Positions 1-64,000 are shown, counted from the first letter of the stretch. The stretch is 64,000 nt of DNA from Candidatus Nitrospira nitrosa (GCF_001458735.1 NZ_CZQA01000011.1:117483-181482); one strand, 5' to 3'. Notes: generated by a model not told the origin, from the sequence alone. Numbers and translations: made by a program.

Positions 1-34
1 GGGCGACAATGGCGAGGTAGTCCATTCGGATCAT
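1..34 (-). CDS. 5' end of an unidentified CDS, running off the window
   Basis: Only the first eleven codons are inside the window (MIRMDYLAIVA). Its ATG overlaps the TGA of the preceding Lrp-like gene in an ATGA arrangement, and a clear AGGAGG lies about 8 nt upstream inside that gene's last codons. The start is therefore well supported and translation is probably coupled to the upstream gene. Nothing can be said about function. Confidence 0.6.
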   Translation of the reverse strand, partial: MIRMDYLAIVA

Positions 35-447
35 TTTGTTCTGGCCTCCTTCAGACGGTAGACAAGGTGAGTATCAGTCTGCGTCACTCCTTCGATACTA
101 TGGATCCGACTCAGGACAAGCTGAGTCAGGGCGTCTTGATCAGCGATATGCGCGATCGCGATGATATCCGGATTCCCCCAACAGGGATCAATCGTTTTGA
201 TCTCTTTAATTTCCCCCAGTGCTTGGGCGACCGAAGACGTCATCCCAGGCATGACATTGATCAGGACGTAGGCCCGATCCGAAGCAGCCTGAGCCCCCGG
301 TTCAGGGCCATGGATTGTATACGGGACTGAACCGGAAGAGGGCTGCTTTATAGCAAAGGCGGTTTGCCCTGTCAATACGGGCTTGCGGGGCGATGTTTTT
401 GTGGGTGCGGTGGTAGACGGGATGGATTTGAGGTTTGCTTTTGCCAT
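31..447 (-). CDS. Lrp/AsnC ligand-binding (RAM) domain protein
   Basis: The 138-aa product carries, in its last ~80 residues, the beta-alpha-beta-beta-alpha-beta pattern of the Lrp/AsnC effector-binding domain (AYVLINVMPGMTSSVAQALG, later GNPDIIAIAHIADQDALTQL and a C-terminal GVTQTDTHLVYRL). In family members this domain binds amino acids or other small ligands and drives oligomerisation. No helix-turn-helix is present; the first ~55 residues are Lys/Pro/Thr/Ser-rich and probably disordered. It may therefore be a stand-alone sensor rather than a DNA-binding regulator. I chose ATG at 447 because the longer frame begins with TTG inside the upstream gene. It lies 4 nt after that gene and overlaps the next, so an operon is likely. 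Confidence 0.75.
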   Translation of the reverse strand: MAKANLKSIPSTTAPTKTSPRKPVLTGQTAFAIKQPSSGSVPYTIHGPEPGAQAASDRAYVLINVMPGMTSSVAQALGEIKEIKTIDPCWGNPDIIAIAHIADQDALTQLVLSRIHSIEGVTQTDTHLVYRLKEARTK

Positions 448-451
448 AGTC

Positions 452-1903
452 TCACTTTGGCGCAACAAGCACCTCGATCCGGCAGTGCTCGCTGACGCTG
501 GTTAGGGTGGTTTCGAGCCGTTTGGGGCTTCCGATACGGCCTTCCGGATCGTACACAAAGCAAAAGAGAGTAGAGCAGCGACCTTGGGTCCGGTAATGCG
601 CAGCATCCGCCAGGATCTGGTCCGTGAGTTCTTTCGTCGTCATCCCTGGTCCGGTTTTCTTCGCGACGATGGCGATCTGATCTCGATTCACTAATAGGGT
701 GGTCCGTGAGGCACCTTCTGTGTAGGGCGGTGTCCATTCATCGGTTGCGACCTCATCGAATTCCACTTTCAATAGGGCGCACAACAGGTCCTGTAAGTCG
801 TACTCATCATCGACTTCGATGGTCGGCCGATAGTCCTTTCTCAGGCGGAGCTGGCGGGCGACCGAGTGGAAACGTTGACAGACCTTTCGAATCAGCACGA
901 GTGGGTCGTGATCACGTCCGGTTTCGGACGCGGGTGACATGCTTCGGGTCATCGATGGATTATCCGCCACGAGCGTGTGGGGAGTCTCTCGTATGAGTGG
1001 TGCCGCCTTTGGGCCTGTCTCGGGAGCCGGAGCATCGATGTGCGGAGGAGTCAAGGAGGAGGATGTTGGTGGAGCCGCTACAGATGCGGTTGCTGCCTGT
1101 GTTGTGTCGATCGGCCTATCAATCGACGGAGGGGTAGGAGAAAGGAGCGGAGGTGAGGCCTTTGGGGGCAGCGGCGCGGTAATGGAGGCGCCTGTTGGGT
1201 GCGTGAGGGGTTCGATTGTTGTGGGGAACGGGGTTGGAGTTGGAACAGGTTGAGGAGCGGGTATGGCCGTGAGTGGAGGTGGTGGCGCTACTGGTTCGGG
1301 AGCAGTCGGTGGTGCTGATGCCAGGGGAGTGAAAGTCGGTATAGGGGGCCCAGAGGGCGCAGAAATGGGAGCGGGCGTTGGAGGGTGAGGTGCCGGCTCG
1401 ATCGTCGATTGTGGTGGTATCGGAATACTGGGAGTAGGAGTAGGCCCTACACCTGCTGTTGTGACGACCGCAGCAGCAGTGGGTGCCGGCGGTGAAACAA
1501 GTTCCAAGTGTGTCGCGGGACGAGGAGTTGGTGTAGATGAGGAGTCGGTTGTGGCCGTCGGTTTTAGCCCGTGCAATTCAAGCTTTCGGTCCTGCAGGGT
1601 TTGAATCAATCCTTTAATGACAACGAGGCTCTGGGCTATCTCCCCCTTGTCTCCAGTCCGAATCTTGAAGTTTCGGTATGTCTGGTATTCCTGCGACCGT
1701 TCCCCGAAGGTCTGGCGCAAACACTCCCGAAATTTCAGCTCGGCCTTGCTTCGCGCGGCATCACGGTAGGGAAAGCCGTCTTGGCTGAGGTCATGGATGG
1801 CCGCCAGAAGTTCCTGAAATTTATTGATGCCGAGCGAGAGCTCTTCGAGAAGATCGGCCTTGGGTTTCGGGCGTTGCAGTTCCCCTGCGCGTGCTCGTGC
1901 CAT
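452..1903 (-). CDS. Pro-rich protein with a degenerate DpnII/MboI-type PD-(D/E)xK nuclease domain
   Basis: A 483-aa protein in three parts: a helical N-terminal domain (about 1-110, with FQELLAAIHDLSQDGFPYRD and FGERSQEYQTYRNFKI), a ~215-residue Pro/Thr/Ala/Ser-rich linker, and a C-terminal domain (about 331-483) resembling the REase_DpnII-MboI family: DDEYDLQDLLCALLKVEF, DEWTPPY, CFVYDPEG and KRLE are all family landmarks. The catalytic core looks spoiled. The Asp expected in the R-x-D-F strand reads SRTTLLV (residue ~402), and the Glu expected two positions before the catalytic Lys reads IVAKKTG (residue ~413). It is thus probably a binding or regulatory module, not an active nuclease. It leads the operon with the Lrp-like gene. 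Confidence 0.65.
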   Translation of the reverse strand: MARARAGELQRPKPKADLLEELSLGINKFQELLAAIHDLSQDGFPYRDAARSKAELKFRECLRQTFGERSQEYQTYRNFKIRTGDKGEIAQSLVVIKGLIQTLQDRKLELHGLKPTATTDSSSTPTPRPATHLELVSPPAPTAAAVVTTAGVGPTPTPSIPIPPQSTIEPAPHPPTPAPISAPSGPPIPTFTPLASAPPTAPEPVAPPPPLTAIPAPQPVPTPTPFPTTIEPLTHPTGASITAPLPPKASPPLLSPTPPSIDRPIDTTQAATASVAAPPTSSSLTPPHIDAPAPETGPKAAPLIRETPHTLVADNPSMTRSMSPASETGRDHDPLVLIRKVCQRFHSVARQLRLRKDYRPTIEVDDEYDLQDLLCALLKVEFDEVATDEWTPPYTEGASRTTLLVNRDQIAIVAKKTGPGMTTKELTDQILADAAHYRTQGRCSTLFCFVYDPEGRIGSPKRLETTLTSVSEHCRIEVLVAPK

Positions 1904-2104
1904 AGTCGTGGAAAAAGTCTAACTGAGGGGCACGAACCGAGCAAGAAAACAACGGGTTTGCGCCGATGGTCTCGGTGAGTTGTGCGAGAGGGAGCATGAA
2001 GGCCTCGCGATCCTATGACCGGCAAGTCGTCATGGTCGAGGCGAAAGGGTTGATGAAGGAGAGGGCGATGCGATATGCGTACTGCCTCGGCGAACGTGGA
2101 GCTC

Positions 2105-2602
2105 CTACCGTGGATTCACCGCTATAAAGTCGTCGATAAAGTCTTTGGCCAGCGGTTCGACGGCGTCTGTGATGATTTGATTCACATTCTCCTGTCGCAC
2201 CATTCCAATCACACTTGCCGACCACGTGGTGCCCCATGTCTTCTTATTTTTCATGGAGAGCAACCCGACAAGTTGCTTGAGATCCACTGTGACCGTATAG
2301 GCATACAACCCAAGTTCTTCCTTCAGCGTATTGACATTGATGTAGAGATACGGGGATGAGCCAGACCTGGTTCGTTCAGTGAGGAGTCGGATACCCTTTG
2401 AGCGAAGGGCTTGCTCGACTGTTGTGCGGATGGCCTCTTGTGAGAGTCCATCAGCTGACGCATCGGGACTGACCTCTTCAATGACCAGCCCCAGTCCGAA
2501 CATCCCTCGTAACGATTCCCGGCTTCCAGAGTCGAGTGCGTTGACGACACCGATATTCCCCCACACCAGGATTCCGATGAGCAGCTGCAACACGTACCGC
2601 AT
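2105..2602 (-). CDS. Secreted hypothetical protein, 165 aa
   Basis: Residues 1-23 form a classical signal peptide (LLIGILVWGNIGVVNA then LDSG), so the product is exported to the periplasm or envelope. The mature part alternates strand and helix (AIRTTVEQALRSKGIRLL, YLYINVNTLKEELGLYAYTV) and ends in a helix-rich tail. I do not recognise a named domain; the arrangement resembles small periplasmic proteins built around a helix plus beta-sheet module. It is transcribed alone on the minus strand, divergent from the methyltransferase gene. Confidence 0.6.
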   Translation of the reverse strand: MRYVLQLLIGILVWGNIGVVNALDSGSRESLRGMFGLGLVIEEVSPDASADGLSQEAIRTTVEQALRSKGIRLLTERTRSGSSPYLYINVNTLKEELGLYAYTVTVDLKQLVGLLSMKNKKTWGTTWSASVIGMVRQENVNQIITDAVEPLAKDFIDDFIAVNPR

Positions 2603-2846
2603 AAATCCTCCAGTTCGCTGATAATCACGTATCTTACTCGAATTTGTTCATGATTCCCACTGGGGCAATGGGTCGTCTACAGGCGAATACGCGTTCTCAC
2701 TCTCATCGAACAAGACAGAAATGGACTGTAGAGGGGAAGTCGCATACTCCCCGCAGAGCGAAGTCCTCATTTGAATATATGCGGTGCGCTGGTGTAGCGT
2801 GGGTTGAGATGTGGCCGGAAAGAGTAAAGATTGAATTGACGAGGTC

Positions 2847-3533
2847 ATGATGCGAACGGAAGTGCAGCACGTTCATGTCGGCAATGTTGACGAAGAGGTT
2901 GAGCAAGTTGATCAGGTGCAAGCCACCCGCCGGGCCCGTTCCCAGTTTGAGAAGCCGACCGGCTTGGGAGGTAAGGTGGCCGGGTGGATCATGGCACATC
3001 GACGATCGAACCGAGAACGAAACGAATGGGCCCTGTCGTTGCTGGAGCTGCAGCCCACGGATCGTGTGTTGGAAGTCGGTTTTGGACCGGGTGTCGCCAT
3101 CGCCCTTATGAGCAAGGTGGTGACGAACGGGCACATCGTGGGTATTGATCATTCTGAGGTGATGGTCCAGCATGCGAAAAAGCGTAACGCCTCAGCGATT
3201 GCACAGGGCCGAGTCGAATTACGACTGGCCTCAGTCTCCGATCTTGCCGGCGGTTACGACCGGTATGATAAGTGTCTCATGGTCAATGCCTTCCACTATT
3301 GGGACAATCCTGACGACGCGTTGAGAAGGGTGCACCGTCAGATGAATCCTGGAGGGAAGATCGTGGTCGCGTTTCAGCCCTCTGTGCAGGGTCCCACGGT
3401 CGAAGATACCCTGAAGGCCGGTCACACCATGGTCGCCACAGTCAAGGCTGCGGGTTTTTCCAGAGCCCATCTCGAAATCAAATCGATGGCGCCGGATTCT
3501 GTTGCTTGCGTGGTAGGGATGAAGGAGGGGTAG
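2847..3533 (+). CDS. Class I SAM-dependent methyltransferase
   Basis: The 228-aa product shows SAM-binding motif I (VLEVGFGPG, residues 74-82), an acidic motif II end (GHIVGIDHSEVMV, D101) and a motif IV/post region (CLMVNAFHYWDNPDDALRRV, then PGGKIVVAF). These define the Methyltransf_11/25 type of cytosolic class I enzyme; the substrate cannot be read from the sequence. The first ~25 residues (acidic, VDEEVEQVDQVQ) look unlike the family, so GTG at 2916 (VQATRRARSQFEK) is an alternative start. A GAGGT just before 2847 supports one of the tandem ATGs at 2847/2850. Confidence 0.75.
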   Translation: MMRTEVQHVHVGNVDEEVEQVDQVQATRRARSQFEKPTGLGGKVAGWIMAHRRSNRERNEWALSLLELQPTDRVLEVGFGPGVAIALMSKVVTNGHIVGIDHSEVMVQHAKKRNASAIAQGRVELRLASVSDLAGGYDRYDKCLMVNAFHYWDNPDDALRRVHRQMNPGGKIVVAFQPSVQGPTVEDTLKAGHTMVATVKAAGFSRAHLEIKSMAPDSVACVVGMKEG

Positions 3534-4043
3534 GGCTGTCGGAAGAAGAATTCTCTGTTGGTAATCTGATGATAGCTGGGCAGGAGATATGCGTTTCTTA
3601 CCAGGCAGCGAACTGCGGGTGGAGTTTATCCCACCGCAAAGATTACGCCGATGTCTCAGTGAGCGGTGGGGACGAGTAAGTCTGGTGGTAAATAGAGGAA
3701 AAAAGAGCCTGCGGTACGCACAAGCAAGCTTTGGTGTCCCCGATACGAATTGAACGTACGACCCTCGGTTTAGGAAAGCAACTTTAGCATCCCACTCCAG
3801 CCTACTCAAGCGCAGTTAAGCCAATTCTATCAATGCGTTCAGCTCACTCACATTTTTGGCTGGAATTGCCTGGAATGGGATGGAATGAGGTGGGCGTGAG
3901 CACAAAATGAGCACAAGTGAGAGAGGTGACCTCTTCTGCTTCGCTTAGTATTCAGAAAAGGTTTCCCTCAAATAGTACGGCTTTGGGCCGACAGACGTAT
4001 GTCTAACCAGCAGCGAGCTCTCAAATCTGGACAGCCACTCCGC
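3534..4043. other. Gene-free stretch containing the left island edge
   Basis: No convincing gene is present in these ~510 nt. The notable content is the partial tRNA-Arg copy at 3732-3777. To its right are sequences of the kind often seen beside att sites, including a repeated GAGCACAA (GTGAGCACAAAATGAGCACA, 3896-3915). No integrase reading frame was found here. Confidence 0.5.
3732..3777 (-). repeat. Displaced 3' half of tRNA-Arg(CCT): putative att site
   Basis: This 46-nt stretch matches the 3' half of the intact tRNA-Arg gene (13879-13924) at 44 of 46 positions, in the same orientation. It covers the CCA end, acceptor strand, T-arm, variable loop, anticodon stem and anticodon, and similarity stops abruptly just past the anticodon. 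Copies of a tRNA 3' end at a distance are the usual footprint of integrative elements that recombine in the tRNA. The two mismatches, one of which weakens the acceptor stem, suggest an old event. Confidence 0.7.
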
Positions 4044-5084
4044 TCAGGGAACGGGTACTGGTGTGAGCAATACTGTGTGGCTTCCCGCCTTGCATATTAT
4101 TTGTCCGAGGTCATTGATGGCGATTGCTTCACTGAGACCCCATCCAGTTCCACTAGCGTCCAGCATTGTATTGAGGTTATGCATCACGCCGTTTGAATAA
4201 ACAAATGCAAAGTGTCCGTACCCCGGCTTGTTATACCACCCCACAATTTGCCCTGATTTATTAATTCCATTGGCAGAACTCGCATCGATCGTAACCCCAG
4301 GTGGACTCAGAAGGTCTACCATTTTGCCATTCGTGTACAGGAAGGCACGCCCTGCTTCCGAGACGCTTGATAGCTTCACCATAGCTTGTCCAACAATTTG
4401 CCCCGAGTTATTGATACCCAAGGCGACACTGGAGCGGCCACTAAAGGTATGTAGGTCTGTCATGACGCCATTGTGATACAGAAAGGCGTGACGGGGGCCA
4501 AAGTTTATGAGTCCGGCCTGCCCCACGACTTGTCCAGAATCATTTATATCGTAGGCAGCGCTGAAAGGTCCGCCCCACACATTGATATTCGTCAGAACGC
4601 CATTGTGGTACATCACCGCATAGGAGGTGGCACTGGTTTGAGTGTAACCGACGGCTACGCCAGAGGCATTGATCGCGTAAGCACGACCATAACCTGCATT
4701 ACCCGCAATCCCAGGGAGAAGTCGTACGGTACCATGGTCGTACAGGAAGGGATAGCCATCACCCGTCTGTCCCACAATTTGTTCCAAATCATTGATGCCA
4801 TAAGCACTTGCGTAAACCCCCACCGTGATGCCCAAGCTCATCATCATGTGGCTTTTGTACAGAAAGACGTGCGAGATGTTTCCTGGGACGGTGGACCATC
4901 CGACAACCTCTCCAGAGTTATTGATGGCAGTGGCACCGCTCCTGCCTCCACCCAGTGAGCCCAAATCTGTGAGGCTATATTGTCCGGCTTGCACGAGCCG
5001 CTCGGTCGCTATAACTATTCCGAGGCTTAGCAGACTGCAAAGTATGACATCATGCCACCGAGAAAAGCAGGGAAAACGCTTCAT
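4044..5084 (-). CDS. Secreted HAF-repeat protein
   Basis: A 346-aa protein with an N-terminal signal peptide (VILCSLLSLGIVIATERL, cleavage near VQA-GQY) followed by about six to seven copies of a ~45-residue repeat of the type AYGINDLEQIVGQ...FLY..G.... The alternation of INxSGQVVG and HAFLYxNGxMxDL is diagnostic of extracellular HAF repeats, thought to form a beta-rich surface domain of unknown ligand. The C terminus stops at LLTPVPVP, exactly where relatives usually continue into a PEP-CTERM anchor, so the sorting signal appears lost. A GAGG 5 nt before the ATG supports the start. It lies just inside the tRNA-flanked island. Confidence 0.8.
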   Translation of the reverse strand: MKRFPCFSRWHDVILCSLLSLGIVIATERLVQAGQYSLTDLGSLGGGRSGATAINNSGEVVGWSTVPGNISHVFLYKSHMMMSLGITVGVYASAYGINDLEQIVGQTGDGYPFLYDHGTVRLLPGIAGNAGYGRAYAINASGVAVGYTQTSATSYAVMYHNGVLTNINVWGGPFSAAYDINDSGQVVGQAGLINFGPRHAFLYHNGVMTDLHTFSGRSSVALGINNSGQIVGQAMVKLSSVSEAGRAFLYTNGKMVDLLSPPGVTIDASSANGINKSGQIVGWYNKPGYGHFAFVYSNGVMHNLNTMLDASGTGWGLSEAIAINDLGQIICKAGSHTVLLTPVPVP

Positions 5085-5579
5085 TTGATCCTCACAGTGA
5101 AAAGGAGCAGCCTCATACCGGAAGCTGGTGACGGGCCCGCAGCGGTCATATCTCTGGGCATTTTCTCAGGCTGAGAGCATGATGTATCACGTATCGATAT
5201 GCCAGGGTCGCATTCTAGTAGCGATATAGTATAATATTATACATAAGCAGTACTCATATACCACATCTTGAGGCTCATGCATAGCACAGGAAGACTTGTA
5301 GGTGAATCAAGAGTGCTTCCAGTAACGAGGGTGTGCCGAGGCAGTTGCACAGAGGGAGGAAATTTTTGAAAAAGAATTATGGGGCATACCATGAGGGGGG
5401 CAAAATCATACTGACAAGAGTGTTTGTAAACTTCTAACCGTCTTGTCTCATTTCTTGTGGTCAATAGGTTCAAAAATCAGCCATGAGTGATTTTGCTGAG
5501 CCATCCTGTTGAGGTGTTGGTCGACTGAATCAGTTTTGGTCTATCGTCCCTCTGAACGCTTCATTGAAATCCGATTGAG
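5085..5579. other. AT-rich intergenic region with a palindromic -10-like site
   Basis: These ~495 nt carry no credible gene; a 78-codon minus-strand frame (5237-5473) has no family resemblance and AT-rich codon use. The clearest signal is a perfect 14-bp palindrome GTATAATATTATAC at 5229-5242. It contains a TATAAT on each strand and could serve as a -10 for the HAF gene, though no good -35 was found. Confidence 0.4.
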
Positions 5580-6137
5580 TTAGGCGTCAAGCCACCCTCG
5601 GCGACGCGCCTCTTCCTCCGAGATGGAACTGGGATTGACGGCCTCTTGCAGCGTCCCCTGAATGCGTTGTACTTCTTCCTGAAACAGCTGTAACGGTATC
5701 GCATACTCCGCCTGTCGGACAGCAACAAACCTGGCATATGAGCTGGCCTTTGTGACCCACGACAGAACTGCGTATAAATGCGTGTCCGTCGGAATGCCCT
5801 CTTGAGTGTGTTGAAAAGATCTGTCCATCTGACAGACAGTTTGTAATTCGAGGCTGACCCGTTTGAGGTCTTGACTAAACGTTCTTGCTGCTTCGGTTTG
5901 GTCATGCAATTTGCCAAACTTCTCAGCCCATCTGATCGCACAATCGACCGCATCGAAGATTTTAGTTAATGATGGTGTGTCGATGCTGTGGATCAGCGCA
6001 TCTTCAGCCTGTTGGACTTCCTCGGCAAACCGGATCAATGCCTGGTTCTGTTCGTGGCTACCAAATCCGAGCAGACGACGGGCATGATCCTTTGCCGCCG
6101 TTGAACTGGTGAGAATCAAATGGAGGGTGGGGACCAT
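5580..6137 (-). CDS. Hypothetical helical protein, 185 aa
   Basis: Not recognised. The sequence is almost wholly alpha-helical (QALIRFAEEVQQAEDALIHS, ARTFSQDLKRVSLELQTVCQ, QLFQEEVQRIQGTLQEAV), with no signal peptide or membrane span, so a cytosolic helical bundle is likely. It begins 1 nt after the stop of the 64-aa gene upstream, and that neighbour is also helical, suggesting a co-translated pair. No close functional inference is possible; it belongs to the putative island. Confidence 0.5.
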   Translation of the reverse strand: MVPTLHLILTSSTAAKDHARRLLGFGSHEQNQALIRFAEEVQQAEDALIHSIDTPSLTKIFDAVDCAIRWAEKFGKLHDQTEAARTFSQDLKRVSLELQTVCQMDRSFQHTQEGIPTDTHLYAVLSWVTKASSYARFVAVRQAEYAIPLQLFQEEVQRIQGTLQEAVNPSSISEEEARRRGWLDA

Positions 6138-6138
6138 C

Positions 6139-6333
6139 TTATCCTACCTGTGGATTGTTCGTATAAATAACATCTCCCAGCTCGCGACAGCTTTTTTGAA
6201 GCCTCTCGCAAAATTCCTCTAGGGCTTCGGCATGTTCTGGATGCGTTACTTCAAACAGTTGGGCAAACGCAGATGCGGCGGTGACTGAATGACGGACCTC
6301 AATCAGTGAACCCTTAAACTGACTTTGACTCAT
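6139..6333 (-). CDS. Small hypothetical helical protein
   Basis: A 64-aa product starting MSQSQFKGSLIEVRHSV and continuing as two helices (AFAQLFEVTHPEHAEALEEF, CERLQKSCRELGDVI). An alternative GTG start at 6360 overlaps the stop of the preceding frame in a GTGA arrangement and would add nine residues. It is immediately followed by the 185-aa helical gene. No family recognised. Confidence 0.45.
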   Translation of the reverse strand: MSQSQFKGSLIEVRHSVTAASAFAQLFEVTHPEHAEALEEFCERLQKSCRELGDVIYTNNPQVG

Positions 6334-6356
6334 GTCCACCGTCCCTTCTTCGCTTT

Positions 6357-6572
6357 TCACGGGACCACGCTAAGTGCATAGAACTCTGTGTCGACTTTCG
6401 AGACTACCAGCGTCAGCGGTATTTCACCAGCATGTAATGGCATTAGGCCACCTGACAACATCGTTGTAAGAGCTGGGCCCATGCCTGTCTCTTCACGATT
6501 GTTGTAGCGATCACAAGGATCTGTTTTTGAACTAGGGAAACGATATGCATATCTCTGCAAAAAAATCGACAT
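6357..6572 (-). CDS. Possible small protein, 71 aa (weak)
   Basis: A 71-codon frame whose TGA overlaps a GTG start of the next gene. The product has no motif, signal peptide or regular helix pattern that I can recognise. The only support is the overlap with the downstream gene and the lack of anything else in the stretch. Confidence 0.25.
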   Translation of the reverse strand: MSIFLQRYAYRFPSSKTDPCDRYNNREETGMGPALTTMLSGGLMPLHAGEIPLTLVVSKVDTEFYALSVVP

Positions 6573-6715
6573 GAGGAGGAAGTAAAGGGGTCGGATACTG
6601 TTTATTGACCACCTTTCGTCTTTGTGAAATGTCGAGTTTCTCCAGGCAGATGCTTTCCCTATTGGGACGTTCAGATCTCACTGAGTGCCATAAAGAACGC
6701 TTATCGATCGGATAT

Positions 6716-7069
6716 TTATTTCTTCTCTGAAGGAGCGGTCAGTGTGATATGGGCATCCACATAGACATGCGAGAGATCGGGCGGAAAGGCCGGTAGGGGA
6801 CTGGTGTTGAGCACCGCTTGTTTTCCTGCCGCATTATAGTTCTCATTGCCGGACGACTGCTCAAGTTGCACCAGGCTGACTGATCTATTCTTATGAAGCC
6901 GAAAATGAACGACAGCCGTATAGGTACGATTCGTAAAATCCAGTGCCGAGGCCTTCAATACGTCGCGGATTCGCTGTTGCACGAGCGCAAGATGCGCCGT
7001 GACTCCAGGCGCTGGCCCATCGGCCACAGCCTTCTGAGTAGTCTGTACTTGTGCTTGTTCGGCTCCGAC
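6716..7069 (-). pseudogene. TonB/TolA C-terminal-like gene lacking its 5' end
   Basis: The frame aligns along its whole length with the lipoprotein gene at 13231-13689: LALVQQRIRDVLKASALDFT against LALVQQRIRNVWKAPALDFT, and both end PSEK. Similarity continues upstream of the only possible start (GTG at 7027) into GAEQAQVQTTQKA, but the lipoprotein signal peptide seen in the other copy is missing and the frame is closed by TAG near 7150. It is therefore a truncated duplicate, perhaps expressed from GTG as a 103-aa cytosolic fragment that could not act in the envelope. Confidence 0.65.
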
Positions 7070-7542
7070 GCGTAGAAATAAAGGAGTCTGACCGCTAAAA
7101 CAGTTCCTGCCACTATGGTCATGTGCGTGCTCGTGGTGAAGCGAAATCTAAATGGATGACCGTCAGCTTGAGGAACCGGCCTGCAGGGTGGTCTTCTGTT
7201 CGCGCAAGGAGGTGAACCTAGCAATCTGACGACAAGAGGAGAGAGGGACTACCACTGCTAACTGGTGACACGATGCTCTGTTGAGAGAGCTGGATCGTGA
7301 TCTTCCCATTCTGGCTCGATCGCTCGACCTTCCGCGAAAAGACTGGCGCCTAATTTCATAACAGGTGAAAACCTCAAGGCCAATGCGGGCCTACCGTCCG
7401 TGCCGGTCCAGCAGGATGACGCAACCTGGTTAGACCGTCTCTCACACGCGTCTCTCCCATTCAAGGCTTATCTGACGGGGACCGATATTATACAAGCATA
7501 CCAATACGTTGAGAACTAGATGAGGCAAGGAGGGCAGTCGAG
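7070..7542. other. Gene-free stretch upstream of the signalling block
   Basis: About 470 nt with only short incoherent frames on both strands. The right end contains AAGGAGG at about 7527-7533, the ribosome-binding site of the receiver gene. I see no clear -35/-10 pair or hairpin. Confidence 0.4.
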
Positions 7543-7923
7543 ATGTTGAATACGAAGCCAGCAACCATCCTGATTATTGAGGATGATCCGTCGCTGCGAG
7601 ACTCGTTGCAACGTACGCTCCGAAAACAAAGCTACACGATCTTACAAGCTGCGGAAGGTGGGGAAGGAATGATGTTGTTGGGGACCCATGCAATCGATGT
7701 CGTGCTCGTCGATATTTTTATGCCAGGGAAAGAAGGGATAGAGACTATCCGACAGATTCGCCGATCGTACCCTCAGGTCAAAATCATCGCGATGTCCGGC
7801 GGAGGGGAACGAAGGTATATCGATGTTCTGCGCGTGGCCAAGTCGATCGGGTGTCATCAGACTCTAGATAAACCCTTTTCAAACGAAACTCTTATCAACG
7901 CCATACAGGCGCAGTTGGCGTAA
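7543..7923 (+). CDS. Single-domain response regulator (CheY-like)
   Basis: The 126-aa product is one receiver domain with all key residues: acidic pocket E13-D14-D15, phosphoacceptor D57 (VVLVDIFMPG), switch S85 (IIAMSGGG) and K110 (LDKPFS). With no output domain it must act through protein contacts or in a phosphorelay. It has a strong AAGGAGG about 9 nt before the ATG and sits 34 nt upstream of a membrane sensor kinase, its likely partner. The MSGGG loop is typical of receivers paired with hybrid or multi-step kinases, which is an inference. Confidence 0.9.
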   Translation: MLNTKPATILIIEDDPSLRDSLQRTLRKQSYTILQAAEGGEGMMLLGTHAIDVVLVDIFMPGKEGIETIRQIRRSYPQVKIIAMSGGGERRYIDVLRVAKSIGCHQTLDKPFSNETLINAIQAQLA

Positions 7924-7957
7924 GATCGCTTATTCAAGGACTTAGAGCGTATCAATC

Positions 7958-10195
7958 ATGACGAAATCTATTCGGTATCGATGGATTCCATTCAACATGG
8001 TGGCCGTGACTGCGGTTGCGGCCGGCATCGTGCTATTTGGGATCTCGAAGTTTGAGAGTTATCTGGTCGACCGAACCGGACGGGAGCTGCAGTGGGCGGC
8101 CATGGAGATTGCCGAAAAAATTGATCTGCTGCTCGTTGAGCGCTATGGAGACATGAAACTTATCCAAGGTATTTTACCGGAGGTGGGGTACGAAGCACGG
8201 GAGAAACACTGGAGCCAGCACTTTAAGAACATTCAGGAGGCATACCCCATTTATGCCTGGATCGGCTTCGTGGATAAAGCCGGTCGAGTCGTCGCCAGTA
8301 CCGATCCGGCTGCCGTCGGCAAAGAAGCAGGGAGTGCGAGATGGGTGGGCCCAGTAGACGGCAAGCGGGGTATTACGATCCAAGAAATCCAACACGATGA
8401 ATTGGTGGACGGGCAGTGGACGCTCAGCTTTGCAACTCCGGTGACATTGCCTGCGTGGCCTGGTCGTTCCGGCCCTTTTGAGGGAACCCTTGTTACGCGA
8501 ATCAGGTTGTCAGAGCTCGACGAGGTGGTGACCCGCTCGCTTCGTGAGATGAAAAGGAAAATGGAATCCCGGGAAGGCATGGAGTATCAAGTGGTCAATA
8601 AACAGGGGCAGGTCCTTATCAAGTCACGGCATCTGCTAGAAGGGACCACCAATCTGATCAACCTTGGCGTCAAATCGGCGGAGCGAGCCACTGCCGGAGA
8701 AGCGGGATTCATCCTGGAGCAGTATGCGCACCGGCCGGTAGAGGTTCTCACAGGCTATGCGCCGATCCCTGAGCAGAAGGATTTCCCACAGTTGGGGTGG
8801 GGCATACTCGTTCAAGTCGATCATCAAACCGTGCTTGGGCCGATCCGTTCTCTCATTCAGACCGTTACGTTCTGGGGGATGGCCATCTTCTTTCCCTTGT
8901 GGGCGTTGCTCCTCTGGACGATGCACAGACTGCGAGCGGAATGGCATCAAACAGAGGCTGCGCAGCAAGCGTCACAGGAATTAGTCAATCAAAAGCGCAC
9001 CTTGTTGGCCACAGTGGAAGCCTTTTTCATCCAACTCAACAATGCGACCGTCGTGGCGGAATGGACTAACCAGGCTGAGCGAACCTTTGGGATCACCGCT
9101 GATGAGGCGATCGGGAAACCCTTTGGTGGGCTCGTCATCGCATGGGACTGGCATGTTGTGTCCGAGGCGATCGCGCAGGCGGCGCAGAACCGGGTGGTTG
9201 TGCGTCTGAACAAAGTCGTCTTGAGCAAAGAGGGCGAACGACCACGCTATCTCAAGCTCACATTGTCGCCGCTCAAGACGAACAGTGGCCTGGATATCGT
9301 TCTCATGGGGGAAGATATCACGGAGTATCTGGCGCTGGAGCATGACCTGAGTCAGGCGCAGAAGCTCGAATCGCTGGGGCAATTGGCGGCCGGCGTGGCC
9401 CATGAAATCAACACACCGACTCAATTCGTCGGTGACAACCTACGATTCTTGTCGGACGCTTTCACCGATATAGGGGCCGTGCTTGATCGCCATCACACGT
9501 TGTTGACCTCGGCCAAGGCAGGCTCGTGCCAGCAGGAAGCTATTGAGCGCTGTGAAGCGGAGGCGCGACGGGTGGATCTTGAGTATCTGCAGGAAGAAGT
9601 ACCCAAGGCCATCACGCAATCCTTCGAAGGGGTTGAACGCATCACAAAGATCGTACGTGCGATGAAAGAATTCGCCCATCCAGGCGGAGAGGAGGCTGCG
9701 TATGAAGATCTCAACAAAGCTATCCAAACAACGGTGGAAGTCTCACGCAACGAATGGAAGTATGTGGCGGAACTGATTATGGATCTTGCGCCAGACCTCC
9801 CGCCGGTCTTCTGCCAGTTAGGTCCCATCAATCAGGTGGTGCTCAACATCATTGTAAATTCTGCCCATGCCATAGGAGATGTCGTGAAGGGCACAACACA
9901 GAAGGGGCGGATCACAATTTCTACACGGACGGTCGGCGACGGGGTGGAGATCCGGATACGCGATACCGGAGGCGGAATTCCCGAGACGATCCGGGGAAAG
10001 ATCTTTGATCCGTTCTTTACGACGAAGCCGGTCGGCAAGGGAACTGGCCAGGGCTTAGCGATTGCCCGATCCGTAGTAGTGGACAAGCATGGCGGAAGAA
10101 TCGACGTGGAGAGCGAAGTAGACCAGGGCACAATATTTATCATCCACCTGCCGGTGAAACCGAGGGAAGCGCCATCCGTTCGGGAGGCTGCTTGA
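7958..10195 (+). CDS. Membrane sensor histidine kinase (periplasmic sensor, PAS, HisKA, HATPase)
   Basis: A 745-aa kinase. TM1 is about residues 9-31 and TM2 about 299-322, enclosing a ~265-residue periplasmic Cache-like sensing domain (YAWIGFVDKAGRVVASTDP is a typical Cache strand pattern). A PAS-like segment follows (about 345-450), then the dimerisation/phosphoacceptor box with H482 (GVAHEINTPTQ) and a HATPase domain with N box (NQVVLNIIVNSAHAIG), G1 (IRDTGGGIP), F box (FDPFFTTK) and G2 (GTGQGLAI). The HEINTP form is that of NtrB/HK4-like kinases. A ~100-residue helical insert lies between the H box and N box. It is flanked by receiver genes that probably form one pathway. Confidence 0.9.
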   Translation: MTKSIRYRWIPFNMVAVTAVAAGIVLFGISKFESYLVDRTGRELQWAAMEIAEKIDLLLVERYGDMKLIQGILPEVGYEAREKHWSQHFKNIQEAYPIYAWIGFVDKAGRVVASTDPAAVGKEAGSARWVGPVDGKRGITIQEIQHDELVDGQWTLSFATPVTLPAWPGRSGPFEGTLVTRIRLSELDEVVTRSLREMKRKMESREGMEYQVVNKQGQVLIKSRHLLEGTTNLINLGVKSAERATAGEAGFILEQYAHRPVEVLTGYAPIPEQKDFPQLGWGILVQVDHQTVLGPIRSLIQTVTFWGMAIFFPLWALLLWTMHRLRAEWHQTEAAQQASQELVNQKRTLLATVEAFFIQLNNATVVAEWTNQAERTFGITADEAIGKPFGGLVIAWDWHVVSEAIAQAAQNRVVVRLNKVVLSKEGERPRYLKLTLSPLKTNSGLDIVLMGEDITEYLALEHDLSQAQKLESLGQLAAGVAHEINTPTQFVGDNLRFLSDAFTDIGAVLDRHHTLLTSAKAGSCQQEAIERCEAEARRVDLEYLQEEVPKAITQSFEGVERITKIVRAMKEFAHPGGEEAAYEDLNKAIQTTVEVSRNEWKYVAELIMDLAPDLPPVFCQLGPINQVVLNIIVNSAHAIGDVVKGTTQKGRITISTRTVGDGVEIRIRDTGGGIPETIRGKIFDPFFTTKPVGKGTGQGLAIARSVVVDKHGGRIDVESEVDQGTIFIIHLPVKPREAPSVREAA

Positions 10196-10304
10196 GGAAG
10201 TCCACATGAGACTTGAGCGTGAAACATGCGATCCAAGGCTCGTCTTGTGTCGTTTGCAGGATTCTGCCCTGGATTAGGGGAATAGCAACGCGAACAATGT
10301 GGCG

Positions 10305-11513
10305 ATGATGAAACACATTCTTTTCGTCGACGATGAGCAGAGGATTCTGGATGGCTTGAAACGTACATTGCGCTCTATGCGGGACGAATGGAATATGCTC
10401 TTTGCGTGTGGAGGTGAAGAGGCGCTGAGGATTCTCGAGCAGTCTGCTATCGATATTGTTATCTCGGATATGCGGATGCCTGGTATGGATGGGGCTCAGT
10501 TATTACGGGAAGTCCAGCGGCGATATCCCCACGTCATTCGAGTCATCTTGTCCGGGCAATCCGATAAGGAGATGGTATTGCAATCGATTAGTGCCACGCA
10601 TCTCTTTCTGGCTAAGCCCTGCGAAGCGAAGGTGCTTCAGGCAACGATTCAACGGGCATGTGTCTTGCCGGGGGCACTGAAGAACGACAGTCTTCGAGCG
10701 GTGGTAGGACGGATGCAGACCATTCCGAGCATGCCGAGGCTCTACTCTGAGATCAAGAATTTGGTGGAGTCAGACAATTGGTCGTTGAGGGCTGTGAGCG
10801 ACATCGTTGCGCAGGATCCCGGGATGACAGCCAAGGTGTTGCAACTCGTCAATTCCGCATACTTCGGGTTGGCCACGAACGTATCAACGGTGGAAGAGGC
10901 CGTGAACTTTCTTGGGGTGGATATTGTTCAGTCGCTTATGCTGACGGCCGATGTGTTCACGCAATTTCCCGGTGAGCAGGTGAGCGCGTTCCATATTGAC
11001 GCCTTGTGGTCGAAAGGGATGATGACCGGCATGTTGGCACGTGCTATCGCTAAAGCAGAACGACGGCCGAGGGTAGAGGTCGAGCAAGCCTTTATAGGCG
11101 GCTTGCTTCACGACATAGGCATTCTCATGCTGGCCGCCGGTTGCGGGGAGTCGTATCGCTCTCTACTCGAAACGGCACGCGCTCAGAAAATGAAGCTCTG
11201 GGAGATAGAACAGAGCGAGTTTGGCGTGACTCATGCCGAAGTTGGCGCATACCTATTGGCACTTTGGGGAATTGGTCCCTCAATTGTAGAGGCCGTCTCG
11301 CTTCATCATTGCCCGGGAGAGTTTCCGACAAATGATTTTAGCCCAGTGACCGCGGTCCATGTGGCTGAGGTCCTCCATCAAGAAATTGCCGGGCCAGCAA
11401 TGGAATACCTATCTTCTTCGTTGGATCTACCCTATTTGGAGCGGCTCAAGCTGGCCGATAGAGTGCCGTACTGGCGAAATCTTGCTGAGAATACCAGACA
11501 GGAGTCAGCATGA
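10305..11513 (+). CDS. Response regulator with HDOD output domain
   Basis: An N-terminal receiver (D-D-E pocket, phosphoacceptor in IVISDMRMPG, FLAKPCE lysine) is fused to an HDOD domain (about 135-330; RMQTIPSMPRLYSEIKNLV, VNSAYFGLA, GGLLHDIGILML). HDOD proteins are HD-related scaffolds usually lacking hydrolase activity and often linked to c-di-GMP or motility signalling. I prefer the tandem ATG at 10305/10308 over the GTG at 10299; no strong ribosome-binding site is seen. The stop overlaps the next gene's ATG, so the two are probably translated together. Confidence 0.88.
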   Translation: MMKHILFVDDEQRILDGLKRTLRSMRDEWNMLFACGGEEALRILEQSAIDIVISDMRMPGMDGAQLLREVQRRYPHVIRVILSGQSDKEMVLQSISATHLFLAKPCEAKVLQATIQRACVLPGALKNDSLRAVVGRMQTIPSMPRLYSEIKNLVESDNWSLRAVSDIVAQDPGMTAKVLQLVNSAYFGLATNVSTVEEAVNFLGVDIVQSLMLTADVFTQFPGEQVSAFHIDALWSKGMMTGMLARAIAKAERRPRVEVEQAFIGGLLHDIGILMLAAGCGESYRSLLETARAQKMKLWEIEQSEFGVTHAEVGAYLLALWGIGPSIVEAVSLHHCPGEFPTNDFSPVTAVHVAEVLHQEIAGPAMEYLSSSLDLPYLERLKLADRVPYWRNLAENTRQESA

Positions 11514-12700
11514 TGAACGAGCGAATTCTATGCGTGGACGATGATGTGAATATACTCGAGGGATACCGACGGCAGCTACGCAAGGAGTTTTCACTGGAGA
11601 TTGCTGTTGGACCGACGGAAGGCTTGCAGGTTTTGACAACACAGGGCCCGTTTTCAGTGGTGGTGTCGGATCTCCAAATGCCAGAAATGAATGGAATTCA
11701 GTTCTTGTCGAAGGTGCGGGAACTATCGCCCGATACAACGCGTCTGCTGTTGACCGGCAAAGCCGACCTTCAATCAGCGATCAATGCCATCAACCAAGGG
11801 CAAATTTTTCGCTTCCTCACGAAGCCCTGCTCCTCAGATCAATTGGCAGACGCCCTCACGGCCGGAGTCTCTCAGTATCGGCTGGTCACGGCTGAACGGG
11901 AACTTTTAGAGCAGACGCTTAGCGGTAGCATCAAGGTCTTATGCGAAGTTTTATCGCTGGTCAACCCCGAGGCGTTCGGCCGCTCCACCCGCATCACGAG
12001 ACTGGCTGAAGCGATCGCCGGACATATGCACATCGCGGAATTATGGCCGATCAAGATTGCGGCCCTCTTATCTCAGATTGGCTGTGTCATCTTGCCGGAA
12101 GCGGTTTTGAAGAAGGTTTACCGAGGAGAACCGCTTACTTCTGACGAATCACAACTATACAATCAGCATCCCTATGTTGCCGCTGATTTGGTGGCCAAGA
12201 TTCCCCGTATGAAACACGTCGGAGACATCATCCGGCTTCAGGATAAACACTACGACAGTGGCGCTGGACCGGACCACGCTCGTTCTTCCTCTCCGGCCCC
12301 CGTGGAAGCGAGAATTCTAAAAGTGGCGCTGGATTTCGATGCTCTTGAATCTGCCGGCAAGACTAGGCTGCAAGCGATTAACGACCTTAAGAACAGGACG
12401 GGCCGGTATGATCCGAACGTCTTGAACGCCCTGGATGAGGTAATTGCCGATAGTCCCAAATACGACGTTCACCGTATAAGAGCCTGCCAGCTGCGGTTGG
12501 GCATGATTCTTGGCGAAGATGTTCGGACCAACAGCGATGTTGTCTTAGCGTCGAAAGGGCAGGAAATAAACGAGTCCATCACGTTGCGGATTCAGAGTTC
12601 CGCGCGCATGACTGGTGTGAAGGAGCCATTTATTGTGCTGGTCTCGGCTAATGAAGGATCTGCGGAGACGGATCCGGAAGAGTCACGGAAAGTCGCGTAG
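11510..12700 (+). CDS. Response regulator with degenerate HD-GYP-like domain
   Basis: A 396-aa protein: receiver (D54 in VVVSDLQMPE, LTGKAD, FLTKPCS) followed by a helical domain with the layout of RpfG-type HD-GYP phosphodiesterases (AALLSQIGCVILPEAVLKK, LTSDESQLYNQHPYVAADLV). The metal-binding HD pair of the usual LLHDIGK is replaced by S188-Q189, and the HHExxxGxGYP motif is eroded to KHYDSGAGPDH. The domain therefore should not hydrolyse c-di-GMP and may bind a ligand or partner instead. AGGAG lies 5 nt before ATG; the start overlaps the HDOD gene's stop as ATGA. Confidence 0.8.
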   Translation: MMNERILCVDDDVNILEGYRRQLRKEFSLEIAVGPTEGLQVLTTQGPFSVVVSDLQMPEMNGIQFLSKVRELSPDTTRLLLTGKADLQSAINAINQGQIFRFLTKPCSSDQLADALTAGVSQYRLVTAERELLEQTLSGSIKVLCEVLSLVNPEAFGRSTRITRLAEAIAGHMHIAELWPIKIAALLSQIGCVILPEAVLKKVYRGEPLTSDESQLYNQHPYVAADLVAKIPRMKHVGDIIRLQDKHYDSGAGPDHARSSSPAPVEARILKVALDFDALESAGKTRLQAINDLKNRTGRYDPNVLNALDEVIADSPKYDVHRIRACQLRLGMILGEDVRTNSDVVLASKGQEINESITLRIQSSARMTGVKEPFIVLVSANEGSAETDPEESRKVA

Positions 12701-13230
12701 ATTCATGTGTCCGACCTGTGGGTTGCACAGCGCGTCTAGATAGAACACCTGGAATCTCGTGTGCCGCATGCGTGAGCTGTATCTTGAGCACCATGGCGTG
12801 CTCGGCTGTCTGCGACTGTAGGAGGAAGTGCAGTATGTCGGGAACCGTTGTGGCTGCTATTGGGGCGGCCGCCTGATGCGTCGGTTCGGATTCCAGGGCA
12901 TTCATCATTGACAGCGCTGGAGGAGGAAGCTTCCGGTCTTCTGTCGGTGGGGAGCGCGGAACCATTCGGAGGGAGCTTTACTGTTACGGCCCCCGATACC
13001 ACATAGGTAACCGACATCACGTACCATAGACCTAGCCAACGAATCCCGCCTGTCTGAGGCTGAGGTGCCTTACCATGTCAGAAATACATGGCTCAATGAC
13101 GAAAGAGTCTAGTTGGTTGGATACTATTTCTTGACCATCTTTTTCTGGCCTGGAAAGCGAGATGGCTTTCTGGGCTATGATTCGTGCTTGGGGCGTCCAG
13201 CGCTCATCGACTGGCTGGTTGTACGGATAG
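12701..13230. other. Gene-poor stretch after the signalling block
   Basis: About 530 nt. Two overlapping minus-strand frames (12648-12965 and 12736-13020) exist; the first has reasonable codon use but runs under the 3' end of the response regulator and has no recognisable domain, so I do not call it. The part at 13110-13230 resembles 6595-6715 (both contain GGATACT followed by a TTGACCA-type run), showing that sequence downstream of the two TonB-like copies was duplicated too. Confidence 0.4.
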
Positions 13231-13689
13231 TCACTCCTTCTCTGAGGGAGCGGTCAGGGTGATATGGGCATCAACGTACGCATGTGAGAGATCGGGCGGA
13301 AAGGCCGGTAGTGGACTGGCACTGAGCACCGCCTGTCTCCCTGCGGCGTCATAGGACTCATTGCCGGATGACTGCTCGATTTTCACTAGGCTGACTAATC
13401 CATTTTTATGAAGCCGAAACTTGACGACCGTCGTATAGGTGCGATTCGTAAAATCCAGCGCCGGGGCTTTCCAGACATTACGGATGCGCTGTTGCACGAG
13501 CGCAAGATACCCCTTCGATCCAGGCGTTGCCCCATCGGCCATAGCCTTCGGAGGAGTCTGTACGTGTGTTTGTGCGGCTCCGACGGGGGTTCCTTTGTGC
13601 GAGCAGCTTACTAGGCCCAGGATACAGAGCACAAGCAGTGTCCATTTGACACCCCATTGCCCTTCAACCATCTGCCAGTCGTAGGTCAT
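13231..13689 (-). CDS. Lipoprotein with TonB/TolA C-terminal-like domain
   Basis: A 152-aa product with a lipoprotein signal peptide (LLVLCILGLVSC, lipid-modified C29), a short spacer and a ~95-residue domain of the TolA/TonB C-terminal type (VQQRIRNVWKAP, VVKFRLHKNGLVSLVKIEQS, GRQAVLSASPLPAFPPDL). Such domains couple inner-membrane energy or contact outer-membrane proteins; here, with no TM anchor or Pro-rich arm, it is probably an envelope lipoprotein of unknown partner. I chose ATG at 13689 because GGAG precedes it; ATG at 13671 is also possible. It is the intact paralogue of the truncated copy at 6716-7069 and lies just inside the island's tRNA edge. Confidence 0.75.
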   Translation of the reverse strand: MTYDWQMVEGQWGVKWTLLVLCILGLVSCSHKGTPVGAAQTHVQTPPKAMADGATPGSKGYLALVQQRIRNVWKAPALDFTNRTYTTVVKFRLHKNGLVSLVKIEQSSGNESYDAAGRQAVLSASPLPAFPPDLSHAYVDAHITLTAPSEKE

Positions 13690-13878
13690 AGCTCCGTGAT
13701 CCGTTGTTGAACGTCCTTGCCGAGTCATCCTTGCGTCTCGCCGTCTAGGAGCAGGATCGAGATAGAGGTGCAGATCTTCGTTCTTGCATCGTCCGTTATG
13801 AGGAGATGAATCCGCTTCACAACACGATGTGAGGTGGTGCACTATTTTGTCACTGCCTGAACGTAAAAAGGAAAGGTT

Positions 13879-13955
13879 TGGTGCCCCCGATACGAATTGA
13901 ACGTACGACCCGCGGTTTAGGAAACCGCTGCTCTATCCAACTGAGCTACGGGGGC
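13879..13955 (-). tRNA. tRNA-Arg (anticodon CCT)
   Basis: On the minus strand the sequence folds as a canonical cloverleaf: acceptor GCCCCCG/CGGGGGC, D-arm GCTC..GAGC with AGTTGGATA loop, anticodon stem GCGGT/ACCGC with loop TTCCTAA (anticodon CCT, decoding AGG), T-arm with TTCAATT loop, discriminator A and an encoded CCA. Its 3' half is the apparent integration site of the 3.7-13.9 kb island. Confidence 0.95.
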
Positions 13956-14022
13956 GTGAGCCGAACTGTAACGCACTGGCAGACAGATTGGAAGGGGAGG
14001 GCGGATACTTCTTGCTCTTTCG

Positions 14023-14208
14023 TCAACCGCAGCATCCGCCGGCGAAAACTTGCCGCTGTCTATGGGCGTTCCAACAGGCGGGACAGAGTTGGACCATGGA
14101 GCAGGTAAAGCCGTCGATCGATTCCATTCGTTGCTCAACGACCGCCCCGCAATCTGAACAGGGGCCTGCGGCAGTCTCCGACTGTACGTTACGTGCTTGG
14201 GCCATCAT
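14023..14208 (-). CDS. Small zinc-ribbon-like protein
   Basis: A 61-aa product (MMAQARNVQSE...) with two CxxC knuckles, PCSDCG and LCPACW, separated by ~30 residues, the spacing of a zinc ribbon, plus a terminal GGCCG. A role in nucleic-acid or protein binding is possible but not shown. I chose the tandem ATG at 14208 because AAAGG lies about 9 nt upstream and the ATG overlaps a TGA of the upstream (frameshifted) gene. A GTG at 14268 would add 20 residues including a third CPPC motif. Confidence 0.55.
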   Translation of the reverse strand: MMAQARNVQSETAAGPCSDCGAVVEQRMESIDGFTCSMVQLCPACWNAHRQRQVFAGGCCG

Positions 14209-14431
14209 GAGTCGTGACCTTTGTGTTGGGGCGAATATGTTGATTGCACACGGAGGACATAAAAGCACGTGTCTGTCGGGAGCCGGTCAAGATCCACAAC
14301 CGTTTCGCCGGTGAAGTGATCTTGGCTGTCCGTAATCCCGCTTGGAGGTGTTTGAGTCGATCATCCAAGGCGGCTACCGTTTGTTCTAACTTGATGAGCT
14401 GATCGCTCGTGACGGAGATGAGTGCTGGCAT
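14189..14431 (-). pseudogene. Small coiled-coil gene, apparently frameshifted
   Basis: The first ~32 codons encode a regular amphipathic helix (LIKLEQTVAALDDRLKHLQ) after AAAAGGAG and ATG. In the annotated frame the remainder (TSPAKRLWILTGSRQTRAFM) is not protein-like. In the frame reading SGITDSQDHFTGETVVDLDR then LPTDTCFYVLRVQSTYSPQH, codon use is good and the stop TGA (14204-14206) overlaps the ATG of the zinc-ribbon gene. One small indel near 14340 would join the two, so this copy is probably a frameshifted gene or a sequencing error. Confidence 0.45.
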
Positions 14432-14446
14432 GATCCCACTCCTTTT

Positions 14447-14992
14447 CTAAAGAGCGCAATGCCGAATGACGCCGATGACAAGCCCTTCGATCTGAAACTC
14501 GTCGGATGGTCGGACAATAATCGGCTGCATCGTATCGTTGGCCGGACGCAGCTCGATATGGCGTTCTTTTTTGTAGTAGATCTTGATCGTCGCTTCACGA
14601 TTGACCAGAGCCACGACCATTTGTCCATTCTTCGCGGTCTCTTGTTTACGGACGATGACCAAGTCGCCGGGGAGAATGCCTTCGTCCTTCATCGACTCGC
14701 CTTTGACCTTCAAGGCGAAGGTTTTTCCGTCCTGGAACATGCTCGGTGGGACGTCAACCAGTTCCGCTTGCGAGACTGGTTCGATTGGCGTTCCAGCGGC
14801 AACAAGGCCGGCCATGGGAACCTCGGTTTTTTGTCGTAATTGATTGAGCACGACCGAGACGATGCCGGGAATCTTCCGCATGCCGGCCTCATACCGTGCG
14901 ACGGATACGCGAGTTGTGTGCAGGGCATCAGCCAGTTGTTGCTGCGTGAGACCTAATTCTTCTCGAAGGCGTCTGACGTCTTGTGGTTTCAT
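14447..14992 (-). CDS. LexA-like XRE-S24 self-cleaving repressor
   Basis: The 181-aa product combines an N-terminal XRE-type HTH (VRRLREELGLTQQQLADALH, VSVARYEAG) with a C-terminal S24/LexA protease domain. The Ala-Gly cleavage site is at A66-G67 (GLVAAGTPIE), the nucleophilic Ser in KVKGESMKDEGI (S100) and the catalytic Lys in NREATIKIYY (K137). Such proteins repress promoters until RecA* or another trigger induces autocleavage. Whether it is the host SOS regulator or one of the phage-type repressors cannot be told; the XRE rather than winged-helix LexA DNA-binding domain favours the latter type. ATG at 14992 is chosen because residues upstream do not fit the family. Confidence 0.85.
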   Translation of the reverse strand: MKPQDVRRLREELGLTQQQLADALHTTRVSVARYEAGMRKIPGIVSVVLNQLRQKTEVPMAGLVAAGTPIEPVSQAELVDVPPSMFQDGKTFALKVKGESMKDEGILPGDLVIVRKQETAKNGQMVVALVNREATIKIYYKKERHIELRPANDTMQPIIVRPSDEFQIEGLVIGVIRHCAL

Positions 14993-15244
14993 GATGTATC
15001 CATTGGTAACACATCGCTTTGTTCTCGTCAAGCGGATCGCAGTATAGAAGGAATTTCAGGCTGGAGATAGTGGAGGATGTGCAAAACATGTATGAAATTG
15101 GTCTTTGCCCCATGTGCCGGGATATGCGGCCGTGATGATGACCAAAAACTAGGCAAGAAGCTCGATATGAGGGCGTAGCGTGTGTTCGGCATCGGTGGGG
15201 ATACTTAACCACAGGCTTATCCACAGAAACTGGGGAGAGAGGCG

Positions 15245-16336
15245 CTATTCCGCGAACTCTTCGTTCAACGCGACTGCTTTGATATGGGCAAACACGCGCT
15301 GACCTGGTTTCAATCCTAACAACATCAGCGATTTTCTCGTGATACTGGCGACCAGGGGTGCTCCGATGTCCAACAGAATGTCCACCGACGTGTGATTGAT
15401 CTCCCGTATCTCAACGATCGTCGCTTCAAGAATATTCAGCACGCTGGTGGGGGAGCCCACCCGCCCGACGACGAGGGTGACATCGGTAGACAGGATGTGC
15501 ACGCGCATGGACTGCCCGATGGTGGCTGGTTGTAGTGGAATGAAGAGGGACTGGCCTTTGAATTCCAGCTGAGTCAGTCCGTACTGAGCATCGTGGCTTG
15601 TAACGTGCGCGTCAAAAATTGCGCCGATTCGATGGGAGCCGAAGCTGCCTCGAAACGGCAGATCGGTCAGCACCTCGTTGAGCGCACCGACTCCCACGAC
15701 GTGGCCTTCTTTCAGCAGGACGATGCGATCTGCGAGTTGAAGAATTTCAGCTATCGCGTGGCTGACATACACCACCGGGATGTGTAGTTGCTGATGCAGT
15801 CGGCGGATGAACGGGAGTAATTCTTGTTTACGTTGAATATCGAGAGAGGCGAGCGGTTCATCCAACAAGAGAAGTTTGGGGCTGGTCAGCAGCGCTCGGC
15901 CGATGGCCACTCGCTGTTGCTCTCCGCCGGAGAGTTTGTGGATGCGGCGCTCAAGCAGATGGCCGATGCCGAGGATCTCAACGACCTGTTCCATCGTAAT
16001 GCGGCGTTCTTTCGAGGGAATGCGGTTGTAGCCGTACCGCAGATTCGAACGGACGTTGTAATGAGGAAACAGGCGCGGCTCTTGGAAGACATACCCGATC
16101 GGACGCTTATAGAGAGGCAGGCACAGATCCGTTGTTTCGTCCTGCCAGACTTCCTCGCCGAATTGCATGAAGCCATGTGGAGCTCGCTCAAGTCCGGCGA
16201 GACATCTCAGGAGCGTGGTTTTGCCTGATCCGGAGGGGCCAAAGATCGCGGTGATACCCGATATCGGTACATCGAGATCCACATTCAAATGAAATGTCGA
16301 CAATCGCAGGTCAAATCTTGCTCGTAAGAGACTCAT
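15245..16336 (-). CDS. modC: Molybdate ABC transporter ATP-binding protein ModC
   Basis: A 363-aa cytosolic ATPase with Walker A (GPSGSGKTT), Q-loop (GYVFQEPRLFPHYNV, the PRLFPH form typical of ModC), signature LSGGEQQR, Walker B (LLLLDEPLASLD) and switch His (VYVSHA). The last ~70 residues form a TOBE/Mop-like molybdate-binding domain (SVLNILEATIVEIREINHTS). It powers import by ModAB. Its ATG overlaps the modB stop (ATGA), so the two are translationally coupled. Confidence 0.95.
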   Translation of the reverse strand: MSLLRARFDLRLSTFHLNVDLDVPISGITAIFGPSGSGKTTLLRCLAGLERAPHGFMQFGEEVWQDETTDLCLPLYKRPIGYVFQEPRLFPHYNVRSNLRYGYNRIPSKERRITMEQVVEILGIGHLLERRIHKLSGGEQQRVAIGRALLTSPKLLLLDEPLASLDIQRKQELLPFIRRLHQQLHIPVVYVSHAIAEILQLADRIVLLKEGHVVGVGALNEVLTDLPFRGSFGSHRIGAIFDAHVTSHDAQYGLTQLEFKGQSLFIPLQPATIGQSMRVHILSTDVTLVVGRVGSPTSVLNILEATIVEIREINHTSVDILLDIGAPLVASITRKSLMLLGLKPGQRVFAHIKAVALNEEFAE

Positions 16337-17007
16337 GAGACGTGGATGGGAAATCGACGGTTTGCGACGTACACAGCCAGCAAAACGAGAAACGAAAAGG
16401 TCAACAAGACAGTCGCGATCGCATGGGCTTGGCCATACTCCATAGCTTCCACATGCTCAAAAATCGTTGTGGAGAGGACGCGTGTTTCTCCAGGAATCGA
16501 GCCACCGACCATGAGGACCACGCCGAACTCACCGATCGTGTGTGCGAACCCCAGTACGATGGCAGTGATATATCCACGCAGGGCGATCGGCGAGACCACG
16601 GTCAGGAAGGCATCGAGTCTCGACGCACGAAGTGACCAGGCTGCTTCCAGCGGGGCTTTCCCGACGGCTTCAAACGCCCCTTGGAGCGGTTGGATCACAA
16701 ACGGCATGGAATAGAAGACCGAGGCGATGACGAGTCCGGTAAATGTGAACGCGAGATTGACGTGTGCCACTCGTCCGAACGGCCCATAGGGACCGAGCGC
16801 AATGAGCAGGTAAAATCCAAGGACGGTGGGAGGCAGCACGATGGGAAGCGCAACCAGTGCTTCAATGATCGGTCTGATGCGTGAGCGGGTGTGGGCCAAC
16901 CACCAGGCAAGTGGTGTGCCGATGAGAAGGAGCACGGCCACCGTCGTAGCGGCGAGTTGTACGGTGACCCACAGTGCACTCAGATCTAGCTCTGTTAAGG
17001 CTTCCAT
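16333..17007 (-). CDS. modB: Molybdate ABC transporter permease ModB
   Basis: A 224-aa inner-membrane protein with about five to six TM helices and the BPD_transp_1 EAA loop in the form EAAWSLRASRLDAFLTVVSP, followed by the ModB-typical HTIGEFGVVLMVGGSIPG and TRVLSTTIFEHVE. It forms the channel for molybdate (possibly tungstate). Start at ATG 17007 (MEALTELDLSALWVT) matches family N termini; the frame extends ten residues further. modC overlaps its 3' end; an AlgE-type porin gene ends-to-starts about 70-100 nt upstream. Confidence 0.95.
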   Translation of the reverse strand: MEALTELDLSALWVTVQLAATTVAVLLLIGTPLAWWLAHTRSRIRPIIEALVALPIVLPPTVLGFYLLIALGPYGPFGRVAHVNLAFTFTGLVIASVFYSMPFVIQPLQGAFEAVGKAPLEAAWSLRASRLDAFLTVVSPIALRGYITAIVLGFAHTIGEFGVVLMVGGSIPGETRVLSTTIFEHVEAMEYGQAHAIATVLLTFSFLVLLAVYVANRRFPIHVS

Positions 17008-17105
17008 GTGTACTTTCTTCGCGGTGAACGATGGCATCTATTGATGGTTCGCATTTATTGTCGGGTGTCAAGTTCGTGAATCGACTGTTTCATGGTTAGC
17101 CATGT

Positions 17106-18620
17106 CTAGATCCTGACTCGCATCGAAATATAAAAATAATCACTGTCTTTATTTCCTCCAGCCGGTAAGCCTGCAGAGGCGGGGAGCCGATCGAAATACG
17201 AGCCTTTGAACCAATGGACGTATCCAGCATCGAAATCCAGATTGGCGTTGATCGCCCATTGGGCTTGAAGATCGACATCATGTCCTAAAGAAGCGCCGGC
17301 GTTGCCTGTCGCATCTCGCAAGCCAGAATTGCCGAAGAAATCCCGGCTCTGCGCGAGATACCAGACGCGATGTTTGACTTGGAGAATCCAGCCAGGCGCG
17401 GGCACGACGATCAATCGCCAACCCGGTGAACTGAGGTTTGTTCTGGAAAATGGACCCCAGAGGCTGGTCGGCTCGTACTCAAAACGTCTGGAGCCAAACA
17501 GAGTGTCAAACCCTTCATCTTGACTATCATCAGGCCGATGATCGCCGCTGGCGTAGTCATAATGAAAAACAACCCTTGGCGTCCAGGGGAGATCGAACGT
17601 ATATCCGAGATCCAGATGATGAAAATAGGCAAAATGGTCAATCACGCCTCTGTTTCCGATTTGCCAGGAACTTTCAATTTCGTAATCCAGCTCTTGCGTC
17701 TTGGGATCTTTATAGAGGCGTCCTCCGAACGTGGAATAGGTGCGATGGTTTGACACATTCGCCACGCGCCTATCGTTCAGGCCCAAGTAGTAGGCGTCAA
17801 ACTGAAACCAGGGGAAATGTTTGCTCTCAAAATAAGTTCCCCAAAAGAGCGACTTGTCGTTCTGTGTATCGAGACTTACCTCGTCTCGGATGACCGGTTC
17901 CACGAAAAAGGCTTGGAGTCGCCAGGTCTTGTCTTGACTGATTTGCCAGTGAAGACCATCGAAAGAATTAACGGTGTTGCGAAAGGCGTTTCGTCCGATC
18001 AGCCGTCGCTTTCCCACATCCATGGTCATGCGTCCGAAATGAAAATCGGTCCGTAACCCGGTACCCATCACATTCCGCAAGGTCAACGATCCGAGTAACT
18101 GTAAAACGTCGAATTCATCGACCGTGGTCGTGTCTCTGAAATCTCCAGGGTCTCCATCTAGAAAGGAACGCGAATCCTGCCCCTCGAAAAGAAATCGCAA
18201 TGGTCCGTTTCCACCCAATCCAAAGCGAACTCGCGACCTCAGAGGTACTTGTCCATCAGTCCGTCCATTTCCAATGGCTTGGTTTGCCCGCCAGGGGTGG
18301 CTATACGACTCGAATCGAGTCCGTTGCTCGAGTCCCAAGTCAATCCAGTCAGGAAGGCGCAGTCCGGATTTGAGGTATCGACTCCACTCGATCTCCTGCC
18401 GTCGATTGAGAATCGTATCGGCCGGTTCGATCCAGTTTTTTCCGGTTTGAGCGTCTGCCCGCTGTTTGATGTTGGAGCTCGTTTCTAAAAGATTTGAGGC
18501 AAGTTTGGTCTGGACTGACGGTGGCGGCTCAGTCATCGGTCCTTCAGCTAATGCAGGTCCGCTGACGAGCCATTTCATAACTCCTATTACAGCAGACCAG
18601 ATTCCAAAAATATTGACCAC
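17106..18620 (-). CDS. AlgE-type (alginate export family) outer-membrane porin, mod locus copy 2
   Basis: A 504-aa predicted beta-barrel. The N terminus is a signal peptide (FGIWSAVIGVMKWLVSGPAL, cut near ALA-EGP) if the GTG at 18620 is used; an ATG at 18578 with AGGAG close by would give too short a hydrophobic core. The mature protein has many alternating strands and features of the alginate-export porin family (RTRFESYSHPWR, LFEGQDSR, FDVLQLLGS, HFGRMTMDVGKRRL, WYLAQ, VHWFKGSYFD) ending in an aromatic/charged strand ISMRVRI typical of barrels. It lies between modA and modB and is a close paralogue of the porin at 19624-21168, so a role in oxyanion passage rather than alginate is inferred. 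Confidence 0.85.
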   Translation of the reverse strand: MVNIFGIWSAVIGVMKWLVSGPALAEGPMTEPPPSVQTKLASNLLETSSNIKQRADAQTGKNWIEPADTILNRRQEIEWSRYLKSGLRLPDWIDLGLEQRTRFESYSHPWRANQAIGNGRTDGQVPLRSRVRFGLGGNGPLRFLFEGQDSRSFLDGDPGDFRDTTTVDEFDVLQLLGSLTLRNVMGTGLRTDFHFGRMTMDVGKRRLIGRNAFRNTVNSFDGLHWQISQDKTWRLQAFFVEPVIRDEVSLDTQNDKSLFWGTYFESKHFPWFQFDAYYLGLNDRRVANVSNHRTYSTFGGRLYKDPKTQELDYEIESSWQIGNRGVIDHFAYFHHLDLGYTFDLPWTPRVVFHYDYASGDHRPDDSQDEGFDTLFGSRRFEYEPTSLWGPFSRTNLSSPGWRLIVVPAPGWILQVKHRVWYLAQSRDFFGNSGLRDATGNAGASLGHDVDLQAQWAINANLDFDAGYVHWFKGSYFDRLPASAGLPAGGNKDSDYFYISMRVRI

Positions 18621-18855
18621 CCCATACTTGTATCATGATGAGCCAACCGTCTTCATGAGAACAATCTCATGCGGGCTCGTAGAGTAAGGGTTTCCCAGTT
18701 TCGCAGCCGTATCCGCCTAGGGCTTCAACATCCGTATCAACGCAGGGGGATTTGAGGCGATTGGAAAATAGAATTGGGGATCACATAGGACGATCCGGAC
18801 TTGATTCAGGGGCATATCCATCATGCTCTACTTCTTGCTCAAACCATTTTGCTAT
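18621..18855. other. Intergenic gap inside the mod locus
   Basis: About 235 nt between modA and the second porin gene, minus strand. No gene fits. It is the largest gap in the locus, so an internal promoter for porin-modB-modC is possible, but I see no strong consensus. Confidence 0.3.
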
Positions 18856-19611
18856 TCAATGCAATTCATATCCATAACGTTCAATTACTGCTTTGGCCTG
18901 AGGTCCACCTATGAATTCCATAAGGGCTTTTGCCGCCTGGTTGTCCTTTCCCTTCGTCAGCAAGATCAGGTCCTGTTTGATCGGCTCGTGAAGGTTGCTG
19001 GGAACATCCCACAGAGATCCCTTCCCTTTGATCTTCGGGGCCATGACCTGAGACAGGGCTACGAAGCCTAAGTCGGCATTGCCGGACTCGATGAATCCCA
19101 TCGTCTGGCCGAGGTTCTCCCCCATGACGATTTTGGGCTGTATGCTCTCCCACAGTTCCAGTTTCTGCATCGCTTGCATCGCCGCGAGACCATAGGGGGC
19201 CGTCTTGGGGTTCGCGATGGCCAGGCGTGTAAACTTTTTTGAGCGCAGAGTTGCTTCTCCCTTGATGAGGTCGGTATTCGGACTCCACAGCACAAGACGT
19301 CCGATTGCATAAGTAAAGCGGGTGTCCTTCACCCCCAGCCCCTCGTCTTCCAGCAGCTTAGGGCGTTCCCTATCGGCAGAAAAGAACACGTCGAAGGGGG
19401 CGCCGTTCTTGATCTGTGAATAGAAATTCCCGGATGATCCAGCCGCGACTCTGACGTTGTGACCGGTGGCCGCTTCGAATTCAATCGCGATTTCACGAAA
19501 CGGGGGCACAAAATTGGCGGCCACGGCCACTAGCGCTTGCTCGGCCGAGGCCGGTGTGACCGCCAGCGCGACGACAACGAAAAAAAACCATGTAAAAATC
19601 CTCTGTTTCAT
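18856..19611 (-). CDS. modA: Molybdate-binding periplasmic protein ModA
   Basis: A 251-aa protein with a signal peptide (FFFVVVALAVTPASA-EQ) and the ModA fold landmarks: VAVAANFVPPFREIAIEFE, AGSSGNFYSQIKNGAPFDVF (the SSG and NGAPFDVFFSAD segments line the oxyanion pocket), AIANPKTAPYGLAA and GFVALSQV. It captures molybdate or tungstate in the periplasm for ModBC. AAAGGA lies 6 nt before the ATG. The preceding porin gene ends 12 nt upstream, so porin and modA are probably one transcript. Confidence 0.95.
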   Translation of the reverse strand: MKQRIFTWFFFVVVALAVTPASAEQALVAVAANFVPPFREIAIEFEAATGHNVRVAAGSSGNFYSQIKNGAPFDVFFSADRERPKLLEDEGLGVKDTRFTYAIGRLVLWSPNTDLIKGEATLRSKKFTRLAIANPKTAPYGLAAMQAMQKLELWESIQPKIVMGENLGQTMGFIESGNADLGFVALSQVMAPKIKGKGSLWDVPSNLHEPIKQDLILLTKGKDNQAAKALMEFIGGPQAKAVIERYGYELH

Positions 19612-19623
19612 GATTAATCCTTT

Positions 19624-21168
19624 CTAGATCCGAACTCGTATCGAAGCATAAAAATAATCCGAATCCTTGTTTCCACCGGCGGGCATTTGAGCAAGGATGG
19701 TGGGGCTATTAAAATACGATCCTTTGAACCAATGGACATACCCGACATCAAAATCAAGATTGGAGGTGACTGCCCATTGGGCGCGAAGTTCCACGTCATG
19801 TCCCAACGACGTGCCGGAATTCCCGGTGGTGTCCCGTAAGCCGGAAGTGCCGAAGAAATCCTTGTCCTGAGCCAGATACCAGACGCGATGTTTTACTTGC
19901 AGAATCACGTTGGATGCGGGGGTGAGGATCAGCCGCCAACCCGGCGAGATCATGTTGGTTCTGGAGTGCGGGCCCCAAATGCCGGTCGGCCCATACTCCC
20001 ATCGCCGTGCGCCGAATAGAGTGTCGAATCCTTCATCCTGGCTGTCGTCTGGCTTGTGATCGCCGCTGGCATAGTCGAAATGAAACAGCAGTCGAGGGGT
20101 CCAGAGACTGTTGAATGTATATCCGACGTCAAGGTGTTGAAAATGGGCGAAGTGATCGGTGATGCCGCGACGACCGGTTTGCCAGGAGGTCTCGATTTCA
20201 TAGTCAAGCTCCCCCGGCTTGGGGTCCTTATACAAACGGCCTCCGGCAGTCGAGTAGGTTCGGTGGGCGGTCCCGTTGGGGACTCGTTGATCGTTCAGGC
20301 CAAAATAATAGGCGTCCATTTGGAACCAGGGGAAATGTTTGCTCTCCAGATAAGTTCCCCAAAACAAGAGGTTGTGATATTGCTGATCGAGCCGCACGTC
20401 ATCCCGCACGACCGGTTGCGTCGCAAATGCCCGGACCCTCCAGGTATTTCCTTGAGAGAGTTGCCAGTGGAATCCGTCAAAAGAATTGACCGTGTTTCGG
20501 TAGTCATTCCGCGCGATCAAGCGCCGTCGGCCGAAGTCCATGGTCATGCGGCCGAAGTGTAGATCGGTGCGGAGCCCGGTGCCAAAGACGTTGTTTACGG
20601 TTAAGGACCCGACTAATTGTAAGATATCGAATTCATTGACCGTGGTGGTATCACGGAAATCTCCGCGATCTCCATCGAAGAAGGAACGTGAATCTTGCCC
20701 CTCAAACAGCAGCTTCAACGGGCCGTCGCCGCCCAAACCAATCCGAACACGTGAGCGCAACGCGAGCTGCCCATCCGTCCGGCCGTTGCCGATCGCTTGG
20801 TTCGTGCGCCAGGGGTGGTCGTAGGATTCGAATCTGGTCCGGTTTTCGAATCCAAGGTCCAGCCAATCTGGCAAGCGGAGCAGGGATTTTTCATAATGAA
20901 CCCAATCAATATCTCGTTGTTGATTCAGCACCGCATCGGCCGGTTCGATCCAATTCTTCCCAGTACGATCCGTAGATTTGAAGTAATCCTCATCCGTAAT
21001 CAGATGCTTATCATGGATGAGTTTGAGCACGGGGTCTTCGGTTTCCTTGAACACCCATTTTCCGTCTTTCTCTACCAGCTCGCCATACTCGACGGCCTTC
21101 GCCTGGTTCGTTGCTATCAGAACGAGCGGCACCGTGAGTACGACCCACCATAACGATTTAATCGACAT
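19624..21168 (-). CDS. AlgE-type outer-membrane porin, mod locus copy 1
   Basis: A 514-aa signal-peptide-bearing barrel protein (LWWVVLTVPLVLIATNQAKA-VE) sharing nearly every block with the other porin of the locus (RTRFESYDHPWRTNQAIGNG, LLFEGQDSRSFFDGD, WYLAQDKDFFGTSGL, VHWFKGSYF, final strand ASIRVRI). It is the first structural gene of the mod cluster, 12 nt before modA. The family name comes from Pseudomonas AlgE; no alginate genes are near, so the placement points to an outer-membrane entry channel for molybdate. That is inference from context. Confidence 0.85.
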   Translation of the reverse strand: MSIKSLWWVVLTVPLVLIATNQAKAVEYGELVEKDGKWVFKETEDPVLKLIHDKHLITDEDYFKSTDRTGKNWIEPADAVLNQQRDIDWVHYEKSLLRLPDWLDLGFENRTRFESYDHPWRTNQAIGNGRTDGQLALRSRVRIGLGGDGPLKLLFEGQDSRSFFDGDRGDFRDTTTVNEFDILQLVGSLTVNNVFGTGLRTDLHFGRMTMDFGRRRLIARNDYRNTVNSFDGFHWQLSQGNTWRVRAFATQPVVRDDVRLDQQYHNLLFWGTYLESKHFPWFQMDAYYFGLNDQRVPNGTAHRTYSTAGGRLYKDPKPGELDYEIETSWQTGRRGITDHFAHFQHLDVGYTFNSLWTPRLLFHFDYASGDHKPDDSQDEGFDTLFGARRWEYGPTGIWGPHSRTNMISPGWRLILTPASNVILQVKHRVWYLAQDKDFFGTSGLRDTTGNSGTSLGHDVELRAQWAVTSNLDFDVGYVHWFKGSYFNSPTILAQMPAGGNKDSDYFYASIRVRI

Positions 21169-21232
21169 AGACGCTACTCTTCATTCCGACGGTTGTTATG
21201 AAAGTGTATTTTTAAATCTTGAAAAAAGGTGA

Positions 21233-22414
21233 TCAGGCGACTCGCAGGGCATGGAGTTTCCCGGTTTCGCTCGTGTCGTATCCTCCGAGGGCTTCGATCT
21301 CATCTCGAAAAGGACGGCTAACGAGGGTTTCAAACAGGTGCGTTAACGTCGGATGGGACTTGAGATAGGGTTTGGGGACGACCAGGTCGTACCGCGCGAC
21401 TTGCAGCGGGACGAAGTCGAGCCCGAAGTGTTGCGCGGCAAAGCGAATTCCAATACCAACTTCCGCACGACGTTCTGCAATAGCCCTCGCCACCTCGAAA
21501 TGCGTCGAGACGATACGGTCATACCCTCGAACTTGTGCTGGTTCTATCCCGGATGCCCGTAACTGCTGATCGAGCAGCAGTCTTGCTCCAGATCCCTCTT
21601 CTCGATTCATCAGGGTCACCATCGGCTCTGCAAGGTCGGCAGCTGAGCGGATGGATAGGGGATTCCCGGCTCTAACGAGAAAGCCTTCCTCCCAGGTCGC
21701 AAAGGTCACAACCTCATAGCCGGATCCTTTCAAAGATCGCCTGAGAAACGGCAAGTTCGATTCGCCCGTCACCGGGTCGAAGAGGTGCATGCCGGCTACA
21801 TGGACTTCGCCACGTTGCAAGGATTGGAGAGCCGCCATGCTGCTCATGGTCCAGCCGACGACGGTGGTTCGGTCTTTATGGCGTCGCAAATGTTCACCGA
21901 CCAAGAAAATCGCAGGGTCACAACCGGCCACGGAGATTTCTTGTTCAATGGCTTCTCGATCTCGTGAGAGTTTCACACGAACTGTGGTGCCGGACTGCTT
22001 GCCGGATGTCTCGGTGACATAGCCGTCGGCAGGGACAGCAAAGGAGAGTTGCTCGCCTAAGTCTGTGACAGGTCGCACGACCGTTCGCGTTCCAACGGAG
22101 GAGACTTTGACACGGATTGGGTGGGTGCTCGTCTCAGCTTGAGGAAGCGACCCGATCAACGTGCCTTCCACAATGTCTTCGGTTGGGACAAGGCTGAAGA
22201 GGTCTTCCACACGGCAACTCAGCACCGAAGCCAACCGGAGGGCTACAGCGGTTGTCGGGAGGTAGAGGTTCGATTCAATGGCCGAAACAGCCTGTCTGGT
22301 CACGCCAGCCCGCACAGCAAGTTCTTCTTGTGAAAATCCATGTTTGGTACGAACAGATCGCAGGTGATTCGTGAACTGGGCCGAGTCTTTAGTCTGTTGA
22401 TGTTGAGTGCTCAT
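21233..22414 (-). CDS. XRE regulator with ModA-like periplasmic-binding sensing domain
   Basis: A 393-aa one-component regulator. Residues ~13-70 are an XRE HTH (VRTKHGFSQEELAVRAGVTR, AVSAIESNLYLPTTAVALRL). Residues ~170-375 resemble the PBP_like/LysR-type substrate-binding domain found fused to molybdate or tungstate regulators (AGCDPAIFLVGEHLRR, GEVHVAGMHLFDPVTGESNL, MNREEGSGARLLLDQQL). It should bind an oxyanion or cofactor and control the flanking loci. The gene is 64 nt upstream of the first porin gene, in the same direction, and divergent from the sulfate cluster, so it could control both. Confidence 0.85.
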   Translation of the reverse strand: MSTQHQQTKDSAQFTNHLRSVRTKHGFSQEELAVRAGVTRQAVSAIESNLYLPTTAVALRLASVLSCRVEDLFSLVPTEDIVEGTLIGSLPQAETSTHPIRVKVSSVGTRTVVRPVTDLGEQLSFAVPADGYVTETSGKQSGTTVRVKLSRDREAIEQEISVAGCDPAIFLVGEHLRRHKDRTTVVGWTMSSMAALQSLQRGEVHVAGMHLFDPVTGESNLPFLRRSLKGSGYEVVTFATWEEGFLVRAGNPLSIRSAADLAEPMVTLMNREEGSGARLLLDQQLRASGIEPAQVRGYDRIVSTHFEVARAIAERRAEVGIGIRFAAQHFGLDFVPLQVARYDLVVPKPYLKSHPTLTHLFETLVSRPFRDEIEALGGYDTSETGKLHALRVA

Positions 22415-22635
22415 GGCGCACTGTATAGCAATATAACTTTACATATGTCAATTAAACTTAACTCATCGGTGCATTGTGATGAGCGTAATAGAATAAATTT
22501 GAATCATTATTTTTATAAATATTTGTAAAATTGATTGTTGACAATGTTAATAAACTTACGATATAAACACTGAAAATTAATCTTGATCGGATTTATGATG
22601 ATTAAAACATGACGTTCAGGGGGAGGGGTAAGGCT
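22415..22635. promoter_or_regulatory. AT-rich divergent control region between mod and sulfate clusters
   Basis: This ~220-nt segment is much richer in A+T than its neighbours. It contains two exact copies of TAAACTTA (22453-22460 and 22551-22558) in direct orientation, and the second lies inside the spacer of the plus-strand promoter candidate. The position between a transcription factor gene and the divergent operon makes these plausible operators. Binding is inferred, not shown. Confidence 0.45.
22538..22567 (+). promoter_or_regulatory. Sigma-70-type promoter for the sulfate cluster
   Basis: A perfect -35 TTGACA (22538-22543) is followed, after 17-18 nt, by ATATAA/TATAAA (22561-22567). 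It points toward the YezD gene with about 70 nt of leader. The spacer contains one of the TAAACTTA repeats, so a bound repressor would block polymerase. Confidence 0.55.
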
Positions 22636-22848
22636 GTGTCCAGGCTAGAGCAAGAAGCCAGAGGGTCGTATTCGGATCAAGAAGTTGAAGAGGCCATTTT
22701 ACTCGCGCTCAAAGGACTTCGGTTCGGGTCGGTAGAGATCACTGTCCACGACTCCCGAGTCGTGCAAATCGAACGGAAAGAGAAGATGCGAATGGGCGGC
22801 CGTAAAGGTCAGATTCAGAAAAGCGGACTTAGTCTCTCTTCATTATAA
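22636..22848 (+). CDS. YezD family (DUF2292) small protein
   Basis: A 70-aa product with the family core EEAILLALKGLRFGSVEITV and HDSRVVQIERKEKMR. YezD-like proteins of unknown mechanism commonly sit at the head of sulfate or sulfur-assimilation operons, as here. I place the start at GTG 22636 (VSRLEQEARG) because a strong GGGGGAGGGG precedes it by 7 nt; an ATG at 22609 has no ribosome-binding site. It is the first gene of the plus-strand sulfate cluster. Confidence 0.8.
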   Translation: MSRLEQEARGSYSDQEVEEAILLALKGLRFGSVEITVHDSRVVQIERKEKMRMGGRKGQIQKSGLSLSSL

Positions 22849-22969
22849 GGAGAGGCGCACGGTAGCTCGGCCACCCATATCCTGGGAGCCAATCCTGCAT
22901 TCCTAACAATATCAATCGGTGGATTGACCGGACAACCGGAGGTTCCCCTCACAAGAAGGAGATTCCTCC

Positions 22970-24541
22970 ATGAGAAGGCTGTGGTTGCTCAGAGTGACGG
23001 TGGTGATGAGCGTCAGTGTCGGGTCCGGGGTGCAGGCTCAGGTGCAGGATGTGGGAACGCCGGAGAAGTCACTCGAACAGCGATTTGAGGAGTTGGATCA
23101 AGAAGTGCGTGTTCTGAAGAGAAAGCGGGAGTTGGATCAAGAAGCTGCAGAAAATGCAAAGAGAACTGTGCCGGTTCCTAAGGTCGGCAGCTCCGGACTC
23201 TCCGTCGAGTCGGCAGACGGGAGTCATATTATTCGGCTGCGCGGCATATTACAGGCCGATCATCGACTGTTTATCGAGGGCGCGAACGATGTGCGTAATC
23301 GCACGGATCAACGTGCCGGCGATCTCAATGAAACGGGCTTCCATGGTGCTAGTGACGGGTGGCTTCTTCGTCGGCTTCGGCCCACTCTGGAAGGGACACT
23401 GTTCGAGAAGTATGACTTTCGCATCATGCCCGACTTCGCCGGTGGAACGGTTACTCTTATTGACGGCTATATCGATGCCAGATTGAATCCAGCCTTCAAG
23501 ATACGCGTCGGAAAATTCAAGAGCTTCGTCGGGTTAGAACGCTTGCAAAGTGCCGCGGATATCAAGTTTCTGGAGCGGAGCTATGTGACGAACACGCTTC
23601 TCCCGAACCGCGATCTGGGCATCGCGGTGCATGGTGATCTCTTCGGGGACAGACTGAATTATGCATTTGGCATCATGAGCGGGGTAAGTGACGGCGGCAA
23701 TATCAGCACCGGCCCTGAGTTTGATAGTCGGAAAGAGTTCACGGGGCGAGTGTTTGCCACACCCTTCGTGAATGACGCGTCGGTGTTGAGTGGGCTCGGC
23801 ATCGGAGCAGCGGTCACCTATACGGATGTGGCCGGTGAGCGGAATCTGAACTTTACGGATACAACTTTGGCCGATGCCACAAGAAACGGCCTCTCCGGCT
23901 ATCTCACTGACGGTCAGAACACGTTTTTTCGATACAGCGGTGCGGCTGTCGCCGATGGCATGCGGCTACGAATCTCGCCACAAGCCTATTATTACTGGGG
24001 CCCTCTCGGGATTCTGTCCGAATATGCCCGCGTCATTCAGGATGTCAGTGTGACCACCGGAGGGTCGCCAGCGGCCGGCGGTCCGGGCTCGAACACCGTT
24101 TTTACTCCTAACAGTGGCCGTCAGTTACACCATCAAGCCTGGCATGTCAGTGTTTCATATCTCTTGACCGGCGAAACGGCTTCGTTTCGTGGCGTGACGC
24201 CTCTGAAGAATTTTGAATTTGGAAAAGGCTGGGGGGCTTGGGAGCTCGTGGGACGCTATAGCGAAATTATTCTGGATGATGACACGTTCAAGAACCCTGC
24301 CGGGACATCGTTTACGGGGGGATATGCAAATCTTTCTGAAAGCGCAAGGCGTGCACGCTCTTGGACGGTCGGGGTGAACTGGTACCTCAATCAGAGTGTG
24401 AGACTGGCGTTGAATTATGGACAAACGACCTTCACCGGCGGTGCCGGGGACGGTATTGCGGCCATTAACGCTGCGGGAACGAACGTGCAGGATCGTCCTG
24501 ATGAGCGGATCTTCTCAACCCGCATGCAACTCGCATTCTAA
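22970..24541 (+). CDS. OprP/OprO-type anion-selective outer-membrane porin
   Basis: A 523-aa protein with signal peptide (to about residue 24, VQA-QVQ), a short coiled-coil stalk (LEQRFEELDQEVRVLKRKRE, a trimerisation helix) and a phosphate-selective-porin O/P barrel: IIRLRGILQADHRLFIEG, DGWLLRRLRPTLEGTLFEKY, DFRIMPDFAG, IRVGKFKSFVGLERLQS, TVGVNWYLNQSVRLALNYGQ and a terminal strand ending MQLAF. Family members pass phosphate or pyrophosphate; directly upstream of a sulfate-binding protein gene, sulfate is the more likely cargo. AAGGAG precedes the ATG. Confidence 0.88.
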   Translation: MRRLWLLRVTVVMSVSVGSGVQAQVQDVGTPEKSLEQRFEELDQEVRVLKRKRELDQEAAENAKRTVPVPKVGSSGLSVESADGSHIIRLRGILQADHRLFIEGANDVRNRTDQRAGDLNETGFHGASDGWLLRRLRPTLEGTLFEKYDFRIMPDFAGGTVTLIDGYIDARLNPAFKIRVGKFKSFVGLERLQSAADIKFLERSYVTNTLLPNRDLGIAVHGDLFGDRLNYAFGIMSGVSDGGNISTGPEFDSRKEFTGRVFATPFVNDASVLSGLGIGAAVTYTDVAGERNLNFTDTTLADATRNGLSGYLTDGQNTFFRYSGAAVADGMRLRISPQAYYYWGPLGILSEYARVIQDVSVTTGGSPAAGGPGSNTVFTPNSGRQLHHQAWHVSVSYLLTGETASFRGVTPLKNFEFGKGWGAWELVGRYSEIILDDDTFKNPAGTSFTGGYANLSESARRARSWTVGVNWYLNQSVRLALNYGQTTFTGGAGDGIAAINAAGTNVQDRPDERIFSTRMQLAF

Positions 24542-24588
24542 TTGGACCGACAATGGATCAATTTATATTTACACGGGAGGGATAGAGC

Positions 24589-25605
24589 ATGAAGAGTCTC
24601 TGGCAAAGGATAGTTATCGCCGTAGGTGCGCTGTTTCTTGTGGTCAGCCCACTGTCTGTGCAGGCGGAGGACGTCACACTGTTGAACGTCTCCTATGATC
24701 CGACACGGGAGTTCTATCAGGAGTTCAACGTCGCCTTTGCGAAGCATTGGCAAAAGGAAAAAGGTCAAACCGTTGCCGTGAAGCAATCGCATGGAGGCTC
24801 GGGCAAGCAAGCGCGGGCGGTCATTGATGGCCTCGATGCGGACGTCGTCACGCTTGCCTTGGCTTACGATATCGACGCCATCTCCGAGAAAGCCAAGGTG
24901 ATTCCCCGCAACTGGCAAAGTCGCCTTCCTCACAATAGTGCTCCCTATACCTCCACGATCGTGTTCCTAGTTCGGAAAGGAAATCCCAAAGGTATTCGGG
25001 ATTGGGACGATCTCGTGAAACCAGGTGTGGCCATCATTCCAGCAAATCCGAAAACATCAGGAGCAGCACGCTGGGCCTACTTATCGGTCTGGGGCTATGC
25101 ACTGAAAAAGTACGGCAATGATCAAGAGAAGGCCAAGGAGTTCATCGGAAAATTTTATGCCAATGTGCCGGTGTTTGATACCGGTGCGCGCGGAGCCACT
25201 ACGACATTCGTCGAACGGGGGATCGGGGATGTGCTGGTTGGATGGGAGAATGAGGCGTATCTCGCGCTCAAGGAACTTGGTGCGGGAAAATTCGAGCTTG
25301 TGACCCCGTCAATCAGCATCCTTGCCGAGCCGACCGTCACCGTGGTGGACAAGGTGGTGGCGCGAAAAGGGACAGAAGCGGTGGCGCAAGCCTATCTGCA
25401 ATATCTCTATTCAGATGAGGGGCAAGAACTTGCCGCCAAGCATTTTTACCGCCCTCGAGCCCAGACTGTGGCGGCAAAGTACGCAGGGCAATTCGCCAAG
25501 TTGAATTTATTCACGATCGATGAGGTATTCGGAGGATGGCAAAAAGCGCAACAGACGCATTTTTCCGATGGCGGCATATTTGACGAAATCTACAAGCCGA
25601 AATAA
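24589..25605 (+). CDS. sbp: Sulfate-binding periplasmic protein
   Basis: A 338-aa protein with signal peptide ([14 protein letters not shown]) and the Sbp/CysP signature: [37 protein letters not shown] (the SGKQ segment binds the oxyanion), [17 protein letters not shown] and [19 protein letters not shown]. It delivers sulfate, perhaps thiosulfate, to CysTWA encoded downstream. GGGAGGG precedes ATG. The 48-nt gap to the porin gene suggests cotranscription. Confidence 0.95.
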
Positions 25606-25642
25606 CGAATCCGCCGAGTGGGCAGTTCGAACGAGGATGGGC

Positions 25643-25960
25643 ATGAACCTACTGATTATAGGGGGAGACTCTGCAGAGGTCTTCCGGCAACGAACAGAAG
25701 GCAGGAGCAGTCGGGTAGAACATTGGTCAGGACGGAAGCACCGTGATCTCGTCCGGACCATCCCCAAAGCGACAGAAGCTGTCGTCGTCGTGTTGGATCG
25801 TGTCAGCCATGCGCTTGCGAAACGGGTGCGTGGGGAAGCGTCGCGCCGCGGCCTTCCGGTGTACTTTCTAAACCGGGGCGAGCAGCGTGATGTCGGCTCT
25901 CAGCTGGGTTCGGCTTGCTTTGATCTGAAGCAATACCGAAAGTTGTCCGCCCATGGATAA
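25643..25960 (+). CDS. DUF2325 family protein
   Basis: A 105-aa protein matching the DUF2325 pattern: N-terminal MNLLIIGGDSAEVF, a central HWSGRKHRDLVRTIPKATEA followed by VVVVLDRVSHALAKRV, and a Rossmann-like GLPVYFLNR near the C terminus. Function of the family is unknown. The start is ATG 25643, placed 6 nt after GAGG; the open frame runs 41 codons further upstream through the end of sbp. The stop overlaps the racemase gene's ATG by 8 nt. Confidence 0.7.
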   Translation: MNLLIIGGDSAEVFRQRTEGRSSRVEHWSGRKHRDLVRTIPKATEAVVVVLDRVSHALAKRVRGEASRRGLPVYFLNRGEQRDVGSQLGSACFDLKQYRKLSAHG

Positions 25961-26696
25961 TCTTGTGGAGCGTATCCCGCATATCGGGATTGTGGCAGGA
26001 ACGGCGGAGGGAGCGGCGCTCTGTTACAGGACCTTGTGTCAGGAAGCAGAGAGTGTGATGGAGCGCCGATATGCGCATCCTGAGATCACGCTCCATTCGA
26101 TCTCGCTACACCGGTATCTCGATGCGATCGATCAGGACGATTGGGACGCGGTGGCTTCGCTGATGATCCAGTCGGCATCTAAATTGGTACAGGTCGGAGC
26201 CGACGTCATTATTTGCCCGAACAATACCTTGCATAAAGCCTTTCGATTAGTCGAGTCGCCGGTTCCATGGATTCATATTGCGAGATCCGTGGTGAAGGAA
26301 GTAGAAGCCCGACGTTGGCGTCGAGTGGGAATTCTCGGCACTCAGACCGTGGTGGAAGGTGCGATCTATTCGGAACCGTTGGGCCAAGCCAATATCGATC
26401 TCGTTGCTCCCACGCTGGATGATCGTGCTCGAATTCAGCACATCATTCGGCATGAATTGATCGCAGGACTGTGCACGGTGAAGTCAGCGCTATTTGTCCA
26501 GAAGGTGATTGCGGAGATGGCGCTCAACGGCGCAGAAGCCGTGATCCTTGCTTGTACGGAGCTGCCATTGCTCATGGCGGGATACCAGGCGGCTGTTCCA
26601 TTGCTGGACTCGACGCGTTTACTGGCTCGGGCCGCGTTGCGTTATCGGGTGCCAGCGGAGCGATATTCCGACGGGAAGAACCTCATCCATCGTTGA
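25953..26696 (+). CDS. Aspartate/glutamate racemase family protein
   Basis: A 247-aa protein with the two-lobed Asp/Glu racemase pattern: IGIVAGTAEGAALCYRTLC at the N terminus, ADVIICPNNTLHKAF holding the first candidate Cys, RRVGILGTQTVVEGAIYSEP at mid-protein, and the second catalytic Cys in AVILACTELPLLM. The first Cys motif is CPNNT rather than the usual CTNT/CNT, so activity and substrate are uncertain. Placement between a sulfate-binding protein gene and the permease genes is unusual. It overlaps the DUF2325 gene, pointing to one operon. Confidence 0.8.
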   Translation: MDNLVERIPHIGIVAGTAEGAALCYRTLCQEAESVMERRYAHPEITLHSISLHRYLDAIDQDDWDAVASLMIQSASKLVQVGADVIICPNNTLHKAFRLVESPVPWIHIARSVVKEVEARRWRRVGILGTQTVVEGAIYSEPLGQANIDLVAPTLDDRARIQHIIRHELIAGLCTVKSALFVQKVIAEMALNGAEAVILACTELPLLMAGYQAAVPLLDSTRLLARAALRYRVPAERYSDGKNLIHR

Positions 26697-26763
26697 GTCG
26701 TGACGACAGAGACGGTTTTATAGGTTTGGGAGTGCTTCAACGTCTAGCAAGGATAATAATATC

Positions 26764-27600
26764 ATGAACGCCATCTTGAAACAGCCCAGCGTCCTTCCAG
26801 GATTCGGCCTGACCCTAGGGTTTACGCTCTTTTATTTTAGCCTCATCGTATTGATTCCACTCAGCGGGCTCTTTGTGAAAACCAGTGCGTTGTCATGGGA
26901 GCAGTTTTGGACTGTCGTCACCGATCCTCGAGCGATCGCATCTTACCGACTGACATTCGGCGCATCGCTTGTTGGAGCCCTTATCAACGGAATTTTCGGG
27001 TCGATCATTGCCTGGGTGTTGGTTCGGTACCGTTTCCCGGGCCGTTCCGTTGTTGATGCCCTCGTGGACCTTCCATTTGCGTTACCGACCGCCGTGGCCG
27101 GCATTACGCTCACCTCGATTTATGCATCGAACGGGTGGATCGGGCGTTATCTCGAACCATTAGGCATTCAGGTGGCCTTCACCCCCCTGGGTGTGCTGGT
27201 CGCGTTGACCTTCATCGGGTTGCCGTTCGTCGTCCGGACTGTGCAGCCGGTACTACAAGATTTGGATCGAGAGGTTGAAGAGGCGGCAACCACACTAGGG
27301 GCCAACCGGTGGCAAACATTTTGGGCGGTAGTCGTCCCCGAGCTGTGGCCGGCACTGCTGACGGGAATTGCCATGGCCTTCGCTCGTGCCGTGGGGGAAT
27401 ACGGTTCGGTGATTTTCATCGCGGGCAATATGCCGCTCAAGTCTGAGATCACCCCGCTCCTCATCATGACCAAGTTGGAACAGTATGACTATGCGGGCGC
27501 CACCTCTCTGGGTGTAGTCATGTTGGTGGTCTCGTTTGCGCTGGCCTTGGCGATCAATCTGCTTCAATGGTGGAGCAGTGCTCGCCACATGAATCACTAG
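26764..27600 (+). CDS. cysT: Sulfate ABC transporter permease CysT
   Basis: A 278-aa inner-membrane permease with six predicted TM helices and the CysT/CysU features LPGFGLTLGFTLFYFSLIVL at the N terminus, DLPFALPTAVAGITLTSIY, and the EAA loop EVEEAATTLGANRWQTFWAV followed by ARAVGEYGSVIFIAGNMP. It pairs with CysW to form the sulfate channel. AAGGA lies about 11 nt before ATG. Confidence 0.95.
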   Translation: MNAILKQPSVLPGFGLTLGFTLFYFSLIVLIPLSGLFVKTSALSWEQFWTVVTDPRAIASYRLTFGASLVGALINGIFGSIIAWVLVRYRFPGRSVVDALVDLPFALPTAVAGITLTSIYASNGWIGRYLEPLGIQVAFTPLGVLVALTFIGLPFVVRTVQPVLQDLDREVEEAATTLGANRWQTFWAVVVPELWPALLTGIAMAFARAVGEYGSVIFIAGNMPLKSEITPLLIMTKLEQYDYAGATSLGVVMLVVSFALALAINLLQWWSSARHMNH

Positions 27601-27612
27601 AAAGAGGAAGAC

Positions 27613-28494
27613 ATGAGCTTGCTCAGCAGCACGACGACCGCCGAGAAGAGCGTGCAATGGAAAGACTCGATCACGACGGAGAGTATGCTTGTCCGACGAC
27701 TGTTGATCGGGGCGGCAGCCTTGCACCTCACCTTCTTTCTCCTTATTCCATTGGCAGCAATTTTTGCTGAAGCATTGAAGCATGGACTGGACGGGTATCT
27801 CGGTTCTCTCGTGGATGAGGATGCGCTGGCGGCCATCCGCTTGACGCTTCTGGTGGCGGCGATCGCCGTGCCACTGAACGCCCTGTTCGGGGTGGCCGCG
27901 GCTTGGGCCATCGCCAAATTCGATTTCGTCGGCAAACACATTCTTATTTCTCTGATCGATCTACCCTTGGCTGTCTCGCCGGTCATCTCCGGTTTAATTT
28001 ACGTCCTCCTCTTTGGAGCGCAAGGGTGGCTTGGCCCATGGCTGGCTGAGCACGAGATCAAGATGATTTTTGCGTTGCCCGGGATCGTGCTGGCCACGAT
28101 CTTTGTGACCGTGCCGTTTGTCGCGCGCGAGCTCATCCCCCTGATGCAGGCGCAAGGGCGAGAGGAAGAGGAGGCGGCTCTCACTCTGGGGGCTTCGGGC
28201 TGGCAGATGTTTACCCGTGTCACGCTGCCGAACATTAAGTGGAGTTTGCTCTACGGGGTCATCCTGTGCAATGCGCGCGCGATGGGCGAGTTCGGCGCGG
28301 TGTCGGTGGTCTCCGGTCATATCCGAGGGCTGACCAATACGATGCCGTTGCACGTGGAAATTTTGTACAACGAGTACAACGGCGTCTCGGCGTTTGCGGT
28401 GGCGTCGCTGTTGACGTTGCTAGCCATTGTGACCCTGATCGCGAAAACCGTGATCGAACGAAAAACTATGTCGCCCGATCGGCGGAAAATTTGA
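27613..28494 (+). CDS. cysW: Sulfate ABC transporter permease CysW
   Basis: A 293-aa permease with CysW landmarks: LHLTFFLLIPLAAIFAEALK, SLIDLPLAVSPVISGLIYVL, EAA loop EEEAALTLGASGWQMFTRVT and ARAMGEFGAVSVVSGHIRGL. The N-terminal ~30 residues are a cytosolic extension. It follows cysT by 12 nt with AGAGGA before the ATG. Confidence 0.95.
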   Translation: MSLLSSTTTAEKSVQWKDSITTESMLVRRLLIGAAALHLTFFLLIPLAAIFAEALKHGLDGYLGSLVDEDALAAIRLTLLVAAIAVPLNALFGVAAAWAIAKFDFVGKHILISLIDLPLAVSPVISGLIYVLLFGAQGWLGPWLAEHEIKMIFALPGIVLATIFVTVPFVARELIPLMQAQGREEEEAALTLGASGWQMFTRVTLPNIKWSLLYGVILCNARAMGEFGAVSVVSGHIRGLTNTMPLHVEILYNEYNGVSAFAVASLLTLLAIVTLIAKTVIERKTMSPDRRKI

Positions 28495-28536
28495 AAGCAG
28501 TGACGTGTAAGAATGATCCAACCTGGGGAGTTCAAC

Positions 28537-29607
28537 ATGAGTATTCAAGTCGACCATGTCACCAAACGATTCGGCGCCTTTACGGTGCTGAATGACGTCA
28601 ACCTTCATGTGCAGTCGGGGGAATTGATCGCCCTGCTTGGTCCCTCTGGCTGCGGCAAGACAACGTTGTTAAGAATTCTTGCCGGACTGGAAAGACCTGA
28701 TCAAGGACGGATCGTTCTGCACGGGACGGAGGTGACCGATCAGCGGATCACGGAACGCCAAGTGGGGTTTGTCTTTCAACATTATGCCCTGTTTCGTCAC
28801 ATGACCGTAGCGGACAATGTGGCGTTTGGACTCACGGTGAAGCCTCGATCGCAACGCCCCTCGACATCGCGGATTCAGGAGAAAGTCCGTGAATTGCTGA
28901 CGCTTGTCCAGCTGCAGGCCATGGCTGATCGATATCCGAGTCAGCTGTCAGGCGGACAGCGACAACGTGTCGCCCTGGCTCGTGCATTGGCCGTGGAGCC
29001 AAAACTGTTGCTATTGGATGAGCCGTTCGGCGCGCTGGATGCCAAGGTCAGGAAAGAATTGCGCCGCTGGTTGCGTCGACTCCATGACGAGCTGCACATC
29101 ACGGGAATTCTCGTCACGCACGATCAGGAAGAGGCATTGGAAGTCGCTGATCGTGTCGTGGTGATGCATCAGGGGAATGTCGAACAGATCGGCACACCGG
29201 ATGAAGTGTATGAGAATCCAGCGACACCGTTCGTGTATCAATTTCTCGGCGATGTGAATGTGTTTCATGGACGTCTGTCGCATGGGCGGATGGTGGAGGG
29301 AGAGGACGGCATCGTGCGCGCTTCAGGCGATGATCTGTCGAACGAACAGGAAGTGACGTTTGTGCGTCCTCATGATCTAGAACTAAGTCCAAGCCGGACC
29401 ATGCCGGAACAGCTGGAAGCCATGGTGCAGTTTGTCAACGCGGCGGGCGCAAGAGTTCATCTAGAGTTAGAGTCGAAGGAATCCCCTGGACTGATTGTCG
29501 TGGAATTGACGAAGGAGCGGTATCGGGAGTTGAAGATTCAGCAAGGCGATGTGGTCTTTATACACCCGAAACAATTGCATGTGTTCAAAGTGCCGAGTTC
29601 CGGTTGA
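28537..29607 (+). CDS. cysA: Sulfate ABC transporter ATP-binding protein CysA
   Basis: A 356-aa ATPase: Walker [11 protein letters not shown]-loop [14 protein letters not shown] (CysA-typical), signature LSGGQRQR, Walker [13 protein letters not shown], switch VTHDQEEAL, then a C-terminal TOBE-like sulfate regulatory domain ([15 protein letters not shown]). ATG 28537 is preceded by GGGGAG at good spacing; a longer frame from 28513 lacks one. It energises CysTW. Confidence 0.95.
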
Positions 29608-29676
29608 TCAAAGGGTATTAATCATAAGGCTGGGAGCGAGACCTCCCCACTCATCGTGAATAAAAGGAGGTTCTAT

Positions 29677-30330
29677 ATGAATTCACTGTCTCGGGTTATG
29701 GCAATTTTCGTGCTCGCGATCGTTGGCCTCGCAGGGAGTGCGCACGAAGGGTACTTGGCGGCAGGTGGTAATCCTCGGAGTGCAGCGGACCTCAAGGCCG
29801 TCCTGCGTGATCTGTGGTCAGGGCATAACTTTTGGATCCGGAATGTCGCATTGGACAACACGACGAATAATCGCAAAGCGCTGGACTATGCCGAGAAGTC
29901 CGTGACGGCTAATGCCAAACAGATTGCAAACGTGTTTGTCCCGTTCTACGGCGAAGCGGCATCGGAGCAGCTCTTTACCCTCCTGGTCAAGCATTCTGGC
30001 GCGATCAAAGCCTATTCCGAAGCCACCGTTGCTGGAAGCAAGAGCCGGCAGGATGCGGCCCGGGCCGACTATGCTTCGAATGCCGAGGAGATCGCCGCAT
30101 TCTTCAGTGGGATCAATCGCTATCTACCAAAGGATGCGGTGCGAGGTTTGTTCGCTGCGCATGGAGCTCATCAGTTTGAGCTGATCAAGGAGTTGCAAGA
30201 GGAGGATTACGGCCACGAGGCGGAAACGTGGCATGCAATGGAACAACATGGCCATGCGATTGCCGATACGTTGACGGCAGGACTGGAGAAACAGTTTCCG
30301 GCCAAGTTTCCAAGTGTTCATGTTCAATGA
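29677..30330 (+). CDS. Secreted His-rich helical protein, unknown
   Basis: A 217-aa product with signal peptide (VMAIFVLAIVGLAGSA-HEG) and a mature all-helical part. Histidines recur at helix positions (LWSGHNFW, LLVKHSGAIKAY, LFAAHGAHQFELI, DYGHEAETWHAMEQHGHAIA), suggesting two similar helical hairpins that could bind a metal or haem. No named family recognised. AGGAGG about 6 nt before ATG fixes the start at 29677. It lies 69 nt after cysA and may be the last gene of the sulfate operon. Confidence 0.6.
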   Translation: MNSLSRVMAIFVLAIVGLAGSAHEGYLAAGGNPRSAADLKAVLRDLWSGHNFWIRNVALDNTTNNRKALDYAEKSVTANAKQIANVFVPFYGEAASEQLFTLLVKHSGAIKAYSEATVAGSKSRQDAARADYASNAEEIAAFFSGINRYLPKDAVRGLFAAHGAHQFELIKELQEEDYGHEAETWHAMEQHGHAIADTLTAGLEKQFPAKFPSVHVQ

Positions 30331-30491
30331 TGAGGGGGGATCCGCAGTCCCTTGCATTGATTGTGGAGAAAGCATATTCGTACGAGTGACCAGTAGCATT
30401 GGAGCGTAATATCGCGATCTTGCTATTCGGGAAAGAGACATGGGAATAACTTGCTCGGAGAAGGTGACCAAGAAGGCAACGGCGACTTAAA

Positions 30492-31061
30492 CTATTGGCC
30501 TGGTATCCGACAGTCTGTCCGGGAATTCGTCGTTCTGAGACGTCGAAGAATGTGGGAAATTAGCAGCAGCCCAATGGACGGAATCCAGATCCACGTGATT
30601 TCGCTGGTGAGGATGCGCAACGCATCCAGGCTGAAAAATTGGCCAATGCCGATTGGGGATACGGCGACCGGTCGAAATGGGAAGAAATATCGGGTGAGAT
30701 CAAATGGAGAGAAGAAGGCGATGCCAAGGCCTCCGTCTGTCATTGCGTCGAGAACGCCATGGGATGCTGTGCAAAAGAAGAGATACAATCCTATTCCTGC
30801 TTTGGTGGCCCGTGACTCCTGCCGATAGCTGAGAGCAACGAGCACGGCGCTGAGTAGGCCGGCGAAGAAGAGGGAATGGGTCATGCCGCGGTGGCCCCAG
30901 AGGCCACCGTACTGAATGCCGAAGGCAAATCCGATCACATCGAGATCCGGTACAATGGAACAGACTGCACCGGTCAGGAGGACCGGCCATCTCATCGCAC
31001 GATGCGCGGTGATCTTATCGAGTGTGAGTGCCACGAATGCATGGGAGAATGCCGAGGCCAT
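30492..31061 (-). CDS. YdjM-like (DUF457) membrane metal-dependent hydrolase
   Basis: A 189-aa inner-membrane protein with four to five TM helices and the conserved acidic/His motifs of the YdjM/DUF457 family: N-terminal HAFVALTLDK, VPDLDVIGFA, GHRGMTHSLFF and ASHGVLDAMTDGG. Related proteins resemble membrane phospholipase-C-type hydrolases; the substrate is unknown. It is convergent with the upstream plus-strand gene and 29 nt downstream of trmL on the same strand. Confidence 0.85.
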   Translation of the reverse strand: MASAFSHAFVALTLDKITAHRAMRWPVLLTGAVCSIVPDLDVIGFAFGIQYGGLWGHRGMTHSLFFAGLLSAVLVALSYRQESRATKAGIGLYLFFCTASHGVLDAMTDGGLGIAFFSPFDLTRYFFPFRPVAVSPIGIGQFFSLDALRILTSEITWIWIPSIGLLLISHILRRLRTTNSRTDCRIPGQ

Positions 31062-31090
31062 GAAGCTCTCTACTGCTGACGGAATGAATG

Positions 31091-31555
31091 TCAGCGTCCG
31101 TCCTGAAAATTCATCTGCCGCCAGGCTTCATACACAACCACTGCGACCGCGTTGGAGAGATTGAGGCTACGACTCTCCGGACGCATTGGGAGACGAATGC
31201 GTCGTTCTGCTGAGAAGGCTTCCAGTAAGTCGGTTGGGAGTCCACGGGTTTCTGGACCGAACAGAAATGCATCATCCGGTGCATAGGTGATGCGATCGTA
31301 ACGCTGAGTATTCCGGGTGGAAACCGCAAACAGACGGCGATTGTTGAACCGTTCGGCACACTCGGGCCAATTCTCATAGACGCTGAGTGTGGCAAACTCA
31401 TGATAGTCCAACCCGGCCCGTAGTAACTGTTTATCTTCGAGGGAGAATCCCAAGGGTTTCACCAGGTGCAGTCGCACGCCGCTGTTGGCGCAGAGGCGGA
31501 TGATATTGCCGGTGTTCGGAGGAATCTCGGGTTGATAGAGAATGACGTCGAACAT
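31091..31555 (-). CDS. trmL: tRNA (cytidine(34)-2'-O)-methyltransferase TrmL
   Basis: A 154-aa SPOUT-fold methyltransferase: N-terminal FDVILYQPEIPPNTGNIIRL, LVKPLGFSLEDKQLLRAGLD, the SAM-binding knot LFGPETRGLPTDLLE and IRLPMRPESRSLNLSNAVAV. It modifies the wobble base of tRNA-Leu isoacceptors in the cytosol. Length and motifs fit the family exactly. Confidence 0.93.
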   Translation of the reverse strand: MFDVILYQPEIPPNTGNIIRLCANSGVRLHLVKPLGFSLEDKQLLRAGLDYHEFATLSVYENWPECAERFNNRRLFAVSTRNTQRYDRITYAPDDAFLFGPETRGLPTDLLEAFSAERRIRLPMRPESRSLNLSNAVAVVVYEAWRQMNFQDGR

Positions 31556-31624
31556 CTAGGGGGGAGTGTAACACGACCGCTATCTGCGGCACGACGATCC
31601 TGAGGTGGGTTGCCACGGCATAGC

Positions 31625-32659
31625 TTAGGTTACGGGGTTGGGAGAATTGTACCCGTGAGGATTGAAGCTCTGCCACTTCCACGTATCGACGCACATGTCG
31701 GCGAGGCTTCGGTTCGCTTGCCAGCCGAGTAGGGCAGCTGCTTTGCTAGGATCGGCGTAACAAGCTGCGACGTCGCCTGGTCGACGAGGCGCGATCTTGT
31801 ATATCACCGGTTTGCCGCTGGCTTGTTGGAATGCCCGCACAATCTCCAGTACGCTGTACCCAGTCCCGGTTCCCAGATTGACCGTAAGGCATTCCGTTTG
31901 GTGCGGTGCACGCCCAAGCGCTTCCAGTGCCTTAAGGTGCCCGATGGCGAGGTCCACGACGTGGATGTAGTCACGTACGCCGGTCCCATCCAGCGTGGGA
32001 TAGTCTTCACCGAACACGTTGAGGTGCGGACGACGGCCGACCGCCACTTGCGCCACGAACGGCATCAAGTTATTCGGCGTGCCCTGCGGATCTTCTCCGA
32101 TCAATCCACTCTCGTGCGCGCCGACCGGGTTGAAGTATCGGAGTATCCCGATACGCCATGAGGTGTCGCTGCGCTGCACATCACGGAGGATGTGCTCAAC
32201 CGTGAGTTTCGTTTGCCCGTAGGGATTGGTTGCCGAAAGCGGATGATCTTCCGTCAACGGCAGCCGTTGCGGGTCGCCGTACACCGTGGCGGAGGAGCTG
32301 AACACCAGCGTCTTGACGCCACAGAGGCCCATCGCTTCCAACAGACGCAGAGACCCGACGACATTATTGTCGTAGTAGGCGAGTGGTTGTTGCACGGACT
32401 CGCCGACGGCTTTGAGTCCCGCAAAATGAATCACCGCATGTGCGCCACTTTCCCGCAGCGCCGTCACTAGCGCATCATGGTCTCGGATGTCGCCACGGAT
32501 GAGGCGGAGCTGTTTTCCTGTGATCCGTTGGACACGTTCGAGTGATTCAGGATGGCTGTTGCAGCAATTATCAAAGACGGTCACGTCATGTCCCGCCTGA
32601 AGTAGTTCGACGCAGGTGTGAGAACCTATATACCCGGCACCACCTGTCACTAAAATCAC
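31625..32659 (-). CDS. galE: UDP-glucose 4-epimerase GalE
   Basis: A 344-aa extended short-chain dehydrogenase: NAD motif GGAGYIGS at residues 6-13, FAGLKAVGES, catalytic SSSATVYG and the YxxxK pair in NPYGQTKL, and substrate loop RYFNPVGAHESG. It interconverts UDP-glucose and UDP-galactose for surface polysaccharide and LPS. It lies 69 nt upstream of trmL on the same strand. Confidence 0.95.
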   Translation of the reverse strand: MILVTGGAGYIGSHTCVELLQAGHDVTVFDNCCNSHPESLERVQRITGKQLRLIRGDIRDHDALVTALRESGAHAVIHFAGLKAVGESVQQPLAYYDNNVVGSLRLLEAMGLCGVKTLVFSSSATVYGDPQRLPLTEDHPLSATNPYGQTKLTVEHILRDVQRSDTSWRIGILRYFNPVGAHESGLIGEDPQGTPNNLMPFVAQVAVGRRPHLNVFGEDYPTLDGTGVRDYIHVVDLAIGHLKALEALGRAPHQTECLTVNLGTGTGYSVLEIVRAFQQASGKPVIYKIAPRRPGDVAACYADPSKAAALLGWQANRSLADMCVDTWKWQSFNPHGYNSPNPVT

Positions 32660-32853
32660 GGCGTACCTCCAGTAGAATTGTTGTCAGGGATTCGACTTGG
32701 GCTAGACTAACGAGATCATGAATGGCGGTCAAGGAATGGATTGAATCAACGGTGCGACTTATGAAGGGCGGTATGATGGAAGCCCTGTCGGATATATTTG
32801 CTCTGCTTCTTGGTATAGTGAGTTCCACAGGCAGAGGAGTGTACAACACAACA

Positions 32854-34590
32854 ATGATCGTAGTATCTGCTAGGCGAGGCTTCGGGAGGCGACAGCAGCC
32901 CTTCGCTCAAGTGGTTCGAGTGGTGAGCCTGCTGGTGCTTGTTGTGGTAGCTGCTCCCTGCGCTCTCGCAGATGATGGGCGGAGGGCTTCGGTTGAACAG
33001 ATAGTTGAACAGGCCAAATCGGCCTGGGACAGTGGGGCAGTGACCTCAGCGCTTGAATTGCTCGAACAAGGGGTACATGCCCATCCACATGCGCCTGCTC
33101 TTCATAAGTTGCGCGGGGATATTCTTTCCACGTTTCGCGATCCAAAGGAAGCCGTTCATGCCTACGATCAAGCTCTTGCTGCAGAGCCTGCTGCGCTGGA
33201 TGTCCGTTGGGCGAAATGGGCAGTGCTGGTTCGGTGGGGACAGGAAGCTGAGGCGATTGCCGAGCTTCGCTCCATCGCACAGATTGATGCTCAGAATCCA
33301 CTGGCCCATTGGCGGTTGGCACAGGAGCTTCGAAAAATAGATCGTTTGGAGGATTCGCTCGAGTCCTATCAGCGGGCGGTGGAACTGAAGCCCGAGTTCC
33401 TGGGCTGGCGACTAGCCTTGGCCCGTGCCCGCTTTGACGTGCTGGATTATTCAGGCGCGGATGCTGATCTTCGTTATGTACTGGAACACGTTCCGCCTGG
33501 TTCTCCTCTTGAGCTACCGGCCAAGAATCAACTTGCCCAGCTCCATGAGTCGATGGAGCGAGGGCGACGCTTCACCCCGGCACTGACGCCCACGGCCTCT
33601 GCCACACAGCTGAAGGAATGGGCCGCCATGCGGTCGGATGCCTGGAAGTTGTTTGAGGCAGGGCGATACCGAGAAGCTGAACCGGTGTATCGTCGGTTGC
33701 TGATGCTCAATCCCAGTGATCCCATCGCCACCCATCAATTAGGGCTGACGCTCATGGAATTGGACCGGTGCGAGGAGGCGCTCGCGGTGTTCGGCAATAT
33801 CTCGAACCTCAATCCGAACGAGGAGGATTTTGCAGATACGACGTTCCGGATGGGACAGTGTTATGTGAAATTAGAACGGTGGGACGAAGCCTTCATCCAC
33901 TTTCAACTGTTGTATGACGCAGCCGTTGAGTTTGAGCAGGCGAATAAGGATGTCCCCTTTCCAGCCGGCACTCGCGTGCTTGCGAAGGACAAAATTGCTC
34001 GGTGGCTCGATAAGGTGAAGCCCCATGTTCCTGAGCTGGTGAAGCTGAAGGAGGAAGAGGCGAACAGGGAACGCGAGGTACGTGACCAGCCCGTACCATC
34101 GGAAGAAGCCCTCTATGCGAGGGCAACTGAAAGAATAAAGGCACAGAAGACGTTGGAAACAGGGGCGGCGATTGCCGGTCGCGACGCCGATTTCAGCTGG
34201 TTTCGATTCGTGATTCCGGCGACCAAAGTCGTGCGCGATGACTTTCCAACCGGCGCCCACGAGTTCATTCCCCTCAATCCTGGCGACACATTCTCGACCA
34301 CTCAATCAGAAATTTATTTGGTGTTTCGACTGCTGTCGGATTCATTCGATGCCGTGCCACTGACTGCGCGATGTTCAGTTGAAACTCGTGATATGACGGA
34401 AGACCAGCAGACGCTGGTCCAGGATCGCGTCATGACCACCACGAATGATCGCTCGGGCTATTTTCTTCTCACCCCTCCGAAAACAGGCTGGTCTCCAGGC
34501 CTCTACCGCTGCGGCCTGTTTGCTGGAGAACAGACCTCGGCTTATTCGTATGTGGACGAGGTCCGGTTTAGGATTATCGAAGCTCGCTGA
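32854..34590 (+). CDS. Secreted TPR-repeat protein
   Basis: A 578-aa protein from ATG 32854, where the signal peptide begins (VVRVVSLLVLVVVAAPCALA-DD); the frame is open for 44 more codons without family support. The N-terminal half holds TPR units (WDSGAVTSALELLEQGVHAH, DPKEAVHAYDQALAAEP, DRLEDSLESYQRAVELKPEF), interrupted near the middle and resuming at GRYREAEPVYRRLLMLNPSD. The last ~110 residues are beta-rich (EIYLVFRLLSDSFD, SPGLYRCGLF), resembling an immunoglobulin-like domain. A periplasmic scaffold role is inferred. No partner genes are obvious. Confidence 0.75.
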   Translation: MIVVSARRGFGRRQQPFAQVVRVVSLLVLVVVAAPCALADDGRRASVEQIVEQAKSAWDSGAVTSALELLEQGVHAHPHAPALHKLRGDILSTFRDPKEAVHAYDQALAAEPAALDVRWAKWAVLVRWGQEAEAIAELRSIAQIDAQNPLAHWRLAQELRKIDRLEDSLESYQRAVELKPEFLGWRLALARARFDVLDYSGADADLRYVLEHVPPGSPLELPAKNQLAQLHESMERGRRFTPALTPTASATQLKEWAAMRSDAWKLFEAGRYREAEPVYRRLLMLNPSDPIATHQLGLTLMELDRCEEALAVFGNISNLNPNEEDFADTTFRMGQCYVKLERWDEAFIHFQLLYDAAVEFEQANKDVPFPAGTRVLAKDKIARWLDKVKPHVPELVKLKEEEANREREVRDQPVPSEEALYARATERIKAQKTLETGAAIAGRDADFSWFRFVIPATKVVRDDFPTGAHEFIPLNPGDTFSTTQSEIYLVFRLLSDSFDAVPLTARCSVETRDMTEDQQTLVQDRVMTTTNDRSGYFLLTPPKTGWSPGLYRCGLFAGEQTSAYSYVDEVRFRIIEAR

Positions 34591-34620
34591 CTATCGAATC
34601 CACTGTTTTATTCCTCGATG

Positions 34621-34872
34621 CTACTTACCTGGTCCAAAGAGTTGAGCCACGAGCTGATCGCGACTGATGTCAAAATGGGTTGCGACATCAGTAAGAATTG
34701 CCGAAAGCGTTCCAATACGGAGCGGTGAATGTTGTGGGATTGTGATGTGGTGCTCGCCATGTTGAAGCGTCGTGAGGCGAAGATGGCTACCGGCCTGGCG
34801 AGTAATGGAATAACCGAGCTGGCGAAGTGCTTGGGCGAGATCATTTCCAGACAGATCGCGAGGAAGCCTCAT
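34621..34872 (-). CDS. hicA: HicA-type toxin (mRNA interferase family)
   Basis: An 83-aa protein of the HicA/YcfA dsRBD-like fold: LSGNDLAQALRQLGYSITRQ, the active-site His in QAGSHLRLT, and HHITIPQHSPLRIGTLSAIL. HicA toxins cleave mRNA when not neutralised by HicB. Its ATG overlaps the antitoxin stop by 4 nt (ATGA), giving antitoxin-first order. Length is typical. Confidence 0.85.
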   Translation of the reverse strand: MRLPRDLSGNDLAQALRQLGYSITRQAGSHLRLTTLQHGEHHITIPQHSPLRIGTLSAILTDVATHFDISRDQLVAQLFGPGK

Positions 34873-35075
34873 ACGGCGATAACTTCTTCGCGAACATGGT
34901 GGAGGCGAACAATTTTTGGGCCCTTTCCTTCCTCAAAGTGACAGCGGACTGCATCCCTGACTTTTTCAGGCAATTCTGCCAGGGTATCCGCTTCAGTAAA
35001 AATAGATTGGCCTAGTGCGCGGGCGGTAAATCCACCATCAGGGGCTTCTTCGACAAGGAAGATCAATTCGCTCAT
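34869..35075 (-). CDS. hicB: HicB-like antitoxin
   Basis: A 68-aa protein with the partial-RNase-H-like HicB pattern: IFLVEEAPDGGFTARALGQS, IFTEADTLAELPEKVRDAV, and FEEGKGPKIVRLHHV. It is shorter than HicB proteins with an added HTH/RHH DNA-binding domain, so autoregulation may need another factor. It should bind and silence the adjacent HicA. Confidence 0.8.
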   Translation of the reverse strand: MSELIFLVEEAPDGGFTARALGQSIFTEADTLAELPEKVRDAVRCHFEEGKGPKIVRLHHVREEVIAV

Positions 35076-35287
35076 TATTAAGCCTCATCAAGTATTCCTT
35101 GGTCATCGTAGCTTGGTGTTGCTACGTTGTCCAGCCCTGCTGGATTCTTTATGAGACTTCGTTGGGCAGCCAATTTCCCCTTCAGCATCCACGTCGAGGA
35201 TGTCGGTAGCCCCGCCTAAGTGGACAAATGTCCCAAGAACAGTAACCCCAATTGATCTCTTTTCCTACTCAGAGGTAGACTGAGGGC

Positions 35288-35518
35288 GTGACTCCTACCA
35301 AATCCCCTCCAACAAGAAATTGGCAGCTGAGTGGCATGATTGCGCGATGGGTGGGAATCATTGCCATTGCCCTCGGCTTCGTCATCGGCATGTACGGTCT
35401 TGATCATCCTGACTCACATTGGTTACAGACTGCATTGGGGTTACTCGTGACTGGGATGGTGGCCCAAGGCTATGCGCTCTACTGCTCGATCAAACGGATG
35501 CAGCAAAGAAACTACTGA
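35288..35518 (+). CDS. Small two-TM membrane protein
   Basis: A 76-aa product starting at GTG with two hydrophobic helices (MIARWVGIIAIALGFVIGMY and LQTALGLLVTGMVAQGYALY) and a basic tail SIKRMQQRNY, an inner-membrane hairpin. No family recognised and no strong ribosome-binding site. It separates HicAB from the two-gene cassette. Confidence 0.45.
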   Translation: MTPTKSPPTRNWQLSGMIARWVGIIAIALGFVIGMYGLDHPDSHWLQTALGLLVTGMVAQGYALYCSIKRMQQRNY

Positions 35519-35620
35519 CCAGCGTAGCTGCATCTATTTCCCTATCAATTTCCATTAACTGACCGGACTGGAGTATTCTTGAGCGTCAACGTCGACGCAT
35601 TTTGTTGTTGTGAGTATGCC

Positions 35621-36358
35621 ATGGGGAAGAAGCGGGTTTCTAATCCTCCGGTACCTACATCAAGCGGTGGGGCTAGGCTGTCAAGATCTCAACGAGCCTT
35701 GGACAAGAAGCTTTCTGATATTGATGGAAATAGAATTGAGCAAGGGCAAGAGGCTTACGGGCTTTCTCGAATTTATCAAGGCTCCATCTATGTTATGGGA
35801 GACTTGGTGAATGTGGATCGTTTCGCTCATGCCGCTCATGGTTTCCGAGAATTAATGGAGAAGTTGGCACGTAGTGTTCCTTCAGCTCAAGTGCCGAGTT
35901 CAAAAGGAAGCCCACCCACGTTGAACGCAATGGTTAAGGACATAGGTAAAGCATGGGGGAAAGCAAAGAGGAACACCAAGAATCTAAATGGTGGGAAATG
36001 GGAGGGAGTAATTGATCCCCACATCGCAAAGTTTCTTGGATCCTTAGAGCATTTTTTTAATGCCGCAAACACTTTTAAGCCCCCCAAAGCTCATCAGGGA
36101 GAGAATTTGCTGAAGTACACAGATTTTCAATGGTACCCTCTTCCGGAACAGATTGAGCGGATCCGTATTCAAGAGTGGAGAGCCTATGATGAATACTTCC
36201 AGAGAATTGCCCATCACGGATCTCTAGCTAGTGAAGATGAGTTCGCAAGATATGTAAGAAGCTTTGAAGAATTCCTATTGGCCCGTTTAATCCCCAAGAC
36301 TAGTCGTTCAAAGAGGACATTACTTGCGATAATTAAAGAAGGCGAAGGAAATGTCTAG
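35621..36358 (+). CDS. Unknown protein A of the two-gene cassette, 245 aa
   Basis: Not recognised. From ATG 35621 (MGKKRVSNPPVP) the product has a basic, Ser/Pro-rich N terminus, then a helical body (VDRFAHAAHGFRELMEKLAR, FLGSLEHFFNAANTF) and a C-terminal helical segment IRIQEWRAYDEYFQRIAHHG followed by EFARYVRSFEEFLLARLIPK. The RIAHHG segment recalls, but does not match, the Rx4-6H signature of HEPN nucleases. There is no Walker motif, TM or signal peptide. Base composition is clearly lower in GC than flanking genes (about 40% in one 60-nt sample). The 3' end overlaps gene B by 8 nt, so the pair is coupled. A TTG at 35579 could add 14 residues. Confidence 0.75.
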   Translation: MGKKRVSNPPVPTSSGGARLSRSQRALDKKLSDIDGNRIEQGQEAYGLSRIYQGSIYVMGDLVNVDRFAHAAHGFRELMEKLARSVPSAQVPSSKGSPPTLNAMVKDIGKAWGKAKRNTKNLNGGKWEGVIDPHIAKFLGSLEHFFNAANTFKPPKAHQGENLLKYTDFQWYPLPEQIERIRIQEWRAYDEYFQRIAHHGSLASEDEFARYVRSFEEFLLARLIPKTSRSKRTLLAIIKEGEGNV

Positions 36359-39260
36359 CCGTGAACTCGTCAAGAAGGCGCTTCAGGCTATAGAGCGGCC
36401 AGTAGACTTTGAATTCTTCTTTAGTGAATTGAAGTCGCCAGATTGGCTGGAACCTCTCGCCGCAGAGGGCGTGTTTGACAAGCCGTATCCTCCAGTTGAG
36501 GAGAAAGAATGGATCAGTTTTCCCATGTGGCCCCCCTCAAGGTATCTGGTACGGATGGCTGAGAAAGCGCCGGATCTTGTTGCACAACTTGCACTACGAA
36601 TCCCAGAAACTGCTAATGTCAGAATCCACGAAGACCTTACTGATGCTTCCCTTGCGATGCCCCCAGATATTGCTCAAAGAATAGTTCCCAAGGCGATAGG
36701 GTGGGCTAAGTCCAAGTATCAGCTTCGACTCGCAGACAGGCTCGGAAAATTGATCAGTCATCTCGCTCATGGGGGACAAATTGAGAAGGCGTTAGACCTA
36801 GCGACGGCATTGTTAGAGCTGCACAAAGAGCAGAAAGAGCCGATAGAAGGCTTTGAAGGTGAAAAGCTCTCATATCCACCCGAACCAAAATCAGTTCTTT
36901 CTGATTGGAACTATGAGCGTATTTTAAAGGAGCATATCCCCGATCTGGTTTCAGCAGAGGGATTGAAGGCGCTCGATTTACTTTGTGATCTGCTTGAGCA
37001 GGCCATTGTTTTCTCGGGTGGGGACGCAGACACAGAGTCAGAAGACTATTCATATATTTGGAGAACTGCAATCGAAAGTCACAGCCAGAACGAAGGGCGG
37101 GATTTAAGAGGAAGTCTGGTGTCGGCTGTACGCGATGCAAGCGAAGCAATCACCGCTGCTAACCCAATGCTCGTCCGAGAGGTTGTCCGCTGTGTGCGTT
37201 ACAACTCGCATAATGCGACCCCTCGCAAATGGAAAGTGTTCGACAGGATCGCGCTCCACATCATAAGGGAACGTCCGGACGCGGTAAGCGACCTTATTCG
37301 GGGAGAACTGTTGAAGCCTACAAATTTTGACGATACAGGTATCTCGCATGAGTATCGCCTCCTTTTAAAAAAAATGTTTGGAGTACTGGACTTGTCAGAT
37401 CAGCAGATCATTCTAGGTTGGATTGAGGCTGGGCCTCCTGACGTGGATGGATGGGTACAGCGTGTCACGGAAGCAACTGGCGAGGCCCCGAGCGTAGAAG
37501 ACACGGAAAAGTATAAGAGGGCCTGGCAACTTAAGAGGTTGGCCGTCTTTAGTGAGTCGCTTTCTGAGCCGTGGGTAGGTCGATACCGCGCTCTAGTGGA
37601 GGAATTTGGTCCACCCGAATATCCAGAATTCTCTTTCTATTCGATCGGCGTTACGAGAGGACCCATGAGTCCCAAGAGGGCAACTGACCTGTCGCAGATG
37701 CAAGAAGATGAACTTTGCCGATTCTTAACGGATTGGAAGCCAGGAGAAGAAGTGCTCGGCATTGTGCCGTCCCGAGAAGGATTGGGGCGAGAGATCAGTC
37801 AAATGGTGGCGAACGATCCTGCAAAGTATGCTCCGCTTGCACCGTCGTTCGAAGGACTTGACCCCACCTACGTCCGGTCATTCCTGCAAGGGTTTCGAGA
37901 TGCGATTGGGCAAAAGAAGCCGTTTGCATGGGCCCCGGTAATCGACTTGTCATATTGGGTAGTAACTCAGGCAAGAGAAATTGCTGGTCGCAAAGTTGAC
38001 AAGTGGGGGACGGATCCGGATTGGAGTTGGGCACGTAAGACTGTGGCAGGTTTGCTCTCGTCAGGCTTTTTGGAAGGTGGTGGTTCTATCCCATGGCATT
38101 TGCGAGAACGGGCGTGGGCAGCTCTCATCCCCGTTACCAATGATCCACACCCTGAACCTGAGGACGAAGTCGAAAGAATAGGGCTCAGCGCCGACCCGTC
38201 ACATGTTGCGATCAACAGCGTTCGAGGGGAAGCTATCGAGGCCGTAGTTCGCTATGCCTGCTGGGTCAAGCGAAATCTATCTAACGAAGGCAAGAAGAGA
38301 TTAGCTGGGCAGGGGCTAAAGTCGATGCCAGAAGTTCGCGATGTGCTGGATGCACATTTAGAACCAACAAGAGATCCCTCACTGGCGATTCGATCTGTAT
38401 ATGGTCTTTGGTTCCCCACACTTCATTGGTTAGATGACAAGTGGGCAATTCAAAATGTTAGGAAGATCTTTCCCGAGACGACCGGGTTGCGCAAGTACAA
38501 AGACGCTGCATGGGACGCCTACATCATTTTCTCAACGCCATACCTAAACATGTTGGATGTCCTGCGTGCACAATACTCAAGAGCTGTCGCAGAACTTAAC
38601 AGTTCATTAACCATTGAGCATGGGGTAGGAGATCCCAAAGAGAAATTGGCCGAGCATTTGATGACCTTCCATTGGCACGGCAAACTGCCTTACCGAGGGA
38701 CATCGGGGATTCTAGGAAAATTCTTCTCAATCGCTACCGATAAGCTCCGCGGGCACGCGCTTGAGGTCCTGGGGCGATGGATTCATTCCTCAGGAAAAGT
38801 ATCTCCTGCGGTTATTGAACGACTCCGTAAGCTTTGGGAAGGGCAGGTTGCAAAGGCTAAGGACGATCCGGCTCAGAACATAAGAACCTTGACAGCATAT
38901 GGATGGTGGTTTGCATCGGGTAAATTCCCACAGAAATGGTCAATGGCCCAGCTGACGATAGTTCTTCGACTGGCTAAGACGATAGATGTGGACTATTTGG
39001 TCCTCGAGCGTCTCCTCGTTGTTAGTCGTATTATGCCTCTGGAGGTCATACGCTGTCTTCGTTTGTTCTGCGAGGCTTCAGAGCAACAGTGGGAGATCTC
39101 AAGTCGGCTTGATGCAATCAAGAAGATTCTTTCCCCCATGTTGAAAGGTAAGAGAAGTGCAGTGAAGGAAGAGGCCATTGATCTCGCTGAATTTCTTACA
39201 GCGAAGGGATTTCGATACTTTGACGACCTGCTTGATGATGCATATCAGGCCGCTACCTAA
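36351..39260 (+). CDS. Unknown protein B of the two-gene cassette, 969-aa helical-repeat (solenoid) protein
   Basis: Not recognised by name. The protein is almost entirely helical with irregular ~35-45-residue units, as in HEAT/ARM-like solenoids. The N terminus has FFSELKSPDWLEPLAAEGVF then FPMWPPSRYLVRMAEKAPD, and the C-terminal third has RGHALEVLGRWIHSSGKVSP, ERLRKLWEGQVAKA, AYGWWFASGKFPQKWSMAQL and a final LAEFLTAKGFRYFDDLL. From memory, similar units form the sensor half of large anti-phage SIR2- and STAND-type proteins, but here no SIR2, P-loop, TIR, nuclease or protease domain precedes them. It starts 8 nt inside gene A, lies in lower-GC DNA next to HicAB, and meets a minus-strand small gene tail to tail. 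Confidence 0.8.
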   Translation: MSSRELVKKALQAIERPVDFEFFFSELKSPDWLEPLAAEGVFDKPYPPVEEKEWISFPMWPPSRYLVRMAEKAPDLVAQLALRIPETANVRIHEDLTDASLAMPPDIAQRIVPKAIGWAKSKYQLRLADRLGKLISHLAHGGQIEKALDLATALLELHKEQKEPIEGFEGEKLSYPPEPKSVLSDWNYERILKEHIPDLVSAEGLKALDLLCDLLEQAIVFSGGDADTESEDYSYIWRTAIESHSQNEGRDLRGSLVSAVRDASEAITAANPMLVREVVRCVRYNSHNATPRKWKVFDRIALHIIRERPDAVSDLIRGELLKPTNFDDTGISHEYRLLLKKMFGVLDLSDQQIILGWIEAGPPDVDGWVQRVTEATGEAPSVEDTEKYKRAWQLKRLAVFSESLSEPWVGRYRALVEEFGPPEYPEFSFYSIGVTRGPMSPKRATDLSQMQEDELCRFLTDWKPGEEVLGIVPSREGLGREISQMVANDPAKYAPLAPSFEGLDPTYVRSFLQGFRDAIGQKKPFAWAPVIDLSYWVVTQAREIAGRKVDKWGTDPDWSWARKTVAGLLSSGFLEGGGSIPWHLRERAWAALIPVTNDPHPEPEDEVERIGLSADPSHVAINSVRGEAIEAVVRYACWVKRNLSNEGKKRLAGQGLKSMPEVRDVLDAHLEPTRDPSLAIRSVYGLWFPTLHWLDDKWAIQNVRKIFPETTGLRKYKDAAWDAYIIFSTPYLNMLDVLRAQYSRAVAELNSSLTIEHGVGDPKEKLAEHLMTFHWHGKLPYRGTSGILGKFFSIATDKLRGHALEVLGRWIHSSGKVSPAVIERLRKLWEGQVAKAKDDPAQNIRTLTAYGWWFASGKFPQKWSMAQLTIVLRLAKTIDVDYLVLERLLVVSRIMPLEVIRCLRLFCEASEQQWEISSRLDAIKKILSPMLKGKRSAVKEEAIDLAEFLTAKGFRYFDDLLDDAYQAAT

Positions 39261-39421
39261 TGCGGCTTAAATTGGTGCCTCCTGTATAGTTGATTTTCCC
39301 ACAGATATATCGGCGTGCCATACATCTTGGCGGTTTTTCGAGCCGCTTTGGCCGCTCGGCGGAGTGCACGTCCGACGTTCTGAACGAATCGCGTATTTTC
39401 CGTCTGTTGCTTGGTCTTCAT
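39257..39421 (-). CDS. Small basic protein with altered C terminus
   Basis: A 54-aa product (MKTKQQTENTRFVQNVGRAL, then RRAAKAARKTAKMYGTPIYL). The Arg/Lys-rich helix followed by GTPIYLWEN resembles a widespread family of tiny proteins ending WENGKVVxxxP; here the tail reads WENQLYRRHQFKPH instead. GAGGTG precedes the ATG at 39421. Its stop overlaps the stop of the 969-aa gene, so the changed tail may mark the right boundary of the inserted cassette. Confidence 0.5.
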   Translation of the reverse strand: MKTKQQTENTRFVQNVGRALRRAAKAARKTAKMYGTPIYLWENQLYRRHQFKPH

Positions 39422-39474
39422 GTGGCTCACCTCATCAGCTGTGGGCAAGTCTAGTCAACCGCCCACTGTCCCAA

Positions 39475-40467
39475 TCAGCTGGCGACGGGCTGCTGATAAT
39501 CCACTTCAATGGTGAAGCCCAGATCTTCGATCATGCCCCAGACTTCGGGAGCCGGCGCACCAGGCGTCGTCAAATAACCGTTTACGAAGACGGAGTCGGC
39601 CGGATAGAGGGCCAATGGTTGGAGAGATCGAAGATTATGTTCGCGACCCCCAGCGATGCGGATTTCAGTCCGAGGATGCAAGAATCGGAACAGACAGAGC
39701 ACTTTCAAACAGCGTTGAGGCGTGAGGTTCTCGGCCTGTTCGAATGGGGTACCGGAGACTGGGGTGAGCATGTTCAAGGGAATGGAGTCCGGCTTGACAT
39801 CTTGCAGGGCCGTGGCCAGCTCAATCAGATCCTCGTCTGACTCACCCATACCAACGATGCCCCCGGAGCAAATTTCTAATCCCGCTGCGCGTGCGTTCTT
39901 GATCGTTGCCATCCGGTCTTGAAAGGTGTGCGTGGTGCAGATCGATGCGTGAAAGGCTTCGCTGGTGTTCAGGTTGTGATTCACCCGGTCGACACCGGCG
40001 GCTTTGAGGCGCTTGGCCTGGGATTCGCTCATCAAGCCGAGTGAACAGCAGATTTGAATCGGAACCTCCTGCTTGATGGAACGGACCGCTCCGGCGATTT
40101 CGTCGATCTCTCGATCCAATGGGCTCCGTCCGCTGATGACGATGCAGTAGCGCTGAGCCTTGGAGGCGGCGGCTTGTCGCGCACCTTCCATCATCTGTTT
40201 CTGCGGAAGCAGGTTATACCGTTCGATCGGCGCCGTCGAAATGGACGACTGTGAACAGTAGTGGCAATCTTCCTGGCAGGCTCCACTCTTGGCGTTCTGC
40301 AGCATCTGGAGGCGAACCGTTCGGCCGAAGTACTTGGATCGCACCTGAAAGGCTGCATGCAGCAAGGCAAGCAGGTCGTCGTTTGTGGTATTCAACACGG
40401 AGTGACATTCTTCTTTGGTCAGAGATTCGTCATGGAGCGCTTTGTCCGCCAACGTCATGTAGGTCAT
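39475..40467 (-). CDS. bioB: Biotin synthase BioB
   Basis: A 330-aa radical-SAM enzyme converting dethiobiotin to biotin. The 4Fe-4S cluster motif is CQEDCHYCSQS (C-x3-C-x2-C); other landmarks are GACQEDCHYC context, YNHNLNTSEA-type segment (here VNHNLNTSEAF), GGIVGMGESDEDLIELA, and FVNGYLTTPGAP near the C terminus. No other bio genes are adjacent. Confidence 0.96.
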   Translation of the reverse strand: MTYMTLADKALHDESLTKEECHSVLNTTNDDLLALLHAAFQVRSKYFGRTVRLQMLQNAKSGACQEDCHYCSQSSISTAPIERYNLLPQKQMMEGARQAAASKAQRYCIVISGRSPLDREIDEIAGAVRSIKQEVPIQICCSLGLMSESQAKRLKAAGVDRVNHNLNTSEAFHASICTTHTFQDRMATIKNARAAGLEICSGGIVGMGESDEDLIELATALQDVKPDSIPLNMLTPVSGTPFEQAENLTPQRCLKVLCLFRFLHPRTEIRIAGGREHNLRSLQPLALYPADSVFVNGYLTTPGAPAPEVWGMIEDLGFTIEVDYQQPVAS

Positions 40468-40584
40468 AGGTTCCTCAATAAATGATACGACAGATGATCT
40501 GTTGAGATTACAGTCTGTTCACTGACAGGGGCAAGGAATTACAGCCTTGTCCGTTCAAGTATGCAGCAGGTGCCGGCGGGAAAG

Positions 40585-41985
40585 CTACACGGTTTCAAAT
40601 GGAGAAGCAATGCCTTGGTAGGGCACAGACGGGCTTGGGGACGGGTCCTTCTCTGGGTTGGTGGAGACCTGACTGGTTTCGATCCAGGGGAGGGCCGTGA
40701 GCGTATTCCACCTGGCACAGCGGCGGCACCGGCCTGTCCAGTCGACGGATTCTTGTTGGCATTGGGTACAGATATACGGTACCACCACACGTTTCTTGAA
40801 ACTCAGCGCTTTCTTGAGCGAGGTAATCGCCTCTTCGAACTGTTGTTTTCGGAGGTACAGATTGGCCATGATCTTGTGGTAGTCCAACAGATGATCTTGC
40901 GGACCTTCAATCGTTGAAAGGAGGTCAAACGCTTCATCCACCATTTCGAGTCGGTAATAGAGTTTACCCAGGTAGAACTGGAGCACGGGATTCTGCGGGT
41001 CTTGCTGCAGCGCGTCCTGATAGATCCTGATGATTTCGCTGGGTTCGCCTTGATCCAGGAACAGCTCCTCCAGCCGATGGAGAATGATGACGCTCCTGGT
41101 ACGTGTGTAGACCTTTTTCAGAATCTCGACGGCGTCTTTTGTTTTTCCCTCATGAATCAGAATTTCCCCGATGCCGATATAGGCAGGGAGGAAGGCACGG
41201 TCTTTCTTAATGGCGCCGCGGAAGTATCGTCGGGCCTTGTCGGGATGGCCGCGTTCGAGCAGCTGGCGTCCCACCTCATACATGCACCCCAGGAGCAGTG
41301 CGGCCTCAGTCTGTTTTTCCGGGGCGGGGAGGTTGGCTTTGAGCAGACGGTGCTGGATTTCCAGCGCCTCATTCCATCGCTCCAGGCGGATGTTGAGGTC
41401 TCGTTTTCTGATCAAGGCCGTGAGGTTATCAGGTTCGATCTTGAGGATTTGCTGCAGGGCCTGCAGGGCTTCTTCATACCGCTTGGCTCCTTCAAGATCC
41501 TTCCCCAACTCCAGTAATACTTCGATGTTCCGATCGTCCACCCGCTGCGCATGTTGGTGGAGTCGGATGGCCTCGGAAAAGTTCTGTTCCGAGCGATAGA
41601 TGTTTCCCAGCCAGAGCAGTGAATCGACTCTGGTCGGATCAATTGCAAGAGCTTTTTCCAACAGGGTAATGGCTTCCGAGGTACGTTTCGACATAAACGC
41701 ATGGGTGCCGTCTCGGTGAAGCGTATCGACCTTTTCTTTGCGGCGTACGAGACGTTGACTGCGCCAATTGAGGATGAGGTGGGCGGTCTGTTGCAAACCG
41801 ACGACGAATGTTGCGAGGACGGCTCCGCCGGCCATCGAGATGAGTATCAATGTGACGGGGCTGAGATCGAAGGCCACTCCGGGACTGGTATGGATGATGA
41901 CCGTCCCTGGATTGAGCTCGCGGAAGTAGCTATACACAAACACGCCGGCACTGATGAGAAAAATGGTGATCAGCAGTTTGAACAT
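40585..41985 (-). CDS. lapB: LapB-like LPS assembly protein with LapA-like N terminus
   Basis: A 466-aa protein. The first ~75 residues hold two TM helices (LLITIFLISAGVFVYSYFRE and LILISMAGGAVLATFVVGLQ), the layout of LapA (DUF1049). Then come about nine TPR units (SEAITLLEKALAIDPTRVDS, YEEALQALQQILKIEPDN) and a C-terminal rubredoxin-like metal knuckle, YICTQCQQESVDWTGRCRRC. In E. coli LapA and LapB are separate and control LpxC turnover. Here they appear fused, with a Ser/Pro-rich tail after the zinc site. It lies 15 nt downstream of rsfS on the same strand. Confidence 0.85.
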   Translation of the reverse strand: MFKLLITIFLISAGVFVYSYFRELNPGTVIIHTSPGVAFDLSPVTLILISMAGGAVLATFVVGLQQTAHLILNWRSQRLVRRKEKVDTLHRDGTHAFMSKRTSEAITLLEKALAIDPTRVDSLLWLGNIYRSEQNFSEAIRLHQHAQRVDDRNIEVLLELGKDLEGAKRYEEALQALQQILKIEPDNLTALIRKRDLNIRLERWNEALEIQHRLLKANLPAPEKQTEAALLLGCMYEVGRQLLERGHPDKARRYFRGAIKKDRAFLPAYIGIGEILIHEGKTKDAVEILKKVYTRTRSVIILHRLEELFLDQGEPSEIIRIYQDALQQDPQNPVLQFYLGKLYYRLEMVDEAFDLLSTIEGPQDHLLDYHKIMANLYLRKQQFEEAITSLKKALSFKKRVVVPYICTQCQQESVDWTGRCRRCARWNTLTALPWIETSQVSTNPEKDPSPSPSVPYQGIASPFETV

Positions 41986-42000
41986 CGCTTAAACCATCTT

Positions 42001-42408
42001 CTACGAACGTGCCTTCCGGGTCAGCCGCTCCTTTGTCTCTGGAGTCGGTGCCGAGGCCTTGTCTGAAATAGGAATGTGCCGTGCGTCACTCCACAGACGC
42101 TCAAGCGCGTAATGCGAGCGGGCGTCCTGTCGAAACACATGGGCTACGACATCGCCAAAATCGATAAGAACCCACTGCCCTGAAGTTGTCCCTTCAAGAC
42201 TCAGTGGCCGTTGGTTCAGACGAGACAGCGCGTCGACGATCGAATCAGCCACTGCGCACGTCTGCCGATCGGATTCGGCAGAACCCAGGACCAGATAGTC
42301 AGCGATTGAAGTCAGCGGGGCGACATGGAGGACTTGAACATCAAGGGCCTTCTTGTCGAGCATCGCGTTGGCGACGGCGAGGGCTGTGGCCTTAGATGTG
42401 CGTGCGAT
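42001..42408 (-). CDS. rsfS: Ribosomal silencing factor RsfS (atypical start)
   Basis: The product (about 135 aa) matches RsfS: LDKKALDVQVLHVAPLTSIA, DYLVLGSAESDRQTCAVADS, WVLIDFGDVVAHVF and YALERLWSDA. RsfS binds uL14 and blocks 50S joining in starvation. The family's first helix (IARTSKATALAVANA) must be included, yet no ATG/GTG/TTG/CTG precedes it in frame; an AGGAGG at 42420-42415 stands exactly 6 nt before ATC at 42408, which I use. ATG at 42363 would remove the helix and has no ribosome-binding site. It overlaps the nadD 3' end by 17 nt. Confidence 0.85.
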   Translation of the reverse strand: MARTSKATALAVANAMLDKKALDVQVLHVAPLTSIADYLVLGSAESDRQTCAVADSIVDALSRLNQRPLSLEGTTSGQWVLIDFGDVVAHVFRQDARSHYALERLWSDARHIPISDKASAPTPETKERLTRKARS

Positions 42409-43132
42409 TACGGTCCTCCTGATAAAGGCTATGCTGAAGTATATAAGATTCCACCGGGGGGGGCAACATATTTGCCAGCGGGAGGCCGCATTGTACCCTT
42501 CTCCTGATCTCCGACGCCGAGATGAGACAGGGGGAAAGAGGTACACAGGTGAGACCGGATGACTCAGGGACGGCGATCTCCACCTGGTCCAAGGTACCGA
42601 GATCCAGTTGCCGAAGGGCTTGTGCATCCAGGTTGGACAGTAGGGGCATCTTGCTGAGGGATTGGAATGACTGTCCTGGGCGGGTGACGACCACAAAATG
42701 GCAGAGCCGCAGAAGTTGTTCAGGGGCTCTCCAGGTGGAGAATTCGAGAAAGGCATCTAAGCCAATGATAAAGAACAGGTTCCATGATGGACCATACTGG
42801 GATTGGACTTCACGGATGGTATCGATCGAGTACGACTTCCCAACCCGATTGATCTCGATTGCCGATACCTCGAAAAATGGGGTTTCAGCGATGGCAAGTT
42901 CGACCATTTTGAGGCGAGTCCCTGCGGGGGCTAGTGATCCGCTCTGCTTGTGGGGCGGGTCACCGGTTGGAATAAAGAGAACTCGAGTGAGTTGCAAGCG
43001 TTCAAATACCTGATGGGCGATAGTAAGGTGGCCGTTGTGAATAGGGTTAAAGCTGCCACCGAGAAGGCCGAGGCGTTGCGGACGGGAGGATTGAGTCTCG
43101 AGGGAGGAGTGCTGAGGATTTGAAACATTCAT
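42392..43132 (-). CDS. nadD: Nicotinate-nucleotide adenylyltransferase NadD
   Basis: A 246-aa nucleotidyltransferase of NAD synthesis: LGLLGGSFNPIHNGHLTIAH with the HxGH motif, FIPTGDPPHK, and the ISASEIRRRV end motif (ISSTxIR class). It condenses nicotinate mononucleotide with ATP. ATG 43132 (MNVSNPQ) is preferred to 43156, which collides with the proB stop. It overlaps rsfS, an arrangement common in bacteria. Confidence 0.93.
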   Translation of the reverse strand: MNVSNPQHSSLETQSSRPQRLGLLGGSFNPIHNGHLTIAHQVFERLQLTRVLFIPTGDPPHKQSGSLAPAGTRLKMVELAIAETPFFEVSAIEINRVGKSYSIDTIREVQSQYGPSWNLFFIIGLDAFLEFSTWRAPEQLLRLCHFVVVTRPGQSFQSLSKMPLLSNLDAQALRQLDLGTLDQVEIAVPESSGLTCVPLSPCLISASEIRRRVQCGLPLANMLPPPVESYILQHSLYQEDRNRTHI

Positions 43133-43155
43133 AACTCGGGACCGCGGCCTCAGCA

Positions 43156-44277
43156 CTAAAGAATCACGAGATTGTCGCGGTGAATCACTTCCTCATACTC
43201 TTGGGAGCCGAACTGTTCCTGAATGACGCTCGTCTTGAGGCCTTTCATCCGGTCTAAGAGTTCCGACGACACGTTCACCAGGCCTTTGGCAAATTCCTTT
43301 CCGTTTGGATCGAAGCAACTCACCGGATCGCCGGCTTCGAATGGCCCGTTCACCTTGCAAATACCGGATGCGAGCAGGCTTTTCCCTCGTTGCGCAAGGG
43401 CATCGACGGCCCCCTGGTCGAGATGCAGCTGGCCACGCGGGCGAAGCGTGAACGCGATCCAATGTTTTCGGCTGTTCAGGCGGCGTTCCTTTGCCAGAAA
43501 CAGACTTCCGCCGGTTCCTGTCGTCAACGCTGTGGCGAGGAGCCCTGCTCGCTCTCCATTGAGAATCAAGGTAGAGATTCCGTATTGCCCGACCTTCTTA
43601 GCCGCCCGGAGTTTGGTGGCCATGCCGCCTGTGCCCTCGAAGGTGCTGGACACGCCGGCTAATTGCTCAATGTCATCAGTGATAGCCGGGATGAACGGGA
43701 TCAGGGTCGCAGAAGGGTTCTTGCGAGGATCTTCTGTGTACAGTCCATCGACGTCCGATAAAATCACCAGGAGGTCGGCATCGGCCAGGTGAGCTACTTC
43801 ACTGGCCAGGGTATCGTTGTCACCCACTCTGATCTCATCGACTGCGACGGTATCGTTTTCATTGATGATCGGAACGATGCCGAAATCAATCAGTGCCGAA
43901 AGGGTATGGCGGGCGTTGAGGAAACGGCGGCGGTCTTCAAGGTCCTGGTGGGTGAGGAGAATCTGTGCTACCTGAGTCGAAAGACGTTCGAAAGCCTTTT
44001 CATAGGCCCACATCAGGCGACTTTGTCCTACGGCTGCCGCAGCCTGCTTGACCGGAAGGTTTTTTGGGTATTCTTTGAGTTGCAGTTTTTTGATGCCGGA
44101 GACAATGGCGCCGGAGGAGACGATCAGGATCTCTCGTCCCTGTTTCTTCAGGGTGGCGATTTCGTCGGCCAACTGCTCAATTCTGTCGGGGCGTAGCCCT
44201 TCAGCACGCGAAGCGATCAGGCTACTGCCGATTTTGATGACGATCCGCGTGGCCTGCGTTAGGACTGTGTCTCGCAT
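43156..44277 (-). CDS. proB: Glutamate 5-kinase ProB
   Basis: A 373-aa enzyme: amino-acid-kinase domain (VIKIGSSLIA, EILIVSSGAIVSGIKKL, NENDTVAVDEIRVGDNDTLA, LLVILSDVDGLYTEDPRKNP, GTGGMATKLRAA) plus a C-terminal PUA domain (RGKSLLASGICKVNGPFEAG). It phosphorylates glutamate for proline synthesis; no proA is visible next to it. Its start lies within the last codons of obgE (19-nt overlap). Confidence 0.95.
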   Translation of the reverse strand: MRDTVLTQATRIVIKIGSSLIASRAEGLRPDRIEQLADEIATLKKQGREILIVSSGAIVSGIKKLQLKEYPKNLPVKQAAAAVGQSRLMWAYEKAFERLSTQVAQILLTHQDLEDRRRFLNARHTLSALIDFGIVPIINENDTVAVDEIRVGDNDTLASEVAHLADADLLVILSDVDGLYTEDPRKNPSATLIPFIPAITDDIEQLAGVSSTFEGTGGMATKLRAAKKVGQYGISTLILNGERAGLLATALTTGTGGSLFLAKERRLNSRKHWIAFTLRPRGQLHLDQGAVDALAQRGKSLLASGICKVNGPFEAGDPVSCFDPNGKEFAKGLVNVSSELLDRMKGLKTSVIQEQFGSQEYEEVIHRDNLVIL

Positions 44278-45284
44278 GGCAGCATCCGTAACATATCAAC
44301 CTGTTTCCCGACATAGAGGATCAACTGATCCAGCCCTGTATTTGTGGCGGCTGAGATCGGGAAGCAGGGATATCCTCGGTCTCGGCAATAGGCTTGAATT
44401 TGTTCCAGCCGTTCACCTGCCCCAGTGACATCAATCTTAGTTGGAACGACGGCAAAGGGGCGGGTGGTCAGCCCCTGGTCATAGGCGGCCAGTTCTTGCC
44501 GGAGGGTCTCGAAGCTGTTTTGGGGGTCGTCGGTCGCCCATTCCGAGACGTCGATCAAGTGGAGCAAAAATGCGGTTCGCTCAATATGGCGGAGAAACTG
44601 CACTCCCAGGCCTTTTCCTTCGTGTGCTCCTTCGATCAAACCCGGGATATCGGCGACCACAAAACTGCGGTCGGATCCCCATCTGACGACACCAAGGTTA
44701 GGAATCAATGTGGTAAAGGGATAATCGGCGATTTTTGGACGAGCCGCAGAAATGGCAGAGATCAGGGTCGACTTTCCCGCATTGGGAAATCCCACAAGAC
44801 CAACATCAGCCAGTAACTTGAGTTCGAGCCGTAGGGTACGCTCTTCTCCGGAACTCCCCGGCGTGCACTTGGTTGGTACGCGATTGACGGATGTGGCGAA
44901 GTTGCTATTGCCCTTTCCGCCACGCCCACCTTGGGCGATCACGGCTGTTTGGCCGTCTTCGGTGAAATCCGCGAGGATCTCCTTTGACTGGTCATCGTAG
45001 ACGATGGTTCCGACTGGCACTCCGATCGTGACGTCATCCCCTGAGCGTCCGGTACAGTTGGAGCCACCACCGTGTTTTCCGTCTTGTGCCTCGTAGTGAT
45101 TTTGATATCGGAGGTCGAGCAGGGTCGTCAGCCGATGTGAGGCAGTCATGATGACGTCGCCCCCACGACCGCCGTCACCACCATCCGGTCCGCCGCGAGG
45201 GACAAACATCTCTCTCCGAAAGCTACAGATGCCGTTCCCGCCTCGACCAGCCCGTACCGTCACGCGTACTTCGTCGACAAACAT
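44259..45284 (-). CDS. obgE: Obg-family GTPase ObgE/CgtA
   Basis: A 341-aa GTPase: glycine-rich Obg domain (VRAGRGGNGICSFRREMFVP, GGPDGGDGGRGGDV), then the G domain with G1 GFPNAGKSTLI, G3 VADIPGLIEGAH and G4 PTKIDV. It acts in 50S maturation and stress response. Following rplU-rpmA is the widely conserved order. Confidence 0.96.
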   Translation of the reverse strand: MFVDEVRVTVRAGRGGNGICSFRREMFVPRGGPDGGDGGRGGDVIMTASHRLTTLLDLRYQNHYEAQDGKHGGGSNCTGRSGDDVTIGVPVGTIVYDDQSKEILADFTEDGQTAVIAQGGRGGKGNSNFATSVNRVPTKCTPGSSGEERTLRLELKLLADVGLVGFPNAGKSTLISAISAARPKIADYPFTTLIPNLGVVRWGSDRSFVVADIPGLIEGAHEGKGLGVQFLRHIERTAFLLHLIDVSEWATDDPQNSFETLRQELAAYDQGLTTRPFAVVPTKIDVTGAGERLEQIQAYCRDRGYPCFPISAATNTGLDQLILYVGKQVDMLRMLPCETQS

Positions 45285-45404
45285 GGGTACCAGTTTCCTA
45301 CAGCCGAAAGTAAGGAGAGAGAAAAGTATACCTGACTTTGAGGCGAAGAAGCAGGGAGACCCTATGTCTGCCCTGCTTGTGCGAGAGGGAGTAGAAAGGG
45401 AAGG

Positions 45405-45668
45405 CTAAGACTTAGCGGAGCTCGGATATACACTGACTTTTCGTCTGCCGCGCCCACCTTCAAACTTAACCACACCAGTTGTTTTGGCGAACAGCGTATG
45501 GTCCCTTCCCAGATCCACATTGAAGCCCGGAAAGAACTTGGTCCCGCGCTGGCGGACGATGATACTGCCGGCCGTGACCGTCTGACCGCCATAGGCCTTC
45601 ACTCCCAAGTATTGGGGGTTACTGTCACGACCGTTACGTGAGGATCCGCCACCTTTGTTTGTTGCCAT
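45405..45668 (-). CDS. rpmA: 50S ribosomal protein L27
   Basis: An 87-aa protein with the canonical start [20 protein letters not shown] and core [20 protein letters not shown]. No Firmicute-type cleavable N-terminal extension is present. It follows rplU by 22 nt and precedes obgE. Confidence 0.97.
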
Positions 45669-45690
45669 GGTCTATCCTTCCTACTCGAAT

Positions 45691-46005
45691 TTATGCCGTT
45701 GCAATACCGGTAATCAGGAGCTTGGTGAACCCCTGCCGGTGCCCGCGAGTACGTCGGTAGTTCTTGCGGCGTTTCTTCTTGAAAACGGTAATCGATCGAG
45801 TCCGTCCATGACGCACAATTTCCGCCGTGACCTTGGCTCCGGCAACGAGTGGTTGCCCGATGAGGACCGCAGCGTCACCATGCACGAGACGAACCTGGTC
45901 GAGTTCCACTTGCGCGCCGACATCACCAGGCAGGCTTCCAACCTGAATCGTCGCCCCTGCTTCTACCCGATACTGCTTACCACCTGTTTCTACAATCGCG
46001 TACAT
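45691..46005 (-). CDS. rplU: 50S ribosomal protein L21
   Basis: A 104-aa protein beginning MYAIVETGGKQYRVEAGATI and ending with the basic KKRRKNYRRTRGHRQGFT segment that binds 23S rRNA. It is first in the rplU-rpmA-obgE-proB-nadD-rsfS-lapB run; the promoter should lie in the divergent gap at 46006-46219. Confidence 0.97.
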   Translation of the reverse strand: MYAIVETGGKQYRVEAGATIQVGSLPGDVGAQVELDQVRLVHGDAAVLIGQPLVAGAKVTAEIVRHGRTRSITVFKKKRRKNYRRTRGHRQGFTKLLITGIATA

Positions 46006-46219
46006 ATCTCTTCTCCAGTCTTGAGGAACGGTTCATTTAACATGTGGGTGTGAGAAGTGTCAAGCCATAGGGAGTGGTTTCACTTGATCAGTGAGCATAC
46101 ACTCCCCCTCTTTTGTGGGCTAGGATCATCTCAGAGCTCCCACGTATTCTTGCGCCACAAACAGTCCCGTCGTCGCTGTGGTAGTGACCGTCATCCCACG
46201 ACAAGAGAGTGATGAACGC

Positions 46220-46564
46220 ATGGCGCATACCAGCAAGTTTGTAATTCGAACCTATCACCGGATTCCCATTCGATGTGAAGCCTATTACATGGGTGGGGAC
46301 TTCCTCGGAAAGGGAACCGTCATGAACCTCTGCCGAAACGGGTTTCGTGTACTTGGCGACCATCAAGTCGTACCGGGAATGGAACTCGTTGTCCGTCTTT
46401 CTCTGCCGGATAAGGATGCGCCGGTGGAAATCCAACGCGTCGCTGTTCGGTGGGTTCGCGGCCTACTGTTTGGGGCCAGAATCATGACGATGAGTCCGGA
46501 CGGAGAAGATCGAGTGGCCACGTTTCTGAGTGCTCGCCTTCGTGCCTATTGTGCCTCTTCCTAA
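46220..46564 (+). CDS. PilZ domain protein
   Basis: A 114-aa protein with a PilZ-like beta barrel: RTYHRIPIRCEAYYMGGDFL, GTVMNLCRNGFRVLGDHQV (the NLCRNG strand corresponds to the D/NxSxxG motif) and VAVRWVRGLLFGARIMTM. The RxxxR element (RTYHR) precedes it, so c-di-GMP binding is plausible, though the second motif is altered (N-L-C-R-N-G). ATG 46220 is preferred to the longer frame from 46178. Confidence 0.75.
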   Translation: MAHTSKFVIRTYHRIPIRCEAYYMGGDFLGKGTVMNLCRNGFRVLGDHQVVPGMELVVRLSLPDKDAPVEIQRVAVRWVRGLLFGARIMTMSPDGEDRVATFLSARLRAYCASS

Positions 46565-46767
46565 ATAGCCTATTCAACAAGATACCGGAAGCCACAGTGT
46601 GTGCCGAGGACGAATGCGCTCCCATGTTTCGTGATGGCCGTATCGGTCGAGTTGGTCTTGACGCAGGCTGAGGGTTCGTTTGCTTGACCCGAGGTCAGCT
46701 GCACGCTATAGTCCCTCACGCAACTCAAGGCAGTACCTTTTTATCCCTCGCTGGAGCGCACACTCAT

Positions 46768-47682
46768 ATGTTGGAGCCGGTTGAAAAAATTTGGATGGAC
46801 GGGAAGTTCGTGCCATGGGGAGAGGCGAATGTTCATGTCCTCACTCATTCACTGCATTATGGGCTGGCAGCCTTCGAAGGTGTGCGCTGTTACAAAGGCA
46901 AGTCAGGATCCGCCATTTTTCGGCTTCAGGAGCATGTCGATCGATTATTCGACTCGGCACACATCAGCATGATGGTCATCCCGTACGATAAAAAGCAGAT
47001 GACCGAGGCCATCGTTGAAACGGTTCGTGTGAATCGACTGGATGCCTGTTACATCCGTCCCTTGGTCTTTATCGGGTATGGGGCGATGGGGGTGCATCCT
47101 GGGGACAACCCGATTCGGGTGGCCATCGCCGCGTGGAAGTGGGGGGCCTATTTGGGAGAGGAGGCTCTTGCCAATGGGATGCGTGCTTGCGTGTCTTCCT
47201 TTACGCGACACCATGTCAATGTGTCCATGACCAGAGGGAAGATCTCCGGGTATTATGTGAACTCTATCCTAGCGAAGCAACAAGCAAAGGCCGACGGGTA
47301 TGACGAAGCGATTCTTCTTGATCCGGAGGGGTATGTTGCCGAGGGAACAGGCGAGAACGTGTTCATTATCCGCCGCGGTGTGCTCAAGACGACGCCGTTG
47401 ACATCGGTGCTGGAGGGGATTACGAGAGATTCCGTCATTCAGTTGGCGCAAGAACGGAACATCAGGGTCGTGGAAGAACGATTTACGCGTGATGAAATGT
47501 ACATTGCCGATGAAGTATTTGTGACAGGGACAGCTGCTGAACTGACTCCGGTCAGAGAGATCGACAATCGCCGTATTGGGACCGGCACACCCGGGCCGAT
47601 TACGCGCGCGCTCCAAGACACCTTCTTCTCGATCGTACGCGGGGAAGACACCGCGCATCAATCCTGGTTGACCAAGATCTAA
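46768..47682 (+). CDS. ilvE: Branched-chain amino acid aminotransferase IlvE
   Basis: A 304-aa fold-type IV PLP enzyme: WMDGKFVPWGEANVHVLTHS, HYGLAAFEGVRCY, RGKISGYYVNSIL with the PLP lysine region, EAILLDPEGYVAEGTGENVF, and VFVTGTAAELTPV. It performs the last step of Val/Leu/Ile synthesis. ATG 46768 (MLEPVEKIWMDG) matches family starts; the frame is open 28 codons further upstream. Confidence 0.95.
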   Translation: MLEPVEKIWMDGKFVPWGEANVHVLTHSLHYGLAAFEGVRCYKGKSGSAIFRLQEHVDRLFDSAHISMMVIPYDKKQMTEAIVETVRVNRLDACYIRPLVFIGYGAMGVHPGDNPIRVAIAAWKWGAYLGEEALANGMRACVSSFTRHHVNVSMTRGKISGYYVNSILAKQQAKADGYDEAILLDPEGYVAEGTGENVFIIRRGVLKTTPLTSVLEGITRDSVIQLAQERNIRVVEERFTRDEMYIADEVFVTGTAAELTPVREIDNRRIGTGTPGPITRALQDTFFSIVRGEDTAHQSWLTKI

Positions 47683-47985
47683 TTATCGCGGCGAGCCATT
47701 GCTATGCTGCCGGGAGAAGCGAGAAGATCTTCCCGGCCCAGTAGGCGTCCGTTTGTGGAGCGCTAGCAGGTTGCGAACCCCTCGATTATTGCCAGCCCAG
47801 TAGTGAGAAGGTTCCGTCCGGCAGTCAAACCACAAGAGCTTCAGGATGCTCAAAAGGCCGTCCAGTAAGGCAGCAGCGAGCGAAGGGGCGAGGCGTGCGC
47901 GTCGGTACGTTGAGTCTCAGAGCGATGCGAGAACGCCGCTGGCAGACTTTTTTAACATTCCTGTCAGGCCGTCTCCTGCGATCGA
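47683..47985. other. Intergenic region containing a repeat element
   Basis: About 300 nt between convergent ilvE and secG. Its central 120 nt is the inverted-repeat element described separately; the flanks show no gene. Confidence 0.5.
47843..47962. repeat. Short interspersed element with imperfect terminal inverted repeats
   Basis: The ~120-nt unit begins AGGATGCTCAAAAGGCCGTC and ends with a sequence whose complement begins AGGAATGTTAAAAAAGTCTG; the ends pair imperfectly. The interior is GC-rich (GCGAGCGAAGGGGCGAGGCG). I recall near-identical units scattered between genes in Nitrospira genomes. It is non-coding and looks like a MITE or REP-like element. Only one copy is in this window. Confidence 0.55.
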
Positions 47986-48345
47986 TTAGTGGCCAGTGGA
48001 GGGAGATTCCCCTGAGGAGGAGTGGGACTCTCCAGATGGCTGAGCAGGCGGTGCAGCCGGAGCAGGTGCCGTCTCGCTCTTGTGGTCGAGGTCAATGATC
48101 GTCGAGGAGACATTTCGCTGTTTTGCCAAGATGGCCAAGCTGAGTGACGTCACCATAAAAATGGCTGCAACGAACACCGTCAACTTACTGAGAAAGTTAG
48201 CAGGGCCACGGCTTCCGAACACCGTTTGACTCGACCCGCCAAAGGCGGCTCCGATCTCTGCCCCTTTGCCAGACTGAAGGAGAATCGCTCCAATCATCAG
48301 AAAACAGATGAATACGTGGACGACCACGATTAGCGTGTATAGCAT
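47986..48345 (-). CDS. secG: Preprotein translocase subunit SecG
   Basis: A 119-aa inner-membrane protein with two TM helices (VVVHVFICFLMIGAILLQSG and LTVFVAAIFMVTSLSLAILA) around the conserved GAAFGGSSQTVFGSRG loop. The C-terminal ~45 residues are Pro/Ser/Ala-rich. It joins SecYE in export. It follows tpiA by 6 nt, the usual gap-pgk-tpiA-secG order. Confidence 0.95.
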   Translation of the reverse strand: MLYTLIVVVHVFICFLMIGAILLQSGKGAEIGAAFGGSSQTVFGSRGPANFLSKLTVFVAAIFMVTSLSLAILAKQRNVSSTIIDLDHKSETAPAPAAPPAQPSGESHSSSGESPSTGH

Positions 48346-48351
48346 GAACGT

Positions 48352-49134
48352 TCAGACTCCGATTGATCGTGTAGTAGAAGTAAGTTGGGCGATTGTAGCA
48401 AAGGAGTTCACCTCTAGACAAGCGCCGCCGATAAGTGCACCGTCCACCTGGTCCGACGATAAGAGGGAGGCGATATTCTGCGTCGTCACGCTGCCTCCAT
48501 ACAGAATCCTCGTCCGTTCGGCGACGAGGGGAGAGGCGGTGGCGGCAAGAACAGCTCGAATCGTCCGATGGGCGGCAACGGCTTGCTCGGTGGTAGCCGA
48601 TCGGCCGGTTCCGATGGCCCAGATCGGCTCATACGCGACGGTGAGGGTTTCCAGGGACTCGGCGGCAAAGCCGGCCAAGCTCTCGTGGATCTGTTGAGCA
48701 AGCACATCGTCGGTTGAGCCGGCTTCTCGCTGAGTGAGTGATTCACCGATACAGAGGATCGGGCGGAGTTCATGTGCGAAGGCCGCCTGCAGTTTCTTAC
48801 GAATCTCATCGCCCCGTTCACCAAAGAGCGTTCGCCGTTCAGAATGGCCAAGAATCACATAGCGGCAACCAAGGTCCTTCAGCATGGGGGCGGAGATCTC
48901 TCCGGTGTACGCTCCCTGCGTTTCCCAAAACAGATTTTGCGCCCCGAGCTGGATCGGAGATCCTGGGCCCAAGACCCTGCCGACCGACTCCAATGCCGTA
49001 AATGGGGGAGCCACAACCAGTTCCACGCCCGTAGGAGTCTTCGAAAGATGCCGGCTCAGTTCGCCGATAAACCTAGCCGCTTCGGACGCGGTCTTGTTCA
49101 TTTTCCAATTGCCGACAATGAGCCGTGTACGCAC
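48352..49134 (-). CDS. tpiA: Triosephosphate isomerase
   Basis: A 260-aa TIM barrel: IVGNWKMNKT, catalytic His in YVILGHSERRTLFGE, catalytic Glu in VAYEPIWAIGTGRSAT, phosphate loop ILYGGSVTTQN. It interconverts DHAP and G3P. It sits 38 nt after pgk. Confidence 0.97.
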   Translation of the reverse strand: MRTRLIVGNWKMNKTASEAARFIGELSRHLSKTPTGVELVVAPPFTALESVGRVLGPGSPIQLGAQNLFWETQGAYTGEISAPMLKDLGCRYVILGHSERRTLFGERGDEIRKKLQAAFAHELRPILCIGESLTQREAGSTDDVLAQQIHESLAGFAAESLETLTVAYEPIWAIGTGRSATTEQAVAAHRTIRAVLAATASPLVAERTRILYGGSVTTQNIASLLSSDQVDGALIGGACLEVNSFATIAQLTSTTRSIGV

Positions 49135-49172
49135 AGGGTTCCTGGGGCTGAGATTGTACTGAAAAATCGTCG

Positions 49173-50372
49173 TCAGTTCTGGCGGTCAGGCAATGCTGCA
49201 AGGCCGGGTAACGTTTTGCCTTCAAGCAGTTCCAGCGCTGCGCCACCACCGGTCGAGATGAATGACATGCTCTCTGACACACCGGCTCGATGAACGGCGA
49301 GGGCAGTTTCACCGCCACCGACGATCGTGAGGGCGTATGCATCGGCGATAGCATGGGCCATAGCCAAGGTCCCCCGTGCGTAGGCATCAATTTCAAAGAC
49401 ACCCATTGGTCCGTTCCACAGGATGGTCTTGGCGTTTTGGACCGCCTCATTGAAGAGCTTGACGGAGGCCGGACCAATGTCGAGGGCGTACCACCCTTTC
49501 GGAATCTCCTGCACGGGGACAATCTTGGTTTCTGCGCCGATCTCTCGACTGGCTGCAACCACACAGTCGACAGGGAGATAAAACTTGACCCCTCGTGAGA
49601 GGGCATGGTCCTCAATGCCTCGGGCAAAATCCAGCATGTCCATTTCGCAGAGCGAGTTGCCGATCTCCATGCCCTTTGCTTTCAAGAAGGTGAACGCCAT
49701 GCCGCCACCGATAATGACCTTGTCGACTTTCTTGCCGAGATTTTCAATGACTCCGATTTTTCCGGACACTTTGGCTCCACCCAGAATGGCGGCAAATGGG
49801 CGCACGGGATTGGCGACGGCTCCCTCAAGGTACTCGATCTCTTTCTTAAGCAGCGCTCCTGCTGCAGCATCCTTGATGTGTTTCGTAATACCGACCGTCG
49901 AGGCGTGGGCACGGTGCGCGGCTCCAAAGGCGTCGTTGATAAACACGTCTCCCAACGAGGCCAGGGCCTTCGCGAAATCATCGTCGTTCTTCTCTTCGCC
50001 GGCATGAAACCGGAGGTTTTCGAGTAAGAGCACATCCCCGTCCTTCATCTTGGCGACCAGCTTCTCGACGGCCGGTCCCATGCAATCCGGAGCGAAGAGG
50101 ACTTCTTTCCCGAGCAGTCGCCCCAACCGTTTGGCGACAGGAGCGAGGCTGTATTTTGGTTCGAACGTTCCCTTCGGTCTGCCGAGGTGTGAGCAAAGAA
50201 TGACTTTCGCGCCCTCATCCACGACACGATTGATCGTCGGCAGGGTGGAACGAATGCGGGTGTCGTCGGTAATCTGTAGCGACTCGTCTAGAGGGACGTT
50301 GAAATCCGCTCGAATAATGACCCGTTTGCCACGAAGTTGCACATCATCGATGGTTTTTTTGTGCAAGTTCAC
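49173..50372 (-). CDS. pgk: Phosphoglycerate kinase
   Basis: A 399-aa enzyme: KRVIIRADFNVPLDE, CSHLGRPKGTFEPKYSL, LLLENLRFHAGEEKND, INDAFGAAHRAHAST, AILGGAKVSGKIGVIENL, and the nucleotide-binding GGGETALAVHRAG. Full length. It follows gap by 92 nt in the glycolytic operon. Confidence 0.97.
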   Translation of the reverse strand: MNLHKKTIDDVQLRGKRVIIRADFNVPLDESLQITDDTRIRSTLPTINRVVDEGAKVILCSHLGRPKGTFEPKYSLAPVAKRLGRLLGKEVLFAPDCMGPAVEKLVAKMKDGDVLLLENLRFHAGEEKNDDDFAKALASLGDVFINDAFGAAHRAHASTVGITKHIKDAAAGALLKKEIEYLEGAVANPVRPFAAILGGAKVSGKIGVIENLGKKVDKVIIGGGMAFTFLKAKGMEIGNSLCEMDMLDFARGIEDHALSRGVKFYLPVDCVVAASREIGAETKIVPVQEIPKGWYALDIGPASVKLFNEAVQNAKTILWNGPMGVFEIDAYARGTLAMAHAIADAYALTIVGGGETALAVHRAGVSESMSFISTGGGAALELLEGKTLPGLAALPDRQN

Positions 50373-50464
50373 GGAAAGCTCCTTGGTGTAGGTTCATTCA
50401 GCAGTCAACACTTCGGGATGAGATGAGCGATGGAGCGGGCTCGATCATCCCCGGCGCAGTCAAG

Positions 50465-51499
<1,035 letters not shown>

Positions 51500-51710
51500 T
51501 TATAGTGTATGTCTGTGGGACCAGACCGTACGATCCGAATGTCGATAGTATCGATGCGCTTTCCTTCTTGTCAAGATAGAACAAGCAGGTGGTGCCTCAA
51601 AAAAACGTCAAAATGACCGATGCCTGCACGTCAGAACCTGTGTATCACTTGCGTCCTCTTTCGGCAGTTCGTTAGAGTTCGGCACGCGTTCAATACCAAA
51701 GGAATGTGCA

Positions 51711-54128
51711 ATGGCCCAGATCTTATCAGAACAAGCAGCCCAGGTGGTGGAATGGCCCAGAGTTTTGGACTATGTGGCGCAGCAGGCCCAGTCGGCCATC
51801 GGCGGTACCAAGTGTCGAACGCTGGTTTTGTCGAGCGAACTTGAAGTGGCGCGTCGCCGTCAGCAGGAGACGACCGAAATGGTGCGTCTGGTGGAAGGGA
51901 GTGATCCACCGCCGAGCTTGGCCTTTCCCGATATCCGAGAGCAGCTGATCCGGGCAGAAAAGGGAGGCGTGCTCGAAGTCGGCGAGTTACGGGATTGTGC
52001 GATCACCCTGGCCTTGATGGTTGAACTGGAACGCTATGCACAGGTGCATCAAGACGAGATCCAAGCCCTGGCGCAGGTCTTTGAGCCACTGCACCTCACC
52101 AAAGGGCTACGGGGCCTTCAACACGCCATTGAGCATGCCATCCAGCCGGATGGGTTCATGAAGGACACGGCTTCGCCCGAGCTACGGCGTCTCACGCATC
52201 AGGCGCAAGGCTTAAAGCAAGAGATGCGGGGACAACTGGAGCAGATTCTCCATTCGCGGCGCTATGAGGACGTCCTGCAGGAATCATATTTTGCCCAGCG
52301 CGAGGGGCGCTATGTCGTGCCGGTGAAGGCGGATATGCGGGGGCGGATTCCTGGGATCGTCCATGATGTCTCAGCCAGTGGCGCGACCGTCTTTCTGGAG
52401 CCGCGCGAGTTGGTTGAGCTCAACAATTCCATCAAGGTGACGGATTTGGAGATCGAGCGGGAGGTACAGCGTATCTTGCGGGAGCTGACGGCGCTTGTGG
52501 CGGTCCAAGCGGACGCGATGGCCCAGGGGATTGGGGCGTTGGTGGATTGTGACGTCATCAGGGCCAAGGCCGAGATGAGCCGACGGCTGAAATGTAATCC
52601 GATCACGCTGAATGATATGGGCCGTGTCGTGCTGAAACAGGCACGCCATCCGCTGCTGCTCCTTACGAAAGAGCAGGTCGTCGCGAACGATATTCTTATG
52701 GACGAGACGATCCGCGTTCTCGTCATATCCGGGCCCAATACCGGTGGCAAGACCGTCACTCTCAAGATTGTGGGACTCTTTGCCCTCATGGTGCGAGCCG
52801 GACTGCATCTTCCCTGCGCGCCGGAGTCGGAGATGGCGCTTTTTACCGATCTCTATGCCGATATTGGCGACGCCCAGGATCTGAGTCGCGATCTCTCCAG
52901 TTTCTCGGCGCATATGACTCAGATGATTCGACTCCTCTCTGAGCGCACCGACTGTTCGACGACCGACGTTGCCGCTCCACCACGTTCGCTGGTGCTACTT
53001 GATGAGCCGGTAACCTCGACGGACCCTCAAGAAGGGGCGGCACTGGCGGAGGCGTTGCTCTGTCGCTTGGCAGAACTCAATATGAAAGTCGTGGCGACCA
53101 CGCATTATAGGGGGCTTAAAGAATTGGCACAGACCACTCCCGGCTTCGCCAATGCCAGCGTGGAATTTGATGTGGAACGCTTGGCGCCGACCTATCGCGT
53201 CTTCATGGGGATGCCTGGCGGCTCCTCCGCTTTGGAGATTGCCCGCCGGCTTGGCATGGACGAGCGTTTGGTGAACGAGGCGCGCAGGCGACTGCATCGC
53301 ACCGACCAACGGCTCGATCTGATGATGGCCGATCTGCAGCGTACTCAACGTCAACTGGCTGACGATGGGGAGCGCGCGCGGCAGGCTCGGCAAGCGGCTG
53401 AGCAGGCGGCCCGTGACGCTGAGGTGCTCCGTGTGCAACTTGAACAGGCTGAACAAGAGGCGAAGCGGGGGCTCAAGAAGAAGATCGGTGAGCAGTTTCA
53501 ACGCGCACGGGCTGAAGTGCAAGCCACGGTCGATTCACTGAAACGCGAGCAAAAGCTCATCAAAGCCAAAGAGACAAAACAGCGGCTGCATGAGCTGGAA
53601 ACAAAAGCGCGGCAGGAGCTGCTGCCAGTCACTGTGCCAATTCCACTGGAGCAGCTCGGGGTCGGCGACATCGTGGAAATTACCGGGTTGGGTATGACGG
53701 GGAGTTTGTTGGAAATACCACATGGGAAGAAGCGGGTTCGGGTCAAAGTAGGGGAGGGCGAAATCCTGGCTACGGTCTCGAATCTCGTTGGCCTCGCGCG
53801 TGAAACAGATGCTACCGCTGCTGCGCCTGCGCCAGTAGCGGCACCTGCGCGGAGAGTCTCGACGAGTAACGGATTAGGGTTAGATGAACAGACCGTCGTC
53901 GACGTGCGAGGGCAGGCGATGGATGAGGCTTTGGATCAGGTCGTGGCGGCGTTGGATCGAGCGACGCTGGATGGTGCGCCGTTTCTTCGTGTCATTCATG
54001 GCCATGGAACCGGTCGACTCAAATCCTCCCTCCGAGAGTATTTGAAATCATCACCCTATGTGGCGGAGTTTCGCCCGGGTGATCGAGCCGAGGGAGGTGA
54101 TGGTGTAACGGTGGCGAAGCTGCGGTGA
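51711..54128 (+). CDS. mutS2: MutS2 family protein with Smr domain
   Basis: An 805-aa protein: MutS-type core with Walker A (ISGPNTGGKTVTLK), Walker B (SLVLLDEPVTSTDP), helical clamp and a long coiled coil (about 530-640; RQAAEQAARDAEVLRVQLEQ), a KOW-like segment, then a C-terminal Smr domain (VDVRGQAMDEALDQVVAALD, VIHGHGTGRLKSSLREYL). MutS2 homologues act on collided ribosomes and on branched DNA; the Smr domain is nuclease-related. In Walker B the usual DE-(x)GTDP reads DEPVTSTDP, a small variation. Confidence 0.93.
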   Translation: MAQILSEQAAQVVEWPRVLDYVAQQAQSAIGGTKCRTLVLSSELEVARRRQQETTEMVRLVEGSDPPPSLAFPDIREQLIRAEKGGVLEVGELRDCAITLALMVELERYAQVHQDEIQALAQVFEPLHLTKGLRGLQHAIEHAIQPDGFMKDTASPELRRLTHQAQGLKQEMRGQLEQILHSRRYEDVLQESYFAQREGRYVVPVKADMRGRIPGIVHDVSASGATVFLEPRELVELNNSIKVTDLEIEREVQRILRELTALVAVQADAMAQGIGALVDCDVIRAKAEMSRRLKCNPITLNDMGRVVLKQARHPLLLLTKEQVVANDILMDETIRVLVISGPNTGGKTVTLKIVGLFALMVRAGLHLPCAPESEMALFTDLYADIGDAQDLSRDLSSFSAHMTQMIRLLSERTDCSTTDVAAPPRSLVLLDEPVTSTDPQEGAALAEALLCRLAELNMKVVATTHYRGLKELAQTTPGFANASVEFDVERLAPTYRVFMGMPGGSSALEIARRLGMDERLVNEARRRLHRTDQRLDLMMADLQRTQRQLADDGERARQARQAAEQAARDAEVLRVQLEQAEQEAKRGLKKKIGEQFQRARAEVQATVDSLKREQKLIKAKETKQRLHELETKARQELLPVTVPIPLEQLGVGDIVEITGLGMTGSLLEIPHGKKRVRVKVGEGEILATVSNLVGLARETDATAAAPAPVAAPARRVSTSNGLGLDEQTVVDVRGQAMDEALDQVVAALDRATLDGAPFLRVIHGHGTGRLKSSLREYLKSSPYVAEFRPGDRAEGGDGVTVAKLR

Positions 54129-54373
54129 GAGCAAATAGAGCAATCACACCCATGAGATCGCCCTAGAAGAGGATGATATTCTCAGGACATATTGAATGCG
54201 ATTCTCTAAGCCCCCATGCCGTTCCATCCCGGTGATCTTTACAGCCAAAGGGTATCTGTTCTCCCGTGAGAACAAACGGGAGCATCAGTAGATGCAATAT
54301 CTCAGAGTCGGCGAGAAGTTGTGAATAATGAGTCGTGGTTCATATGTCTTGCTCAGTATAGCTAAGCCCACAA

Positions 54374-54943
54374 TCAGTGATAGCCTCTCACGAGGTCGTC
54401 GAGGGTGGCTTGGTCCTGATACTCGCGGCGCTTCTTGAGGGCAGCAAAATCATGCTCGATGGGGTTAAGGTCGGGAGAATAGGGCGCGAGAAACAGCAGG
54501 GTCGCGCCAGTCGCGGCGATGAGCTGCGCTGTTTCGGATGACGTATGAAATGCGGCGTTGTCCATGATCACGAGGTGATGGGCGTTCAGACGCGGGCACA
54601 GCTGCGTCTTCAGCCAGGTGTTGAAGACCCCGGTATCGCACGTCCCGTCGAACAGCAAGGGCTCTGCCAGGCGCCCCTCCATGCGAGCGGCCAGGAGGGA
54701 CGTGCGGGGTCGGCGATGCCCGGAGACCAGGCCGTCCACCCGCTGGCCTTTGGGGGCATACCCATACCGCCGCGCCGTCGACGACACAAACCCGCATTCA
54801 TCGATGTACACGGGGTGTTTGCCGCGGCGTACGAACCGCTCGCGAAGCCGGAGAAACTGCTTGCGCCGCAGGGGGTCGCGTTCGGAATAGCCCAGTCTTT
54901 TTTTTATGGGTCACCCCCAACTTGTGCAGCGCGTTCCAGATAC
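54374..54943 (-). mobile_element. IS630-family transposase remnant (interrupted, frameshifted)
   Basis: The DDE catalytic half is intact to its stop: VYIDECGFVSSTARRYGYAP, LVIMDNAAFHTSSETAQLI and LAPYSPDLNPIEHDFAALKK. Upstream, codons for LGYSERDPLRRKQFLRLRER continue in frame, but a run of eight A (54905-54898) shifts the frame relative to the preceding IWNALHKLGVTHKK. Seven A would join them, so this is a one-base insertion or a slippage site. Similarity ends abruptly near 54943 where an IS3-type sequence starts on the other strand. The N-terminal HTH part is absent. Confidence 0.8.
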
Positions 54944-54944
54944 A

Positions 54945-55420
54945 GTACGTATATCCCCACGGCGGAAGGCTGGCTGTATCTCGCTGGCATCAAGGATGTG
55001 TTCACCTGTGAGGTCGTCGGTCATGCCATGGGGGCTCGGATGACGACGACGCTGGTAAGCCAGGCACTGGGAGCGGCAGTGTGGGCGAAGCGCCCCCGTC
55101 CGGGACTGATCCACCACTCCGATCGTGGCTCGCAGTATTGTGCTCAGGCCTATCAAGATCAGCTGCGGCAGTTCGGCCTGACCGCGTCCATGAGTCGGAA
55201 GGGCAACTGCTATGACAACGCACCGATGGAGAGTTTCTGGGGCACGTTGAAGAATGAGCTCGTGCACCATCGGCGCTACGACACGCGCGAGCAGGCCCGG
55301 CGTGAGATCACAGAGTACATCGAAATATTCTATAACCGTCAGCGGCGACATTCTCGGCTGGGAAATTGCTCGCCCGCGGCATTTGCCCAGCAGTGGGTCC
55401 GTCAGCAGTCTGCGGCGTGA
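54945..55420 (+). mobile_element. IS3-family transposase (OrfB) 3' remnant
   Basis: About 158 codons of an IS3-family integrase core: STYIPTAEGWLYLAGIKDVF, LIHHSDRGSQYCAQAYQDQL, GNCYDNAPMESFWGTLKNEL and the C-terminal EIFYNRQRRHSRLGNCSPAA. The first catalytic Asp of the usual D-I-TYI context is lost, because the gene is cut exactly there by the junction with the IS630 remnant. OrfA and the HTH are missing, so the copy cannot move on its own. Confidence 0.85.
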
Positions 55421-55469
55421 GGCGGCAATTCATGGCGTCCACTATTGACAACCGCGGTCATAGACCGAC

Positions 55470-55497
55470 GCGGCTCTTCACACCTGTGAAGAGCCGC
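55470..55497. terminator. Perfect 12-bp hairpin downstream of the tyrosinase gene
   Basis: GCGGCTCTTCAC (55470-55481) and GTGAAGAGCCGC (55486-55497) pair perfectly around a 4-nt loop. The position between the IS3 remnant and the 3' end of the minus-strand tyrosinase gene suits a terminator serving either side. A U-run is lacking on both strands, so it may instead be a mobile-element end or a protein-binding palindrome. Confidence 0.45.
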
Positions 55498-55537
55498 ATA
55501 TGTATTCGTTGTTGTACAGGGGTGACAACGGTACATT

Positions 55538-56644
55538 CTAAATATACAGCATTTCAGGATCGACAGTTCCCTCCCCATCATTTGCCGCGAAGTTTGTAAG
55601 GCCATTAAATATTGCCATCCTAGTTCCGTTCAGGGCTTTTATCTGATAAGTGACGGTTGCCCCGGCAGTTTTTTTCACTATTTGAACATGTGCCTGCTCT
55701 GGCTCGACCTTCAACTTACCGGAGCGAAGGTCGCAGTACATTGTTTCTCCTGCCCAAATCGGCAATTTTGATCCTGGCCTGAAAAATGGAAATTGCTGCA
55801 TTGTGATGAAGACCGCCGCGCTGGAGATAGCCGGAACCCAAAGTTTAGCGTAGAAGTCCTCATTGGGAAGTTTCACGCACAAGATCGTATCTTTCGAAAG
55901 AATACAGGAAAAATCAGTGCTCCCCTGTTTTTCAATATTGTAGTAAATCCCATTCCCGTACACGTAACCGAGTTGCGTTGTGTGCAAGACGTCACTCACT
56001 TTCTTGCCTATGACGATCTGGTCACCCTTGATCATCTCATCCATGGTTGAGGGTAGTTCCCCGTCGTGTTTTACGAGCCAGTGTCCCCATTGCCGATCGA
56101 CGAACGCATGGTGAAGCCAGAATCCGGCATCGCGGGGTGCATGGGCTCGTCCGATCGTCCGACCAAGTTCGGCATGAACGTGATTATGATACCCACCTTC
56201 TAGGTCGAGTTGAAACACCTCAAAATCTTTTTGGGTAAAATCTGGGAGTAGATCACCCAGACTGTTTGCGGGGAAATCGACTCGCTTTCCCTCATTGTCG
56301 GAGATCTTCTTCAACTCTTCGGGGAATGGATCTTTGAACGCATTCCAGTAAGGAATGGTTACGTCGGGAACTTCTCTTTGAAGACGTTTTTCGAACTCGT
56401 TCAGGAAGACACGATGCCAGGCCAGAAACTTTCTTCCAGTATGATCTCCATGAGTGTGGGCTTCCCATTCATGGAGCTTTCCATTTCCGCCGTCTTTGAA
56501 GGCGATGGCATGCTCATCCGCGAAGTCGTCCAGGGAAGGTTTCTCGACGCCTTTGAGAAATCCTTCTTTTAAGTTGCGAAATGCACAGATAAAGTTTTCC
56601 CATTCAGTTGCTGTCAGGTTTGCCTGGTTTTTTCGTGCCTTCAT
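55538..56644 (-). CDS. Tyrosinase-family type-3 copper oxidase
   Basis: A 368-aa protein. The CuA region is EWEAHTHGDHTGRKFLAWHR then VFLNEFEKRL; the CuB region is YHNHVHAELGR and FWLHHAFVDRQWGHWL. Together they give the six-His dicopper site that oxidises phenols to o-quinones. About 130 residues follow as a beta-rich C-terminal domain that may cap the active site. There is no signal peptide, although the gene lies 50 nt downstream of one for a secreted protein, with AAGGAG before its ATG. Export by piggy-backing on the companion is possible; a cytosolic role is the alternative. Confidence 0.88.
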   Translation of the reverse strand: MKARKNQANLTATEWENFICAFRNLKEGFLKGVEKPSLDDFADEHAIAFKDGGNGKLHEWEAHTHGDHTGRKFLAWHRVFLNEFEKRLQREVPDVTIPYWNAFKDPFPEELKKISDNEGKRVDFPANSLGDLLPDFTQKDFEVFQLDLEGGYHNHVHAELGRTIGRAHAPRDAGFWLHHAFVDRQWGHWLVKHDGELPSTMDEMIKGDQIVIGKKVSDVLHTTQLGYVYGNGIYYNIEKQGSTDFSCILSKDTILCVKLPNEDFYAKLWVPAISSAAVFITMQQFPFFRPGSKLPIWAGETMYCDLRSGKLKVEPEQAHVQIVKKTAGATVTYQIKALNGTRMAIFNGLTNFAANDGEGTVDPEMLYI

Positions 56645-56693
56645 GGGGTGATCTCCTTATAGTTCTAGCGCGTACAGGGAATAGTTCTTGATC

Positions 56694-57644
56694 TCAGGAG
56701 CAGCTGCCTTGCTTGAAAAATGCTCGTGATGGGACGATGATCGTTTTATTGCTCTGTCGACACCAGGGATCCGTAGGTGTGATTGTCGGTCGTTTTGTGT
56801 GGGGATCGAACCAGATATGAACGGTCCAGATTCGCCCATGTTCTGCCCTGGTTGCCTTGTTTTTCAAGTCATCCTTGCTAATACCAAGACAGCCATCACG
56901 GTCAATAGTTTTTCCCGCATCAATGGCGCTTTGCTTCAGATCGTCGTCTGTTGCGCAGGTGAATCCACCATTCCCGGGTGAGTGGTGATAGCCTGCCTCA
57001 TGAATCAACCAAGCGTCAGAGGGAATTCCCGAGAGAGTGGGTATAGCTTCTCCGTTCCGCTCATAGCTAAACGCGTAACCCATTCCAATAATTTCCCAGT
57101 GATCTTGGTTGCCCCCGTCTTTGTGAAAAAATAGCTCCGTCGGGTCGGTCAGTTTGCCAGAGGCATTCAAGACTGGGTTCGCCCGTGTCCCTTGAATCAT
57201 AGTGACACCGTAACCGTTCAGCTCGCCATGGCCTGTGCCTAACAGTCCGGTTGGGTGTGAGTCAAAATATTTCGGATTCTTGCTCTTCTCTGCTGCGTTG
57301 AGATGGGGAAACTGAGCGCGGACGGTCTTCGCTGCGATGGCGAGTGCACTGTCATCGGCTTCGAGGCGTACGGTTCCTCCGCAGGAACTTCGGACATCTT
57401 CAGCGGGCCGAGGTGTGGGGGGTGGGAGATCGCTCGGTAGTTTGGGGCAATCAGGATCGTTGTTACAGGCTCCGACGTTACACTTGCCGTCTAACCCACA
57501 AGCTGGCCCGGTGTTGCCTGTCACAGGGTCAATCTCAACAATGGCCGCTTGTGAGAGATTCGCGATGGACACTACGAATCCGAGACAAGCTGTCAGAACA
57601 GTGGTGCTAACAACCGATGATGAATAAGACACGTATGAGTTCAT
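56694..57644 (-). CDS. Secreted companion protein of the tyrosinase, unknown
   Basis: A 316-aa product from ATG 57644, preceded by AGGAGGAAGG; 29 further codons are open upstream without support. It has a signal peptide (VVSTTVLTACLGFVVSIANL, cut near SQA-AI), then a Cys/Pro-rich segment with eight cysteines (CGLDGKCNVGACNNDPDCPK) and a longer domain with GTGHGELNGYGVTMIQGTRA, WLIHEAGYHHSPGNGGFTC and HIWFDPHTKRPTITP. Histidine clusters (HEAGYHH) could bind metal. I do not recognise the family. Pairing with tyrosinase suggests a maturation or copper-supply partner, as an inference. Confidence 0.65.
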   Translation of the reverse strand: MNSYVSYSSSVVSTTVLTACLGFVVSIANLSQAAIVEIDPVTGNTGPACGLDGKCNVGACNNDPDCPKLPSDLPPPTPRPAEDVRSSCGGTVRLEADDSALAIAAKTVRAQFPHLNAAEKSKNPKYFDSHPTGLLGTGHGELNGYGVTMIQGTRANPVLNASGKLTDPTELFFHKDGGNQDHWEIIGMGYAFSYERNGEAIPTLSGIPSDAWLIHEAGYHHSPGNGGFTCATDDDLKQSAIDAGKTIDRDGCLGISKDDLKNKATRAEHGRIWTVHIWFDPHTKRPTITPTDPWCRQSNKTIIVPSRAFFKQGSCS

Positions 57645-58335
57645 GAACCTTCCTCCTTTCTCAAGCATGAGACGCTGCCTACTTGTAGAAGCACAAGCGA
57701 TGCCACGAGCTGTGCTTCTGCGGAACGACACTAGGTTTGGAGGTGCGTGATGTTACACGGTCATTGTTGATGAGCGGGGATCTGATTGGAGAGTGAGGTG
57801 AGTCTGATTTTGTATAGACAAAAATGGAAGCTGTAGATGGGCAAGACAGAGCGAGTGTCCACTCATTTTGCTAGCTGTACTTTCTACTATCCTGGCTTTA
57901 AAGAGTATCTTTTCCGATTCACCATATGTATCTGACTGGATACAGGCTGATGTAGCGACAAGGTGATGCCCCTTTATTTACCCGCAAGTGTTTAGCGGAG
58001 AAGGCCCTTTCATCACCCTTCTTTACCGTGATGATAATCCAGCCATGATCATGGAGGTGTACAGTGTGAGTTTCTACGCATGAGGAATCACTGATGGTAA
58101 GTAAATAAGATTACAGATAGGGATCAGCGAGTTGCGATGGGGATTGAACGTTGGGTACTTAGCGAGTATCATCCGATCTGATTTTTCTTTAAGAGTTATA
58201 CTGCCAGGTTCATTTCGAGGAGCATGTCTCCGCAGGCTTTTTACTTCGCTCCACTAGCAAGTTCTCTCTGGAATCGACTTTGCAAGGTTCCCGTCAACAT
58301 CGAATATGCACAAGCTTAATCATCGTGAGGAGGGT
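57645..58335. other. Long divergent intergenic region of the copper-oxidase locus
   Basis: About 690 nt between the divergent companion and 214-aa genes, more AT-rich than its flanks. No gene, tRNA or known riboswitch motif is seen. It presumably holds both promoters; GAGGAGGGT at 58327-58335 is the ribosome-binding site of the plus-strand gene. Confidence 0.4.
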
Positions 58336-58980
58336 ATGACTGCTATGCCATATCTGAGGGACAATTGGGAATTTGAAAGAGGGGATCTTTCCGGCTTTTC
58401 GACTGAAGGACTCTGCAGAGTAGCGAACACTTTTGAGGCCTTTCGGGGCACGCAGGTGTTTCATCCTGTCAGCGGAAATTTTTTTGCTGTGTTGGATGAT
58501 CCTCGCAAAGTGGACGAAGACGGCGCGCGTGTGGTGAAGCCGAGAGATCCTATGCCAGCCGCGCTGTCGCACTTAACCTTCACGCCGGATGTCAGTGGGC
58601 AGACCACACTGGCGGTCGATGGCGCGATATTGGAGTGCCCCGACGTGACGATCGAAGCAGGACAGGCTTTGTGGTTTCATTGGGCCTTCTTACGGTTTGA
58701 TTGGTCACCCGCGAACGACTTTGCCATGTTTGCGGCCTACGAAAAGGGGGCTGCCCAAGAGCCTCTGTACAAGGCGTATTTGGCGCAATCGCTTGAATTG
58801 GAACGTCAGCAACGGTGGTACACCAATTGGGAGGCGTTTTCGTGGCGTCCGACCAGACGGTTCTGCGGGAGTCTACGGTGGATCGTGGCGAACGGTATCT
58901 CCACATCGATTCCCTTGCCGAGACCGGGGGGCGATGCTCGTCCATCGGCTCTTCTGCTCGACTGCATCGCACTCGCATAG
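58336..58980 (+). CDS. Hypothetical beta-rich protein upstream of the multicopper oxidase
   Basis: A 214-aa product (MTAMPYLRDNWEFERGDLSG). The pattern NWEFERGDLSGF, VFHPVSGNFFAVLDD, WAFLRFDWSPANDFAMFAAY and the ending RPSALLLDCIALA is that of jelly-roll/concanavalin-like extracellular domains, where a final SALLLDxI strand is typical. No signal peptide is visible. The tandem ATGs at 58336 and 58345 both follow AGGAGG; either could serve. It is 33 nt upstream of the multicopper oxidase gene, so cotranscription is likely. Confidence 0.65.
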   Translation: MTAMPYLRDNWEFERGDLSGFSTEGLCRVANTFEAFRGTQVFHPVSGNFFAVLDDPRKVDEDGARVVKPRDPMPAALSHLTFTPDVSGQTTLAVDGAILECPDVTIEAGQALWFHWAFLRFDWSPANDFAMFAAYEKGAAQEPLYKAYLAQSLELERQQRWYTNWEAFSWRPTRRFCGSLRWIVANGISTSIPLPRPGGDARPSALLLDCIALA

Positions 58981-59013
58981 GACCGGCGACAAGAGAGAAG
59001 GAGATTGAATTCA

Positions 59014-62000
59014 ATGGATAAGCAGTATGCTCAGGCGACACCACAACGATGCACAGGGCGTGGGCTGATCTTCGCGCTCGGCATGATAGTAATGCTGGTA
59101 ACCGGATGTACACATTCACGAACCATTCATGCCGACGTCGTCGCGTTGGATCAACAACTAGTCTACAACCGATTCGGTTCGATGAACCCGTACGGCATGA
59201 TCTACGCACTCAAGCAGGATGTGGTGAATGCGGCTGACGGCTCATCCATGACGGAGCGGTCGAAACCGGGCGAAGTCCGTCTTCGAGATGGGAAGCGACC
59301 CCGCCCACTGGTGCTGCGTGTGGCTCCAGGGGATCATTTGGTCGTGCATTTCACAAATATGTTGTCTCCCGAACAGCCTGACCTGAGTTCGAAGCACTGG
59401 CCTCCACCCTACACGAACCTGAATAAGCAAGAGTTAGATCCATTGCCCGGAGAAGGTGAAGAGGCGGAAACGCCTGGTTCGCGAGTCGATGGAGAGGCGG
59501 GGGCGAAGGGGTGCGGTTCGGAACTTGCCACGGGTCATCCCTCTAATCCTGCAGACCGTCGCAATGATTGGCCGCGAACGCGTTGTGCCTCGATTACGGT
59601 GTCCGGCCTAACGTCGATAGGGAATACATTCGACCCCAGCGCAACCGGCATCGCCGGAATTGCCCCAGGTCGATCGATCACCTATCAGTGGGATATTGCG
59701 CCATCAGCCAAGCCCTCGACGCATTTGTTTTTCAGCAATGCGGCGCCAGCCGGCGGTGAAGGCGATGGAGGAAGCTTGGTCCATGGCTTGTTTGGGGCGC
59801 TCCATGTCGAACCGAAAGGGAGTGAGTGGTATCGAAGTCAGACGACGAAAGAGGAATACGAGCGTGTGAGAGCCCAGCGCCAGGGATCTGCCCTTCTGAA
59901 CTATGAGGCGGCCACACCGGATGGGACCCCTATTCTCAATATGCTCAAACGCCGTGCAGCGCTGGAGTATGACCTCGTACACGGAGATTTAAACGCGATC
60001 GTCGTCGATCATAAACATCCGGACTCACCCGCTTTCCGGGAGTTTACTGCGGTGTTTCACGATGAACTGAAAACGTTCTATCGCGATGAGTTCACGGAGC
60101 TGGAGCAATCCTTTACCTTGGCTGGCGTCCGCGACGGTTTCGGGATTAACTACGGCGCGAGCGGCATGGGTACGATTCTGCTCGCGAATCGAAAGGGCAT
60201 CGGTCCAGCTAAGAATTGCGTCGAATGTGCCTACGAGGAATTCTTCCTGGAATCATGGGCAAACGGAGACCCGGCACTCTTGTCTGAATTTGCCGATGAT
60301 CCCTCCAATGTCCATCATTCGTACCTGAATGATCGCGTGGAATTCCGAAATCTTCATGCCGGCCCGAAGGAAACCCATGTCTTTCATTTGCATGCGCACC
60401 AATGGTTGGCTCAGCAAGAGGAGCGCACCGGGACCTATCTCGATTCGCAGACCATCGCGCCTCAACAGGGTTTCGTCTATCCGATTTTCTACGGTGGAAG
60501 CGGGAACCGGAATAAGACGCCGGGCGATTCGATTTTTCACTGCCATCTCTATCCGCATTTCGCGCAAGGGATGTGGGAGTTGTGGCGCGTGCACGACGTC
60601 TTTGAAGACGGCACACGTCGATTGCCGGATGGGGAGCTCGGAGCAGGCACTGATCCCAAAACCGGAATCACGAATCTTGGGACCGGCACGCCGGTGCCGG
60701 CCGTCATTCCCTTACCTGGCCAAGCGATGCCACCGGTGCCTCTGTATGGGGCCGACCAGAACCCTGGCTTTCCGTTCTTTATCCCGGGGCAGGTTGGGCA
60801 TCGCGCGCCACAACCACCGATGGACATGGTGCGGGACGGCGGCTTGCCGCGGCATGTGGTGATCGGCGGGACTCGATCCGTCTCTCATCTGACGCATGCT
60901 CAGATGCAAGCCGTGCCGGAAGCCCAACGGGGACGCGAAGTGTTGAATCGAGCCCTATCCACGGGGGATATGACGGTCAAGCTGGAGTCGGCACAGATCA
61001 AGATTCTTGCTTCAGGTGGTACATCGGAGGAGCAAGCGGCGATGGCGTTTCATGCGAAGGCATCCGGCCATCCGAGCGTCAAACCGGATGGAGTGCCGGC
61101 GGTCTACGAAGTCAACGGACGAACGCCTCAACCAGGCGCGCCGTTTGCCGACCCCTGTGACGTCAATGTGGCGAAGTTGGCCGGACAAGTGGATCAGGAC
61201 GGGAAGCTTCTGTACCGCGATTACGATGTGTTAGCGATCGATGTGGATATGGTGGTGAATCACGATGGGTGGCACGACCCGCAGGGGCGTATTAACGTGC
61301 TGGATCAGGATGTGCCGAACTACCTGGACCCTCAAGGGAAGGCTCGCGTGAAAACGGACAAGGCCAAGCCGTTTTTCTTCCGCGCCAACTCGGGTGAATG
61401 CATTCGGTATCACCATACCAATCGTAGCTCCCATGAGCTGGAGTTGGATGATTTTCAGGTCAAGACACCGACGGACACGATCGGCCAGCACATCCATCTG
61501 GTGAAGTTCGATGTGATGTCGTCGGATGGGTCCGGCAATGGATGGAACTATGAGGATGGTACCTTTGCACAAGGGGCCATTCGTGAGCGTATTGAAGCCT
61601 CGCATCAACCCGGCGGCCGAGCCGTCGACGCGCAGGGAAATCCGATCGCGCTCGCCGTTCCTGGTCCAGACCAGTATCAAACAACCATTCAGCGCTGGTT
61701 TGCCGATCCGCTCATGGAAGATCTCAAGACCTGTGAGGCAAGCGGAGGTGTGCGAGGCTTGCCGTCACAGGCGCCGAAAGCTTGTCGAGATCGGACGATT
61801 CGCACGGTCTTTACCCATGATCATTTCGGCCCATCGTCGATTCAGCATCATGGGTTTTACAGCGCCCTCTTAGTCGAACCGGCTGGTTCGCAATGGTTGA
61901 AGCCCAACGGCGATCCGCTGACGGGCGGCGTCGGCACACAGGCGATGATCGTGCAGGCACAGGATCAAACCATGCATCAGGATCATCGGGAGTTCGCGCT

Positions 62001-64000
62001 TGCCGTCGCAGATTTTGCGCTGCTGTACGATCCACACCGTCAGCATGGTGAAGCTCCACTGCACGGCAAGCTCCAAGGTATGCAGAATTTGATGAAAAAG
62101 GCCCGTGAGGCAAAGATCGATGAACCGACGGTGAAGGCGATCGAGCACCATGCGGAACACTACTGGAAAGACCATGGGTGGCCGGTCGATCCGCCCTCGT
62201 TGCCGGAGGCCATTTCGAAAGATCATCACAATCCCTATCTGGTGAACTATCGGCATGAACCGATTCCGTTGCGTATCGGTGAGCGTGAGACAGACGGCAG
62301 TATCAAACGGCAGAAATCGGGACTCGAGGGCGACCTGGCCCTGGCGTTCGACTCACGGCTCCATGGTGATCCAGCATCGGAAATATTCGAGGGCTATGAG
62401 GGGGAACTGACCCAATTACGCGTGATCCAAGGCGCGCAAGAGGTTCAGCACATGCTCAATATTCACGGCATGCGGTGGCCGCGTGAGATTACCAACCCCC
62501 AGAGTCCACTGGTCGCGGCGCAGGAGATCGGGATCTCGGAGCATTTCGAGCTCAAGCTTCCACTCGCGAACGTCTTCCGTAGGGTTCCTCTGGCCGACTA
62601 CTTGTACGACTTTGGCTCGGTGGATGATCTCTGGAACGGTGCCTGGGGACTCATCCGCAGCTATAACGGGACGGAGGCGGGCGATCCGCAAGGCATCGAG
62701 CCGATGCAGTACGCAGGCTTATCGATCAATCAACAGAAGGAAAAATCGTGGTATCGGCCGATCAAGCATCGCCTACGTCCGTTGCAACCTGATGGTTCAG
62801 GAAAGGTGTCGCTTGCGCCGGGCCAGGACTATCTCAACGGTACCTGTCCGATTCCTGCAAACCTGGAACAGTTGAACGGGAAAACGAGCGAGGTGACGTT
62901 CTATATCGATGCCGTGAGTATCCAGGACTGGATGGGAACCTCACTGCCCTATGACCGACAGACGGGCATTTATGATCCGAACGCACTCGCCTACGTGCTT
63001 CTCGAACGTCTCCCGGTCGGGGTTGCACCACTGACCGATCCGGAGTTGGAGGATCGTCGCGCCAAGTTGAAAGAGTACTATCGCGCACGCCTGAACGATC
63101 CTGCCGTGAAGACACCGATCGAGCCGCTGGTGTTGCGGGTGAATGCAGGTGACTGCATGAAGGTGCAATTGGCCAACCGCTTTCCCAAGAAGCTGGGCGA
63201 TGATCCAGGTGATGCCTTGATGCCGAAGATCGTGTCGCTCAATGTTGATCGAGATCTTGAAGGCGGAGGTGCTGAGAATGTGCAACCTTCTTCATTCGTC
63301 ACGATACATCCACAACTCGTTTCATACGATGTGTCGAACTATAACGGTGCGGCAGTCGGGTTCAATGGAGAATCGCCGGTTGCGGCTGGAACATCGGGTA
63401 CACCGTCATATTGGTATGCCGGTGTGGTGAAGCTGGACGGCAACCGCTTGAAGCACGAACCTTATGAGTTTGGTCCGGTCAATCTGACGTCATGGGGGGA
63501 CATCATCAACCATCCGTCGCACGGTCTTGTCGGGACGCTGATCGTCGAACCAAAGGGATCGACATATCACGACCCATCGACCAACAAGCCGGTGCCGAAT
63601 GGCGGGATCTCTGCGGTCATTCGATATCCCGATGGAGAAATGACGCGCTCGTTCCGTGAACATGTCGTGCTGTATCGGGATGGGTTGAATCTCTATCAGA
63701 AGCAATCAGGTGAATTGCCCAAGCCGATAAGGGATTGCCGTATCTGCGACGATTCCTATGATCTGGGTGACAAGGCGTTCAACTATCATGCGGCGCCGTT
63801 CTTTGCCCGGCTGGGGCAAAAAGACGACGCCAATTTGAACGAGGCGTTTTATCCGACCGATTTCTTCACACCCCAGTACAAGCCGATTCCGACGACGGAG
63901 TATCATGCCAATCCTGGTGAAGAAGTGCGGTTTCGCGTCCTGCAACCCCATGGTCGCGCTCGGCAGCATGCCTTTTTACTCTACGGGCACGACTTTGCAG
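59014..64000 (+). CDS. Giant lipoprotein multicopper oxidase (3' end beyond window)
   Basis: An unbroken frame of 1662 codons without a stop. AAGGAG precedes the ATG; the N terminus is a lipoprotein signal ending MIVMLVTGC (C36). Copper-site motifs seen: HVFHLHAHQWL (455-465), HCHLYPHFAQGMW (509-521, the His-Cys-His type-1/trinuclear signature), GQHIHLVKFDV (H826/H828) and FTHDHFGPSSIQHHGFYSA (H935/H937), with further cupredoxin-like segments to the edge (QHAFLLYGHDF). Several cupredoxin domains in one chain recall the MnxG/McoA class of Mn(II)-oxidising enzymes, but Mn oxidation is inference from architecture. It probably works at the cell surface or periplasm. Confidence 0.85.
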   Translation, partial: MDKQYAQATPQRCTGRGLIFALGMIVMLVTGCTHSRTIHADVVALDQQLVYNRFGSMNPYGMIYALKQDVVNAADGSSMTERSKPGEVRLRDGKRPRPLVLRVAPGDHLVVHFTNMLSPEQPDLSSKHWPPPYTNLNKQELDPLPGEGEEAETPGSRVDGEAGAKGCGSELATGHPSNPADRRNDWPRTRCASITVSGLTSIGNTFDPSATGIAGIAPGRSITYQWDIAPSAKPSTHLFFSNAAPAGGEGDGGSLVHGLFGALHVEPKGSEWYRSQTTKEEYERVRAQRQGSALLNYEAATPDGTPILNMLKRRAALEYDLVHGDLNAIVVDHKHPDSPAFREFTAVFHDELKTFYRDEFTELEQSFTLAGVRDGFGINYGASGMGTILLANRKGIGPAKNCVECAYEEFFLESWANGDPALLSEFADDPSNVHHSYLNDRVEFRNLHAGPKETHVFHLHAHQWLAQQEERTGTYLDSQTIAPQQGFVYPIFYGGSGNRNKTPGDSIFHCHLYPHFAQGMWELWRVHDVFEDGTRRLPDGELGAGTDPKTGITNLGTGTPVPAVIPLPGQAMPPVPLYGADQNPGFPFFIPGQVGHRAPQPPMDMVRDGGLPRHVVIGGTRSVSHLTHAQMQAVPEAQRGREVLNRALSTGDMTVKLESAQIKILASGGTSEEQAAMAFHAKASGHPSVKPDGVPAVYEVNGRTPQPGAPFADPCDVNVAKLAGQVDQDGKLLYRDYDVLAIDVDMVVNHDGWHDPQGRINVLDQDVPNYLDPQGKARVKTDKAKPFFFRANSGECIRYHHTNRSSHELELDDFQVKTPTDTIGQHIHLVKFDVMSSDGSGNGWNYEDGTFAQGAIRERIEASHQPGGRAVDAQGNPIALAVPGPDQYQTTIQRWFADPLMEDLKTCEASGGVRGLPSQAPKACRDRTIRTVFTHDHFGPSSIQHHGFYSALLVEPAGSQWLKPNGDPLTGGVGTQAMIVQAQDQTMHQDHREFALAVADFALLYDPHRQHGEAPLHGKLQGMQNLMKKAREAKIDEPTVKAIEHHAEHYWKDHGWPVDPPSLPEAISKDHHNPYLVNYRHEPIPLRIGERETDGSIKRQKSGLEGDLALAFDSRLHGDPASEIFEGYEGELTQLRVIQGAQEVQHMLNIHGMRWPREITNPQSPLVAAQEIGISEHFELKLPLANVFRRVPLADYLYDFGSVDDLWNGAWGLIRSYNGTEAGDPQGIEPMQYAGLSINQQKEKSWYRPIKHRLRPLQPDGSGKVSLAPGQDYLNGTCPIPANLEQLNGKTSEVTFYIDAVSIQDWMGTSLPYDRQTGIYDPNALAYVLLERLPVGVAPLTDPELEDRRAKLKEYYRARLNDPAVKTPIEPLVLRVNAGDCMKVQLANRFPKKLGDDPGDALMPKIVSLNVDRDLEGGGAENVQPSSFVTIHPQLVSYDVSNYNGAAVGFNGESPVAAGTSGTPSYWYAGVVKLDGNRLKHEPYEFGPVNLTSWGDIINHPSHGLVGTLIVEPKGSTYHDPSTNKPVPNGGISAVIRYPDGEMTRSFREHVVLYRDGLNLYQKQSGELPKPIRDCRICDDSYDLGDKAFNYHAAPFFARLGQKDDANLNEAFYPTDFFTPQYKPIPTTEYHANPGEEVRFRVLQPHGRARQHAFLLYGHDFA

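Follow-up and report, generated by a model that had tools for sequence, protein, structure and literature searches.

Genes at the locus and the variable slot

The window analyzed here is a stretch of 64,000 nt from Candidatus Nitrospira nitrosa, and all positions are counted from its start. Two coupled genes lie on its plus strand: a partner gene (35621..36358, ATG at 35621, stop at 36358), whose 245-aa all-helical product is the proposed effector, and a sensor gene (36351..39260, ATG at 36351, stop at 39260), encoding a 969-aa helical-repeat protein homologous to DSR1 (defense-associated sirtuin 1) and devoid of the SIR2 domain. The two overlap by 8 nt (36351..36358, plus strand), and the coordinates, lengths and overlap reported in the first-pass annotation were all exact. 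The block is also distinct in composition, as had been noticed before, with a GC content of 49.2% (35531-39293), the 5-kb flanks having 55.2 and 55.3%. It has the lowest GC of its length, none of 603 equal-length windows across the 64 kb being lower.

The pair fills a slot of variable cargo (35519..39293, left edge at 35518-35525 and right edge at 39294), delimited by synteny breaks with seven sister genomes. Synteny with the sisters runs up to 35518-35525 (in one of them only to 35145) and is resumed at 39294 (39313 in L076). In the same slot the sisters carry a TIR-domain protein (two of them), a ParE-type toxin, patatin-like proteins, or unknown genes. The TIR-domain protein of L072 (7859-9634, minus strand) and L077 (9641-11413, minus strand) has 590 aa and a zinc-finger-like N-terminus; the assignment was confirmed by Pfam in one sister and by near-identity, judged by eye, in the other, and the gene is a candidate defence gene itself.

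To the right, the pair abuts a small gene (39257..39448, minus strand) for which a changed tail had been described, and alignment with the sister genomes bears this out, as all seven align from the right edge of the insertion and not leftward of it. The C-terminal tail has been replaced there, the protein ending in ...WENGKVVAKKP in the sisters versus ...WENQLYRRHQFKPH in the window (read from sequence). To the left, the neighboring HicAB pair of the first-pass annotation could be retained in part: HicA (34621-34872, minus strand) is recognized by Pfam (E = 2e-10), while the HicB label of the adjoining frame (34869-35075) comes from position only, because that frame has no Pfam match. The region covering HicA and this frame (34621-35075) fails to align in several sisters (L076, L077), and both seem to be variable among them too. 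Beyond the variable slot and HicA, we saw no obvious multi-system defence island in the genome of the window, a point that weighs against a defence role.

Another genome, G257, carries a copy of the pair (L003) on a different contig from bioB. The copy probably occupies the same site as the window pair, since the two contig ends involved adjoin the same flanks. The pair is intact, and comparison with this copy shows both genes to be under purifying selection (dN/dS of the partner 0.22, of the sensor 0.18). The synonymous divergence differs more than twofold between the two genes (dS of 0.64 for the partner and 0.28 for the sensor), which looks as if one of them had been exchanged by recombination.

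A DSR1-type sensor without SIR2

The PADLOC Dsr1 profile PDLC04166 matches the window sensor with E = 5.8e-36, residues 125-746 being aligned to positions 455-1019 of 1227, a region that corresponds, on the profile coordinates, to DSR1 beyond its SIR2 domain. A longer fused relative (L025) covers positions 304-1214 of the same profile, nearly all of DSR1 minus SIR2. The NCBIfam Dsr1 model (NF041818) gives the window sensor 25.3 bits (E = 2.9e-6) versus a curated equivalog cut-off of 1400, which sets it apart from DSR1 proper. No SIR2 domain was detected in either window protein (Pfam, PADLOC, NCBIfam), nor a P-loop NTPase by Pfam, the latter being present only in haloarchaeal relatives, and the sensor has neither a Pfam enzyme domain nor an enzyme motif.

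The AlphaFold2 model of a natural partner-sensor fusion (L027) is an almost all-helical solenoid, mostly with pLDDT above 80. Together with the lack of a Pfam enzyme domain, this agrees with the earlier description of the 969-aa protein as one long helical array without enzymatic motif. In Foldseek, the fusion model comes closest to Avs4 with a phage portal (8dgf, E = 8e-6). This match supports a fold type and not kinship or descent, because the TM-score is 0.36 and importins and other HEAT-repeat proteins follow close behind. A sequence search of the PDB gave no match for the sensor, the partner, or the divergent helical domain described below. No sensor relative was found on viral contigs, and plasmids yielded nine weak sensor relatives and no partner relatives.

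The helical partner

In a first alignment of the partner, conservation was nowhere sufficient to derive a pattern for scanning. The partner family as defined in this analysis comprises 33 aligned sequences, in which H73 is found in 32, R76 in all 33, and residue 77 is E or D in all 33, forming an HxxR[E/D] motif (codons 73-77 of the window partner, with H73, R76 and E77, at 35837..35851, plus strand). A second histidine, H198, belonging to an AH motif (36212..36214, plus strand), is present in 32 of 32, the remaining sequence being gapped there. In the AlphaFold2 model of the partner (pLDDT 78.6, all helical), H73-E77 fall in the helix spanning residues 67-85 and H198 lies near the end of helix 176-199. 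Two histidines, one arginine and one acidic residue would make up an active-site pattern, and their near-invariance suggests a metal-independent hydrolase or nuclease. The enzymatic activity of the partner is proposed from these residues and from its position, because searches by Foldseek and by sequence in the PDB retrieved no solved or characterized lookalikes (for the partner, no Foldseek match at E<=0.001). Pfam has no family above threshold for the window partner. A divergent helical domain found fused to sensors (alignment A5) is related to the partner family (hhalign E = 1.1e-7).

Linkage and distribution of the pair

Of 296 Nitrospirota genomes, 16 have the sensor and 10 have the partner, which in all 10 lies at the sensor. 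The partner-profile matches in 301 Chloroflexota genomes lie at a sensor in six of seven cases, the seventh being weak (E = 9e-5) and located in an unrelated 477-aa protein, and the same holds for four of four matches in 297 Acidobacteriota genomes. Overall, the 20 confident partner-profile matches in about 890 genomes of these three phyla are, without exception, beside the sensor or fused to it, and the pair is thus conserved as the unit that the first-pass annotation took it to be. Of five Acidobacteriota genomes with the divergent domain, four have it as a fusion with the sensor and the fifth keeps only a short broken piece. One of the Acidobacteriota fusions (L121, 1-2544, minus strand) apparently has two tandem divergent helical domains before the sensor.

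A pattern scan of GTDB genomes, run with the sensors, added loci from Proteobacteria, Bacillota, Acetothermia, Actinobacteria, Poribacteria, and one Methanosarcinales archaeon; relatives of the sensor occur in many bacterial phyla and in archaea. The partner gene is found directly upstream of the sensor (L003-L006, L008, L009, L030-L032, L037, L038, L054-L058, L125-L127) or fused to its N-terminus (L007, L010, L027, L128), and the divergent version is found fused (L024, L025, L028, L029, L033, L119-L121 and, by eye, L018). On the Poribacteria contig (L030, 5035-7861) the sensor is split into two frames and the partner is intact, either by decay or by an assembly error.

The defence-gene surroundings anticipated by the first-pass annotation were found, with relatives located among restriction-modification genes and the slot of the window variable in the sister genomes. 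Three relatives lie directly behind hsdS (L025, L028, L030), one adjoins SfiI (L010) and one an N6_N4 methylase (L033), two are preceded by a methylase with HNH (L056, L057), another is near DUF1156 and AIPR genes (L031), and one sits between genes for an Eco57I-type methylase and an SNF2 helicase (L037); hsdM is also among the neighbors of relatives. Some of them (L025, L028, L030, L037, L056, L057) are separated from the restriction-modification genes by tiny gaps or overlaps, in the manner of an add-on. This placement in restriction operons resembles that of the anticodon nuclease PrrC, whose gene lies within a type I restriction locus.

Exchange of effectors before a common sensor

Three kinds of content were found in the slot before the sensor: the helical domain, either encoded by a coupled gene or fused at the N-terminus, a SIR2 gene, or a STAND-type NTPase. 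SIR2 genes are found there in L011, L012, L014, L016, L023, and L026, identified by Pfam in L023 and from sequence features in the other five. The partner profile had no match in the genomes of L011, L012, L014, L023, and L026, and helical domain and SIR2 occurred together in none of the genomes checked with the profile, that is, the two replace each other. The STAND-type NTPase precedes the sensor in relatives on haloarchaeal plasmids (L019, L020, L021). Two of these (L020 and L021) have apparent N-terminal membrane helices, and the three are possibly an Avs-like variant acting at the membrane.

In a tree of 34 sensors, forcing those paired with SIR2 into one clade lowered the log-likelihood by 62 and was rejected by the AU test (p = 0.0007), and one of them (L023) is nested in a group of helical-domain fusions with 99% support. 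As the SIR2-paired sensors are thus not a single clade, an exchange of effectors between sensors is well supported, although how many exchanges took place is uncertain, given the long branches and the choice of the tested groups by genomic context.

Comparison with known systems

The closest known system is DSR1, with which the window pair shares a large helical sensor region by homology, the location of an effector N-terminal to it and a defence context, the difference being that a separately encoded helical protein of 245 aa, from another family, takes the place of the SIR2 domain. DSR2 likewise has its effector at the N-terminus and an all-helical C-terminal sensor, which binds the phage tail tube protein, whereupon the NADase is released (PMC10973363). 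However, the window sensor matches Dsr1 models only and there is no SIR2; according to the literature, the C-terminal regions of DSR1 and DSR2 have limited sequence similarity. With the Avs/STAND proteins there are two points in common: haloarchaeal relatives have a STAND-type NTPase ahead of the sensor, and no fold in the PDB matched the fusion model better than Avs4. The window pair itself has no NTPase, and the TM-score is low. In the literature searched, to which bioRxiv preprints did not belong and few subscription journals did, we found no published DSR1-type sensor with an effector other than SIR2.

Alternative readings of the pair

The first-pass annotation had taken an RIAHHG segment of the partner as HEPN-like, and the partner could accordingly be a degenerate HEPN RNase, the module then joining a HEPN effector to a DSR1-type sensor. 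HEPN domains are defined by an Rx4-6H motif that closes helix 3, frequently accompanied by Ex3[KR] in helix 2, and some accepted families do without the arginine (PMC3710099). An all-helical protein with a histidine ending helix 176-199 and E/Dx3[K/R] in the earlier helix 67-85 recalls this arrangement, and one family member matches DUF4145 weakly (E = 0.28). However, the arginine precedes the conserved histidine in only six of 32 sequences (5-7 residues ahead), the K or R of E/Dx3[K/R] is found in 17 of 33, hhalign against two HEPN sets (PF05168 and DUF4145) scored no better than the reversed controls, and neither Pfam (no HEPN match) nor Foldseek (no confident PDB match for the partner) recovered the family. 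HEPN membership of the partner is not supported by these comparisons, and we regard a HEPN effector as unlikely. A closer lead is pP_pnuc_1 (PF18165), a predicted pPIWI-associating nuclease, of which the partner could be a distant member and the effector a nuclease of that kind, neither of the two families being established. The L010 fusion exceeds the gathering score of PF18165 (27.9 versus 26.3 bits), while the window partner (16.3 bits), L003, L004, and L032 stay below it. Around HxxRE the profiles match locally over 30 columns (E = 2e-4), and the two members examined (L059 and L080) have an LRE motif and a later TH in common with the partner (read from sequence). Against it, just one third of the profile aligns (30-40 residues), the near-invariant H73 is absent from both L059 and L080, no pPIWI gene was seen nearby, and pP_pnuc_1 is itself a predicted nuclease, so that we find this assignment somewhat unlikely. 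L059 (520-1953, plus strand) is a Chloroflexota protein of 477 aa ending in a pP_pnuc_1-like part with the LRE, and has no sensor in the stretch examined.

The roles of the two proteins could also be the reverse, the partner being an antitoxin-like adaptor or inhibitor and the large protein the one that kills, as the small gene comes first and is translationally coupled, like in many toxin-antitoxin pairs. We hold this to be quite improbable: at least 10 relatives have the partner and the sensor in one protein, and natural fusions argue against toxin-antitoxin; it is swapped for SIR2, a known effector; and the sensor carries no sign of an enzyme in its motifs or Pfam domains. To a housekeeping or otherwise non-defence gene pair we give hardly any credence, the probable presence of the G257 copy at the same site being the only point in favor. 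The DSR1 homology of the sensor and the restriction-modification neighbors of relatives speak against it, and a housekeeping origin was rejected on the patchy distribution (sensor in 16 of 296 Nitrospirota genomes) and the slot that varies in seven sisters, features that do not fit a housekeeping family at fixed chromosomal sites.

A probable DSR1-like module with another effector

The explanation that we consider likely is a two-gene anti-phage module that follows the plan of DSR1 but has a different weapon, and in which a DSR1-type sensor works with a helical toxic effector. The first-pass annotation had already suggested a stand-alone sensor with a small effector partner, and this idea is strengthened by a sensor equivalent to DSR1 minus SIR2 and a partner, coupled or fused, in the place of SIR2. 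By analogy with DSR2 and Avs4, the sensor would probably bind a structural protein that the phage produces while infecting the cell. The partner would be held to it by translational coupling and by a direct contact, which is suggested because natural fusions exist, and would stand in for the SIR2 NADase. On sensing, it may, by analogy with DSR2, be released or assembled, and would then act as a toxic effector that halts the infected cell, a presumed case of abortive infection.

More tentatively, and with somewhat more doubt than confidence, we propose that the partner may represent a new class of immune effector enzyme, distinct from SIR2, TIR, and HEPN, with an HxxR[E/D]...AH active site. It would be linked to DSR1-type sensors in bacteria at large and in one archaeon or more, and its frequent insertion into restriction-modification operons would add a further layer of defence to them.

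The description of such pairs is a gain for annotation, as no more than half of a Dsr1 model covers them and Pfam has no separate family for their effector. It makes directly testable which targets the DSR1-type sensors recognize and what the helical domain does. The DSR1 sensor emerges as a reusable detection module, since the same solenoid occurs with a SIR2 NADase, with a STAND NTPase, or with an uncharacterized helical effector.
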